A stretch of 49,699 nt of DNA from Bacteriovoracaceae bacterium (GCA_020630335.1 JAHDBN010000018.1:1-49699); one strand, 5' to 3'; positions 1-49,699 are shown, counted from the first letter of the stretch. Program-made: numbers and translations. The notes: a model not told the origin generated them from the sequence alone.

Positions 1-151
1 TTACAGCTTTCTTTTTCTTCTTAGTAGTTTTTTTCTTTTTCTTTACAGCTTTCTTTTTCTTCTTAGCAACTTTTTTCTTTTTCTTTGCTACTTTCTTTTT
101 AGTCTTCTTTTTAGCGACTTTTCTTTTAGTCTTCTTTTTTCTTACTGCCAC
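1..151 (-). CDS. Lys-rich histone H1-like protein (partial)
   Basis: A GTG start at 151 follows a strong AGGAGG about 6 bases upstream, and the frame stays open to the window edge, so the C-terminus is missing. The visible 50 residues are almost only Lys with Ala, Val, Thr and Arg, in imperfect repeats of the form AVKKKKK / VAKKKKK. This composition is that of histone H1-tail-like nucleoid proteins (compare Chlamydia Hc1/Hc2), which bind DNA electrostatically. No folded domain is visible. The repetitive coding DNA is prone to length variation. The role in nucleoid compaction is inferred from composition only. Confidence 0.7.
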   Translation of the reverse strand, partial: MAVRKKKTKRKVAKKKTKKKVAKKKKKVAKKKKKAVKKKKKTTKKKKKAV

Positions 152-295
152 GGTATCCTCCTAGCAAATTAGTAGTTATTTAATAATTATTAATATGGTA
201 ATAAATATTTATCATTAAGCAACATTTTTCATTCAGAAAATGATTAAAAATAAAAATAATTAATAATGAAAATTAGCTTGAAAAAAGTAGGTTTT

Positions 296-1522
296 TTAGA
301 AAAATAATCTTAATTCTGCGTCAATCTGGTTAAGCTTTGTAGTGTTGAGTCCTGCAAAAGTTTTTTGATAACCAATCACGAATTTACCTGGTAGAGGGAA
401 TTTTTTTGCCTTAAAAAGTTCAATAGAAGAAAGCTCTAATTGAAGTCTGTAATTGAATTTATTCGAGTTAGAAGCTTCAGCAAGAGCAATATTCGCTTCT
501 GTATATTGAGATTCATAGGAATCACTGCCTTTCATTTCAAATTGAAAGCCAGGAGTAATTGTAACAATTTTAGATAATAAGAATTCAGAATTAATTGAGA
601 ATAATGCCTTGTTTCCAAGTTTCTGATTAAATAATCCTATTTGACTTGAGAGACCTATTCCTGAACCTCCACCAAGTCTTAACTTTTTCTCGCTTGCAAA
701 CTGATGAGTATATCGAATAAAGCTATTCACTGTAATAAATTTATCTAAAAAATGAACAGCTCCTCCAACTTCTGCAAATAAGTCCCATTGACCATCTCCA
801 AAAGAAATATCTTGAAGTAAGTTCGGATCATCTATTCTTCCTGTTGGTGCTGTTACACCTAAAGATATGGCCGAACCCCAGTTAGTTTTTTTGTGAACTC
901 TATAGATGAATCCTAGCTCAGCATCACCAAATCCTTTACCATGCCAGCTACCTAAAGGTTTATAACCAAGATCTTGGGTAATTACTCCTTGAAATTCAGA
1001 AGCTCCTAGATCTGGTAGGTTGTTCTCTACTGCATTCGCAGCAGATTGGCAGTCTGTACAAAGATTATTGCTTCTTAGGGTAGTGCCTACGGCTTGGTAA
1101 TTATTTTCTCCAGTTCTCTCAAATTCCATGTTCACCTGAGCATTGAAATAAGGGATAAATCCATAAGCTGTTAATCTTTCACTTAATCCCCAACCCAGTG
1201 CTAGAGCATTAACTTTGATATTTGCCTCAGCTCCAAGTCTATACTTACCTATTGAAAGTTGTTCCCAAGCTTCAGGAGCAACACTTTGAATATCTTGAGC
1301 AGTAGAAGCGAATCCATCAACACCACTTAAAGTTTGAGAATCAATACTAAAATTTTGATCCATTGATTGAAAGTTTCCTGATTGATCAAAGCTTCCATTT
1401 ACAGTTCCAGTTTGAACTCTTTTATAAACTAGAGTTCTGACACCTTTTGGGAGAGTGTCGTAGTAAGCTCCTAGGGTAATGAGAGGAAGAGTGATAAGAA
1501 GTAGAATGTATTTTCGATTCAT
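296..1522 (-). CDS. Secreted outer-membrane beta-barrel-like protein
   Basis: This 408-residue protein starts with a typical signal peptide (MNRKYILLLITLPLITLGA). The mature part has alternating-hydrophobicity strands and ends in Leu-Arg-Leu-Phe-Phe, the aromatic C-terminal residue expected for an outer-membrane barrel inserted by BamA. Segments such as GFGDAELGFIYRV and SAISLGVTAPTGR resemble the meta-pathway phenol degradation/transporter-like barrel class, but I cannot name a family firmly. A Cys pair near residues 155-158 (CTDC) could form a disulfide in a loop. It stands alone, divergent from the lipoprotein gene at 1640. Confidence 0.65.
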   Translation of the reverse strand: MNRKYILLLITLPLITLGAYYDTLPKGVRTLVYKRVQTGTVNGSFDQSGNFQSMDQNFSIDSQTLSGVDGFASTAQDIQSVAPEAWEQLSIGKYRLGAEANIKVNALALGWGLSERLTAYGFIPYFNAQVNMEFERTGENNYQAVGTTLRSNNLCTDCQSAANAVENNLPDLGASEFQGVITQDLGYKPLGSWHGKGFGDAELGFIYRVHKKTNWGSAISLGVTAPTGRIDDPNLLQDISFGDGQWDLFAEVGGAVHFLDKFITVNSFIRYTHQFASEKKLRLGGGSGIGLSSQIGLFNQKLGNKALFSINSEFLLSKIVTITPGFQFEMKGSDSYESQYTEANIALAEASNSNKFNYRLQLELSSIELFKAKKFPLPGKFVIGYQKTFAGLNTTKLNQIDAELRLFF

Positions 1523-1639
1523 GTAAAATCCCGTTGCAAAAGATAAGCATCAATAACACATAATGTTAAAAAAGGTGACACACCATGTAAAAAAGATAGA
1601 TTTCAGGTACTTAATTCTAATTTGAGTTAGAATTATCCT

Positions 1640-2686
1640 ATGAAAATTTATATTTTTGCTATTATTTTATTGGTTTTGTCTTGTGGAGAAAAAAGTGAGG
1701 TCGAATCACTAGCAGCTCCAAGCTCGATAGTTGAAAAAATACAATCTAAAAAAATTATTCTTAAATACCCTTTGGTAGAAGATGATCTTGGATATTACGC
1801 AGATGAAGATGTTCTAGGAGCAAAAACAAAAAGTCCGATTGGCGGACTTTTTAGGTCTTTTAAGGGAGCTTTCTTTAATTTTGCTGCAAGAGATTTAAGA
1901 AGAGGAAAAATGAGAGTCGATTCAAGTCTTTTACTTCCTAGAGAGGTTTATCCATTAGTGAAGTCTTTAAAATTAAAAAGGGTCTTTTTCTTATTAGATT
2001 CATGTACGCTGAAAAAAGGATGTGAAAGAGAGATAGGCACGAAAGCATCTATTGGTTGGATGAAAAGTGTTCATGCATCTTTATCTCATAGAGAAGATCT
2101 AGATCCAGAAAAAGATGGAATTGTCGTTCCAATGCTATTTGGAAGAAAGTTTGGAAATAGAGTAAGAGAAATAGACTTTTTATTTGATAATGCTCCAACT
2201 AAAAAGTCACGAGCAAAAGAAAAAGACTTTGTTCATTTGGGACGAATGATAAAGCCACCTAAGAGGGTTTTATATCAAAAAAATCGATATTTATTTAAAG
2301 CTCCTTCAGATGAAATGATTAGAATTCTAAATTATATTAAACCTCATAAAGATGAGTTGGGAATTATTGACTTATCATCCTTTGGAGATGTTTTATTAGT
2401 AGAAACGAATGATGAGGGAAAGAAGCTCTTAGATGGAGCGAATTTTAATAAGGATTTTAGAGAAGTATTGATGAGTGATGGCCAAATCCATCTACCTAAG
2501 ATGTGTAACTCTGCAATTTGTTCCAAGATAGATGTCAATACAGACACGAATTTCATGAACTTTCTTAAAGATGAAAGGCCTTTAAATGTTCATGCTTACA
2601 TACAAGCTGGGAAAATACCTGGATTTGATTTTAAATACACTGGTTTTGTGGAGTTAGAGATAGAATTAGCTATTGATGCTCTCTAA
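1640..2686 (+). CDS. Lipoprotein of unknown function
   Basis: The protein has 348 residues and a lipobox (VLSC, Cys15) directly after a short hydrophobic N-terminus, so it is very likely a lipid-anchored envelope protein. The rest is basic and mixed alpha/beta, with four Cys in the body (pairs around residues 121-127 and 288-293) that may form disulfides in the periplasm. I recognise no family. The gene begins a run of same-strand genes (lipoprotein, zinc ribbon protein, GH3 enzyme) spaced by 21 bp or less, which suggests one transcript. Confidence 0.6.
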   Translation: MKIYIFAIILLVLSCGEKSEVESLAAPSSIVEKIQSKKIILKYPLVEDDLGYYADEDVLGAKTKSPIGGLFRSFKGAFFNFAARDLRRGKMRVDSSLLLPREVYPLVKSLKLKRVFFLLDSCTLKKGCEREIGTKASIGWMKSVHASLSHREDLDPEKDGIVVPMLFGRKFGNRVREIDFLFDNAPTKKSRAKEKDFVHLGRMIKPPKRVLYQKNRYLFKAPSDEMIRILNYIKPHKDELGIIDLSSFGDVLLVETNDEGKKLLDGANFNKDFREVLMSDGQIHLPKMCNSAICSKIDVNTDTNFMNFLKDERPLNVHAYIQAGKIPGFDFKYTGFVELEIELAIDAL

Positions 2687-2707
2687 ATAGCACTATAACC
2701 TATATTC

Positions 2708-3064
2708 ATGAATAATGAAGAAAACTTATTCTTAGGTGTATTTGAGATCCAAGACGCCAAAAGAATTCAAGCTCAATTAAAAGAAAATACTGTCGAAATA
2801 TTTTTAAAGCATAATGGAGAAACCTGCGGAACTGGAAGTTGTTCTGTAAGAGTTGAAATGTGGGGGCTTTCTCAAGATCAAAAACAAATAATTCAATTTT
2901 TCAAAGATGAAAATGAACGAAATTATGCTGGGCTTGATGTGAATCCAGAGTTATTTAACTCGGTATTTGATCCAACTCAAGAAAAAGTGAAGTGCCAAGC
3001 TTGTGGCTTTGACTTTAAGCCGACTGAAGCTGAATGTCCTGATTGTGGATTAAGTTATCGATGA
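2708..3064 (+). CDS. Small zinc-ribbon protein
   Basis: The protein has 118 residues with no signal peptide. The C-terminal third holds CQAC (about 95-98) and CPDC (about 109-112), a four-Cys zinc ribbon. An extra Cys pair lies in the N-terminal half (ETCGTGSCS). The N-terminal region is an unrecognised alpha/beta domain. It follows the lipoprotein gene by 21 bp, and its stop codon overlaps the start of the GH3 gene (ATGA), so translation of the two is likely coupled. The function is unknown; ribbons of this kind often mediate protein or nucleic acid contacts. Confidence 0.6.
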   Translation: MNNEENLFLGVFEIQDAKRIQAQLKENTVEIFLKHNGETCGTGSCSVRVEMWGLSQDQKQIIQFFKDENERNYAGLDVNPELFNSVFDPTQEKVKCQACGFDFKPTEAECPDCGLSYR

Positions 3065-4320
3065 AATTTTTTTTATTCACTTTATTTTTTTTCGAGCTAG
3101 GATTTTCATCAATTCTTGATTGCTCTCACGAGGGCTTTTCTTATAAAGATAAGATTTCAGAACTTATGATTGTAACTTATAAAAAATCTCCAGATTTTAT
3201 TAAATATATGAAACATAATAAGTTTGGTGGGATCATTGGTTTTTCTCATGACCTTTCCAAATTTAAAAAAATAACCGACTTAGCAAAAGAACTTAAGTCC
3301 TTAAGAGAGATTTCAGAACTTCCTCTTTTCATGACTATAGATCAAGAAGGAGGATTAGTTCAAAGGCTTAAAAAATATAAAGAGATGACTTATATCCCAT
3401 CGGCAAAATTGCTGGGTAAGTATTTTTCTATTCTTCCGAAGGCCGAAGGCTTAATAGAAGCAAGAAAAATAGGAGAATTGATAGGATCTGAATTAAAAAG
3501 TGTTGGTTTTAATTGGAATTTTGGCCCCTCTCTCGATTTAGATCATGGAATCTCTGAAAATGTGATTACAAAATATAACCGTGCTTTTTCTAAAAATCAC
3601 GAATTCGTAGCAAAGTACGGAAGTGAGATAATTAAGGGCATGGAAAAATATGTTCTTTCTAGTGCAAAACATTTTCCAGGTCAGGGGATTAGTATTGTAG
3701 ATACGCATAATGGACTTTGCTATGATGAAAAAAAGTGTCCTAAGTTTCAAAGAAATGATTTTAAACCTTTTGAAGAAGCGATTGCGAATGGTACTTCCAG
3801 TGTCATGATAGGCCATGTATATTACGCAAATCTCGATAAAAATATAGCAACCTTTTCTCATAAAATAGTGTCAGGATATTTAAGGCAGAAGTTTAAGTTT
3901 CAGGGGCTCGTTGTTTCAGATGATTTTACCATGGGTGCCTTAGGGGAAGTACTTGGAATTAAATCATTTACTTATAGGTTGGGCGCTGTCCCTCATATTA
4001 TAGGTTTAGCTGCTGAGAAAGCTCTCAAGGCTGGAGTTAATGTTTTAGTGATGTCTGAGTTTGGCAAAGGAAGAAGAGAAGTTGAAGTAAGAGATTATCT
4101 TTGTAAGAGAATAAGTTCAGATAAGGAATTGAGAGAAAAAATAGATTCATCTTTTAATTTAGTTCAATTATTTAAGAAAAAAATAAAATTAAAAAGCTCT
4201 AAAAAAATTCTTTATGGTAAAGCTTATATAAGAGGTATTATAAAAAAAATGCTTTTAAAGTTTAGTAAAAAAGATTTGAAAAGTTTTGATAAGAATATTT
4301 TTAAATATTATTACTTTTAA
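3061..4320 (+). CDS. GH3 family beta-N-acetylhexosaminidase (NagZ-like), exported
   Basis: I start the gene at 3061 (ATGA overlap with the upstream stop) rather than the in-frame start at 3043, because this gives a clean signal peptide (MKFFLFTLFFFELGFSS). The 419 residues carry NagZ/GH3 hallmarks: IDQEGG at 93-98, KHFPGQG at 203-209, a D-T-H loop at 214-216 (the catalytic-loop His in NagZ) and SDD at 286-288 (nucleophile region). The family normally reads KHFPGHG; here the last His is Gln. GH3 NagZ enzymes cleave GlcNAc-anhMurNAc in cell wall recycling. A secreted version would act on peptidoglycan fragments outside the cytoplasm, possibly prey wall. Confidence 0.85.
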   Translation: MKFFLFTLFFFELGFSSILDCSHEGFSYKDKISELMIVTYKKSPDFIKYMKHNKFGGIIGFSHDLSKFKKITDLAKELKSLREISELPLFMTIDQEGGLVQRLKKYKEMTYIPSAKLLGKYFSILPKAEGLIEARKIGELIGSELKSVGFNWNFGPSLDLDHGISENVITKYNRAFSKNHEFVAKYGSEIIKGMEKYVLSSAKHFPGQGISIVDTHNGLCYDEKKCPKFQRNDFKPFEEAIANGTSSVMIGHVYYANLDKNIATFSHKIVSGYLRQKFKFQGLVVSDDFTMGALGEVLGIKSFTYRLGAVPHIIGLAAEKALKAGVNVLVMSEFGKGRREVEVRDYLCKRISSDKELREKIDSSFNLVQLFKKKIKLKSSKKILYGKAYIRGIIKKMLLKFSKKDLKSFDKNIFKYYYF

Positions 4321-4407
4321 TAACTTTCACTTTTTTAGTATTATTTGCACCCAAAAGTGACAAAAATGCTCGCGTATCTCCAATAATATTTCGCAAACTC
4401 TTGATCT

Positions 4408-4436
4408 TTGTTAGACTTTTTTTAGATTTTTATAAC
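4408..4436 (+). promoter_or_regulatory. Likely sigma-70 promoter of the OmpA-like gene
   Basis: TTGTTA at 4408-4413 and TATAAC at 4431-4436 are separated by exactly 17 bases. They lie 20 bases before the ATG at 4456, which has AAGGAG as ribosome binding site. The implied 5' leader is about 13 nt. Confidence 0.5.
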
Positions 4437-4455
4437 AAAGAGTATAAAGGAGAAA

Positions 4456-5523
4456 ATGATGCCATCTATTTTAAAGTGGATTATCGGAATTTTTATCTTT
4501 TTAATTTTTGGTTTTTACTACGTGCACAAAGTAAAAGCACCCGAGTTAAGACCAATTGTTCAAAAGAAAATTCAAGATAATCTGGCAAAAGAAAATTTAT
4601 CTCACTTGCAAGTCAATGTTGATGAAGGATTAAATGTTGCCTTATCGGGAGTTGCAGGCAGTGAGGAAGAGCAAGCGAGAGCTGAAGAAGCTTGTATGGT
4701 TTGTGGTAACGGAGAAGTTGATACTAGTGGGATGACAGCAGGAAGTATTGATAAGTACAATATTTTTGCTGAGAGATATGTTGATCCTAACCAGAGAATC
4801 TTGCTTAAAGGTGTAGTACCGAATCAGGCAGTAAAAGATGCTATCTTAAGTAAGGTTGAATCTATTTATGGAGCAGGAAATTTCATTGATCAATTAGTAG
4901 TCGAAAACTTTTCAGGAGAAGGAGTATCTCTTTTTCAAAACTTAGCTGTGAATGCCATTCCTTATCTGTCGAACTTTGATGGGATATCTTCTTTAAAAAT
5001 GAACAGTAAAGAAAGTATTTATAATGGAAGTTATTCTGAGACAGGACTCTCAGGTTTGGTGAAGAGTAAATTAAAAGGACTTGGAGGTGCAAGCTATGCA
5101 ATTACTTTTCCTAGTAAAACTATAGTAGTTTCTACAACGGTGACTACTTTACCTAAATTTAACTGCCAAAAAGAAATTAACTCTCTACTCGCAGGAGAGA
5201 AGATTTTGTTTAATACTTCTGATTATAATGTTAGTAGCTCTAGTTATCCTTTGCTTCAATCACTTGCCAATACTTTAAGCAAGTGTCCTAAGTGGGGTGT
5301 TCGAATTGAAGGGCACACAGATACAAGAGGAGCTGCAAGCTTTAATCAAACCTTATCTGAGAATAGAGCAGGAGCTGTTAAGTCAAAATTAATAGAATTT
5401 GGAACTTCATCATCTAGAGTTGAGTCGATAGGTTATGGGGAAACTAAGCCACTAACATCTGAAGCAAATGCTTCAGAATTGGCAAAAAACAGAAGAATAG
5501 AAATTAAACTTCAAGGAGAATAG
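4456..5523 (+). CDS. OmpA-family protein with N-terminal membrane anchor (ArfA-like)
   Basis: The 355-residue protein has one uncleaved-looking transmembrane helix (residues 7-22), a middle region with two BON-like alpha/beta units (about 50-80 and 110-150; LLKGVVPNQAVKDAI is typical), and a C-terminal OmpA peptidoglycan-binding domain (about 248-355). In the latter, GHTDTRG (286-292) and SENRA (301-305) supply the Asp289 and Arg304 that bind diaminopimelate. The order TM-BON-OmpA resembles mycobacterial ArfA. It probably tethers the inner membrane to the wall. The partner gene follows 2 bases after the stop, so the two form an operon. Confidence 0.85.
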   Translation: MMPSILKWIIGIFIFLIFGFYYVHKVKAPELRPIVQKKIQDNLAKENLSHLQVNVDEGLNVALSGVAGSEEEQARAEEACMVCGNGEVDTSGMTAGSIDKYNIFAERYVDPNQRILLKGVVPNQAVKDAILSKVESIYGAGNFIDQLVVENFSGEGVSLFQNLAVNAIPYLSNFDGISSLKMNSKESIYNGSYSETGLSGLVKSKLKGLGGASYAITFPSKTIVVSTTVTTLPKFNCQKEINSLLAGEKILFNTSDYNVSSSSYPLLQSLANTLSKCPKWGVRIEGHTDTRGAASFNQTLSENRAGAVKSKLIEFGTSSSRVESIGYGETKPLTSEANASELAKNRRIEIKLQGE

Positions 5524-5525
5524 AA

Positions 5526-5966
5526 ATGTCATGTATATTAACATCAATATGGCTTGGATTATTATTAGCGTTTTTACTAGGTTTACTACTTGGTTGGTGG
5601 ATCTGGGGATGTTGTAGAAAAAGAAAAGAAGTTGATCATAGAAATGTAGCAACTTCTAGTATTGCACCAGTTGCAAGCACGGCGAGCACCATGGTTTTAC
5701 CTAAAGGGATAAAGCTTAATGATTTAAAAATAGTCGAAGGTATTGGCCCTAAAATAGCTGAAATCCTGCAAAACAATGGAATCAAAACATGGGTTGATTT
5801 AGCTGATACTCATCCTGACAAAATCAAAGAGTATTTAGCAGCGGCAGGTTCTAGGTTTCAAATGGCAAATCCTGGATCTTGGCCTAAGCAAGCTAGAATG
5901 GCAGCAGAAGGTAAATGGGATGAGCTTCAAAAGTGGCAAGATGAACATGATCACGGAATAGAATAA
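5526..5966 (+). CDS. Membrane-anchored helix-hairpin-helix protein
   Basis: The 146-residue protein begins with a transmembrane helix rich in Leu/Gly/Trp (about 5-28), then a Cys-Cys/basic stretch and a low-complexity linker. A helix-hairpin-helix domain of the DUF4332/polymerase-beta-like type follows (KIVEGIGPKIAEIL, about 67-80), with a conserved tail ending in WDELQKWQDE. The domain binds DNA non-specifically in other proteins, yet here it is fused to a membrane anchor and co-transcribed with an OmpA/BON protein. I know this pairing from envelope gene sets, but its function is unclear. A terminator lies 15 bp downstream. Confidence 0.75.
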   Translation: MSCILTSIWLGLLLAFLLGLLLGWWIWGCCRKRKEVDHRNVATSSIAPVASTASTMVLPKGIKLNDLKIVEGIGPKIAEILQNNGIKTWVDLADTHPDKIKEYLAAAGSRFQMANPGSWPKQARMAAEGKWDELQKWQDEHDHGIE

Positions 5967-5980
5967 AAAAGAAGATAAAG

Positions 5981-6013
5981 CTAGCGCATGGTTTTAGCCG
6001 TGCGCTAGTTTTA
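5981..6013. terminator. Rho-independent terminator between convergent genes
   Basis: CTAGCGCATGG (5981-5991) pairs with CCGTGCGCTAG (5998-6008): 11 base pairs with one G-U, loop TTTTAG, then TTTTAT on the plus strand. The minus-strand side has an A/T-rich flank, so it may also serve the gene ending at 6011. Confidence 0.8.
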
Positions 6014-7207
6014 TAAATTAATACTGAGTCCTGCTGAAAGTTTAGTGTTACTATACTTTCCTGCAAAAAAGTTATCTTTTGCTTCTTCTTTTTCAAGGCC
6101 TAAATTCCCAGTTAATAGAGGAGAAAACAAGTTATAAGCAGTTAGTTGAACTCCGAACTTCGTTGTTGATTCAAGCCAAGATGACCCATCTAGATTTTTT
6201 GCGTTACTATAGTCAAATTTTGAAAATGAATAATAAGGATTTAAACTAAATCTTTCAAATTTAATATTAGAACTAAGATTTGTGACATGTCCTGAGTAAT
6301 CTCTTGCTCCATAAGAAAGATCTCGTTGACGAGCAAGGCCTAATCCTATTGAAAAATCGATATATTTAGAACTTAATTTTAAATTCGGAACTACTTGAAA
6401 CTTTTCTAATGTCTCTCTCTTTTTTAATCCTATTGTTTGAAAGTTACCATCTTTTTTTAGAGCAAATCGAGTTTTATAATATGTTTTTTCATAACTTAGA
6501 GGGATTTTCAGAAAAGCATTCTTTGAAATCTTAAAATTATTATCAATTAATCCTCTCGTTAATAAATTATCGTTTTGTTCTCCTTGAGTTTCTTTAAAAA
6601 CAGAATAATCGCTATCATATTCTGCAAGCTTTGCTCCGATTGTTAATCGCGAAGAGTACACTTTGTTAAATCGATGTTGATAGAAAAAGCTTTGTCCTAT
6701 CTTAAAATGATCCTCATTTATTGTTAAAAGTTTATAATCTTGAGGGACACTTGGATTGATTTGGAAAGAATCTCCTGATGAATAAACGAAATGGTTATAT
6801 AGTCCTATTTGATTTTTCTTATTGATGAGATAAATAGCTAAAAGGTCATTGTCTAGCATGAAAGTGTTTCTTGGATTAATCCGAGAAGGATTTATTGCTC
6901 CATCAAAAGCATCAATTGGTTGATGAGAGAAAGAGATCTTATTTTTATTGATAAGAAATCCCTTCTTTAAAGGTTTGAATTTCATGACTGAAGAGAGTGA
7001 ATAATTAATGGTTTGGTTTTCTAAACCTTTGGTATCAATAGATGAGTTAGAATCTATTAGATCTTTATCAACTCGAGCAAAATTATCAGAGCTTTCAATA
7101 TTAGTTTGAAAAACTAATGATTTAAGAAACTTAGGTTTTTTTAATAATGCAGTAGAGGTATTTGCTTCTGCCACTGAAAAAAGAAATATAAGTGTAAAGT
7201 ACTTCAT
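6011..7207 (-). CDS. Outer-membrane beta-barrel-like protein
   Basis: The 398-residue protein has an N-terminal signal peptide (MKYFTLIFLFSVAEA) and a mature part made of alternating strands with many Tyr, Ser and Asn. It ends in SAGLSINL, compatible with a barrel C-terminal strand. No conserved enzymatic motif is visible. It lies 9 bp downstream of the DUF547 lipoprotein gene on the same strand and so is probably co-transcribed. The barrel assignment rests on pattern only. Confidence 0.55.
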   Translation of the reverse strand: MKYFTLIFLFSVAEANTSTALLKKPKFLKSLVFQTNIESSDNFARVDKDLIDSNSSIDTKGLENQTINYSLSSVMKFKPLKKGFLINKNKISFSHQPIDAFDGAINPSRINPRNTFMLDNDLLAIYLINKKNQIGLYNHFVYSSGDSFQINPSVPQDYKLLTINEDHFKIGQSFFYQHRFNKVYSSRLTIGAKLAEYDSDYSVFKETQGEQNDNLLTRGLIDNNFKISKNAFLKIPLSYEKTYYKTRFALKKDGNFQTIGLKKRETLEKFQVVPNLKLSSKYIDFSIGLGLARQRDLSYGARDYSGHVTNLSSNIKFERFSLNPYYSFSKFDYSNAKNLDGSSWLESTTKFGVQLTAYNLFSPLLTGNLGLEKEEAKDNFFAGKYSNTKLSAGLSINL

Positions 7208-7216
7208 GATGACCTT

Positions 7217-8098
7217 TTATTTAATGTTTAATCTCCAGTCATAGTCAATGGTGCTACCATTTCCTGAAACTTGAGTGTTAGAATAGATCTCTATAAATTT
7301 TTGAAAAGATCCAAGTTTATTGCCTTTGTAAATATGATTTGAAAAGTCTTTTCCATACCAATCAAACAGCGCTGTTTTCTGATAGCTGCTTCCAGAACCC
7401 TGAAGGTTTCTTGGTAGTAAAAGTCCCTTGCTGGTAATATCGTCTAGCTGAGAATCGAGTTGAGCCGCTTTATAACTTTCTGTATTTAAAATAGGACACC
7501 CTAAAGCCCCACAAATAACGGCAAAATGAAACCTGGCATCTATGCCTTTTGGGCTTTGAACTTCTTTGTATAGAAGTGTTTTTTCTAATCTGTTGAGTGA
7601 AATCTTAGATCCATTGAAATTAAAATTTGAAACATCAAAGATAGCAAATCCTAAAGGTTTTCCTTGGGATTTAATTTCTGTAATACTTTTTATGCCACTG
7701 CTGATGTGGTCACTAATTAAGTCTATTGTGAAAAAGTTATAAGCATTGATCATTAATGCAATCTTTTCATTTTTGCTTAAATCATTAAGCAAGTTTTTTT
7801 GAGCAAGGTATTGAGAAATTAAACTATAAGTTTTTACAAATTTTTGATCTTGAGATTTTTTTAGCTTTGAGATTTTTTTATAATCAACAAGAGTATCAAA
7901 TGATTTAGATCTTGGATTTAGCAGGACAAACTCATTTAAGAAATTATCCATAGATTCAGTAAAGTTTTTTAGAGTTAACTGCTCTTCATCAATTTCAACT
8001 TGAGCATTAGATGATTGTTTCAGCTCTAGCTTTGTCATTTGATTATCTTCTTGGTAACCACATGCTAATAAAGTAAAGAGTAAAAATATTTTTTTCAT
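7217..8098 (-). CDS. DUF547 lipoprotein
   Basis: I choose the ATG at 8098 because it is preceded by AAAGGA and gives a lipoprotein signal (MKKIFLLFTLLAC, Cys13); the frame extends further upstream to 8155 without such a signal. The 293-residue protein contains the DUF547 core: NAYN at 118-121 and HFAVICGALGCP at 191-202. The conserved Asn, His and two Cys suggest an active or metal site, but the biochemical function of DUF547 is not established. A second DUF547 protein is encoded at 9324-10130; the two are diverged paralogues. Confidence 0.8.
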   Translation of the reverse strand: MKKIFLLFTLLACGYQEDNQMTKLELKQSSNAQVEIDEEQLTLKNFTESMDNFLNEFVLLNPRSKSFDTLVDYKKISKLKKSQDQKFVKTYSLISQYLAQKNLLNDLSKNEKIALMINAYNFFTIDLISDHISSGIKSITEIKSQGKPLGFAIFDVSNFNFNGSKISLNRLEKTLLYKEVQSPKGIDARFHFAVICGALGCPILNTESYKAAQLDSQLDDITSKGLLLPRNLQGSGSSYQKTALFDWYGKDFSNHIYKGNKLGSFQKFIEIYSNTQVSGNGSTIDYDWRLNIK

Positions 8099-8224
8099 TT
8101 TAATCCTTTTTGAAATACTCATTTCAAAACTGTATTCGTACAAAGACTGGAGCATGTTACAATAAGAAAGAAAAAAGGCGAAGTAAGGAAAGAAAAGTGA
8201 AAAAAATATAGAATGCGCGCCTAG

Positions 8225-9352
8225 TCAGAGATTCTTAACTAGATCTAAATCTCTAAATACCTCAGTCCCCGGATAGATTCCATGAATATCCCATGAACCA
8301 GCATTCCAGATATGCGCGGACTTTACTGGAGAGTTCGGCTTATTTAGAAAATTTTTTAATTTTAGAAAATATCTGCGTCGAAATAGCTTAAGCCTTAAAT
8401 TACTCCAAGGGTTATTGCTACCATTAAACCGATGAATTCCAGCATAAGGAGCTCCAGCGACTTCGGAAATAGTTTTCCCAGGAGTTTTTCCATCATTTAA
8501 CCAATTTCCTCCACCCAATCCGATTTCGCTAAAAATTAGATCCAAAGATCTTGATAACTCAAGGCCTTTTCTACTTATTTCTTTTCTAAAATTTTTTATG
8601 TAGCGATTGAAATGCTTTACTCCTACCCACCTAGAGATTGGAGCATAAGCAGAGAAACCTAGAAAGTTAATAGAGTCTAATAACAGTTGTAATTCCTTTG
8701 TGTTATAATTTTTAATTCCACCTGAAATTTTATTGTAATTGAGCGAAATACCTAATTTAATTGCAGGGTCTTTAGTTTGGATTTCTTCTATAAGCTTGCG
8801 GTACTCTTGAGGGAAGCTAAAAATAGTTGCTCCCATCTCTCCTTGTAAGGAAAGGGAGACATGCTTTAATTGATTTTCTTTAATTGCTTTAAGAAATGGA
8901 GTGATTAAAAAATCTTTATAACTAAAACCTTGGTTCTTATGATTTGGATTAAAAATTATTTCATTTCTCCAAATTGATCCACTGCCTTTTGAATCATTGA
9001 GATGAATAGTTATATATGTATTTATCTTTTTAGGTATAACGGAGAAGCAGTCAGTTAACTTCTTTGTTATCTTTGTTATCAGGCCTTGATCAATATTTTT
9101 GCATTGTTGTAAGTTTGTAGTGTTATAACAAAAAGATGTTATTTTTTTATTTTGAGCGATAAACTGCCCCGCTAGTAAAAAGTGAATAGATCCTTGATTA
9201 AAAGTTAAGGACTTTTTAGCTCTTTGCGGACATGCATCTAAATCCCATTCATGAAACATAAGAACGGAAGGAGTAATTCCTTTAGCTAAAGCTAGATTAG
9301 TAATAATAAAGAAAATTGAGAGTTTAAAGACTCTCGTTAAGATTCCATCCAT
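8225..9352 (-). CDS. Secreted GH113-like TIM-barrel glycosidase
   Basis: The 375-residue protein has a basic, hydrophobic N-terminus that looks like a signal peptide ending near ALAKG. The central part matches the clan-A layout of GH113 mannanase-like proteins: QGEMG with Glu172 as candidate acid/base, then EYRKLIEEIQ, a strand with a conserved Asn (SLNYN), INFLGFSAYAPIS, and FSEIGLGG with Glu276 as candidate nucleophile. Both Glu fall at strand ends in the expected order. The substrate is unknown. The gene overlaps the preceding DUF547 gene by 29 bp and closes the ECF sigma factor operon. Confidence 0.6.
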   Translation of the reverse strand: MDGILTRVFKLSIFFIITNLALAKGITPSVLMFHEWDLDACPQRAKKSLTFNQGSIHFLLAGQFIAQNKKITSFCYNTTNLQQCKNIDQGLITKITKKLTDCFSVIPKKINTYITIHLNDSKGSGSIWRNEIIFNPNHKNQGFSYKDFLITPFLKAIKENQLKHVSLSLQGEMGATIFSFPQEYRKLIEEIQTKDPAIKLGISLNYNKISGGIKNYNTKELQLLLDSINFLGFSAYAPISRWVGVKHFNRYIKNFRKEISRKGLELSRSLDLIFSEIGLGGGNWLNDGKTPGKTISEVAGAPYAGIHRFNGSNNPWSNLRLKLFRRRYFLKLKNFLNKPNSPVKSAHIWNAGSWDIHGIYPGTEVFRDLDLVKNL

Positions 9353-10130
9353 AATTATTCCAAATTACTTTAAATTGCTCTAAATCAGAAAGTTCTGGTC
9401 TTAAAGTTTTGATAAACTTTTTATAAGATCCAAATTTTTTATTGAAATCACTACCATACCATTTAAAAATTTTTGAAGCATAAAATGTTTTAGATTTAAG
9501 ATCAAACTTATTTTTTTGAAGGTTGTTGATAAAAGCGTTTGAAACATCTTCCAAATGTTTATCGAGGTCTTTGGCACTAAATGCTTTATTGGAAAGAGAA
9601 GGACATCCCATAGAAGCACAGTTTACAGCAAAATGGATTCTTGGTTCATCAAAATCTTTTCTAATAATATCATGTTCTACGTTATCTAAAGAAAGCATCT
9701 TCCCTAAAAGCTTTATGAATTTAATTTTCCATGGGCTTGCACCCACTCCAAGGAAGCCACCTTCGCCTTTTATATCTTTAATTGATTTTAAAGGGTAATG
9801 ATTAATAATTAATTTCACTGTATAAGCATTATAAGCATTGATCCAAAAACTAAGTTTTTGTTTTTTGTTAAATTTTTGAAAATCAGAATCTGATACACTT
9901 TCTAAATGTTTTAAGTAAGAGTTAAGCAAAGAAACATTAGCTTTTAAGGCCTTGTACTTAAATAACGTGCTAATCTTCCCTGGGACTACGTAGTTTTTTA
10001 GAATTTCATTCCAAGCTTGATGATTGTGATCAAAGGCAATCTTTGTTTGGGTAGAGCTTAGATTGTATTGTTTGTTGCTATTCCCACTAGGGAAAAGATT
10101 TAAAGATAAAAGTAAAATTAATATTTTCAT
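9324..10130 (-). CDS. DUF547 protein, exported
   Basis: The start is ATG at 10130, in an ATGA overlap with the stop of the upstream oxidoreductase gene and 5 bases after GGAGAC; an in-frame ATG at 10142 lies before this ribosome binding site. The 268 residues begin with a signal peptide. DUF547 motifs are FWINAYNAYT at 95-104 and HFAVNCASMGCP at 166-177, and the C-terminus has the usual WYGSDF. Its presence in an operon with a disulfide reductase and a TVP38 protein suggests a role in redox or envelope stress. The reaction is unknown. Confidence 0.85.
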   Translation of the reverse strand: MKILILLLSLNLFPSGNSNKQYNLSSTQTKIAFDHNHQAWNEILKNYVVPGKISTLFKYKALKANVSLLNSYLKHLESVSDSDFQKFNKKQKLSFWINAYNAYTVKLIINHYPLKSIKDIKGEGGFLGVGASPWKIKFIKLLGKMLSLDNVEHDIIRKDFDEPRIHFAVNCASMGCPSLSNKAFSAKDLDKHLEDVSNAFINNLQKNKFDLKSKTFYASKIFKWYGSDFNKKFGSYKKFIKTLRPELSDLEQFKVIWNNYGWNLNESL

Positions 10131-11578
10131 GATCGTCTCCATTTATGAAATCTTTCTAATATATCCATTTGCCATTTCTTTATCTGAGAGCGCTTCCATT
10201 CTCCAGCTGCATATTTATTACCCTCACCAAAGCTGGGGTAGGCGTGAATTGTTCCAAGTATTTTATTTAAACCAATATTATATTTAATAGCTGTGACAAA
10301 TTCGATAATCATCGTACTTGCTTGAACTCCCACTATGCTTGCCCCAATAATCTTGTCTTTACCTTTTAAAGTCAAAACTTTTACGAAGCCATAATCAGCA
10401 TCTTCAGCTATGGCCCTATCTAAATCATCTAATTCATATTTTGTGACGTCATAAGCAATACCTGCTTCTTTAGCGCTCATTTCATTTAATCCAACCGTCG
10501 CTACTTCTGGGTCTGTATATGTTGCCCATGATGTTGCATGATAATGAATTTTAAATTTCTTTAATATTCCAAAGAGTCCATTTACCGCACAAAACCATGC
10601 TTGATGAGCAGCCATGTGGGTAAGTTGATAAGGACCAGCAACATCTCCACATGCAAAAATATTTTTATACTTAGTTGTTCTTAAGTATTTATCAACTTTG
10701 ATAGTTCCATTTTGATTTAACTCTATTCCTAACTCTTCTAGACCAAAGCCTGTAGTGTTTGGTCTTCTTCCAATGGCGAGAAGAACTTGATCAAAAATGA
10801 GTTTTGATCCGTCTGCAAGGTGAGCAATGTTTTGATTATTCTCTTTTGAGAACTTTTCTAGCTTAGTAGAAGTTAAAATTTTGATTCCATCTTTTTCTAA
10901 ATGCTTAGTAACTTCTATGGCAACATCTTCATCTTCTTTAGCCATTATCCGAGAAGCCATTTCGACGATTGTCACTTCGCTGCCTAAATTTTGAAAAGAT
11001 TGAGCCATCTCTAAGCCAATTGGCCCTCCTCCAATAACTAAAAATCTTTTTGGTAGTTCTTTTAACTCCCATAAAGTATCGGATATCAAGTAAGGGATTT
11101 CATTTAAACCTGGAATGGGAGGCACAAAAGGTCTCGCTCCTGTAGCAATAGTAATATTTTTAGTAGTTAAAACTTTTCCATTAACTTCTACTTCCCAGGG
11201 AGAAAGAATTTTGGCTTCACCTGTAATACAATCAACTCCGAGATTTGTATAACGTTCTATAGAATCATGTGGTTCAATTTTTTTTATAACCTTATGAACC
11301 CGAGACATGACTTGATTAAAGTTTAAATTAAGATCATGATTTTCTAATCCATATTTAGAAGCATTTTTGATCATCTTTGCAACTTTGGCACTTTTTAGAA
11401 TTGCTTTTGAAGGTACACAGCCTGTATTAAGACAATCTCCACCCATCTTATGTTTTTCAATTAAGGCAACTTTTGCTTTTACAGCAGCACCAATATATGA
11501 AGTGACAAGGCCACCTGCTCCGGCACCAATAGATATCATATTATAATCAAAACTTTTGGGCTTTTTATAGTTTTTCAT
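10127..11578 (-). CDS. MerA/Lpd-type pyridine nucleotide-disulfide oxidoreductase
   Basis: The 483-residue flavoprotein belongs to the class I disulfide reductases. It has an N-terminal FAD-binding Gly-rich motif (GAGAGG), the redox-active pair Cys49 and Cys54 in GGDCLNTGCVPSKA, an NAD(P) motif (GGGPIGLEMAQ), ACGDVAG for FAD, and a C-terminal dimerisation domain ending in AYPSFGEG. It lacks the N-terminal HMA domain, and I see no C-terminal vicinal Cys pair of true mercuric reductases, so mercury reduction is doubtful. Genes of this type are often paired with TVP38 proteins, as here (ATGA overlap). Confidence 0.9.
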   Translation of the reverse strand: MKNYKKPKSFDYNMISIGAGAGGLVTSYIGAAVKAKVALIEKHKMGGDCLNTGCVPSKAILKSAKVAKMIKNASKYGLENHDLNLNFNQVMSRVHKVIKKIEPHDSIERYTNLGVDCITGEAKILSPWEVEVNGKVLTTKNITIATGARPFVPPIPGLNEIPYLISDTLWELKELPKRFLVIGGGPIGLEMAQSFQNLGSEVTIVEMASRIMAKEDEDVAIEVTKHLEKDGIKILTSTKLEKFSKENNQNIAHLADGSKLIFDQVLLAIGRRPNTTGFGLEELGIELNQNGTIKVDKYLRTTKYKNIFACGDVAGPYQLTHMAAHQAWFCAVNGLFGILKKFKIHYHATSWATYTDPEVATVGLNEMSAKEAGIAYDVTKYELDDLDRAIAEDADYGFVKVLTLKGKDKIIGASIVGVQASTMIIEFVTAIKYNIGLNKILGTIHAYPSFGEGNKYAAGEWKRSQIKKWQMDILERFHKWRRS

Positions 11579-12258
11579 GCAACTTCCTTCTTCTTTAAAA
11601 ATTTAAAAGCAAACTTAACGATAAGAGGAAAGCATCCCAGCAAAGCAAAAGAAGCGATGAGGGAGGGTGACATAATACCTTTTAAGCTATCAAGTTTAGA
11701 TAATTGAGAACCTGCATTTACATAGACAGCTGTTCCAGGCAGCATTCCAAGCTGGCTAATAAAATAATAAGTTAAAGTTTTTATGGGAGTCAGGCCCATA
11801 ACCAGATTGATTAGAAAGAAAGGAAAAACTGGAAGCATACGTAGAGTAAATAAGTAGCTTGCACCATCTTTTTTGATTCCTTCGTTGAATACTTTTAGTT
11901 TTTCGCCATATTTTTTTTGAATAGTATCTTTCATTAAAAAACGAGAGACCAAAAAGGCTAAGGTTGCACCTATGCTACTAGCAAAGGATACAATAATGAC
12001 ACCTTTTATAAATCCAAACAAAGCGCCTGCAGTTAGGGTTAGTAGTGTAGCGCCAGGTAAAGATGCCGCTGTACAAAGAATATAGAGGAGAGCAAAAGCT
12101 GTGATTGTTAGAAATGGATTCTGCTCATTATAATCTTTAAAAGATTCAAGGTTGTTTTTAATATAATCTAGATTGAGATATTCAAGTAAGCCTGACATGT
12201 ATATCCCAACACCTAGCAATAGTATCATTATGAAAAAAAAGATTTTTTTGAAATTCAA
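11575..12258 (-). CDS. TVP38/TMEM64 (VTT domain) membrane protein
   Basis: The start is a TTG at 12258 inside TTGA, overlapping the anti-sigma stop, with GGAG 7 bases upstream. The 227-residue protein has about six hydrophobic segments. The VTT/SNARE-associated core (about 65-190) shows the Pro-Gly reentrant motif SLPGATLLTLTAGALFG and the conserved basic FxxRMLPVFPFFLINLVMGLT stretch. Related VTT proteins act as lipid scramblases or transporters. It sits directly before the MerA-like reductase, which suggests a membrane-linked redox function. Confidence 0.88.
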   Translation of the reverse strand: MNFKKIFFFIMILLLGVGIYMSGLLEYLNLDYIKNNLESFKDYNEQNPFLTITAFALLYILCTAASLPGATLLTLTAGALFGFIKGVIIVSFASSIGATLAFLVSRFLMKDTIQKKYGEKLKVFNEGIKKDGASYLFTLRMLPVFPFFLINLVMGLTPIKTLTYYFISQLGMLPGTAVYVNAGSQLSKLDSLKGIMSPSLIASFALLGCFPLIVKFAFKFLKKKEVA

Positions 12259-12908
12259 AGTTTTTCTCCTTCACATCGAATTTGTATTTTAAAGAAAATA
12301 GAACTCAGTAGCGTAAGAATTAAAGAAATAATAAGAAATGATATGAAATGATGTTTAAGAATATGATTGTAATCAAACATACACGTAAAGTTCATTAACA
12401 TTAAGCTTAACAAAGAAACACTTAGAGAGCTTAGAAGAGATGTTTTATATGAAAACATCGCTACTCCTTTATTCAAGAAATAAAGAAGAGTGCATTGAGC
12501 GATGGCTGAAAACAAATATAAATGTGTAGCACATTGATGATTATGAGCATGAATAAAAGAGTGTTCATAAGGATTTATATAGAAAAAGAGTAGGACTAGA
12601 AAGTATGAGAATAAAAAGAAGAATCCTGAAAAAATATAAACTTTTAGATCTTCTCCTGGAATGACACTTTTAAAACTAGCAAGGAGCAAAAAAGAGAAAC
12701 TTGTTATAATTAAAAAAATTTCTAACAAAACCTTAGGATGAAGAAGTTCTTGAGACAAACTTTCTCGATATCCGCTTATAAATCCTATAAGCGGTGCAAA
12801 GAAAAGAATTAAGAATATACCAAAACTAAATGATCTTCTTAAAGGAGAATATAGAGGCTGGGTTGGAGTAAGATCTTGGGTTAATATGTCTATTAATTTT
12901 TTATTCAT
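12255..12908 (-). CDS. NrsF-type anti-sigma factor (DUF1109)
   Basis: The 217-residue protein has a short cytosolic N-terminus (about 28 residues) and six hydrophobic segments. It fits NrsF in size, topology, the S-V-I-P-G motif after the second helix and conserved Cys (HQCATH, AIAQC, NFTC). In Caulobacter NrsF holds sigma F at the membrane and releases it on oxidative or heavy-metal stress through a pair of Cys. The gene overlaps the ECF sigma gene by 8 bp, the expected partner arrangement. Family membership is my reading of motif and context. Confidence 0.7.
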   Translation of the reverse strand: MNKKLIDILTQDLTPTQPLYSPLRRSFSFGIFLILFFAPLIGFISGYRESLSQELLHPKVLLEIFLIITSFSFLLLASFKSVIPGEDLKVYIFSGFFFLFSYFLVLLFFYINPYEHSFIHAHNHQCATHLYLFSAIAQCTLLYFLNKGVAMFSYKTSLLSSLSVSLLSLMLMNFTCMFDYNHILKHHFISFLIISLILTLLSSIFFKIQIRCEGEKL

Positions 12909-13434
12909 GATTGATCTCCTTGATGAGACGCTTTAATTCTTTAATACCTCTTGATAATCTTGTTCTTAGAGCATTTTCTTTAAGTTTCATTTTTAGCGCG
13001 GCTTCTTTTGTGCTAAAGCCTTGTACTTTGGTAAGTAGAATAGGCTCGGAATACTTTTTAGGTAAAGAATTAATCAAATCAATCATTTCATAATCAGTAT
13101 TCGAAATAGCGGGAAGATTTGTTACTTCATCATCAGTAGCTTGCAGCTCTCTAGTCCTAATTGAGGTCTTCTTTCTAATATAATCTATTGATTTGAATTC
13201 AATAATAGCATTGATCCAAGGAGTTAGTTTCTTACTTGGATGAAAAGTTAGAAGTGAGCGATGAATGCCAATAAGTATATTTTGAATGACATCTTCATGG
13301 TCATTTTTATCAAATATTTTCTTCTGAACCCTAAGCCTAATATATTGTTGAATTTGGTTTAGAAAGTCATTATAAGCAGTCTTATTACCTTTTTGAGCAT
13401 CCAAGAGCTTTGATTTTAAGGTTTCAATATTCAT
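12901..13434 (-). CDS. ECF-type RNA polymerase sigma factor
   Basis: The 177-residue protein has sigma region 2 (HEDVIQNILIGIHRSLLTF, PWINAIIEFKSIDYIRK) and region 4 (LPKKYSEPILLTKVQGFSTKEAA...LRTRLSRGIKELK), and no region 1.1 or 3, as in ECF factors. It heads a leftward operon in which all five downstream junctions overlap. By analogy with Caulobacter SigF it probably activates its own operon when the anti-sigma releases it. No clear ribosome binding site precedes the ATG at 13434. CGTCT about 40 bases upstream could be part of an ECF -10 element, but I cannot confirm it. Confidence 0.9.
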   Translation of the reverse strand: MNIETLKSKLLDAQKGNKTAYNDFLNQIQQYIRLRVQKKIFDKNDHEDVIQNILIGIHRSLLTFHPSKKLTPWINAIIEFKSIDYIRKKTSIRTRELQATDDEVTNLPAISNTDYEMIDLINSLPKKYSEPILLTKVQGFSTKEAALKMKLKENALRTRLSRGIKELKRLIKEINHE

Positions 13435-13514
13435 TATAAAGAATTTATACTCTATTTCATAAAATTGAGATAGATAAAAAGACGTATTGTATTGATTAAA
13501 GCATAATAAACAAT

Positions 13515-13916
13515 ATGATAACTTCGCTTTATGCTGCTTTGCTAGCCTGTCTATTCTTTCGTTTTACGATGATGATAATTCGGAAAAGAAAAAAACTTCA
13601 AATTTCTTTAGGCCTTGGAGAAAATAATGAATTATTAGGAGTTGTTAGCGCTTATAATAACTTTACTCAATATGTTCCAATATTTTTAATTCTTTTTTTC
13701 TTAGCTGATCTATCAAATATATATCATTGGCTAATACTGCATCTTCTAGGCCTTGCTTTTTGCTTAGGCCGTGGACTTCATTTTTATGCAATTAAAGATA
13801 AGATGAATTTTAAAAATAGAGTCTTAGGAATGAAGTTAACAATTTGGCCTATACTTATTTTAATGGCTTTAAACATATTTTCGTATCTTAATAACATCAT
13901 TGGATTTATCGAATGA
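13515..13916 (+). CDS. MAPEG family membrane protein (YecN-like)
   Basis: The 133-residue protein has four transmembrane helices and the MAPEG signature: a basic IRKRKKL after helix 1, then AYNNFTQYVPIFLILFF, and LGLAFCLGRGLHFYAI with the Arg expected near the glutathione site. MAPEG proteins are membrane glutathione transferase/peroxidase relatives; bacterial YecN-like members have no firmly known substrate. The stop overlaps the start of the DUF2177 gene (ATGA). Confidence 0.8.
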   Translation: MITSLYAALLACLFFRFTMMIIRKRKKLQISLGLGENNELLGVVSAYNNFTQYVPIFLILFFLADLSNIYHWLILHLLGLAFCLGRGLHFYAIKDKMNFKNRVLGMKLTIWPILILMALNIFSYLNNIIGFIE

Positions 13917-14332
13917 AGAATTTTATTGTAGGAATGGTTTTGCATTTAGTTTTAATTCTAGGCCTTGAGAAGATTTGGTTTTCTTTTGCTGGTAGCTTTT
14001 TGAAAAGAGAGTTATCAAGTATTGCTTTAATTGAGAATAATCAATTTCAAGTAAGATTAAATGCAGCGATATTAGTATATCTAATAATGGCTTTTTCCTT
14101 ACAGTACTTTGTTTTTGCGCTGAAGACTCCAGAAGGTTTATTTGATGTACTTACTCGATCAGCAACACTTGGTTTCGTTGTTTATGGAGTTTTTGATTTA
14201 ACTAATCGAGCGATTTTAAGAGATTACTCTTGGAGTATGGCAATAGTCGATATGTTCTGGGGGGTCTTTCTTTATAGTGCGGTTGGATTGATTTCCTTTT
14301 ATATTTTAGGAAAGTTAAAAGTTATAAATTAA
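13913..14332 (+). CDS. DUF2177 family membrane protein
   Basis: The 139-residue protein has four hydrophobic segments. The DUF2177 signature is clear: a glycine-rich SATLGFVVYG followed by FDLTNRAIL and, in the last helix, MAIVDMFWGVFL. The function of the family is unknown. It is translationally coupled to the MAPEG gene (ATGA overlap) and its end overlaps the convergent Fic gene by 11 bp. Confidence 0.8.
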   Translation: MKNFIVGMVLHLVLILGLEKIWFSFAGSFLKRELSSIALIENNQFQVRLNAAILVYLIMAFSLQYFVFALKTPEGLFDVLTRSATLGFVVYGVFDLTNRAILRDYSWSMAIVDMFWGVFLYSAVGLISFYILGKLKVIN

Positions 14333-16526
14333 TGACTTTCAGAATATCGAAATTAGCTAGGTCATCTTGTTTTGGATGAAACTCACCTGTAAACACGAGA
14401 ATTTGAGAAGGGTTGTCTGGATTTCTATAATAATTCAAGATGACCTTGCCTAATTCATCGATACTTTGAATAATTTCTACAGAATCAGGGTCAGCTGCAC
14501 CAACTCCCATAACTTCTTGTTGTCTTCCATATTTATAAGAAAACTCTGGGCGTAATTGTTTTAGTCGTGTGAGATCAATGTCTTTGTTTGCTCTTTTCAT
14601 CCCGACTAATATTCGTGATTTTAATTTGTTTTGTAATTCAATGTTATGATGCTTGCCATAGGGTGCGATAACCATTGCTCCCATTGCGTATGCTTTACCA
14701 ACAGTTCTTTTTTTAGAAGTTGAGTATCCATAGCTTACTCTATAATTTGGACCAACTTCTGAATGATCTTTTGCCATTTTTACAAAAGAGTTATCAAAAA
14801 GTCCTTGGTTGTATTGTCTGAATTCTTTTGCAATATTTTCAAGTATCTTCTTTTCAGGTAGATCATTTCTGAAAAATTTCCCTAAATCATTCGAGATCAA
14901 ATGGTTATGAATTTTTTTAAACATTGAAACTACTTCCTCTTCTTGCACATAATGGACTTGATTAGAAAGGCCTCTCCATATTATTTCATCACTATACCAG
15001 AGTTTCATTTTAGCTTCATATTGTTTTTTAGAATGATAAGTGTTTTTACCAAACCATTGAATGAAATCTTCATCTGCAAAGTTTAGTTTTAAAAGACCAA
15101 CTCCATGTTTTTTATGATCATAATAAAGGTGAGAGTTTTTTTGAAAATTCAAGAAAGCGTCTAGGATTTCATCATAAGCAATAGATGGATTATTAATGGT
15201 TCGAGATTCGAACAAAGGATTGTTTTCTAAATATTTAAGATAAAAAGAAAGAAACTGTTTACTGTCGATAAGTTCCTTTGCATATCCTTGATAAATTTTC
15301 TTAGATCCTTGTTTCTTAAAAGAAACTTCTATCTGACGCAATGACCGAGGTGAAATAAGTTCTGGAGAATTATTAATACTTAAATTTAAAGATGATCGGT
15401 TGATGAAATCTATAATTAGTTCTTTTGAATTGATTAAGCCTTCTTTGATTTCGTATGCCCATTTATCATTACTAAGAAACATGTCACTGTTAAAATCTAC
15501 TAGACGAGAAGGAGGTAAGCCTTCTTTCATTAATGGATATTGTAGAGCTAACTCTTTTGAACTGCGGCCATTACCATTAATAAATGGATGAATTGAAACT
15601 AGTTTTTTTTGAAACTCTGCTACTAAAGATATTAATCGATCAATTTTAATTGAAGAAGAAATGACTCCAAGATCTTCTCTTGCTTTGTTATACCAGTTAA
15701 ATAGATCCTCTGTTAAACGACTGATAAGCTCTCGATTTAACTCTCTTGGGACATCGAGGCTTTTTGTTTGAATATCTTTGATCTGTCTAACAAGTTCGGG
15801 GTACTTATCTTTCAATGAATTTAATATTACCAAAGAGACATTTGAAACACTTGGATATAAAATATTTCCAGTAAGCATGTTATCGTTTGTGACAGATGTG
15901 ATTTTAAAATCTAAGTAGGGATTTTCTTTAATTATTTTTAATTGTTGCCTTGTGATTGGAGAGGAAGCCGGAACTCTTCCCCATACTGGAGTATCTCTAA
16001 ATCTTCCTAATTGATTTTCTTGTATTCCTTCGATACCGTTTTTCATCATAAGTCGATGAATGGTCTTTAGGGTTTTGAGCGTTATTTCAGGCCTGTTTGT
16101 TAATAGATACTTTCTAGCATCTTTAAAATTTGAGAAAGCATCTTGTTGCCATTTCTTACTTTTCTTTTTACCAAAAATCCTTCTAATGTCATCGATGATG
16201 CTACTGTAAGCTTTAACATTATATTTTTCTGAAATATTAAGGTCGTGAAGTGTTTTTTCTTCAAAAAATAATGAGTTAAGTTCATTGACTTGATGTGGAT
16301 AGTTAATGAAGCTGAACGCTTCAATATTACTTAGAAGCTTTATCTTATCGTCTTCATTAAAGTCATTTAAATAATCTGAGAACTCATCCCACGATTTATT
16401 ATATGCAGTATCCAAAAAGCTTTCTAAGTATTTATCACAAAAATCAAGATGCCCCTTGGATGAATTTGCGATACTTATAAAAGGAAAATTAACTAAGACA
16501 AAAACAATTAAAAGAAGTGCTTTCAT
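14322..16526 (-). CDS. Secreted Fic protein with C-terminal ADP-ribosyltransferase-like region
   Basis: The 734-residue protein starts with a signal peptide (residues 1-20). A Fic domain spans about 140-380: GRFRDTPVWG at 174-183 is the usual pre-motif, and HPFINGNGR at 313-321 is the catalytic loop (His313 base, Arg321), with Asn for the common Asp/Glu at 317 and Lys for the final Arg at 324. No (S/T)xxxE(G/N) inhibitory helix is obvious. The C-terminal 230 residues look like an R-S-E ADP-ribosyltransferase: IIWRGL (Arg518), SYGYSTS (Ser602-Thr603-Ser604) and RQQEV (Gln669-x-Glu671). Fic enzymes usually AMPylate proteins, so export suggests an effector. The ART call is inference from three short motifs in correct order. 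Confidence 0.8.
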   Translation of the reverse strand: MKALLLIVFVLVNFPFISIANSSKGHLDFCDKYLESFLDTAYNKSWDEFSDYLNDFNEDDKIKLLSNIEAFSFINYPHQVNELNSLFFEEKTLHDLNISEKYNVKAYSSIIDDIRRIFGKKKSKKWQQDAFSNFKDARKYLLTNRPEITLKTLKTIHRLMMKNGIEGIQENQLGRFRDTPVWGRVPASSPITRQQLKIIKENPYLDFKITSVTNDNMLTGNILYPSVSNVSLVILNSLKDKYPELVRQIKDIQTKSLDVPRELNRELISRLTEDLFNWYNKAREDLGVISSSIKIDRLISLVAEFQKKLVSIHPFINGNGRSSKELALQYPLMKEGLPPSRLVDFNSDMFLSNDKWAYEIKEGLINSKELIIDFINRSSLNLSINNSPELISPRSLRQIEVSFKKQGSKKIYQGYAKELIDSKQFLSFYLKYLENNPLFESRTINNPSIAYDEILDAFLNFQKNSHLYYDHKKHGVGLLKLNFADEDFIQWFGKNTYHSKKQYEAKMKLWYSDEIIWRGLSNQVHYVQEEEVVSMFKKIHNHLISNDLGKFFRNDLPEKKILENIAKEFRQYNQGLFDNSFVKMAKDHSEVGPNYRVSYGYSTSKKRTVGKAYAMGAMVIAPYGKHHNIELQNKLKSRILVGMKRANKDIDLTRLKQLRPEFSYKYGRQQEVMGVGAADPDSVEIIQSIDELGKVILNYYRNPDNPSQILVFTGEFHPKQDDLANFDILKVINL

Positions 16527-16653
16527 AAGAACTATTGTATCTTTTTATTCATTTTTTATTTTTTTAGGGATAAAAAACAGCATAACCGATAGAATTGATC
16601 TGTATTTCTTACATTTTTTGATAATATTGTACTTAAATGTGTTAAATACAAGA

Positions 16654-17598
16654 ATGAAAGTAACTTTGATGTTTTCACTCTTTTATTTATCTATTGTTTT
16701 TCCTGGAACACTTATTAAAAATGGTAGATTAGCTAATTCTAGTGAATATTTAGATACTGTTGCCTTAGTTAGAAAAAACAAGATATTTTGTACAGGAACT
16801 TTACTAAGTGAAAATATAGTTATTAGCGCTAAACATTGTGCAAGGAAGAAAAACAAAGAAAAAATTTATGTTTTTCAAGGAGATACTGCAAATCTAGAAG
16901 GAAAAAGTGGGAGAGAGTTATCAAGGAGAAATCGTAAGCATAAATACATGAAAGTGATTGATCTCGTCTCTGTTAGAAATAATGATGTGGTATTGCTTTT
17001 ATTAGAAAAACCTCTTCAGAAAAATTATAAAATTTCATTTATAAATGAAAAAGAAAAAATACTTCCATTGAATGAAAATTCATTTTCTGTGGCTGGTTTT
17101 GGAAGAAAAAAGAATAATTGTAGAGGGATTGAATGTGAGAACGCAAAGAAAACAGTGATTGATAATTTTTTAGTTCAAAAGTCTTGTCTTGAAAATCCAT
17201 ATTATATAAATCTAGAGATCGATCCTTATTATCAAAGAGATAAGTCTGGAAAAAAATGTCGTATGTCTGGCTATCCCAATATGATAATTTTTACCAGTGG
17301 CATTAATGATTCAGGAGAGGAACAGCACCTTCTTGAAGGAGATTCAGGAGCAGGAGTGTATTTTAATAAACAAGGTTATCACCAAAAAATATTATGGGGA
17401 GTTTATCGAGGACGCTTACTTAATTTACACTATAAAGAAAATGATATGGCAGTAAATTTGTTAAAGCCTGAGTTGACTTGCGCTCTTGAAAAGAGATTAT
17501 ATTTAAAATATAAAAAGTCACAAAGAGCAGAGATGGACTTCCTTTCTAATATATATCGTCAGTATAAGAAACTTACGCCTTTTTGTTTGAAAAAATAG
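16654..17598 (+). CDS. Secreted trypsin-like (S1) serine protease
   Basis: The frame is open from 16456, but I start at the ATG at 16654 because it gives a signal peptide (MKVTLMFSLFYLSIVFPG). The 314-residue product has the full S1 triad: His61 in SAKHC, Asp111 in NNDVVLL and Ser231 in EGDSGAGVY. Cys46 and Cys62 flank the active-site His as in the standard disulfide. A longer insertion than usual lies between Asp and Ser. It is likely an extracellular or periplasmic protease, fitting a predatory lifestyle. The region 16527-16653 is the divergent promoter space with the Fic gene. Confidence 0.85.
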   Translation: MKVTLMFSLFYLSIVFPGTLIKNGRLANSSEYLDTVALVRKNKIFCTGTLLSENIVISAKHCARKKNKEKIYVFQGDTANLEGKSGRELSRRNRKHKYMKVIDLVSVRNNDVVLLLLEKPLQKNYKISFINEKEKILPLNENSFSVAGFGRKKNNCRGIECENAKKTVIDNFLVQKSCLENPYYINLEIDPYYQRDKSGKKCRMSGYPNMIIFTSGINDSGEEQHLLEGDSGAGVYFNKQGYHQKILWGVYRGRLLNLHYKENDMAVNLLKPELTCALEKRLYLKYKKSQRAEMDFLSNIYRQYKKLTPFCLKK

Positions 17599-17633
17599 CA
17601 TTCAATTTCCTTTTAGCTTACAATGTTTTGGAA

Positions 17634-18332
17634 ATGAAAGGTGTTATTGAAAATTGCCCTTGGTATGATCAGTTTATATATTGGGGAGCTCCAACAGTTG
17701 ATTGGTGTGAGGCAGCGACCTGTTCACCTCTTGTTAATCCATCTCTGGCCCTTTCTAATATTTCATATCTTATTGTCGCTATTTTAATTTTCAAAAATTC
17801 AAGAGGAGCTTTAGGTAAAACGATGGGAATTACTGTGCTATTAATCGCCGGTTGTTCCTTTATTTATCATTCTATTGAAAATGCATTTGGTCAGTATTTA
17901 GACTTTATTGGAATATTTTTATTGTGTTCATTTATTTTCTTGATGACTATAAAAAAAATATATCCAAAATCTGGTAAGAGGAAAACATTAGGTTTTTTCA
18001 TAGGATTAAATATAATTTTCTTTTGTATTAAGTTATCAGGATTTCCCATTCAGCTGTCTTTACTACCTCCCTTTCTATTAGCTGCGTATTTTGAAATTCC
18101 AATTATTCGAAAGCATAATTTGAAGTTGAAAAATCTTTATTGGAGCATTCTCTATATGGCCCTCGGTGGCCTTGCAAGTGCGATGGATGTGGGAAGAGTT
18201 TTTTGCGATCCTCATGATCATATTTTTCAATTACATTCCTTGTGGCATTTTTTAAGTGCTTTAAGTATTTATTATTATTATCTCTATCTAAGAGGGAATA
18301 AAAGATTAAAATACAAAATAAATGAAATCTAA
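17634..18332 (+). CDS. Ceramidase-like integral membrane hydrolase
   Basis: I start at 17634 (GGAA just upstream); the frame is open from 17583 but would overlap the protease gene without a ribosome binding site. The 232-residue protein has about seven hydrophobic segments and the alkaline ceramidase (CREST superfamily) marks: VDWCEA near the N-terminus, NPSLALSNISY, SFIYHSIENAFGQYLD and, in the last part, QLHSLWHFLSA. The three His and the Asp are the expected zinc site residues. Bacterial members probably hydrolyse membrane amide lipids, but the substrate here is unknown. Confidence 0.7.
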   Translation: MKGVIENCPWYDQFIYWGAPTVDWCEAATCSPLVNPSLALSNISYLIVAILIFKNSRGALGKTMGITVLLIAGCSFIYHSIENAFGQYLDFIGIFLLCSFIFLMTIKKIYPKSGKRKTLGFFIGLNIIFFCIKLSGFPIQLSLLPPFLLAAYFEIPIIRKHNLKLKNLYWSILYMALGGLASAMDVGRVFCDPHDHIFQLHSLWHFLSALSIYYYYLYLRGNKRLKYKINEI

Positions 18333-19673
18333 CTTAGCATTTGCATAAGAAAGTATAAATAATATCAAAGTTATACAAATGCCTAGTTGCTTCTTAAGAC
18401 TCCAAGAAAGAAATCTTTTATCTGTTAGAGATTTTCCTAATGTAAGAATGAAAACGATGAAAAGACTTATTTGGAAAAGTAAAGTATCAGAGACTTTTAT
18501 GCTAGATGAGAAAGATCCAATTAAGGATTTAAAGTAATTGGAAGCACTTTGGAAACTTTGCGCTCTGAAAAATACCCATAATAAGCATACTCCATGAAAT
18601 ACAATTATTTGATTTAAAATATTTGTGAAAAGATTCTTGGGTAGTTTATACGATATAAATCTTTCTAAAACTAACCAAGTTCCATGGCCAAGTCCCCAGA
18701 AAATAAAGTTCCAGCTTGAACCATGCCATAGACCACCTAGAATCATAGTTAGCAGTAAGTTTCTTAAGTGCTTAGACTTATTTCCTCCAAGAGAGATGTA
18801 TAAATAGTCTCTTAACCAGAATGATAGAGTGATATGCCATTTTCTCCAAAACTCTCTTAGAGATTTTGAGCTATAAGGATTATTAAAATTTAGAGGAAGT
18901 TGAATGCCATACATATATCCAACTCCAATTGCAATCGTTGAGTATCCCCAAAAGTCAGCTAGAATTTGAAAAGCAAAACCATAAAGAGTTACCCAAGAAT
19001 TTAAAAAATTTAATTTCTCAGGAGTTAAAAATCCAAAATCGACAAACTGAGAAATCGTATCAGCGATAACAATTTTAATGCTAAGGCCTGCTATTACATA
19101 ATAGCAGCCAAGATGAAAATCTTCAGGCTTAAAGTTAGCCACTCTTTTTAATTGAGGTAAAAAATCCTTGGCCCTAACTATAGGGCCAGCAATAAGTTGA
19201 GCAAAGAAGCATTTAAAGACTCCAAAGCATAAAAAAGATTTCTCTGCTTTTACATCTTTTCTGTAGACATCTACTAGATAACCGATTACCTGGAAGGTAT
19301 AAAATGAAATTCCAAGAGGGAGCCAATAGTTTAGCTCAGGAATGAATAGATTAAATCCAAAATAAGAAAAGATAGAATTAATATTTTCAAAAATAAAACT
19401 AGAGTACTTAAACCAGGAAAGACTTAATAGATTTAAGGCAACCCCAAAAATGAGAATTTTTTTTGATTGATGTTTTTCAATTTGTATTGCAATGAAATAA
19501 TTAAAAAGTATAGAGAAAAGTAAAATGAATAATGCTTGCCAAAAATACCATCCATAAAAAAACAAAGATCCAATAAGTAAGACTAGTTGTCTCACTCTGA
19601 GGTTTTTACTACTCCAAAAAAAAAGAAGTAAAATAAAGTTGAAAACAATAAAAGTCAGAGAGTTAAAAAGCAT
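18306..19673 (-). CDS. MBOAT family O-acyltransferase (AlgI-like)
   Basis: The polytopic protein has 455 residues from the ATG at 19673 (AGG 5 bases upstream); a GTG at 19679 is an alternative. MBOAT signatures are LREFWRKWHITLSFWLRDYLYISLGG and ILGGLWHGSSWNFIFWGLGHG, whose second His is the catalytic one. Proteins of this type move acyl groups across the inner membrane to modify exported polysaccharides or teichoic-acid-like polymers. The start overlaps the end of the SGNH-like gene by 11 bp, the usual AlgI/AlgJ-type pair. The 3' end overlaps the convergent ceramidase-like gene by 27 bp. Confidence 0.9.
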   Translation of the reverse strand: MLFNSLTFIVFNFILLLFFWSSKNLRVRQLVLLIGSLFFYGWYFWQALFILLFSILFNYFIAIQIEKHQSKKILIFGVALNLLSLSWFKYSSFIFENINSIFSYFGFNLFIPELNYWLPLGISFYTFQVIGYLVDVYRKDVKAEKSFLCFGVFKCFFAQLIAGPIVRAKDFLPQLKRVANFKPEDFHLGCYYVIAGLSIKIVIADTISQFVDFGFLTPEKLNFLNSWVTLYGFAFQILADFWGYSTIAIGVGYMYGIQLPLNFNNPYSSKSLREFWRKWHITLSFWLRDYLYISLGGNKSKHLRNLLLTMILGGLWHGSSWNFIFWGLGHGTWLVLERFISYKLPKNLFTNILNQIIVFHGVCLLWVFFRAQSFQSASNYFKSLIGSFSSSIKVSDTLLFQISLFIVFILTLGKSLTDKRFLSWSLKKQLGICITLILFILSYANAKLDFIYFVF

Positions 19674-20580
19674 GAGCACCTAAACTTTTCAATGCTTCAG
19701 CTAAAGATTTTGAAAAGACGAGTCTTCCGCTTGGAGATAGATGTGTTTTATCTCTCATTAAGTCCTTAGGGAAACCTGTGCAAGAGTAATTTAAAAGAAC
19801 GTAAGGAAGTGATTGATTATTTTTTTGAGTTTGAGTATTACAGTTTTTATGTACAACTGAAGCCTGGACTGGTGGAGTAAGAAAGAAAATCTTCTTATTT
19901 GTTTTCTCAAGTATCTTCAGTAATTCTTGGACAGAGAGATTTTCTGCTCTTTGTGGGTTAGGATTTTTTAAAATTTGTGGATCAAAGTCATAATCTAAAT
20001 GATTCTTCGTTGAAATAAATAGTTGAGCTAGCGTGTTTGATCTAAACCAAATGTCATGATTGAAAACACGACTTGTCATTAACATTAAAAGTCTCAAGAA
20101 GGTTTTGGGTTTAAAGACTTTTCTTACCTTAACCATTGAAGATTTTTTATATACAAAGTTACGAATTTTTTCTTCAAAGTTATTAGCTTCTTGTTCATTT
20201 TTCTTATTAAATGTCAAGAATCCAAGCTCTCCTTTGATAAAGTTCACATGAGAAAATTCTATTATTAAGGTTTTGACTTGCTTTTGTTCCAAGACTTTTC
20301 TTAATGTGTAAAAAAATCTTTTCTTGTTTTGTCCTGTACTAGATATGTTGTAGGTAGGCACTCCCAGTTCTCGTGATAAAAGAGGCGCATCTACAGCATC
20401 TAATGATCTCGAACTCCCAATGAATACTACTTGATCTTTATTTCGATATTCTAGCATAGCTAGACGGAGTAGTAGCTTATCACTTAGTGAGTTAAACGCT
20501 TTAAAGTTAAATAACACAACTAACTCTAATGACAAAAAAAAGATACATAAACATGTTATAAAGAAGAGTAGTTTTTTCAT
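19663..20580 (-). CDS. SGNH/DltD-like hydrolase partner of MBOAT
   Basis: The 305-residue protein has an N-terminal membrane anchor (about 4-24) and a periplasmic SGNH-type domain. FIGSSRSLDAVD (about 54-65) holds the nucleophile-box Ser, YNISSTGQNKKR resembles the Gly/Asn block, and DKTHLSPSGR near the C-terminus supplies the Asp-x-x-His pair. Such proteins complete acyl transfer started by the MBOAT protein encoded directly downstream. The modified polymer is unknown; no polysaccharide synthesis genes lie nearby. Confidence 0.7.
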   Translation of the reverse strand: MKKLLFFITCLCIFFLSLELVVLFNFKAFNSLSDKLLLRLAMLEYRNKDQVVFIGSSRSLDAVDAPLLSRELGVPTYNISSTGQNKKRFFYTLRKVLEQKQVKTLIIEFSHVNFIKGELGFLTFNKKNEQEANNFEEKIRNFVYKKSSMVKVRKVFKPKTFLRLLMLMTSRVFNHDIWFRSNTLAQLFISTKNHLDYDFDPQILKNPNPQRAENLSVQELLKILEKTNKKIFFLTPPVQASVVHKNCNTQTQKNNQSLPYVLLNYSCTGFPKDLMRDKTHLSPSGRLVFSKSLAEALKSLGAHAF

Positions 20581-20671
20581 GAATATTATTAATATTATAG
20601 ATTTAACTTAGATCTTACCAATTAAGTAACAAAAATGTATTTTTTCTCGAATATACTATAAGAAGGGATTT

Positions 20672-21703
20672 ATGAAATATTTACTCTACATTTTTCTTTT
20701 GAGCTTTAATGCATTGAGCTTGGAAATAGCAACCTTTGCTGGAGGCTGTTTTTGGTGTGTTGAAGCTGATTTAGAGAAAATACCTGGAGTAAGAGAAGTT
20801 ATTTCTGGATATTCAGGAGGGAAGAAGATTAGCCCCTCATATCAAGAAGTATCATCTGGGAAGACTGAACATCTAGAAGCAGTTCAAGTTCGATTTGATA
20901 GTGGTGTTATTAGTTTTAGGGACTTATTGATTGAGTTTTTTAGTATTATCGATCCTACTGACTCAAGTGGACAGTTTGTTGATAGGGGAGTTCATTATAG
21001 TACTGCTATTTTTTTTCATAATGCGAATCAAAAAAAAACAGCAGGAGATGTTAAAAAACTAATTGAATCAAAAAAGATCTTCAAGAAAACAATAATTACT
21101 CCAATTATTAAATATAAAAATTTTTATAGAGCAGAAACATATCACCAAGATTTTTATAAAAAAAACAAGAAGTCTATTAAGCGATATAAAGCTTATAGAA
21201 AACATTCTGGAAGAGATGAATTTATTAAAAAGTATTGGAAAAAACATAAAGCAAACTTGTTAGGAAGTCATGGTATCAAACTAAGCAAAAAAGAGTTGAA
21301 AAATAAACTAACAAGAATGCAGTTTTACGTGACTCAAGAAAATGGAACAGAGCCTCCTTTTAAAAATAAATATTATAAGAATACAAGAGAAGGTATTTAC
21401 GTAGATATAGTTTCGGGAGAAGCACTTTTTAGTTCTAAAGACAAATTTAAATCAGGCACAGGGTGGCCTTCATTTACTAAGCCTATTGATAAAGATCATA
21501 TTGTAGAAAAAGATGACTCTTCTTTATTTATGAAGAGAGTAGAGGTTAGATCTAGGTACTCAGACTCTCATCTCGGTCATGTTTTTACAGATGGCCCGAA
21601 ACCTACAGGTTTAAGATATTGTATTAATTCAGCATCTTTAAGGTTTATCCCTAAAGATGAGTTGAAAGGTTCAAGGTATGAAATTTATCTGAGAGATTTT
21701 TAA
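20672..21703 (+). CDS. msrAB: Exported bifunctional methionine sulfoxide reductase MsrA-MsrB
   Basis: The 343-residue protein begins with a signal peptide. The MsrA domain (about 18-190) has GGCFWC with nucleophile Cys26, and the MsrB domain (about 205-343) has GTGWPSF, HLGHVF and catalytic Cys317 in RYCINS. The MsrB part lacks the CxxC zinc pairs ([11 protein letters not shown] replaces the first). It repairs both sulfoxide epimers of oxidised Met in periplasmic or secreted proteins. It is a single-gene unit, divergent from the SGNH gene, with AAGAAGG before the ATG. Confidence 0.95.
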
Positions 21704-21801
21704 TTTCTTTTAAATCTTTTATTTTTCTTCCCCCCAAAAAATAATTCATCACATATAATTATTGGCTAAACCTTAAAAGTTAAATTTTTATTCACTAGAT
21801 A

Positions 21802-21857
21802 GCCTTTAAAGCCCTATTTAAAAGGGAGGCAAAATATCATAGGCAAATATCGTTTGC
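21802..21857 (+). promoter_or_regulatory. Structured 5' leader candidate
   Basis: Two hairpins lie upstream of the gene starting at 21889. The first pairs GCCT/CCCT (21802-21805, 21812-21815) with AGGG/AGGC (21823-21830) around an internal bulge. The second pairs GCAAA (21843-21847) with TTTGC (21853-21857). I do not recognise a known riboswitch class. It could be a regulatory leader or chance in AT-rich DNA. Confidence 0.25.
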
Positions 21858-21888
21858 TTGACGTTGGATTTATATTTGAGATGATTTA

Positions 21889-23781
21889 ATGATGAAAACT
21901 AGTTTTCTTTATTTATGTTTTATCCTTTTTTCTTTTAATGGATATACTTCATTCTCTAAAATTAGGGTACTTGAAGCGGATGAGAATCTTTTAAAAGCTG
22001 ACTTGAAAGAAATACTCTTAAAAGCCGATCTTAAGAATTTTAATATTTCTGTAAACTTTAAAAAAAGTCATACTGATATAGCAAAATTTTCATGTTCTGA
22101 AAAAGAAATGAGGCTTACTGTTTATTCTGATATTAAAGAAAAAACAAGTACAATGTATTATGGACTTCAAAAACTAGGCTTCTTATTTCCTCATCCTCGT
22201 ATCCAGATTTCACCAAAACTAAAAGATATAAAAAAGTTTTGTGGTAAGGCATATCAATGGAGACCAACATATCAATATAGAGGTTTTCACTTCCATACAA
22301 TGCATCCTAATGAATGGGTTCATGGATTTTTGTTAGGAAAAACACCTTTGGCTAACGATTCTGTGAAGTGGCTTGCTAGAAATATGCAAAATGTTTTTGA
22401 TGTTAGTCTTTTAAGATCAGTAAAAAGAAAAAAAGTTTATAGAAATTTAAAAGAACCTTTTGCTCTTGCAAAACGATTTGGTATTCATGCTGGAGTGAAT
22501 ATTAGTTTTGCCTTACAACAGCAAAGAGCATTTAGACTGATTTCTCCACTAAGACTTCTACTTGGTTTTAAATCAGAAAGAAAAATAAAAAAAGAATTAC
22601 AAAAGCTAATAGATAGAGTTGATGTGAGTTTTATTACTTTTAATGCAGGTACAAGTGAGTTTACTAAAACAAATTATAAACGAAGTATTAAGTGGATGAA
22701 TTTCTCTTCTGAGATTTGTGAAAAAAACAATGTGCAAATGTTTATGAACGTACATGTTTCAAGTAATCAAATAGATGAAGAGTATGGAAATTTTAATTTC
22801 TTACCTCAGTTTGCTAATGAGAATGTAGGAGTTTGGGCGCATACTGTAATGTTTTATGGCCTATATGATAAAGAAGCTCCAATGTATGGAAATAAAAACT
22901 TCTCTCATATTAAAGATTTTTTAGTTGAGCAAAAAAAGCATAGGCCGGCATGGTATTACCCAGAAACAAGTTACTTTATTGCTCTTGATGTAGATGTTCC
23001 TTTGCTCTTAACAGATTATCTTACAACAAGAGCTGAGGATATGCGTAGACTTTCTAGAGAAGAAAGAGTCGAAGGACACGTCAACTTCACAACAGGACAT
23101 GAGGTTGGTTATTGGCTATTTGATTGGTCAGTAGCATTACATGCAAATGGTGATTATAACTTTGATCCTTTAATTTCTTTAAAACTTTTAGGTGAAAATA
23201 CTCAGAAGTGGAAAAAAATCTTAGAATTTCAAAATAAATATTTTAAAAAGTTACAAGGGATTTCTATTCTTACAGGTTCTACAATCCCAGATGAACTATC
23301 CAAGAAGCATCGTATCTTGGAAAGAAACACTTTAATTGAGTTAGTAAAAGATAAAGAAAAACTTTTAAAAGAATTAAGTCTTTTAAGAGAGATGAATAAT
23401 AATTTGCCAGAGTACAAGTTTATTAAAAATAAGGAATTACGTTCTTTAATGGAAATTACCTTGCTTAGAATTAAACATGCTCTCAGAGTTCGATTGGCTA
23501 TTTTTCATAGAAAAGATCAGGCCGTTTCATTAAAGCTAGTTCAATCTGCATCTCATGTAAGATCCAGAGCAAGTTATCTTATGAAGGAAGTACGAGGCTT
23601 AGAAAGATACCCTGAAGCTATGATTTATGAAAGACATAAAAACCCAACATCTTACAGTTGGGGATATGCTTGGCCTGCTTATAATTTGCATTTTTGGCAT
23701 AGAGAAGAAGAAATGGTTGCAGGAAATAATTACAACCCTTTCTTCATGAATATTTATAATCTTTGGAAAACAATATTTTAA
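21889..23781 (+). CDS. Large secreted glycoside-hydrolase-like protein
   Basis: The 630-residue protein starts with a signal peptide (about 20 residues); ATG codons at 21889 and 21892 are both possible. Residues 25-110 look like the GH20b-type N-terminal domain that precedes many TIM-barrel glycosidases (YYGLQKLGFLFPHPR at 90-104). WRPTYQYRGFHFHTMHP at 124-140 begins the barrel, as in GH20, GH67 and GH84 relatives. The C-terminal region is helical. I cannot assign the catalytic residues or substrate. A duplicated ILLKADLK occurs near residues 34-48. Transcription probably ends at the hairpin at 23809. Confidence 0.5.
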   Translation: MMKTSFLYLCFILFSFNGYTSFSKIRVLEADENLLKADLKEILLKADLKNFNISVNFKKSHTDIAKFSCSEKEMRLTVYSDIKEKTSTMYYGLQKLGFLFPHPRIQISPKLKDIKKFCGKAYQWRPTYQYRGFHFHTMHPNEWVHGFLLGKTPLANDSVKWLARNMQNVFDVSLLRSVKRKKVYRNLKEPFALAKRFGIHAGVNISFALQQQRAFRLISPLRLLLGFKSERKIKKELQKLIDRVDVSFITFNAGTSEFTKTNYKRSIKWMNFSSEICEKNNVQMFMNVHVSSNQIDEEYGNFNFLPQFANENVGVWAHTVMFYGLYDKEAPMYGNKNFSHIKDFLVEQKKHRPAWYYPETSYFIALDVDVPLLLTDYLTTRAEDMRRLSREERVEGHVNFTTGHEVGYWLFDWSVALHANGDYNFDPLISLKLLGENTQKWKKILEFQNKYFKKLQGISILTGSTIPDELSKKHRILERNTLIELVKDKEKLLKELSLLREMNNNLPEYKFIKNKELRSLMEITLLRIKHALRVRLAIFHRKDQAVSLKLVQSASHVRSRASYLMKEVRGLERYPEAMIYERHKNPTSYSWGYAWPAYNLHFWHREEEMVAGNNYNPFFMNIYNLWKTIF

Positions 23782-23808
23782 TTTAGATGTTTGGAAACAA
23801 GAAACAAA

Positions 23809-23832
23809 AAAGGGAGTCATTCGACTCCCTTT
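23809..23832. terminator. Bidirectional terminator
   Basis: AAAGGGAGTC (23809-23818) pairs perfectly with GACTCCCTTT (23823-23832) around ATTC. A-runs on the left and T/A on the right fit termination of both converging genes (ends at 23781 and 23861). Confidence 0.85.
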
Positions 23833-23860
23833 AAAACTTATCTACTTATTTATTTCTAAG

Positions 23861-24055
23861 TTAGACTCTTTTTACTGATACAGCGCAAGGCCCTTTAGGA
23901 CTATCGCCTAACTCAAATTCAACTTTATCGTCTTCATTAAGTGTTCCACCTTCAACTGCTGAAGTGTGAACGAATAGATCTTTTCCACCATCGTCTGGCT
24001 TAATAAATCCAAAACCTTTCGCATCATTAAAAAATTTTACTGTACCTGTACCCAT
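23861..24055 (-). CDS. Cold-shock domain protein (CspA family)
   Basis: The 64-residue protein is a single OB-fold cold shock domain. RNP1 (KGFGFI) and RNP2 (LFVHTS) are intact, preceded by GTVKFFN. It binds single-stranded RNA/DNA as an RNA chaperone. The acidic loop DDGGKD and the KGPCAVSV ending are slightly unusual. A purine-rich AAGAGAG precedes the ATG. The long upstream gap could hold a cold-shock leader, but no cold box is evident. Confidence 0.95.
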
Positions 24056-24373
24056 TTTTTCTCTCTTTTCTTAAATTATACATGCGACCTATTGCATGCT
24101 TCTAGAATCATTTTTACGGTGAATTTACTCTTAAGTAAAGCTTTCTAGTTGAATCTAATAAAAATTATAGGAAAAACACTATATTTCTGTGATTTTGGGC
24201 CTTTTATACGTACTTAGAGCAGTTTTTGGATAAAAAAGACTCACTAATACTTACTAGTTAATAGGGACAAAATAGAAAGAAATAGAAGCCTTTCTGAGTC
24301 TTTCACTCAAGCTTGAAGTTCGTGCATCTTTAGTACTGATCATGAATAATATTTGTAACTCATGGAGGGAGTA
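24056..24373. other. Divergent intergenic region (csp / phosphatase)
   Basis: The 318 bp hold no convincing open frame. The part next to the cold-shock gene probably encodes its untranslated leader; a short inverted repeat, CATGC/GCATG, lies at about 24082-24099. The part next to 24374 should contain the phosphatase promoter, but I cannot pick a clear -35/-10 pair. Confidence 0.4.
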
Positions 24374-24955
24374 ATGATGAAATACTTATTTTTATTAACA
24401 ATTTTAGTTTCTAACCTTTGGGCAGGTAACAACTTGCATTTGATTGAATCAAAAGAAAATGGATTTGCTATATATAGAACTGGTAAACCAGATGCTGATG
24501 ACATGAAAGAGTTTTGTAAATTAGGTATTGAAGAAATGGTAGTGTTGAGTGGAACTGCAGATGAGCATGAATATAAATATCAGGATTCTTGTCCAGGATT
24601 AAGAGTTGTTTTTAACGAGAAGATGAGTGCCAGAGTTCCTGTTAAAGTTTCTTTTCTTGATTTCTTTGATTCTTGGGTTGAAGATGCAAGAAGAACTGGA
24701 AAAAAGATAGCTTTTAGATGTGAATGTGGATGTCACAGAACAGGAAGACTTGCAGCTTATTATCAAATAAAATTTCAAAATGTAACGACAGAAGACGCAC
24801 TTATACTAATGAAGAAACATGGAAAGTTTATGTTTTTATATCCAGAGCTAAAGCCACAGGTAAGATCGATGGCAGATTATTTAGCAGGAAGAGAGTGTAG
24901 CCAAGATCCTGAAGATTGCATTATAGATGATTCAGGAAGTGCTCCAATACATTAG
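24374..24955 (+). CDS. Exported PTP/dual-specificity-like phosphatase
   Basis: The start at 24374 is set by GGAGGGAG just upstream and gives a signal peptide (MMKYLFLLTILVSNLWAG); an earlier ATG at 24362 overlaps that site. The 193-residue protein has the tyrosine phosphatase P-loop Cys-x5-Arg: FRCECGCHRTGR with nucleophile Cys116 and Arg122. IYRTGKPDADD near residue 33 is the typical start of such domains. The usual HC is RC here, and two extra Cys lie inside the loop. It would remove phosphate from proteins or small molecules in the periplasm or outside the cell. Family placement is by motif. Confidence 0.75.
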   Translation: MMKYLFLLTILVSNLWAGNNLHLIESKENGFAIYRTGKPDADDMKEFCKLGIEEMVVLSGTADEHEYKYQDSCPGLRVVFNEKMSARVPVKVSFLDFFDSWVEDARRTGKKIAFRCECGCHRTGRLAAYYQIKFQNVTTEDALILMKKHGKFMFLYPELKPQVRSMADYLAGRECSQDPEDCIIDDSGSAPIH

Positions 24956-24967
24956 TTCTCCAATTTT

Positions 24968-25007
24968 GATTATAGTGAGAAGGATTGTCTTCTTTCTCGC
25001 TATAATC
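24968..25007. terminator. Long hairpin downstream of phosphatase gene
   Basis: GATTATAGTGAGAA (24968-24981) pairs with TTCTCGCTATAATC (24994-25007), 14 base pairs with one G-U. It lies 13 bp after the stop at 24955. There is no strong T-run after it, so it may be a weak terminator or an RNA-stabilising hairpin. Confidence 0.5.
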
Positions 25008-25094
25008 TCACTTTAAATTAAATCAATCATTGCTAAAGAGCTCATAAAGTTCTAGAAGATTTTTAGTTAAAAAATCTAAAAGAGGAACATAGAG

Positions 25095-26384
25095 ATGCTT
25101 GAATTTAATTCACTTGCTTTATTGCCATCAATTCAGCAAGCAATTGCTGATAAAGGATATAAAAATCCAACTGCTATTCAAGCTCAAGCAATACCTCACG
25201 TTTTACAAGGAAAGGATTTACTTGGTATTGCTCAAACGGGAACAGGGAAAACAGCTGCATTCTCTTTACCATTAATAAATAGACTTGGAATGAATAAAGT
25301 TAAAGTGAAGTCTAATCAAGTTCGTTCTTTAATTCTCACTCCCACTAGAGAATTAGCATCTCAGATTGAATTAAATATTAAAACATATTCAAAAGGTCTA
25401 AGTTTATCATCAGCTGTAATTTTTGGAGGAGTCGGGCATAGTGCTCAAAGAAAAGCTCTCTCTAAAGGAATTGATATACTTATTGCTACACCTGGAAGAC
25501 TGCTAGATTTGATGTCTAATGGATATATTAAATATGATCAACTAGAAGTTTTTGTTCTAGATGAAGCTGATCGAATGTTAGATATGGGTTTTATTAATGA
25601 TGTAAAAAAGATTATAAAGAACCTACCTCCCAAAAAACAAACCTTGTTGTTTTCAGCTACTATTCCTAAAAGTATTTTAGGCCTTGCGAATTCTTTATTG
25701 CAAGATCCAGTAAAAGTAGAAGTAACTCCAGAAAATTTAACGGTTGAAAAAATTAATCAACAATTAAATATTGTTGCTAGAAAAAATAAGCCAAACCTTT
25801 TGAAACATATTCTAATGAAAAGAAAAATTAGAAGTGTATTAGTTTTTACAAAAACAAAAAGAGGAGCGAACAAGGTTGTAGAGTTCTTAGAGAAAAATAA
25901 AATTCATTCTGCAGCCATTCATGGAAATAAGTCTCAGAATGCAAGAGAAAGGGCCTTGAATAGTTTTAGAAGTGGAAAGATGAAAGTGTTAGTAGCCACC
26001 GATATAGCTTCTAGAGGAATTGACGTTGATCATGTCAGCCATGTTATAAATTACGATCAACCGATGGAGCCAGAGGCTTATGTTCATCGAATTGGAAGAA
26101 CGGCGAGGGCAGGAAGAGAAGGTGTAGCGATTTCTTTTTGTGATGAAACAGAGGTCAAGTTATTAAAAGCCGTTGAAAGATATATAAAACTTCCTATACC
26201 TGTAGATACTGGACAACCATATCATATTGATTTGAACAAACTACCAGCAGCTATCAAGAAAAAGAAAAGACCAAGTCAAAATCATAAAAGAGCAACAAGT
26301 AGAAGGCGAAATGAGAATAGAGCTGGAAATAAATCTACTCGCAGACCAGCAAAGAGACCCTCGCGTAGATCAGGAAAATCTTAA
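25095..26384 (+). CDS. rhlE: DEAD-box ATP-dependent RNA helicase (RhlE type)
   Basis: The 429-residue protein has the complete DEAD-box set: Q motif (PTAIQAQAIP), motif I AQTGTGKT, PTRELA, TPGR, motif II DEAD followed by RMLDMGF, SAT, and HRIGRTARAG. The tail after about residue 385 is Lys/Arg-rich and disordered, as in RhlE proteins that act on ribosome assembly intermediates or RNA decay. Several DEAD-box subfamilies share these motifs, so RhlE is the best match but not the only one. Confidence 0.9.
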   Translation: MLEFNSLALLPSIQQAIADKGYKNPTAIQAQAIPHVLQGKDLLGIAQTGTGKTAAFSLPLINRLGMNKVKVKSNQVRSLILTPTRELASQIELNIKTYSKGLSLSSAVIFGGVGHSAQRKALSKGIDILIATPGRLLDLMSNGYIKYDQLEVFVLDEADRMLDMGFINDVKKIIKNLPPKKQTLLFSATIPKSILGLANSLLQDPVKVEVTPENLTVEKINQQLNIVARKNKPNLLKHILMKRKIRSVLVFTKTKRGANKVVEFLEKNKIHSAAIHGNKSQNARERALNSFRSGKMKVLVATDIASRGIDVDHVSHVINYDQPMEPEAYVHRIGRTARAGREGVAISFCDETEVKLLKAVERYIKLPIPVDTGQPYHIDLNKLPAAIKKKKRPSQNHKRATSRRRNENRAGNKSTRRPAKRPSRRSGKS

Positions 26385-26433
26385 TACGAATATTTTTATA
26401 GATAAGTAGTTCTAAAACATTTATCCTTCTAAG

Positions 26434-28266
26434 GTGATAAAGTTTAATGATGTTTCAAAAGAATTTGGCGGAAGAATTCTTTTTGATGAAGTAGATTTTG
26501 CGGTCAACCCAGGAGAACGAGTCGGCCTGATAGGAAGAAACGGTTCAGGTAAATCCACTCTTTTTAAATTGATTACAGGTGAACTAGAAGTTGATTCTGG
26601 AGAGATCCAGGTACCTAATCATTTTAGAGTTGCTATGTTAGATCAATACATCAAATTTTCAGAAAAAAGTGTTTTAAAAGAGTGTTGCCTTGCTTTATCT
26701 GATGAGGAAAAATTTGATGACTATAAAGCTGAAAAAATTCTAAGTGGCCTCGGATTTTCTGATGAGGATATGAAAAAAGATCCTCAAAGCTTTTCAGGAG
26801 GATTTCAAATAAGAATAAATTTAGTGAAATGTTTGTTAAAAAAACCTGATCTTTTGTTACTAGATGAGCCAACGAACTATTTAGATATAGTTTCAATGAG
26901 ATGGCTTAAAAGCTTTTTAATATCTTATCCAGCTCAATTAATACTCATTACACATGATAGAGAATTTATGAATGATGTTTGTACTCATACAGTAGGGATT
27001 CATAGGAAAAAATTAAAAAAAATAAAAGGATCAACTTATACATATAAAGAGAAAATAGCAGAAGAAGAATTAGTTCATGAGAATTCAAGGCTTAATCAAG
27101 AAAAAAAGAAAAAAGAGATAGAAGCTTTTATCACTCGGTTTAGGGCAAAAGCTAGTAAAGCAACTCTCGTGAGTTCTCGAGTAAAAATGTTAGAGCGGAT
27201 GCAGGAGTATGATGAGTTAGAAAATATTTCTAATATGAATTTTAAGTTTAACTTGAAACCTTTTAATACGAAGAGATTTTTTAAAGTTGAGGATTTAAGC
27301 TTTGGGTATGAAGAAAATAAAATTTTATTTAAAAAGCTTAACTTTGAACTACTAAAAGGTGAGCGAGTTGGAATAATAGGTAAAAATGGTAAAGGGAAAT
27401 CTACACTGCTAAACCTTTTATCAAAAGATTTAATTCCAGTCAGCGGAGAACTTAATTTTCATGATGCTGTAGAAACAGGTTTTTTTGGACAGACGAATAT
27501 CTCAAGGTTGAATAATGAGAATACAATAGCCGAAGAGATAGCAAGTATGGATACAAGCTTGACGACGACTCAAATTAGAAATATTTGTGCGACTATGATG
27601 TTCACTGGAGATGATGCTGCGAAGAAAATAAAAGTATTATCGGGTGGAGAGAAAAGTAGAGTGTTACTGGGAAAGATACTCACTAAGCCTTGTAATTTGT
27701 TACTTTTAGATGAACCTACAAATCACTTAGATCAAGAGTCGGTAGAGGCCATGAGTGAGCAGTTGTTAAAGTTTGAGGGAGGGCTCGTCTTTGTTACTCA
27801 CAGTGAATGGCTATTAAAGCAGCTTGCTACAAAGCTGGTTGTTTTTCATGAAGATAATGCTGAAGTCTTTCATGGAACCTATGATGAGTTTTTAGAAAAA
27901 ATAGGTTGGGGAGACGAAACTCTTAAAGAAAAAAAAGAGGAAAAAGTTAAATTAAGTCATAGAGAAATAAAAAGATTAAAAGCTGAACTGATAACGAAGA
28001 AATCTCATGATTTAAGGCCATTAAAATCTAGAAAAGAAATATTAGAAAAAGAAATTGATGCTAATGAGAAAAAATTAAAAAAATCACAAGAGGACATTGT
28101 TTCATTCGTTAATGAGGGTAAGTCTAAGGAAATTCAAGATTGTTCCATTCTAATAAAAGCACTGGAAGACAAAATAGAAAATGACTTTGAAGAGTTAGTA
28201 GAGTTAGAAGAAAAAATAGCATTAATCGAAGAAGAATATAGACACAATCTAGAAGAATTACTTTAG
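26434..28266 (+). CDS. ABC-F family ATPase
   Basis: The 610-residue protein starts with GTG at 26434. It has two ABC domains and no membrane segments. Domain 1 has Walker A GRNGSGKST, signature FSGGFQIR and LLLLDEPTNYLD; domain 2 has GKNGKGKST, LSGGEKSR and LLLLDEPTNHLD. The linker (about 215-265) is charged and helical, and the C-terminus (about 505-610) is a predicted coiled coil, as in Uup/YheS-type proteins. ABC-F proteins bind the ribosomal E site and regulate or rescue translation. The stop overlaps the end of the convergent gene by 4 bp. Confidence 0.92.
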   Translation: MIKFNDVSKEFGGRILFDEVDFAVNPGERVGLIGRNGSGKSTLFKLITGELEVDSGEIQVPNHFRVAMLDQYIKFSEKSVLKECCLALSDEEKFDDYKAEKILSGLGFSDEDMKKDPQSFSGGFQIRINLVKCLLKKPDLLLLDEPTNYLDIVSMRWLKSFLISYPAQLILITHDREFMNDVCTHTVGIHRKKLKKIKGSTYTYKEKIAEEELVHENSRLNQEKKKKEIEAFITRFRAKASKATLVSSRVKMLERMQEYDELENISNMNFKFNLKPFNTKRFFKVEDLSFGYEENKILFKKLNFELLKGERVGIIGKNGKGKSTLLNLLSKDLIPVSGELNFHDAVETGFFGQTNISRLNNENTIAEEIASMDTSLTTTQIRNICATMMFTGDDAAKKIKVLSGGEKSRVLLGKILTKPCNLLLLDEPTNHLDQESVEAMSEQLLKFEGGLVFVTHSEWLLKQLATKLVVFHEDNAEVFHGTYDEFLEKIGWGDETLKEKKEEKVKLSHREIKRLKAELITKKSHDLRPLKSRKEILEKEIDANEKKLKKSQEDIVSFVNEGKSKEIQDCSILIKALEDKIENDFEELVELEEKIALIEEEYRHNLEELL

Positions 28267-29018
28267 AAAAAAGATTTAAACTTAACCTGGTCTAGAATCT
28301 CTTTTGTTGATTTTAAGATAAAATCTTGATTCAAAGAATCACCATGAAATTTATACTCTTTTGGAGTGAGAGTAGTAGAGAATTCTTTCTTCTCAGATTT
28401 TAAAGAATTTGTACTTTCGGTGAAGTCAATCTTCTTTAGATTGAATAGGTAATTCACTTCAAGGTTTTCTTCTTGAACCCTCAATAACATTTTAAACTTT
28501 TGAACATTAGTGTAATCTTTAGAGCTTGGGATAACCATGACTGCTTCTACGAAGTTTTTTTTTGTTTTTAGTGATTTTACTTTGAACTTATGAAAGGTTG
28601 AAAAGATTTCCAAGAAAGTATGAATTGTTTTAAGAGGAGTGATTTTAAGTGGGAGATAACCAATGTTTAAGAAATTATCCTTGTGGCCACAAGATACGTA
28701 TATACTTTTAGTTGTTTCGGATAAATGAGCGTCATGAGTTAAAGAATACTTTATTGGTAGAGTAAGATCTTTTTTTGATTCGAGTTTTTTTTCTTTGAAA
28801 TTTTCTTGGTAAATAATTTCAATTCCAGAGTCATCTTGTGCTTTTATTTTCTTCACGACACCCAGAAATAGAAAAAAACCGATATTTTCCAAGGGAAATG
28901 CAGAGCTAGAATGATTTATGATTTTCAATGAACCATTTAGAGACTCACCTTGGGCCCAGCTTTCACCTGCTATGCTTAGTTGATATTCAATTTGTTGATT
29001 TAAAAAAGTTCCTTTCAT
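28263..29018 (-). CDS. Unknown protein, beta-sandwich pattern
   Basis: The 251-residue protein has no signal peptide or membrane segment. The N-terminal half (AQGESLNGSLKIIN, then alternating strands) faintly resembles arrestin/Spo0M-like beta-sandwich proteins, which bind partners at membranes. I would not rely on this. No catalytic motif is visible. It lies 39 bp downstream of the cupin-like gene on the same strand. Confidence 0.5.
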   Translation of the reverse strand: MKGTFLNQQIEYQLSIAGESWAQGESLNGSLKIINHSSSAFPLENIGFFLFLGVVKKIKAQDDSGIEIIYQENFKEKKLESKKDLTLPIKYSLTHDAHLSETTKSIYVSCGHKDNFLNIGYLPLKITPLKTIHTFLEIFSTFHKFKVKSLKTKKNFVEAVMVIPSSKDYTNVQKFKMLLRVQEENLEVNYLFNLKKIDFTESTNSLKSEKKEFSTTLTPKEYKFHGDSLNQDFILKSTKEILDQVKFKSFF

Positions 29019-29057
29019 TAGATTTAAATACTACAATTCGACTTAATTGTTAATCCT

Positions 29058-30056
29058 TTAAGAAAAACTTTCTATAAGCTCTAAATCATCCAATGTAGGT
29101 TTGTAGCTTTTATAAGAACTCAATAACGCTCTTATCTCTTCTTTGGATAAATTGGTATTATATCCATGCTCAATTAGTCTAAGAATAGGAGAATCAGATT
29201 CCAAGTTAAGATGTCTCTCCTCTAAGTTTTTATAAAAACTTTGATAGTCTTCAAACCAATCTCTTTTTTGATAAGTATGAAGAAGTGTTTGGTGAAAGAC
29301 TTCAATGAAGACTTCACTAAAAGGAAGAGCTTGAGTCATAAGTTGTTCGTAAAAATTCATATTTTCTGAAGAGCTATTCTCTTGGATGAGTTGATTAAGA
29401 AAAACTTGAGCATTTTCATGATTTCTTAAGAATAAGTATTCAGAATAATAAAATTTCTTTAATGTACTTTCGTTGATTTCTTTTTTCTCTATGCTTAGAC
29501 CATTTGAAAAATGATGCCACTGTTTATGTTTAATATCGTTAATACTTCTAATACAAAGAGTAATGGTTGGAGCTTCTAAATGAATAAGTCTGTGAGTAAA
29601 TGACTGGCCTCTTGTAATTTTTTTGATGTGACCTTGATAAAGATATTCTGAAGATTTTTTAGAAATTTTTGTTTTTGCAATGTCTTTTTCATAATTTTTC
29701 TCAAAAGAAATATTAAATGTTTCATGTAGAGAACTTCCAAATAAAACCTTGAAAGATCCTTCAAAGGAGTGATCATGAATAGATGTATCATGGTGAAGCC
29801 AGAAATAAATATCTATGACGAAATGGTTATTATTAAAAAGAGTTATGGGAGGTTGGCCGAAATTATTGTAGAGATTTACTTGTTTTTCTAAGTCTTGATT
29901 AATTAATAATGAGGAGAGTTCTGTTTCAAATTCAGATAAGTTTACTTTTAAAGTAAAAACCTCTAATTCTTCGAAAGATATTTGTGCTAGATCTAGATTC
30001 TCTTTGTCTAATCTCTGTTCTATTTTTTTCCCAAGATCTTGAAATATTTCTCTCAT
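29058..30056 (-). CDS. Cupin-like protein of unknown function
   Basis: I start at ATG 30056, which follows AGAGG at 5 bases; the frame is open to 30119 without a site. The 332-residue protein has a central segment with IHDHSFEGSFKVLFG and a later SFTHRLIHL. Together these look like the two cupin motifs (His-x-His, Glu, then a distant His) that bind a metal in dioxygenases and regulators. The remaining regions are helical and unrecognised. It is probably co-transcribed with the next gene. Confidence 0.55.
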   Translation of the reverse strand: MREIFQDLGKKIEQRLDKENLDLAQISFEELEVFTLKVNLSEFETELSSLLINQDLEKQVNLYNNFGQPPITLFNNNHFVIDIYFWLHHDTSIHDHSFEGSFKVLFGSSLHETFNISFEKNYEKDIAKTKISKKSSEYLYQGHIKKITRGQSFTHRLIHLEAPTITLCIRSINDIKHKQWHHFSNGLSIEKKEINESTLKKFYYSEYLFLRNHENAQVFLNQLIQENSSSENMNFYEQLMTQALPFSEVFIEVFHQTLLHTYQKRDWFEDYQSFYKNLEERHLNLESDSPILRLIEHGYNTNLSKEEIRALLSSYKSYKPTLDDLELIESFS

Positions 30057-30178
30057 AAGCCTCTTCTTGATAAATATATTGAAAATAACTCTTAAGTTTA
30101 AATAAAGAATATTTCTCAATATTAAAACAAGTTTTTTTATATCTATAAAGTTTAGTATCGACCTGTTAGGCTAGATGA

Positions 30179-31975
30179 GTGAATCTTGAGATTAAACAGA
30201 TATTAAAAGAAACTTTTGGCTATGAAGAGTTTCGCTTCGAGCAAGAAAATATCATAAGTTCTGTAGTGAATGGAAATGATGTTTTAGCCGTTATGCCAAC
30301 AGGAGCAGGAAAGTCTATTTGCTATCAAATTCCAGCTTTATATTTAGATGGAATAGCGATTGTCATTTCTCCGCTAATTTCCTTGATGAATGATCAAGTA
30401 ACAGGACTCTTGGAATATGGAGTGAAAGCTACTTTTCTTAACTCAGAGCTTAGCTTTGAGCAGCGCCTTGAAAGAGAAAACTTGATTAGATCAGGAGAGA
30501 TCAAGATCGTTTATGTTTCTCCTGAAGGACTTTTAACTCATAGAATGCTTGAGTTTTTTGGAGAGCTCGATGTTTCTTTAATCGCAATAGATGAAGCACA
30601 TTGTGTTTCTCAATGGGGACACGAATTTAGAAAAGATTATATGCGTTTGGGAGAGTTAAGAAGAGAGTTTCCAGGAGTTGTTTTTTTGGCCTTAACTGCA
30701 ACAGCTGATTCAAGAACGAGAGCTGATATTATTAAACAATTAAATTTCAAAGATCACGATGTTTATCTTTCATCTTTTGATAGACCTAATATTCACTATC
30801 AAATAACTGAACGAGTAAGTGAGATAAGACAACTAAATGATTTCATCAAAGAAAATCATGAAGGTGAGACAGGAATAGTTTATTGCTTGTCTCGGAAAAA
30901 AGTAGAACGAGTAGCTCTTGAATTACAAAAACTCGGGTTTAATGCTTATATGTATCACGCTGGTAGAACAAAGCTTCAGAAACAAAAAGCTCAAGATGCC
31001 TTTAACAAACAAGAAGATGTAATCATTGTAGCGACTATTGCTTTTGGGATGGGGATTGATAGACCAGATGTCAGATTTGTTGCTCATCTTGATCTGCCCA
31101 AAAGTGTTGAGAATTATTACCAAGAAACGGGGCGAGCTGGTAGAGATGGGGAAAAAGCTAGTGCTTGGATGATTTATGGGCTTCAAGATATTATTAAATT
31201 ATCACAGATGATTGAAACAAGTGATGCTAGTGATCAGTATAAGCAGCAAGCCAAAGCAAAGCTTAATTCAATGCTAGGGATTTGTGAGACGAGTAATTGC
31301 AGAAGAACTGAAATCTTAAATTACTTTGGAGAAAGTAAAGAGAAGTGTGATTTTTGTGATACTTGTGAAGAAGACATTGAAACTTTTGATGCTACTATTG
31401 ATGCTCAAAAAGTTCTTTCTACAATTTATCGAACAGGACAAATTTTTGGAGCTGGTTATATTATTGATGTTTTGCGTGGTAGTAAAAATAACAAAGTTCT
31501 TGAACGAGGACATGATCGTTTGTCTGTGTATTCTATTGGGAAAGATAAGCCCAAGGAGTATTGGAGTTTTATCATCAGACAGCTTTTAACTTCTAATTAC
31601 ATATCAATAAGAGACTGGCAGTATAGAAATTTGAAGATTGAGAAGAAAAGTTCTGAGATTTTATCAAAAGAGATTACTTATAATCTAAGAAAGATTCAGC
31701 TAAAATCAGAAAGAAAAAAATCATCGAAAAAATCAGTTAATATTAATCATGAAAGAGATGACTTGTTTGAATCACTAAGAAGCCTTAGAAGAGAAATTGC
31801 AAGTGAAAGTTCACTTCCGCCTTATATGATCTTCTCGGACAAAAGCTTACATGATATGTGTTTAATTTTACCAAGAAATAAATCAGAATTTTTAATGGTC
31901 CACGGAGTAGGGCAGAGTAAGAACGAAAAATACGGGAATGACTTCTTAAAAGTTATTGGTAATTATAAAAATTAA
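30179..31975 (+). CDS. recQ: ATP-dependent DNA helicase RecQ
   Basis: The 598-residue protein starts with GTG at 30179; an overlapping ATG at 30175 runs into a stop. Helicase motifs are MPTGAGKSICYQ, DEAHCVSQWGH, LTATAD, FDRPNIHY and QETGRAGRDG. The RecQ zinc module follows (CETSNCRR, YFGE, CDFCDTC), then a winged helix and a shortened HRDC-like end. It unwinds recombination intermediates in repair. Length and domain order are those of typical bacterial RecQ. It overlaps the convergent flavoprotein gene by 4 bp. Confidence 0.95.
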   Translation: MNLEIKQILKETFGYEEFRFEQENIISSVVNGNDVLAVMPTGAGKSICYQIPALYLDGIAIVISPLISLMNDQVTGLLEYGVKATFLNSELSFEQRLERENLIRSGEIKIVYVSPEGLLTHRMLEFFGELDVSLIAIDEAHCVSQWGHEFRKDYMRLGELRREFPGVVFLALTATADSRTRADIIKQLNFKDHDVYLSSFDRPNIHYQITERVSEIRQLNDFIKENHEGETGIVYCLSRKKVERVALELQKLGFNAYMYHAGRTKLQKQKAQDAFNKQEDVIIVATIAFGMGIDRPDVRFVAHLDLPKSVENYYQETGRAGRDGEKASAWMIYGLQDIIKLSQMIETSDASDQYKQQAKAKLNSMLGICETSNCRRTEILNYFGESKEKCDFCDTCEEDIETFDATIDAQKVLSTIYRTGQIFGAGYIIDVLRGSKNNKVLERGHDRLSVYSIGKDKPKEYWSFIIRQLLTSNYISIRDWQYRNLKIEKKSSEILSKEITYNLRKIQLKSERKKSSKKSVNINHERDDLFESLRSLRREIASESSLPPYMIFSDKSLHDMCLILPRNKSEFLMVHGVGQSKNEKYGNDFLKVIGNYKN

Positions 31976-33177
31976 GATTTGTTTAAAATACTTTTGACAA
32001 CTCTCGCAGCTGTAGAAAAACAGCCTTGTAGTAAGTAACCACCAGTCCTCGCTTCAAAATCTAACATCTCGCCACAAAAATATAAATCTTTATACTCAAG
32101 AGATTCAAGTTTTTTATTTAAGCTTTTAAAATCTACACCACCTCCTGTCGATATCGCTTTATTTATATCACAAGGAGAGAAGAATCTGACTTTTAACCCC
32201 TTTATATTCTGAGCTAAATAAAGAGGCTCAGTGTATTGAGTAGAATCGCTTAATTCTAAAAGTAATTGATAACTTGCTTCATCAAGTTTGATTTTTTTTC
32301 TTAAGAAATTTTTAAATGTTTCTTTATTGTTTTTAAGATGAATTTTTTTAATGATATCTTCTTTGGTTAGATCAGGCTTTAAGTCAATGGAAACAAGAGC
32401 AATTGAATTCTTATTTATTTCATTTCGTAGATAGTTTGATATTGCATAAATAGCACCTCCTTCAATGCCTTCCGAGGTCGTCATTAGCTCACCTTTGACT
32501 GTCATATCCTTAAAACTTAAAGAGATATTCTTAATAGGGAGACGTAATTCTTTTTTTAAAAAATGTTCAGACCATTTACATTTGAAACCACAATTCATGG
32601 GGGTAAACTCTTTGATTTCAATTTTTAGAGAAGAGAGTATATCTTTCCACTTTCCATTTGAACCTGTTTTTTGCCAGCTTGCTCCACCTAAGCAGAGAAT
32701 GAGTATTTCAGGATTGATAGCTATTTCTTGATTATTATCTATTAAAAATTGAACCTCTTGATCTGGTGAGAGATTTACTAATTCATGGTTTGGATAAAAG
32801 CTAAAATTATTAAAGCTTTTTAGTTTTTTTAACCATTCTATGAGAAATTCGGCAGCATTAAATTTTGTTGGAAAAATTCTGCCAGTACTTCCTATAAATG
32901 TTTTTACTCCCAGTTCACCGCACCAATTTTGCAAATCAGTGTTCGAGAAGTCCTTTAAAAGTGATTGGAAAGTCTCTTCATGCTCTCCGTATTTTTGAGC
33001 CAATTCTTCTAAGTTTTCGGAGTGAGTGATATTTAAACCACCTTTACCAGCGATTAAAAACTTCCTGCCAGCTGCTGGATTTTTATCATAGAGGTCGACT
33101 TTATAACCAGCTTTCAATAACTCATAAGCACAGAAAAGCCCTGAAGGGCCTGCTCCGATTATTGTTATATTTTTCAT
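31972..33177 (-). CDS. HI0933-family flavoprotein (PP_4765-like)
   Basis: The start at ATG 33177 places the FAD-binding GAGPSG directly at the N-terminus; the frame extends to 33210. The 401-residue protein has ITIIGAGPSGLFCAYEL, GRKFLIAGKGGLNITHSE (diagnostic for the family) and a C-terminal ARTGGYLLQGCFSTA that closes the FAD site. Members are NAD(P)H- or menaquinol-linked flavoproteins with no agreed substrate. It is an isolated gene. Confidence 0.85.
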   Translation of the reverse strand: MKNITIIGAGPSGLFCAYELLKAGYKVDLYDKNPAAGRKFLIAGKGGLNITHSENLEELAQKYGEHEETFQSLLKDFSNTDLQNWCGELGVKTFIGSTGRIFPTKFNAAEFLIEWLKKLKSFNNFSFYPNHELVNLSPDQEVQFLIDNNQEIAINPEILILCLGGASWQKTGSNGKWKDILSSLKIEIKEFTPMNCGFKCKWSEHFLKKELRLPIKNISLSFKDMTVKGELMTTSEGIEGGAIYAISNYLRNEINKNSIALVSIDLKPDLTKEDIIKKIHLKNNKETFKNFLRKKIKLDEASYQLLLELSDSTQYTEPLYLAQNIKGLKVRFFSPCDINKAISTGGGVDFKSLNKKLESLEYKDLYFCGEMLDFEARTGGYLLQGCFSTAARVVKSILNKS

Positions 33178-33404
33178 TTTTTTCACAGTGTAGACTTTAC
33201 TCGAGATCAAGGTCTTTTTGTAGGCTTAAGAAATATGATGAGCGTGTGTATGTATTTTTTTCTTATTAAATAGATTCTAAATATTTCTCTTCTGAAACGA
33301 TATTTTTTTTGCTAATTTGGATACTTAACTCATAAGTGTATAAAAAGCATTCTTAAGTCCTTGTTTTTGAAGATTTTTTTCCACTTCTAAATATAGGGAA
33401 TTGT

Positions 33405-34898
33405 ATGTTGTTTTTATCAAAAAAATCTGATTGGCTGGGAAATATAAGAGGAGATTTACTTGCTGGTATTGTTGTCGCCTTGGCACTAGTCCCAGAAGCA
33501 ATCGCATTCTCTATTATAGCAGGAGTTGATCCCAAGGTTGGGTTATATGCTTCTTTTACTATTGCTGTAACTATTGCATTTGTAGGTGGAAGGCCTGGTA
33601 TGATTTCCGCAGCTACAGGTGCAATGGCCTTACTAATGGTCACTCTAGTGAAAGACTATGGATTAGAATATCTCTTTGCTACAACTATCCTGACAGGTGT
33701 CCTGCAAATCCTTGCAGGATACTTGAAGCTTGGATCTTTAATGAGTTTTGTTTCACAGTCTGTAATTACTGGCTTCGTAAATGCTCTTGCTATACTTATT
33801 TTCATGGCTCAACTGCCAGAGTTAACGAATGTGACTTGGTATGTATATGCTATGACTGGATTAGGTTTGGGAATTATTTATCTTTTTCCTTATGTACCTA
33901 AAATTGGTAAAATTATTCCATCTCCTCTTGTTTGTATTCTAACTTTAACCGCAATATCTTCAGGGATGGGATTAGATATTAGAACTGTTGGAGATATGGG
34001 AAATCTTCCAGATTCTCTACCAGTTTTTTTAATTCCTAGTATTCCATTCAACTTAGAGACACTATTTATTATTTTTCCATATGCAGCAGGCTTAACGGTA
34101 GTAGGATTACTTGAATCTTTAATGACAGCGACCATAGTAGATGATCATACAGATACAGAGTCAGATAAGAACCGAGTCTGTAAAGGACAAGGAGTTGCAA
34201 ATATCATGACAGGTTTTTTTGGTGGAATGGCGGGTTGTGCAATGATCGGACAGTCTATTATTAATGTTACATCAGGTGGTAGGGGGCGCTTGTCTGCATT
34301 AGTAGCAGGAACATTTCTTATTACAATGGTCGTTTTTCTAAGTGATTGGCTTTCGATTATTCCAATGGCTGCTCTTGTTGCGGTTATGATTATGGTTTCT
34401 ATTGGAACTTTTAGTTGGAAATCAATTACTAATCTCAAAAAGCATCCTCTTTCTACTAATCTAGTTATGCTGACAACGGTGGGAGTAGTAGTAGGAACTC
34501 ATAATTTAGCTTATGGAGTGTTTGTAGGTGTATTAATGGCAGCTATGTTTTTTGCAAATAAGATTAGTCACATTATGTATATTGATAAGAAAGAAAACAC
34601 TGATCTTGGTGAGAAGGTTTATAATGTTAATGGGCAAGTCTTTTTTAATTCTGCTGATAGATTTATTAGGATGATTGATTTTAAAGATGAGTCTAAGAAA
34701 GTTATTATTAATCTTGAGAAAGCACATTTTTGGGATATTTCAGCAGTGGCAGCATTAGATAAAATCGTTATAAAGCTTCGAAGGCAAGGAAAAAAAGTTG
34801 AAGTTATTGGCTTAAATGAAGCAACTCAAACTATCGTAGACAGATTTGGTCTTTATGATAATCCTCAGGAAGCTGATCGTATTTTAGAATCTCATTAA
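33405..34898 (+). CDS. SulP family anion transporter
   Basis: The 497-residue protein starts with ATG at 33405 after AGGGA. The SulP entry motif [20 protein letters not shown] and GPxA-like [15 protein letters not shown] are present, followed by about 10-12 membrane segments and a STAS domain from about residue 395 ([20 protein letters not shown]). It transports sulfate, bicarbonate or a similar anion; the sequence alone does not say which. A second SulP protein with different sequence is encoded at 37613. No linked gene indicates the substrate. Confidence 0.9.
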
Positions 34899-35030
34899 GC
34901 TTCTATTAGCTCTGAACTTACCCATGGCAAAAATAATCAAGTATATTAAAATACCATATTGGATTGATTTGAGTTAAATCTCTTTTAAACAAGCTTGAGT
35001 TCTGTTTAAGAATGTATTTAGATATAATAG

Positions 35031-35219
35031 ATGTTTAGTGAGAACGAAGTATTCTTTTTCTGCCCTTATTGTTTTGAAAGTATTTCAATGGTTTTCGAAT
35101 TACTACATGGAAGCCAAAACTATATAGAAGATTGCGAGGTATGTTGCAGGGCCATTGAAGTTAAATTTAAAATACAAGAAGATGAAGTTGTAATCGAAGA
35201 CGTCAGAAAGGCCTATTAA
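35031..35219 (+). CDS. CPXCG-type cysteine-rich small protein
   Basis: The 62-residue protein has CPYC near residue 11, CEVC near residue 35 and another Cys following. This is the layout of the CPXCG family of small, probably zinc-binding proteins of unknown function. Its stop codon (TAA) overlaps the ATG of the photolyase gene by one base, so the two are co-translated. Confidence 0.75.
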   Translation: MFSENEVFFFCPYCFESISMVFELLHGSQNYIEDCEVCCRAIEVKFKIQEDEVVIEDVRKAY

Positions 35220-36301
35220 TGAAATTATTAATCATCAATAATATCAATCAAGGCGTTCAATTTGCTCTTGAGAACAAGATTGATGAAGTCTTTTATTTCC
35301 CAAAAGATTTTTCAGCTTTGCAAAAAGAACATCACAAAGAGTGTTTTGAAGAAATAAAAAATGCTTTGCCAACATCAATTTACTTAAAATCTCTAGATGA
35401 AAAAAACATTGATTATATAAGTGCATGGAAAGCTTTTGATGAGTTAGCATTATGTAAAAAATATAATGCCAGCTTGCTACCTCAAAATACTCTAATCGAT
35501 AGTTATGACTTTAAATCTAAAGAATCATTCTCATCTTTTCGTAAAAAAGTAGAGCCTAATCTTCCCAAGCGATATGAAAATGAATTTCAATATGAAGATC
35601 AAGGAGTGTTCAAAAAATTAAATGAGTATTTTAAAGACTCTAAGGCAAGTACTTATTTTGAGACGAGAAATGGGTTAGTGGGCGATACTTTTTCAACAAA
35701 GTTTTCTAAGTATCTTGCTAGTGGTCGATTAAATGTTAGGATACTTTACAATAAAGTGTATAATTATGAACTTGAAAAAGGAGCTAATAAATCAACTTAC
35801 TGGATTAAATTTGAGCTTTTATGGAGAGACTTTTTTTATCATAGTGGTTTTCATTATCATGAAAAGATTTTTTCTAATGATGGATTGTATCAGAAAAACA
35901 ACTTCTCTAATACAGATGCAGTTAATAATGATCTTGTTATTAGTAAAATCAAAGAGCAAAAAATTATACACTCAGCTTTTAAAGAGCTGGTATTAACTGG
36001 ATATCTTTCTAATAGAATAAGGCAGATTTTTGCAAGTTTCTGGATTAATGACTTGAGAATTGATTGGCGCTTAGGAGCAAGATTTTTTGAAATGCATCTA
36101 ATCGATTATGATGTTTTTATTAATTGGGGAAATTGGCAATATCTTGCTGGTGTAGGGCATGACCCCCGAGGCAAACGTTACTTTAATATAAAAAAACAAA
36201 TAAGAAATTATGATTCTCAAGGAAAATATCTTTCTTATTGGAAAGAATTCGATATAGACCTTGAGAATATTTTAAAAAACTTTTTTCTGAATACAACCTA
36301 G
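35219..36301 (+). CDS. DASH-type cryptochrome/photolyase homologue with short N-terminus
   Basis: The 360-residue protein carries the FAD-binding half of DASH photolyases: SSFRKKVEP, TKFSKYLASGRLNVRILY, TYWIKFELLWRDFF, RQIFASFWINDLRIDW, and INWGNWQYLAGVGHDPRGKRYFNI. The N-terminal antenna domain is only about 110-120 residues, whereas DASH proteins usually have over 400 residues with a full Rossmann-like antenna domain; the usual first strand (VWFRNDLRLxDN) is absent. It probably binds FAD and repairs or senses UV damage without a normal antenna cofactor site. The end overlaps the carbonic anhydrase gene. Confidence 0.8.
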   Translation: MKLLIINNINQGVQFALENKIDEVFYFPKDFSALQKEHHKECFEEIKNALPTSIYLKSLDEKNIDYISAWKAFDELALCKKYNASLLPQNTLIDSYDFKSKESFSSFRKKVEPNLPKRYENEFQYEDQGVFKKLNEYFKDSKASTYFETRNGLVGDTFSTKFSKYLASGRLNVRILYNKVYNYELEKGANKSTYWIKFELLWRDFFYHSGFHYHEKIFSNDGLYQKNNFSNTDAVNNDLVISKIKEQKIIHSAFKELVLTGYLSNRIRQIFASFWINDLRIDWRLGARFFEMHLIDYDVFINWGNWQYLAGVGHDPRGKRYFNIKKQIRNYDSQGKYLSYWKEFDIDLENILKNFFLNTT

Positions 36302-36864
36302 CCTAAAAAACTTACTGATCCATCATTCAAGCTATAGTAAGCCGGTAGAACTTTTAAGTTATTGTTTTTTACAGCTTCAGAAATAATACTTGATCGATTA
36401 ATCAATTCTTGTGAAGCATGAGTGGCATTTCTCTTTACTACTTCATTAACATCATCAGTTGATCCTGAACATAAGGCAGGAGTTATTTGAGAAGTTAAAT
36501 GATTTAAATTATAACCATTATCTCCACCAGCAATGGTAGCGGCTACTGCTCCACAACTTTCATGTCCTAGCACAACAATAACTTTAGTTTTTAAATGAGC
36601 AACAGCATATTCGATACTTGCGATTGAATCTGTATTCGCAATATTTCCTGCAACTCTAACTGTAAAAAGCTCCCCTAAGCCTGTATCAAAAGCAAGCTCT
36701 GGAACGACTCGACTATCAGCGCAGCTCAATACTATGGCAAATGGTTCTTGGCCTGAAGTTAATACTCCTCTTCTTGAATTGTCTCTTAATAAGTCATTTG
36801 TTTTGTCTTCTACAAAACGCTTATTACCTTCTTTTAGTCTGGTTAAAATTTGATCTATTGTCAT
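36298..36864 (-). CDS. Beta-class carbonic anhydrase
   Basis: The 188-residue protein has all zinc and catalytic residues of beta carbonic anhydrase: Cys48, Asp50 and Arg52 in CADSR, and His101 and Cys104 in GHESCG. There is no signal peptide, so it acts in the cytoplasm, interconverting CO2 and bicarbonate. A SulP transporter and its regulator are encoded about 0.7 kb away, suggesting bicarbonate supply. AAAGGAGC precedes the start at 36864. Confidence 0.93.
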   Translation of the reverse strand: MTIDQILTRLKEGNKRFVEDKTNDLLRDNSRRGVLTSGQEPFAIVLSCADSRVVPELAFDTGLGELFTVRVAGNIANTDSIASIEYAVAHLKTKVIVVLGHESCGAVAATIAGGDNGYNLNHLTSQITPALCSGSTDDVNEVVKRNATHASQELINRSSIISEAVKNNNLKVLPAYYSLNDGSVSFLG

Positions 36865-36958
36865 TTCATAGCTCCTTTTTTTATTTTTTTACATTATATA
36901 TAAAATTCATCTTTATATCCATTAAATTAGAAGTGAAAAGTGGTTGTCTTACTTATTT

Positions 36959-37483
36959 TTAATAAAGCTCAGATAGTTTTCCCTGCCAAAAAGGTTCGGG
37001 ATTGTTAGATAGAAAACTCTCAATTTTATATAGTAATGCTTGCCATGATTTTGGATTCCCAGTCTTGATATAATTTATACCAAAAATAATATTTTGATCT
37101 TCTGTCTTAGGAAGAAATTGTAAATTGACATAGTCTTTAAAGTCCAGAACAAGAGGTTCATGTAAGTCAAAGTCAAAAGCATGATTATCAGCAATTAAAA
37201 CAAAATGAAAATATCCTAAGTTTTTTCTCGTATTAGGGGAATTTCTAGTATAAAAACCACTAGTTTCTAAAAATCCTAACCCACTAACTTTTAAAATGTA
37301 TGAGTTCTCGAGATTAATTTTTTGATCGAGTGCAAGCTTAACAAAGTTTTTAATATTTTGCCCACAGAACCTAGGTTTGTATATGGAGTTAAAATTATTG
37401 TGAAATAAAGTTTCTAAACTCTCTAAGTCAGCACCAATTGCAAAGTTCACTACTAAAAAAAAGGTGAATATAATTTTTTTCAT
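36959..37483 (-). CDS. Secreted protein with possible papain-like Cys/His/Asp arrangement
   Basis: The 174-residue protein has a signal peptide (MKKIIFTFFLVVNFAIGA) and AAAGGAA before the ATG. Residues RFCGQNIKNFVKLAL (Cys40 at the start of a helix), YFHFVLIADNHAFDFDL (His93, Asp104/106) follow the spacing of papain-fold deamidase/peptidase toxins, where Cys heads a helix and His starts a strand followed by an Asp. No family is recognised. The idea of a Cys enzyme is inference. Confidence 0.5.
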   Translation of the reverse strand: MKKIIFTFFLVVNFAIGADLESLETLFHNNFNSIYKPRFCGQNIKNFVKLALDQKINLENSYILKVSGLGFLETSGFYTRNSPNTRKNLGYFHFVLIADNHAFDFDLHEPLVLDFKDYVNLQFLPKTEDQNIIFGINYIKTGNPKSWQALLYKIESFLSNNPEPFWQGKLSELY

Positions 37484-37564
37484 GCGTTCCTTTTAGCATG
37501 AGTCATTTGCTTTGAATAACGAGGTAAAAACAGTTATGAAAGAATTAAAGGAATGCTGTGTCAA

Positions 37565-37606
37565 AAAAAGCTTCCTGACATGATAATTCCTGCCAGGAAG
37601 CTTTTT
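37565..37606 (-). terminator. Strong terminator of the SulP gene
   Basis: AAAAAGCTTCCTG (37565-37577) pairs perfectly with CAGGAAGCTTTTT (37594-37606), 13 base pairs. On the minus strand the hairpin follows the stop at 37613 by a few bases and ends in TTTTTTTGA. Confidence 0.85.
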
Positions 37607-37612
37607 GTTTTA

Positions 37613-39079
37613 TTAGGGAAATAAAACTAAGGCTTCTTTCTTGCGACGAGTAGTCACTTCTGAAACCCAATCGTTTATCTCATTTTTAATAGACTTATCA
37701 ACATATTGAGCTTTGGATAAATCCAGAGTTACTTTTTTAGTAGAATCTAGTTGAATATCTTCTAGTTCTTTTGAAATTTTTGGTATGTGAAGAAAGGTTG
37801 CTTTCCCACTCATTAAAAGCTCGATTTCATCTTCACTTTCAATCTTTTTTATATCTAATTTCAATATCTCGCTCATTAAAGCAACCAAAGAAATAAAGAA
37901 ACCTACAATGACTCCAGTTAATAAGTCAGTAGTAGTGATTAATCCCAGAGTTAGCATGAAAACCATGCCTTCTTTCTTATCTTCTCTAAATAGTTGAGGA
38001 ATAGATTTGATATCTAAAAGTTTAATACCTGTATAAATTAAAATTCCAGCAAGAGCAGAGATAGGTATTAATTGTAAAACTTGAGGAAAGAAAAAGACTA
38101 GGCATAACAACCAGATTCCGTGCATAACTGCAGCTCCTCTCGTTTTTCCGCCAGACTCTATATTGGCACTTGATCTAACAATAACCCCTGTTAACGGTAA
38201 AGCCCCAACCATTCCTGCGACCATATTTCCAAGGCCTTGAGCAAAAATTTCTTGATTATAATCAGATTTTTCTTTAGTGAGTTTATCTACTGCATTTACA
38301 CATAATAAGCTTTCAGCACTAGCAACAAATGCAATAGCAATTGCAGAAAAGACAAGGCCAAAACTAAACATCGAAAAAGATTCCATGCTGATAAAATTGA
38401 TTTCTGAAATTAGATCATTAGGGATTTTTACAAAATCTATTCCTAGGCCCATGAAGTTTGCAATGCATGATGAAGCTATAATTGCGAACAAGGGAGCTGG
38501 AAATTTCTTATTTAACTTAGGTAAGGTTTTTTGCCATACAAGAATCATCACAACTACTGAAATGGCAAGCAAGAAAGAAATTACTGCCAAGCTATTTGTA
38601 GAAAGATTATTAAAAGCAACTTGAGGTAAACTTAATATATTAGTAAGTCCATTTCCTCCAGGCTTATTGATTAAAGCTATATGAAGCTGAGAAATTAAAA
38701 TTAATAGGCCTATTCCTGCTAGCATTCCTTTGATCAGGGCAGGAGAAATTGCTCTGAAATATTGAGCCAGTTTGAATCGATACATAATTATTTGAAATGC
38801 CCCTGCTATTAATCCCAGAGGGACAAGAGCCTCTACTCCATATTTTTCAACGTATTGAAAAACCATGACAGCTAATCCCGCAGCAGGACCACTTACTTGA
38901 AGTGGAGATCCGGCAAAGGTTCCTACAATTAGTCCCCCGATAATACCAGATAAAAGCCCAACCATTGGCTCTACACCAGATGCAAGAGCGATCCCCATAC
39001 ATAGTGGCAAAGCCACTAAAAATACGACGAGGGATGATAAAAAATCATTGAAAAAACTTTCTTTAAAATAGCGTTGCAC
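37613..39079 (-). CDS. SulP family transporter, probable bicarbonate carrier
   Basis: The start is GTG at 39079 with AAGGAG 6 bases upstream. The 488-residue protein has the SulP entry GIALASGVEPMVGLLSGIIGG, VSGPAAGLAV, about ten further membrane segments and a short C-terminal STAS domain (VTLDLSKAQYVDKS). The linked carbonic anhydrase and divergent LysR gene favour bicarbonate uptake (BicA-like) over sulfate, but this is inference. A terminator follows the gene. Confidence 0.88.
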   Translation of the reverse strand: MQRYFKESFFNDFLSSLVVFLVALPLCMGIALASGVEPMVGLLSGIIGGLIVGTFAGSPLQVSGPAAGLAVMVFQYVEKYGVEALVPLGLIAGAFQIIMYRFKLAQYFRAISPALIKGMLAGIGLLILISQLHIALINKPGGNGLTNILSLPQVAFNNLSTNSLAVISFLLAISVVVMILVWQKTLPKLNKKFPAPLFAIIASSCIANFMGLGIDFVKIPNDLISEINFISMESFSMFSFGLVFSAIAIAFVASAESLLCVNAVDKLTKEKSDYNQEIFAQGLGNMVAGMVGALPLTGVIVRSSANIESGGKTRGAAVMHGIWLLCLVFFFPQVLQLIPISALAGILIYTGIKLLDIKSIPQLFREDKKEGMVFMLTLGLITTTDLLTGVIVGFFISLVALMSEILKLDIKKIESEDEIELLMSGKATFLHIPKISKELEDIQLDSTKKVTLDLSKAQYVDKSIKNEINDWVSEVTTRRKKEALVLFP

Positions 39080-39153
39080 ACCATACTCCTTTTATTGAGA
39101 TGAATTCACTTTTTTATTTTTAAATTTTAATCATTATCATCTTAATTCATAAT

Positions 39154-39190
39154 TTGATGAAATGTATAAAATCAATCCAGAATATTGATT
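39154..39190. promoter_or_regulatory. LysR-type operator candidate between SulP and regulator
   Basis: AATCAAT (39170-39176) and ATTGATT (39184-39190) form a perfect 7-bp inverted repeat with 7 bases between, fitting the T-N11-A LysR box. A further half-site TTGAT lies at 39154-39158. The region separates the divergent SulP and LysR genes. Confidence 0.45.
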
Positions 39191-39207
39191 TCTTCAATGT
39201 ATAAGGT

Positions 39208-40122
39208 ATGATGATTGACATGAAATGGATTAATTATCATCATTTAATTTACTTTAGGACTATAGCTAAGAATGGAACTATTTCAGCAGCTTCTAAACTG
39301 CTAAGTGTTGGGCAACCAGCTCTAAGTTCTCAGTTAAAAAACTTTGAAGAACGCTTGGGAATTAAGCTCTTTGATAGAAAGAATAAGAGACTAGTTTTAA
39401 CAGAAGCAGGACATGTTGCCTTAGAGTATGCAGATAAAATTAACGATCTTGGACAAGAGTTAGTCAAAGTCTTAGAAGAGCAATCTTTTAGTGAGGAAGC
39501 TCCTTTAAACCTTTCAATAGGGGCTATAGATAGCATACCTAAGCATTTAATTTGCGATATCGTGGATTTTGCTCACAAGAAAACGGGTTGCTACTTGAGT
39601 ATCTTTGAAGAATCAAAAGATTCACTTTTAAGACAATTAGAGTCTCATAATATAGAAGCAATTATTTCAGATCATGAAGCAACTTCTTTAGAGCGAAAAA
39701 AAGTTATCTCAAAAAGAATTCTTAATCGACCAATTAGTGTTTACGGAGCTCCAAAGTTTAAAGGTTTAAAGAAAAAATTTCCTAAATCTCTTGATGGAGT
39801 ACCCTGCATTCTTCCTACTAAGCACTCTAAAATACGACACGATGTTGAGCACTATTTCGAGTTACATAATGTGAGGCCTGTCATTATTGCTCAAACTCAA
39901 GATACATCGCTGCAAAAGATATTAGCTGCTAAGGGAGATGGAATCATATTCTTGCCATTATTTACAACCAAAGAGCTTGTTCAGGAAGATAAATTAATAA
40001 ATATTGGGAAATTAAGAAATGTCTATGCAGAGTATTACTTAATCTATTCTAAGCGAGTGATTCATAATCCTGCATTAGAACTTATTGTTAATCAAAACTT
40101 TCAAAAAATGAAATTAGGCTAA
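39208..40122 (+). CDS. LysR family transcriptional regulator (NhaR-like)
   Basis: The 304-residue protein has an N-terminal winged helix (INYHHLIYFRTIAKNGTISAASKLLSVGQPALSSQLKNFE split over about 8-48) with NhaR-like wording, and a periplasmic-binding-like effector domain (about 95-300). ATG codons at 39208, 39211 and 39220 are all in frame; AAGG at 39203 favours the first two. It probably regulates the divergent SulP transporter and perhaps the antiporter gene that converges on it, since NhaR itself controls Na+/H+ antiport. Confidence 0.88.
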   Translation: MMIDMKWINYHHLIYFRTIAKNGTISAASKLLSVGQPALSSQLKNFEERLGIKLFDRKNKRLVLTEAGHVALEYADKINDLGQELVKVLEEQSFSEEAPLNLSIGAIDSIPKHLICDIVDFAHKKTGCYLSIFEESKDSLLRQLESHNIEAIISDHEATSLERKKVISKRILNRPISVYGAPKFKGLKKKFPKSLDGVPCILPTKHSKIRHDVEHYFELHNVRPVIIAQTQDTSLQKILAAKGDGIIFLPLFTTKELVQEDKLINIGKLRNVYAEYYLIYSKRVIHNPALELIVNQNFQKMKLG

Positions 40123-40126
40123 TAGA

Positions 40127-41290
40127 TTAGTTATACTCCACTTTTGAAGTGTCATGTGTAATAGGTTGCTCTTTTTCAAATAAGAAAGCCGGGAGCAGAC
40201 TTGCTATAATCGTATAAATAATAAGTCCAAATAATATAGAATCTTTTATGATAAATTGTTCTTTTAGTATACTAACTATGACTAATCCAAAGATCAGATT
40301 TGGCATAAGAGCTTTTGCTACTGTTTTATTCTTGTCTTGAAAATCTTCAATAAAGTATTTTATTCCTAAATCAACACTGTAAAGCCGAATAGGAATAACG
40401 CTTATGATAAGTAATAAGCCTATGATTAATCCTTCTTGATTTATCATGTTCATTTTTAGAATCATACCTGCTTTGAAAAAGTAAAAGGGGACAAATATAA
40501 TAAAAAAACTACCAATTGCTTCTAAGATACTTTCCGATTTATCACTTTTCATAAAATGAGTAAATTGTCCTGCTACTATACCAGTAATGAAAGCACCAAC
40601 AAGATAATGAGTACCTATCTTTTTAGTGATGACTCCCGTGGCAAATGCAATCAAGACAAGAAAAGAGACTTCTGTTCCTGGAGCATAAGGTGCAATGACC
40701 TTTAGAAAGAAAGTAAAAATTCTTGGTAGTGAAAATATTAAAAACAATAAGATAAGTGTTGAGATCAGCAAAGATTGAGGGTCATTTATCTGAAGAGAGA
40801 AAAATAAAACAATAATTGCGGCAATCTCTTTAGATATTGCCTTTAATTTTATCCAAGACTTTTGCTCATCAGTCATTTTAAAGCTTTTTAAAGAACTTAA
40901 AATAAAACCTGCTGAAGGAGTTAAAACAGCAATGGAAACTATCAGTGATATCTGTAAAGATAAATCAAGAGCATAGCAAAGAGCTGTGGATAGTAAGAAG
41001 ATTATGATTAGTGATTTTAGTAAATATTTTAAAATTGGTCGCTTTTTCGAGTTAATCTCATCGAGTTCTATCTCTAAGCCGGCAAATAAAAACAAAGATG
41101 TAATTCCTAGCATGGAAAGTATTGAAATAATTTGATTTTGTTGTTGATCTTCTCCAAAGAAGAAGACAAAAATTGTTCCTAAGAAGAAAGCTGTAATGCC
41201 CGAAGGAATTTTCAAACGCATAAAGAGTTTAGGGAGAAAAAGAATTGCTCCTACTAAAAGAATATTTAAATATTCAATACTAATGTTCAT
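40127..41290 (-). CDS. CPA2 family cation:proton antiporter
   Basis: The 387-residue protein has about 12 hydrophobic segments and the CPA2 (Kef/NapA) core without C-terminal TrkA domains: LGITSLFLFAGLEIELDEI, then AVLTPSAGFILSSLK and LVGAFITGIVAGQF. The conserved Asp-Asp of NapA is replaced by the TPSA region, so ion coupling may resemble the KefB-like group. It may exchange Na+ or K+ for protons. It lies 4 bp from the end of the LysR gene and shares operator-like heptamers with it. Confidence 0.85.
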   Translation of the reverse strand: MNISIEYLNILLVGAILFLPKLFMRLKIPSGITAFFLGTIFVFFFGEDQQQNQIISILSMLGITSLFLFAGLEIELDEINSKKRPILKYLLKSLIIIFLLSTALCYALDLSLQISLIVSIAVLTPSAGFILSSLKSFKMTDEQKSWIKLKAISKEIAAIIVLFFSLQINDPQSLLISTLILLFLIFSLPRIFTFFLKVIAPYAPGTEVSFLVLIAFATGVITKKIGTHYLVGAFITGIVAGQFTHFMKSDKSESILEAIGSFFIIFVPFYFFKAGMILKMNMINQEGLIIGLLLIISVIPIRLYSVDLGIKYFIEDFQDKNKTVAKALMPNLIFGLVIVSILKEQFIIKDSILFGLIIYTIIASLLPAFLFEKEQPITHDTSKVEYN

Positions 41291-41344
41291 TTGATTATTA
41301 TATCACTTTGGAGTTATTTACATATTCGGTATTATATAGATTTA

Positions 41345-41363
41345 TCATTGATTAAATCAATGA
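41345..41363. promoter_or_regulatory. Perfect palindrome upstream of antiporter gene
   Basis: TCATTGATT-A-AATCAATGA is a perfect 9+1+9 palindrome 54 bp upstream of the antiporter start. It contains the heptamers ATTGATT and AATCAAT found in the SulP-LysR intergenic region, though in the opposite order. Confidence 0.45.
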
Positions 41364-41496
41364 CAAGGGCTTGGATTTTTAACAATAATTTACTTTCTAG
41401 AAGTGATTTTGATCAAACTTTCCATACCAATCTTTAAAGATAATATAAGAAGTTTTGTTTTTTCTTTTTATCGAGAGCTACTATTTAGGTAACATT

Positions 41497-41539
41497 CCCT
41501 GAGACACTTAGGGTTTATTTGATTTCTAAATCAAATAAA
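41497..41539 (+). promoter_or_regulatory. Two adjacent leader hairpins (attenuator-like)
   Basis: CCCTGA/TTAGGG (41497-41513, one G-U) is followed at once by TTTATTTGATTT, which itself pairs with AAATCAAATAAA (41528-41539) as a perfect 12-bp inverted repeat. The first hairpin plus T-rich stretch looks like a terminator; the second could sequester that stretch. They precede the small gene at 41557 by 17 bp. Confidence 0.4.
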
Positions 41540-41556
41540 GATAACTTTAAATTATC

Positions 41557-41787
41557 ATGGTTGAAGAAAGTAATAAATATGATCAGCAAAAGATGCAAAT
41601 TGAAAAACTTATCAAAGAATTGATACTAAAAGATGAAACTTTGTATTACACTCCTACGATAGATCTTTGTCATATGCTTTATGAGCGCATTCAAGCTGGT
41701 CAAATTAATAAAACCCAAAGAGAGCTATTAAGTGATTTATCTCTGAAGGATATTCAAATCTTTTTAAGTTATTCCAGTTGTTGCTAA
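41557..41787 (+). CDS. Small unknown protein
   Basis: The 76-residue protein is charged and mostly helical and ends in Ser-Ser-Cys-Cys. No signal peptide, membrane segment or family is recognised. It lies 10 bp before the SDR fusion gene, whose ribosome binding site overlaps its stop, so the two are probably one operon. No strong ribosome binding site precedes its own ATG, so the call is moderate. Confidence 0.45.
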   Translation: MVEESNKYDQQKMQIEKLIKELILKDETLYYTPTIDLCHMLYERIQAGQINKTQRELLSDLSLKDIQIFLSYSSCC

Positions 41788-41797
41788 AAGGATTGTT

Positions 41798-43180
41798 TTG
41801 AAAGCTCAAATCATTTTTAAAACGCTTTTCTTATACTTAGCCTGGTATCTTATTATTTCTTTGGGGCCTCAGTATCAATACATTATTTATATCTCTACAA
41901 TTCTTTTAAGCTTTGTGAGTTTTTATTTTTACAGGCCACCTGTTTCATTTGCTCACTATGTATTTACTCTAGTGTTTTTTGCAATTTTTGGTGCAGTACA
42001 AGATTCTCTTTTTCAACAAATGGGTCTTGTTAGCTATGGTCAAGCTAGCTTTCCTTGGTGGTTAAATGCTCTTTATATTTTATTTATTTGTTACTATGGT
42101 GATCTTTTTAATTTTGTAGAAAAACTACCAACTTATATTAAATCTTTATTGGGAGCCTCAGGTGCAATCATTAGTTATTATGGTGGAGCTCAAATTTCTC
42201 CCGTGACTATAGAGAGTCCGGTGTTTTATATCTGCCTTGCATTTAGCTGGGCCGTATTCTTTCCTTTAAGTTTTGCTATTTTTGATCCTAAGTTTTTATG
42301 GAATAAGATTTTAGATGCATCAATCTTTTATAGTTTTGATAAATCAGGTTTCCAAAGACATCGCTTAGACTTTAAAGAGTCTTATGATTTTAGAGAGATA
42401 AAAACAGCACTTGTTACTGGTGGTACTTCAGGTATAGGTCTGGAAACTGCCCTTAATCTTGCTAAAGCAGGTGTGGAAGTGATTATTACTGGAAGAAACG
42501 AAGAGAAAGGAATGAAAGCTCAGGGTCAACATTCACTTTTGAAATTCAAACAACTTGACCTAAGTGATTGGGAGAAAGTGAGAAACTTTGTAGATGAACT
42601 TGAAAAAGTTGATTCTATTGTTTTTAATGCTGGCGGAATGCCTGAAAGTTTTAATGTTAATAAGCAAGGTATAGAGATTCAGTTTTCTTCTCAGCTTTAT
42701 GGACATTATCATTTGTTAAAAGCACTTCACTTGAACGATAAAATTTCATCGAACTCACCAATTGTCTGGGTAACTTCTGGTGGAATGTATTTAAGATCTT
42801 TAGATTTAAATAAGATACGAAATAATCCTCAATACGATAAAGTTGCAACTTATGCCAACGTTAAAAGGGCCCAAGTTACAATTGCACCATTGCTTCGATC
42901 TGAATTTAAAAGTTTAAAGATCTACATGATGCATCCTGGGTGGGTCGATACTCCAGGTGTTGAAAGTGCTATTCCAAAGTTTTATGGAAAAATGAAAGGA
43001 AGACTTAGAAGTCCTATTGGTGGGGCCGATACAATCTTATGGTTATTGTCGCGACCATTTAAAGAGGCTGGTTTTTATTTTGATAGAAAGAAAGTGAAAG
43101 ATCATTTTTTTAGATTTACTAAAAAAAGTGAAAAATTGGCAGAAGAACTTTATAATGATTTGCAGGAGAGTTATGAGTGA
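41798..43180 (+). CDS. DUF2878-SDR fusion protein
   Basis: The start is TTG at 41798, preceded by AAAAGGA at 5 bases. The 460-residue protein has about six hydrophobic segments in residues 1-170 that match DUF2878 (SFPWWLNALYILF, LAFSWAVFFPLSFAIF). A soluble short-chain dehydrogenase domain follows: TGGTSGIG cofactor loop near 210, FNAGG, WVTSGG with Ser, and YANVK with the catalytic Tyr and Lys. Retinol-dehydrogenase-like SDRs act on lipophilic alcohols or ketones. In gammaproteobacteria the two parts are usually separate neighbours in photo-oxidative stress and fatty-acid-modifying clusters. Confidence 0.8.
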   Translation: MKAQIIFKTLFLYLAWYLIISLGPQYQYIIYISTILLSFVSFYFYRPPVSFAHYVFTLVFFAIFGAVQDSLFQQMGLVSYGQASFPWWLNALYILFICYYGDLFNFVEKLPTYIKSLLGASGAIISYYGGAQISPVTIESPVFYICLAFSWAVFFPLSFAIFDPKFLWNKILDASIFYSFDKSGFQRHRLDFKESYDFREIKTALVTGGTSGIGLETALNLAKAGVEVIITGRNEEKGMKAQGQHSLLKFKQLDLSDWEKVRNFVDELEKVDSIVFNAGGMPESFNVNKQGIEIQFSSQLYGHYHLLKALHLNDKISSNSPIVWVTSGGMYLRSLDLNKIRNNPQYDKVATYANVKRAQVTIAPLLRSEFKSLKIYMMHPGWVDTPGVESAIPKFYGKMKGRLRSPIGGADTILWLLSRPFKEAGFYFDRKKVKDHFFRFTKKSEKLAEELYNDLQESYE

Positions 43181-43222
43181 TAATTTTTTTGCAGAAGTAG
43201 GTACGAGTAGCTGATGATCCTA

Positions 43223-43609
43223 TTACCACGCTTGGTAATAAAGATTAATAACTAAAGAAAATCCGACAAACCAGACAAGAGATCTAAGTAGTGGTTTGTC
43301 ATAAATATAAAAAATTCCATATAAAACTCTGGCTATAATGAAAGCGACTGCACTTATATCAATTGTCGATTGTTTTACTTCCAAGTAATGCGCTATGAGT
43401 ACTGCAATAGCAAAGGGCGCGAAGGCCTCCCAAGAATTTTGATGTGCCCAATAAGCTCTTTTAGACTTTCCTTCAGAATTCCCCAAAACTTCTCTAGGGT
43501 TTCTATTGTACTTTGTCTTGAAACCACCTTTGATAGATATCTTAGCGTATGCTGTAAAGATAAGAGGAAGAAAACTTGCAATCAAAACACATATAAATCC
43601 AATAGTCAT
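43223..43609 (-). CDS. MAPEG family membrane protein
   Basis: The 128-residue protein has four hydrophobic segments and the MAPEG pattern: NPREVL after the first loop, AHQNSWEAFAPFAIAVLIAH and ARVLYGIFYIYDKPLLRSLVW. It belongs to the COG3686-like branch and not to the YecN-like branch of the protein at 13515. The function is unknown, perhaps membrane glutathione or lipid peroxide chemistry. Its last codons form an 8-bp inverted repeat (TATTACCA/TGGTAATA) that may end transcription. Confidence 0.8.
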   Translation of the reverse strand: MTIGFICVLIASFLPLIFTAYAKISIKGGFKTKYNRNPREVLGNSEGKSKRAYWAHQNSWEAFAPFAIAVLIAHYLEVKQSTIDISAVAFIIARVLYGIFYIYDKPLLRSLVWFVGFSLVINLYYQAW

Positions 43610-43802
43610 AAGTTAATATTCTGAGGATCTTAAAGTAAAAGATCAAGTGATAATCTTACTTATTTTTTATAAAGAACCCAAAACATGAAACTGTAAGTCG
43701 TCAGAACATTTCGGATGGATTAACAGCTACTAGTCATAATTGGGAAATAAAAAATCAAAGCTAATATTTAAGTCTTAAAATAATATACTTTTTTCTTTTT
43801 TG

Positions 43803-44030
43803 TAGGCTTCAAATTATCAAATTCTTCTGGATTTGATAATGTGAGTGTGAGGACCGTGAGCCTTGCGCCTGCGTAGCAAAATACAGCAGTGCTACCTAAA
43901 GCACGAGAGTCGACTAGATCCGGGGCCATCGTGATCATGTAATGATACGTATGTAAAAATACTAACGGGTACTCGAGTTTCAACGTGAAGGCCAGAAACC
44001 TCGAGCGGGACGCCTCCGACATCAGATTTT
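43803..44030. ncRNA. Candidate structured RNA or foreign remnant, GC-elevated
   Basis: The 646 bp between 43609 and 44256 contain no convincing gene. Within them this stretch has about half G+C, against roughly one third around it, and several strong hairpins: ATTATCAAAT/ATTTGATAAT (43813-43840, perfect 10 bp), GTAGCA/TGCTAC (43872-43895), CACGA/TCGTG (43902-43933) and CTCGAG+TTTC/GAAA+CTCGAG (43972-44005). I do not recognise RNase P, tmRNA, SRP, 6S, c-di-GMP riboswitch or group II intron signatures. An 84-codon minus-strand frame (43768-44022) shows codon use unlike its neighbours and another minus frame is also mostly open. The strand is undecided. Confidence 0.35.
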
Positions 44031-44255
44031 GTTAAATTAGTTATGAGATGATTCAATGCTTGGGACTGATACTCTTTGGACTATTATTGATTATCTTGAA
44101 ATTACCAACTATTTTCTGTGATTCAACAATTTCAAAAAACTTGAAAATAAATAAGGCAGATGGGCTTTCATCGCTGTTTTTCTTAATAAATTTAAAAAAA
44201 CTAAAAAAATTTTCAAAGACACTAATAATTAATCTCATTTGATTTTTCCAGTTAG

Positions 44256-45440
44256 CTAGTGGATTTGCGACTGAACTACTTTCTTCTTCAAGACTTGGTG
44301 TTTAGCCATCTGTTTAGCAAGTCTTGTTACCACTGGTACAACAACTGAATTTCCAAAACATTTATATGCTCTTGTATCCGATACGGTAATCTTGAACTTA
44401 CTTGGGAAGCCCATTAACCTTGAGCACTCTTTAGGAGTTAACCTTCTTGGATTCTTCTTTGAGCCTTGGTATATTAAAATCTCTGATCCGTCTTTATAGT
44501 AACGAGCGGAAAGGGTCCTAGCTATCTCATTTCTTTTTTTTAGTCCAAACCCAAATCCATTCCCTTTAGCCTTATGTTTTTTTGCATGTCTTTGGAGTCC
44601 AGCCCAAAGTCTATCAGATAATGTATACTTAGGATCTACTGTTCCTTTGGGCTCAAGGATATCTTCCAGAGTTTTGTTTTTTGCTTTAATTATGGGGAAC
44701 TTGAAAGGTTCATCATGATCCAATGTTCCTACAATATAAATTCGTTCTCTATGTTGAGGAACTAATAATCCGCCATCGATAATTTTCTCTTGGACGTCAT
44801 ATCCCAAGTGGGTAAGTGTTTTCATTACAACTTTAAAAGTATTCCCTTTGTCGTGAGATTTTAAATTTTTAACATTCTCAAGTAAAAACATTTTTGGCTT
44901 GTGGTACTTTATTATTCTGGCAACATCAAAGAACAATGTTCCCTGTGTTTCATCTTCGAAGCCATGCTTTTTTCCCATCGATCCTTTCTTAGAGACTCCC
45001 GCAATACTAAAAGGTTGGCATGGGAAACCGCCAACGAGGATATCATGGGATGGTATTTCTTTTTCATCTATTTTTGTAATATCACCCGCTGGTTTTTCAC
45101 CAAAATTGTCTTCATATACTTTTGCAGGATATGGATCATATTCAGAAGAAAAAAGACAGGTTCCACCAGCTTTTTCAAAAGCTATTCTAATTCCACCAAT
45201 GCCAGCAAATAAATCAATAAATGTGAAATCTCCTGAAGCACTTTCAGAAAGTTCTTTCCTCTTCTTAGACAGCTTAGATTCCATTCCATCCATTGCCAGT
45301 GAAAACCACTCTGGCATTTCAATTAAGCCTTGCTCTATTTTTTTTACTTGGCTTGCTTTTATATCCAAACTTTGGGCTATATCGACATGGGATAATCCAT
45401 ATAGATTTTTAAAGTTCAACATTTCTTCAATTGTATTCAA
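44256..45440 (-). CDS. DNA cytosine-5 methyltransferase with N-terminal HTH
   Basis: The start is TTG at 45440 with GGGAG 6 bases upstream. The 394-residue protein has an XRE-like helix-turn-helix at about 7-45 (SHVDIAQSLDIKASQVKKIEQG) and all C5-methylase motifs: DLFAGIGG at 76-83, GGFPCQPFS with Cys141, ENVKNL, and PQHRERIYIVG. Its C-terminal part has RLTPKECSRLMGFP and GNSVVVPV. It protects DNA from the divergently encoded nuclease. In M.EcoRII and M.SsoII, similar N-terminal HTH regions repress R-M transcription, so autoregulation is likely. The target is inferred to be of the CCNGG type. Confidence 0.92.
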   Translation of the reverse strand: MNTIEEMLNFKNLYGLSHVDIAQSLDIKASQVKKIEQGLIEMPEWFSLAMDGMESKLSKKRKELSESASGDFTFIDLFAGIGGIRIAFEKAGGTCLFSSEYDPYPAKVYEDNFGEKPAGDITKIDEKEIPSHDILVGGFPCQPFSIAGVSKKGSMGKKHGFEDETQGTLFFDVARIIKYHKPKMFLLENVKNLKSHDKGNTFKVVMKTLTHLGYDVQEKIIDGGLLVPQHRERIYIVGTLDHDEPFKFPIIKAKNKTLEDILEPKGTVDPKYTLSDRLWAGLQRHAKKHKAKGNGFGFGLKKRNEIARTLSARYYKDGSEILIYQGSKKNPRRLTPKECSRLMGFPSKFKITVSDTRAYKCFGNSVVVPVVTRLAKQMAKHQVLKKKVVQSQIH

Positions 45441-45561
45441 TTTTCTCTCCCAGGCTAGATTTTAATGATAATCGAAAGAAAAAAGACCTGGCAATGATCT
45501 TTATAGCTTTTTTCACGAATAAAATATTAAATAAATTTACCTTTATAACCGATAAGTAATT
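45441..45561. promoter_or_regulatory. Divergent R-M control region with two CCWGG sites
   Basis: The 121 bp between the methylase and nuclease starts hold CCAGG at 45450-45454 and CCTGG at 45487-45491, the site type recognised by MvaI. Their spacing (37 bp) and position suggest control by methylation or methylase binding. No clear operator palindrome is seen. Confidence 0.45.
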
Positions 45562-46890
45562 GTGAATATTAAGACTGTATTAGAGGAACTGGTCACCAAG
45601 AACTGTACCAAGGTATTAATAAAGAAATTAAGCCCTAACGATAACTCTAAAAATCAGGTTTATTTAAGAGGAGAGGCCTCACTTAGGTATTTACCTTTTT
45701 TATCTAGTGAACTTGTAGAACAGAAATCTAAAAAAAAGAAAGCATCGGAATACATATTTAGGAACTTGCTTAATTTTTATTGGATAACTGAAAGTGGAAC
45801 CCATCTTGCTCCTCACGCCAAAGTTATCTTTTATCCTCAATACCCAGAATCTCGTTTTTCAGGTTTTCTAAAAGGGTGCAAGGATTCCCCTCGTAACATC
45901 ATAGGTAAAAGACTGGAGAACAGGTTTTTGGTTTTATCTTTCAATACAGCCGGAGAGTCTTTTGGTTATGTCGACTTCATAGATAAAGAATTTGATACTT
46001 TTTTAAAGAAAAATTTTGATAATTACAAAACAGAAGTTTTCTTTGAGTCTAACATCAATTTGTTACTTAAGGGAAGACAGAAGCAGTCTTTTGAGAACTC
46101 TAAAAAAGAGATTACGAAGGCAATGAAGTTAATTAGTTTAAAAGGTTGGATAAAATCTAAAAAGTTTAATAAGGAAGGAGAAGTTGTTCCATACAAGGCT
46201 CGGAATGGAGGAGGTGTAACTCTTGAAACAGAGCTAGGAATTAGAGCTAATAGCATTGCAGGACCAGATTACATGGGCTGGGAAGTTAAACAACATTCTC
46301 AAGGAAGACCTGTAACACTGTTTACTCCTGAACCTGATGGAGGATATTACAAAGAGAATGGAATAGCAGAGTTCATCAGAATTTTTGGATACCCTGATAG
46401 GAGTGGAAAAAAAAATCGTTTGAACTTTGGAGGAGTACACAGAGTCTCAGATAAGAAACCTCACCATTTAACCAAGTTAAGACTAGTAATACATGGCTAT
46501 AAAAGTGGAAGTTTTACTAGCAAAGATGGACATGTTGGCCTTGTTGATGAGAAAGGAAAGACTGTAGCTTATTGGAGTTTTCCAAAAATCTTAAAACATT
46601 GGCAGAAGAAACATGCGATGACATGTTTTGTTCATAGTGAGAGAAAAGATATCAATGGAGAATATTATTACAAGTATTCTCCATTGATTGAATTAGGTAT
46701 AGAGTCTTCATTTAGTCGGTTCTTATCAGCATTGGAACAGGGAATTGCTTATTATGACCCTGCTTCAAAGTTGTTCTTAGAGCAAGGTAATTGGAAAACG
46801 AAAGCTAGAAGTCAGTTTCGGATAAAAGGTAAAGATCTAGACTTGTTGTATAAAGAGTATTTAAGATTAAATGTTCTCGAATGTGAATAA
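45562..46890 (+). CDS. MvaI/BcnI-family type II restriction endonuclease
   Basis: The start is GTG at 45562 with no strong ribosome binding site, which may keep expression low. The 442-residue protein has the MvaI/BcnI catalytic core: TLETELGI at 220-227, then GPDYMGWEVK with Asp236, Glu241 and Lys243, and TLFTPEPDGG. MvaI and BcnI have about 240 residues, so residues 1-195 are an N-terminal extension (FYPQYPESRFSGFLKG is its most conserved-looking part). The family cleaves CCWGG or CCSGG and acts as monomers. The divergent methylase is its protection partner. Confidence 0.88.
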   Translation: MNIKTVLEELVTKNCTKVLIKKLSPNDNSKNQVYLRGEASLRYLPFLSSELVEQKSKKKKASEYIFRNLLNFYWITESGTHLAPHAKVIFYPQYPESRFSGFLKGCKDSPRNIIGKRLENRFLVLSFNTAGESFGYVDFIDKEFDTFLKKNFDNYKTEVFFESNINLLLKGRQKQSFENSKKEITKAMKLISLKGWIKSKKFNKEGEVVPYKARNGGGVTLETELGIRANSIAGPDYMGWEVKQHSQGRPVTLFTPEPDGGYYKENGIAEFIRIFGYPDRSGKKNRLNFGGVHRVSDKKPHHLTKLRLVIHGYKSGSFTSKDGHVGLVDEKGKTVAYWSFPKILKHWQKKHAMTCFVHSERKDINGEYYYKYSPLIELGIESSFSRFLSALEQGIAYYDPASKLFLEQGNWKTKARSQFRIKGKDLDLLYKEYLRLNVLECE

Positions 46891-46989
46891 ATCATCATTG
46901 ATTATTTCCTGAAAATTAGTTCATGAAATTGTTCATCATAGTGAGAAAATCTGTTGTCTCTTTCTACCCAAGTGAAGTTTTCATATTTA

Positions 46990-47139
46990 GGGGAGCTGAT
47001 CTCACTCCCCAAGAAATACACGTTTTCAAATAAAGAGAAATCTAATTTACATCCCTTTTATGTATTGTTGATAATAATTAATTTTCTTAAAAAGATTGTT
47101 TTTTTGATAATTGCCGAGGCTTAGTTCCTCGGCTTTTTT
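46990..47139 (+). terminator. Hairpin and strong terminator, possible small RNA end
   Basis: GCCGAGG/CCTCGGC (47113-47133) with TTTTTT (47134-47139) is a good plus-strand terminator, 223 bp after the nuclease stop. A second hairpin GGGGAG/CTCCCC lies at 46990-47010. The 253-bp gap 46891-47143 has no gene otherwise, so a small RNA or long 3' leader may end here. Confidence 0.6.
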
Positions 47140-47143
47140 ATTT

Positions 47144-47515
47144 CTACTGAAAACATAGATCATCACTTGTAGTCCCACCTTTACAACCTTTAAATTTAAA
47201 CTCCAAAAGATTACTAACTTCTGGTAATTTAGAGATTACGGTTACATTTCTAATACATCCATAATGGCTCTCATGCTTTAAAGCAAAAGATTCTCCAGTA
47301 ATAAGCCCTGTAGAGTGTCCATCCCAAGTATTTTGATCTAGATAGACTGTCTTTTCATTATTTCCAAATCTGATTGTTGCTTGATTTTCTTTTCTGGAGG
47401 CTTTTATTGATAAATTGATTTCTCTTCTATCAAAGCCCCATTTGATCTTCTTTGAACACTCAAAAGCAAAGGTAATGCTAGATAATAGTAAAATTGATAA
47501 TGTGATATATTTCAT
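47144..47515 (-). CDS. Small secreted Cys-containing protein
   Basis: The 123-residue protein starts after a strong AAGGAG and has a signal peptide (MKYITLSILLLSSITFAFE). The mature part has Cys at about 20, 87, 110 and 118, which may form two disulfides, and looks mostly beta. No family is recognised. It is a single gene between the R-M system and the island-like region. Confidence 0.6.
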   Translation of the reverse strand: MKYITLSILLLSSITFAFECSKKIKWGFDRREINLSIKASRKENQATIRFGNNEKTVYLDQNTWDGHSTGLITGESFALKHESHYGCIRNVTVISKLPEVSNLLEFKFKGCKGGTTSDDLCFQ

Positions 47516-47780
47516 AAATTCTCCTTATCAGAAAAGTAATTTTTTTATTTAATACGTAAAATAGATAAGAAGAATAGTTATTATACTTAATTAGTATGAC
47601 GTTTGTAGTAATCCAAAACCGCTTATTACACCCGACTGTTACAAATTGTTACCAGAGGTGTGATAACCCCTGATCTGACCTGATATTAAGAATTGAATTA
47701 AATGAAGTTCTCATGTCTCACTAGTTAAAATTATTAAGTTAAAGTAATTTTTTGAATTTGCCCTGAATGTGTTCATCATT

Positions 47781-47810
47781 TGGTGGAGGCGGCGAGATTT
47801 AACCCCGTCC
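47781..47810 (-). repeat. Partial tmRNA (ssrA) 3' end, copy 1
   Basis: Read on the minus strand this is GGACGGGGTTAAATCTCG followed by CCGCCTCCACCA. It has the layout of a T-arm plus acceptor strand and CCA end; tmRNA genes with CGCCTCCACCA ends fit best. The T-loop TTAAAT deviates from TTCRANT, so it is a decayed attachment site and not part of a working gene. No 5' half is found. Confidence 0.5.
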
Positions 47811-47983
47811 AATACTTACAGTAACTTAGAACACGAATTCAAGAAGTTAAAAAATTTTCTTTCACCACTTTTCACAACTTTTCATCAAATTTTTCGGCCA
47901 TTGTCACCATTTTGTCATCCAGATGGCCGAATTTTAGGTGATTTGAATCCACTTTATTGATCAATTGGTACTTTTTTTGAGCT

Positions 47984-48005
47984 TGGTGGAGGCGGGTTTG
48001 AATGG
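47984..48005 (-). repeat. Partial tmRNA (ssrA) 3' end, copy 2
   Basis: The 12 bases TGGTGGAGGCGG are identical to copy 1, 203 bp away, and are followed by GTTTGAATGG, which reads CCATTCAAAC on the minus strand and keeps a T-loop-like TTCAAAC. Same orientation as copy 1. It is best explained as a second integration scar. Confidence 0.45.
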
Positions 48006-48091
48006 TTTACGATAGGTAGCAGTAGTGTCATTATCCTGTGACTAAATTACACTGATGTATTTGAGACTATCATTAACTGGGAGCAATAAAG

Positions 48092-48397
48092 ATTAAAAAT
48101 ATTAAAAGAAAGAAACTAGATAGGAAACCTTCTCTTCCTAGAGAGATATTAAATGAGCTATTTCTACAGCCAAATAGTATTACACTACTAGAGTTTGCTA
48201 ATAATCTTTTAGAGTTAACAAATGGAGAAGTTGAAGTAAGTACGATGAAAACAAAGCTAAGTGAGGTTATCAAAGGTAAACGAGTAATTAGTGCAGAGTT
48301 TTCATTGTTGATTTCAGAGCTGCTTGGTACCAATCTAAATATGTGGCTGAATTTACAATCGTCCTTAGATTTGTGGAAAGCAAGTAATAAGTTATGA
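48092..48397 (+). CDS. HigA-like HTH antitoxin frame without canonical start
   Basis: An open frame of about 100 codons ends with TGA at 48395-48397. Its product reads PSLPREILNELFLQPNSITLLEF, then KLSEVIKGKRVISAEFSLLISELLGTNLNMWLNLQ, the full HigA/VapI-type XRE pattern. No ATG, GTG or TTG lies before the domain; the frame is open back to CTG 48077. GGGAG at 48079-48083 precedes ATT at 48092 by 8 bases, so ATT (or CTG) initiation is possible. Otherwise the start was lost and this is a fossil. No HigB toxin gene is visible upstream. Confidence 0.6.
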   Translation: MKNIKRKKLDRKPSLPREILNELFLQPNSITLLEFANNLLELTNGEVEVSTMKTKLSEVIKGKRVISAEFSLLISELLGTNLNMWLNLQSSLDLWKASNKL

Positions 48398-48473
48398 TAG
48401 CATAATATGTCCTAAAATATTGTATAGTCTAATAAATTCGTTTCTGAGCTATATATAATCCAATTCTTAATTA

Positions 48474-48502
48474 TTGTTTAAGTTTTAAAATAGGTATATA
48501 AT
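48474..48502 (+). promoter_or_regulatory. Promoter of the nucleotidyltransferase operon
   Basis: TTGTTT at 48474-48479 and TATAAT at 48497-48502 are 17 bases apart. The expected transcription start (about 48509) is within a few bases of the ATG at 48512, and no ribosome binding site is present, so the mRNA would be leaderless or nearly so. Confidence 0.5.
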
Positions 48503-48511
48503 ATAACTACC

Positions 48512-49042
48512 ATGAGCGATCTAAACATACCTCTTAAAGATTTGAACACTTGGTTATCTGAAAGCAAGATCGAGATAGAACTTGTTGTTATTGGAGCTTT
48601 TGCTATTCATCTTCATGGATATACCAATAGGATGACAATGGATATTGATACTATTACTGCTCTTGAAAATGATCTTGTTTTAAGTAAGATTCAAGAGCTT
48701 GGTAAAAAGTACGGAATTCCACGTTGGTTAAATAATCAGGCATTAGGGTTGATTATGCCAGTTGATTATGAAAAAAGACTCTTAGTTAACTCTCAATTTT
48801 CACATATCACTCTAAAATATTTAGCGAGAACTGATCTAGTGAAATTGAAAGTGGCAGCTTATTTCTATAGGGGGGAGTATGAGAAAAAGGATTTTGAAGA
48901 TCTTAATAGTATAAGTGTTACAGATAAAGAACTTAACGAAGCCTATGATTTTCTTTTAAATTTTCATAAACCTGAAATTAATAAATTCACATTGGACTTT
49001 GATGAGAGATTAAATCAGATCAAAAAGGATTTATCCTTATGA
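48512..49042 (+). CDS. DUF6036/AbiEii-like nucleotidyltransferase
   Basis: The 176-residue protein has the minimal nucleotidyltransferase pattern: VIGAFAIHLHGYTNRMTMDID near 27-47, where Gly, His-Gly, Arg and the Asp-x-Asp pair match AbiEii/DUF6036 proteins. LARTDLVKLKVAAYFYRGEYEKKDFEDL later supplies the usual Lys-Asp region. Such proteins act as toxins that modify tRNA or as accessory factors in toxin-antitoxin and abortive infection systems. The stop overlaps the start of the next gene (ATGA). Function is inferred by family resemblance. Confidence 0.65.
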   Translation: MSDLNIPLKDLNTWLSESKIEIELVVIGAFAIHLHGYTNRMTMDIDTITALENDLVLSKIQELGKKYGIPRWLNNQALGLIMPVDYEKRLLVNSQFSHITLKYLARTDLVKLKVAAYFYRGEYEKKDFEDLNSISVTDKELNEAYDFLLNFHKPEINKFTLDFDERLNQIKKDLSL

Positions 49043-49599
49043 AAAATCTTTCTTTTTTAGATCGCCTAATTTATCTAGGGGGAAACCTTGGAATTAGACC
49101 TAAAATAAAACCTTATGTGGACCTCGAAGAGTTTATTGTTGATTCGACAATAAACTTGAATAATGATTCAAGGACAAGAGAAACAGTTCTTAATTGGATA
49201 TATTTATTTACTCCTTATTTTTCTCCATCTAAATTAAGACGTATCCTAAAAGTAAAAGATTATAATAAGAAAATACTGGGCCAGATCGTAGATTTATTAG
49301 AGTCTCATCCTTTGAACTCTCAAAACTGGTTGATTGTTAGAAAGTTAGCAGATAAGTCTGGGGATCTGAAATTCAATCCTAATCCTGGAAAATATTTAAA
49401 GGACACTGATTTTATTCTCAAGAACTGTGTTGAATTAAGAAATAGAGTTTCAGGAATGTCTCAAGTTTCAGCAGATCTAAAATCTTATTTGAAAAAGAAT
49501 AAAAAGTATAAAAGTTTATATCAGATTGCTAAAGAAACATTTAACCCAAAGAACAGAGTGAATTTTGAGTATAGATTGTTAAATTATCTAAGTGTGTAA
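49039..49599 (+). CDS. Unknown helical partner of the nucleotidyltransferase
   Basis: The 186-residue protein is basic and mostly helical with no signal peptide or membrane segment. No family is recognised. It is translationally coupled to the nucleotidyltransferase (ATGA overlap at 49039), the arrangement of toxin-antitoxin pairs. Its size and order (second gene) differ from AbiEi, which is first and has a winged helix. The last 100 bp of the window after it hold no gene. Confidence 0.5.
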   Translation: MKNLSFLDRLIYLGGNLGIRPKIKPYVDLEEFIVDSTINLNNDSRTRETVLNWIYLFTPYFSPSKLRRILKVKDYNKKILGQIVDLLESHPLNSQNWLIVRKLADKSGDLKFNPNPGKYLKDTDFILKNCVELRNRVSGMSQVSADLKSYLKKNKKYKSLYQIAKETFNPKNRVNFEYRLLNYLSV

Positions 49600-49699
49600 A
49601 AGGTATGTGTATAAAGCAACGAAATTAAACTATTACAATACAGTTGTAAATATGTGAATATTCTTTGGCAGATCAATTTGTAATCATATTCTTATTATA

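What the first reader, a model, noticed from the sequence alone, without database searches (positions are those of the whole stretch)
8225..13434. Six-gene ECF sigma operon in which every junction overlaps
Sigma factor, NrsF-like anti-sigma, TVP38, MerA-like reductase, DUF547 and GH113-like genes overlap by 8, 4, 4, 4 and 29 bp. This tight coupling implies fixed stoichiometry and one function. NrsF in Caulobacter senses metals and oxidants through Cys. Linking DUF547 and a glycosidase-like protein to this switch offers a route to the unknown role of DUF547 in envelope redox stress.
Basis: partly seen in the sequence, partly recalled or inferred. Interest (0 to 1): 0.65.

Follow-up and report, generated by a model that had tools for sequence, protein, structure and literature searches.

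The report
Metal/oxidant stress switch with DUF547 cargo
A predatory-bacterium relative carries a known type of metal- and oxidant-sensing gene switch (an ECF16 sigma factor with its NrsF brake) wired to a little-understood set of envelope proteins (TVP38, a MerA-like reductase and two DUF547 proteins) that in many other bacteria sits in arsenic-sugar gene clusters, which gives a testable route to what DUF547 does.

Summary
The six overlapping genes are real (overlaps 8, 4, 4, 4, 29 bp), but overlap is common in this window and the unit is longer: DUF547b and an outer-membrane-barrel-like gene follow (6011-8098). The regulator fits ECF16/NrsF: two NrsF cysteines 50 residues apart, and the published ECF16 promoter motif GTAAC-N17-CGAA occurs three times in the window (0.13 expected). 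The sites lie before DUF547b, before msrAB (20672), and inside the sigma gene. In a sister species the same operon is divergent from a complete copper-bufferin cluster. Gene order is conserved in all four genomes of the genus, but MerA is missing from one and the glycosidase-like gene is in the operon in only two. DUF547a with TVP38-MerA is a widespread module: 57 of 80 DUF547a loci carry TVP38-MerA and/or arsenosugar-type genes, and four distant ArsS clusters carry NrsF beside them, three of these with the ECF16 motif (one imperfect) before ArsS. So the stress-switch idea is supported. Fixed stoichiometry, an obligate glycosidase partner and a true mercuric reductase are not. Best reading: an ECF16 response to thiophilic metals and oxidants with envelope-repair and detoxification cargo. 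The chemistry of DUF547 remains inferred.

The parts
12901..13434 (-). ECF sigma factor, two-domain (sigma2, sigma4), ECF16/SigF-like
   Evidence: Pfam PF08281 44 bits and PF04542 32 bits, both above cut-off; published ECF16 motif at its likely targets
12255..12908 (-). NrsF-like (DUF1109) membrane anti-sigma
   Evidence: PF06532 E=5e-4, 20.4 bits, below cut-off 26.8; C126 and C176 invariant in five homologues, spacing 50 as in C131/C181 of Caulobacter NrsF; a paralogue in a sister genome scores 44 bits
11575..12258 (-). TVP38/DedA (COG0398-type) membrane protein
   Evidence: PF09335 84 bits; homologue is fused to the MerA-like enzyme in most of the family (open frames 705-730 aa)
10127..11578 (-). 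MerA-like FAD/NAD(P) disulfide oxidoreductase; CX4C redox pair kept, no C-terminal Cys pair
   Evidence: PF07992 235 bits; TIGR02053 MerA 370 bits, below cut-off 454; alignment to MerA 5x1y
9324..10130 (-). DUF547a, exported protein with invariant H166, C171, C176
   Evidence: PF04784 89 bits; invariant columns in 43 sequences; AF2 pLDDT 91.6
8225..9352 (-). Exported glycosidase-like (clan GH-A-like barrel, tentative), lineage-specific member
   Evidence: No Pfam/NCBIfam hit; Foldseek GH164 beta-mannosidase and GH5 mannanases E about 1e-4 on a low-confidence model (pLDDT 64); two invariant Glu, E172 and E276
8135..8161 (-). ECF16-type promoter TGTAAC-N17-CGAA before DUF547b
   Evidence: Exact match, conserved before DUF547b in 4/4 genus genomes with diverged spacers
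7217..8098 (-). DUF547b, predicted lipoprotein
   Evidence: PF04784 61 bits; conserved after DUF547a in 4/4 genus genomes
6011..7207 (-). Outer-membrane-barrel-like protein, always paired with DUF547b in the genus
   Evidence: No Pfam hit; adjacent to DUF547b in 4/4 genus genomes and in other genera; 'barrel' is inferred from sequence pattern
13100..13126 (-). Candidate intragenic ECF16-type promoter inside the sigma gene (GTAAC-N17-CGAA)
   Evidence: Conserved at the same codon position (nt 310 of the coding frame, counted from the aligned start) in five sigma genes; needs rare codons TCG (4%) or GCG (6%)
20625..20651 (+). ECF16-type promoter before msrAB
   Evidence: GTAAC-N17-CGAA 46 nt before the gene; orthologue in G001 has TGTAAC-N16-CGAA; three exact sites in the window, 0.13 expected
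20672..21703 (+). MsrA-MsrB fusion, probable member of the same regulon
   Evidence: PF01625 and PF01641; promoter at 20625-20651

Best explanation
The block is the core of an ECF16 (SigF-NrsF-type) stress regulon. NrsF holds the sigma factor at the inner membrane; modification of its two conserved cysteines by thiophilic metals or oxidants would release sigma (inferred from homologues). Sigma then drives promoters of the form GTAAC-N17-CGAA before DUF547b-barrel, before msrAB and probably inside its own gene, which would raise NrsF and cargo more than sigma itself. The cargo is a mobile module: a TVP38-tethered MerA-like flavin reductase at the inner membrane plus exported DUF547 proteins. 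Elsewhere this module belongs to arsenosugar-type clusters, so it most likely supplies or repairs reduced thiol/thiolate chemistry, or handles metal(loid)-thiolate or sugar intermediates, in the envelope. Shown by sequence: the genes, gene order, motif and association with ArsS/NrsF. Inferred: signal, sigma release, promoter activity and DUF547 chemistry. The stated confidence covers the regulatory half; the metal(loid)/thiol role of the cargo is nearer 0.4.
For: sigma-NrsF-TVP38-(MerA)-DUF547a-DUF547b-barrel conserved in 4/4 genus genomes. NrsF C126/C176 invariant with spacing 50, as in Caulobacter C131/C181 and Brucella/Bradyrhizobium C129/C179. Published ECF16 consensus (T/C)GTAAC-N17-CGAA; its GTAAC-N17-CGAA core is present three times in the window against 0.13 expected, 0 of 100 shuffles reaching 3, all at meaningful places; full motif before DUF547b in 4/4 genomes, before sigma in two, before a thioredoxin-like gene and bufferin DUF2282 in sisters. 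In G002 the operon is divergent from DUF2282 + MNIO + DUF2063, a bufferin cluster, a known NrsF partner. Module: 19 of 37 genomes with both genes have DUF547a within 3 kb of MerA; 57/80 DUF547a loci have TVP38-MerA and/or ArsS/ArsM/TIGR04282/TIGR04283. NrsF beside ArsS in Zwartia, Hydrogenophaga, another betaproteobacterium and Dadabacteria. Motif 50-61 nt before ArsS or TVP38-MerA in four loci, against 0-1 for eight control patterns.
Against: The window's NrsF-like protein is below the Pfam cut-off. No ECF16 motif precedes the window's own sigma gene. Genome-wide motif counts are no higher than the reversed control, so the motif argument rests on position. ArsS and ArsM are absent from this genome, so an arsenosugar role cannot hold here in full. 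No expression data. DUF547 has no structural match that suggests a reaction.
Confidence: 0.68

Rival explanations
1. The cargo is an envelope glycan or glycolipid modification pathway: the glycosidase-like gene, DUF547, the barrel and the TIGR04283/TIGR04282/GT2/GT87-like glycosyltransferases act together, and stress control is secondary.
For: In the sister genus G064 the glycosyltransferases lie with the glycosidase-like gene, DUF547b and barrel; the window's genome keeps the four glycosyltransferases at C17 beside an ECF16 motif.
Against: The glycosidase-like gene is outside the operon in two of four species. Elsewhere DUF547a co-occurs with ArsS and ArsM as well as with the glycosyltransferases.
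Confidence: 0.2
2. Ordinary oxidative-stress operon: a generic ECF16/NrsF response (as for Msr regulons) with unrelated passengers; DUF547 has no special link to it.
For: msrAB has an ECF16-type promoter here, and Msr genes are shared ECF16 targets. Overlaps are common in this genome.
Against: The same cargo types (TVP38-MerA, DUF547) recur beside NrsF or behind ECF16 motifs in betaproteobacteria and Dadabacteria. DUF547b has its own conserved ECF16-type promoter.
Confidence: 0.2
3. Mercury resistance operon with a true mercuric reductase.
For: MerA is among the best NCBIfam and PDB matches.
Against: Below the TIGR02053 cut-off; no C-terminal Cys pair; no merR/merT/merP in the block.
Confidence: 0.03

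Closest known systems
Caulobacter SigF-NrsF (ECF16) regulon
   Same: sigma followed by NrsF; two Cys 50 apart; GTAAC-N17-CGAA promoters; bufferin cluster (DUF2282-MNIO-DUF2063) beside the operon in sister species G002
   Different: Cargo here is TVP38, MerA-like reductase, DUF547a/b and a barrel; the bufferin is absent from the window's own genome; no motif before its sigma gene
Brucella BcrS-AbcS / Bradyrhizobium EcfF-OsrA (ECF16, HOCl or ROS response)
   Same: Similar promoter consensus and the same cysteine pair; Msr as a target
   Different: No DUF547, TVP38 or MerA-like cargo is described in the passages read
Arsenosugar-type ArsS/ArsM/TIGR04282/TIGR04283 clusters
   Same: DUF547a and TVP38-MerA are frequent neighbours; some carry NrsF and ECF16 motifs
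   Different: This genome lacks ArsS and ArsM; its glycosyltransferases are divergent, its TIGR04283 relatives are below cut-off, and they lie at another locus
TVP38 (COG0398 DedA)-pyridine nucleotide-disulfide oxidoreductase fusions
   Same: Same two domains, known as the commonest COG0398 fusion (PMC10127716)
   Different: Split into two overlapping genes in this genus and in sister genus G064

Membership tests
ECF16 sigma / NrsF anti-sigma | Two-domain ECF sigma followed directly by an NrsF/DUF1109 gene | tested here: met
   NrsF hit is weak in the window protein (E=5e-4, below cut-off), above cut-off in a sister-genome paralogue
ECF16 sigma / NrsF anti-sigma | Two conserved cysteines 50 residues apart in the anti-sigma | tested here: met
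   C126 and C176 invariant in five homologues; literature C131/C181 and C129/C179
ECF16 sigma / NrsF anti-sigma | (T/C)GTAAC-N17-CGAA target promoters | tested here: met
   Exact site before DUF547b in 4/4 genomes, before sigma in G002/G003; 3 GTAAC-N17-CGAA in the window vs 0.13 expected; promoter activity not tested
ECF16 sigma / NrsF anti-sigma | Autoregulated promoter directly before the sigma gene in this genome | tested here: not met
   No match within two mismatches upstream of 13434; not essential to the group, sister species have it
ECF16 sigma / NrsF anti-sigma | Placement by ECF-group HMMs; six transmembrane helices; sigma-NrsF binding | not tested
   No ECF-group library or topology predictor used; binding needs experiment
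Mercuric reductase (MerA) | NCBIfam TIGR02053 cut-off | tested here: not met
   370 bits against 454
Mercuric reductase (MerA) | C-terminal vicinal cysteine pair | tested here: not met
   Protein ends ...HKWRRS; alignment to MerA 5x1y stops before its C-terminus
Mercuric reductase (MerA) | CX4C redox-active pair | tested here: met
   GGDCLNTGCVPSK; shared with related disulfide reductases
Arsenosugar biosynthesis cluster | ArsS (TIGR04167) present | tested here: not met
   No match in G000
Arsenosugar biosynthesis cluster | ArsM present | tested here: not met
   Only E about 1e-3 matches in G000
Bufferin (DUF2282) cluster | DUF2282 precursor and MNIO enzyme | tested here: not met
   DUF2282 absent in G000 and G001, present in G002 and G003; DUF2282-MNIO-DUF2063 next to the operon in G002
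Glycoside hydrolase GH113 | GH113 fold and sequence signature | tested here: inconclusive
   No family hit; low-confidence barrel resembling GH164/GH5; no row named GH113 among those shown, which excludes nothing
DUF547 (PF04784) | Pfam model over cut-off | tested here: met
   89 and 61 bits against 27

The most novel reading that the evidence does not exclude
DUF547 and TVP38-MerA form a dedicated envelope module for metal(loid)-thiolate or organoarsenical intermediates that ECF16/NrsF switches have recruited repeatedly. In this genus the module outlived the loss of ArsM/ArsS and, in some species, of bufferins, and the sigma gene carries an internal self-driven promoter that feeds its own anti-sigma and cargo.
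Probability: 0.25. Interest if true: 0.75.

Novelty: new variant of a known kind. Interest (0 to 1): 0.52.

Why it matters
DUF547 is a family of unknown function; the paper library held 21 papers naming it, and judged by titles and abstracts none treats a bacterial DUF547 function. Tying it to a defined regulator, a defined promoter and a defined partner enzyme, across phyla, turns 'unknown' into a short list of tests: which metal(loid) or oxidant induces it, and what accumulates when it is removed. It also extends the ECF16/NrsF regulon beyond bufferins and Msr.

Tried and rejected
Fold search with the confident DUF547a model gave no useful PDB match (best Foldseek E 0.84; best Z 4.8, a range that is uninformative). 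The glycosidase-like model is weak (pLDDT 64), so its GH-A assignment is tentative. Sequence search of PDB with DUF547a or the glycosidase-like protein found nothing credible. Sigma-70 promoter and terminator scans were at chance level. Plasmid records added only distant DUF547 hits. Genome-wide counts of TGTAAC-N17-CGAA equal the reversed control, so total counts were not used as evidence. Mercury resistance was rejected. A search for papers linking arsenosugars to TVP38 found none, and a search over arsenosugar, sigma factor, NrsF and bufferin listed none holding both arsenosugar and NrsF among the ten shown.

Full report
Observation. The six minus-strand genes and their overlaps of 8, 4, 4, 4 and 29 bp are as described. 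Overlap is not rare here: 4 of the 16 other same-strand neighbour pairs counted in the window overlap. The unit continues past the stated end into DUF547b (7217-8098) and an outer-membrane-barrel-like gene (6011-7207).

What the proteins are. The sigma factor, TVP38 and both DUF547 proteins are clear Pfam members; the NrsF-like protein is weak (E=5e-4). The MerA-like enzyme keeps the CX4C pair but misses the MerA cut-off and the C-terminal cysteine pair. The glycosidase-like protein has no family hit; a low-confidence model looks like a clan GH-A barrel. DUF547a folds confidently (pLDDT 91.6) but matches nothing informative in the PDB.

Conservation. Only four genomes of the genus are held. 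All have sigma-NrsF-TVP38-DUF547a-DUF547b-barrel in order; MerA is missing from G003, and the glycosidase-like gene lies in the operon only in G000 and G001 and elsewhere in G002 and G003. Across the family, TVP38 and MerA are usually one fused protein, and 19 of 37 genomes that have both genes have DUF547a within 3 kb of it.

Regulator identity. NrsF C126 and C176 are invariant and 50 residues apart, as in Caulobacter (C131/C181) and in Brucella and Bradyrhizobium (C129/C179). The published ECF16 motif is (T/C)GTAAC-N17-CGAA; the Caulobacter form GTAACC-N16-CGAA has the same geometry. In the window GTAAC-N17-CGAA occurs three times against 0.13 expected, and no shuffle of 100 reached three: before DUF547b, before msrAB, and inside the sigma gene. 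The motif was picked from upstream sequences in this genus and then found to equal the published one. The DUF547b site is conserved in four of four genomes with diverged spacers, and two sister sigma genes carry it upstream. It is absent before the window's own sigma gene. Genome-wide totals do not exceed the reversed control, so the weight lies on position. The sites inside the sigma gene and before msrAB have A, not T or C, before GTAAC.

Internal promoter candidate. All five sigma genes examined, including a paralogue, have GTAAC-N17-CGAA at the same codon position, about 190 nt before NrsF; it needs the rare codons TCG or GCG, about 4% and 6% of their families. G002 and G003 are close relatives, so there are about three independent lineages. 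If active, it would make NrsF and cargo without sigma. This is inference from sequence.

Bufferin link. In G002 the operon is divergent from DUF2282, MNIO (PF05114) and DUF2063 genes, a bufferin cluster, a type in which sigma and NrsF genes are known. G003 has DUF2282 behind an ECF16-type promoter at another locus. G000 and G001 lack DUF2282.

Wider module. Of 80 DUF547a loci from across phyla, 33 have TVP38-MerA (fused or split), 41 have ArsS, ArsM, TIGR04283 or TIGR04282 relatives, and 57 have either; neighbours concentrate within 3 kb. ArsS identity is firm where scored against TIGR04167: 439-465 bits in L133, L081, L087 and L150, cut-off 300. Many Bdellovibrionota relatives of ArsS, ArsM and the glycosyltransferases are below cut-off. 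NrsF lies near ArsS in L133 (Zwartia), L121 (Hydrogenophaga), L109 and L087 (Dadabacteria). The ECF16 motif starts 50-61 nt before the ArsS or TVP38-MerA open frame in L109, L127, L133 and L151, against 0-1 for eight control patterns, with an imperfect case in L121. NrsF is present in 5 of 5 genomes with such a motif and 4 of 16 without, Fisher p=0.006, not corrected for relatedness and partly built on loci already known to hold NrsF.

This genome lacks ArsS and ArsM; divergent glycosyltransferases sit at C17 beside an ECF16 motif that points to a small secreted peptide gene. In sister genus G064 the same glycosyltransferases lie with the glycosidase-like gene, DUF547b and barrel.

Verdict. 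The block is an ECF16/NrsF-type operon with new cargo. The cargo's most likely task is envelope protection against thiophilic metal(loid)s and oxidants, perhaps through metal(loid)-thiolate or sugar intermediates; that last step is inferred. Stoichiometric coupling and a necessary glycosidase partner are not supported.

Noticed in passing
window 20625-21703: MsrA-MsrB fusion gene with an ECF16-type promoter; the G001 orthologue has TGTAAC-N16-CGAA. Probable second regulon member.
   Followed up: partly
window 13100-13126 and sigma genes in L021, L022, L023: Intragenic GTAAC-N17-CGAA at the same codon position in five sigma genes, using rare codons.
   Followed up: partly
L021 (G001:C172) 5983-15289: Apparent tandem duplication of sigma to DUF547a, with identical-scoring copies and a truncated DUF547a; may be an assembly artefact.
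   Followed up: no
L162 8375-8593 and G001:C51 near 1742: Small secreted Gly-rich acidic peptide gene behind an ECF16-type promoter, divergent from a glycosyltransferase locus.
   Followed up: partly
G002:C22:105142 and G003:C5:16416: Thioredoxin-like protein with a CPGC motif behind an ECF16-type promoter.
   Followed up: no
L023 between 9110 and 9187: MerA-like gene missing from the operon in G003; TVP38 and DUF547a lie 76 bp apart.
   Followed up: partly
window 13515-14332: MAPEG and DUF2177 genes divergent from sigma in G000 and G001 but not at the operon in G002 and G003.
   Followed up: no
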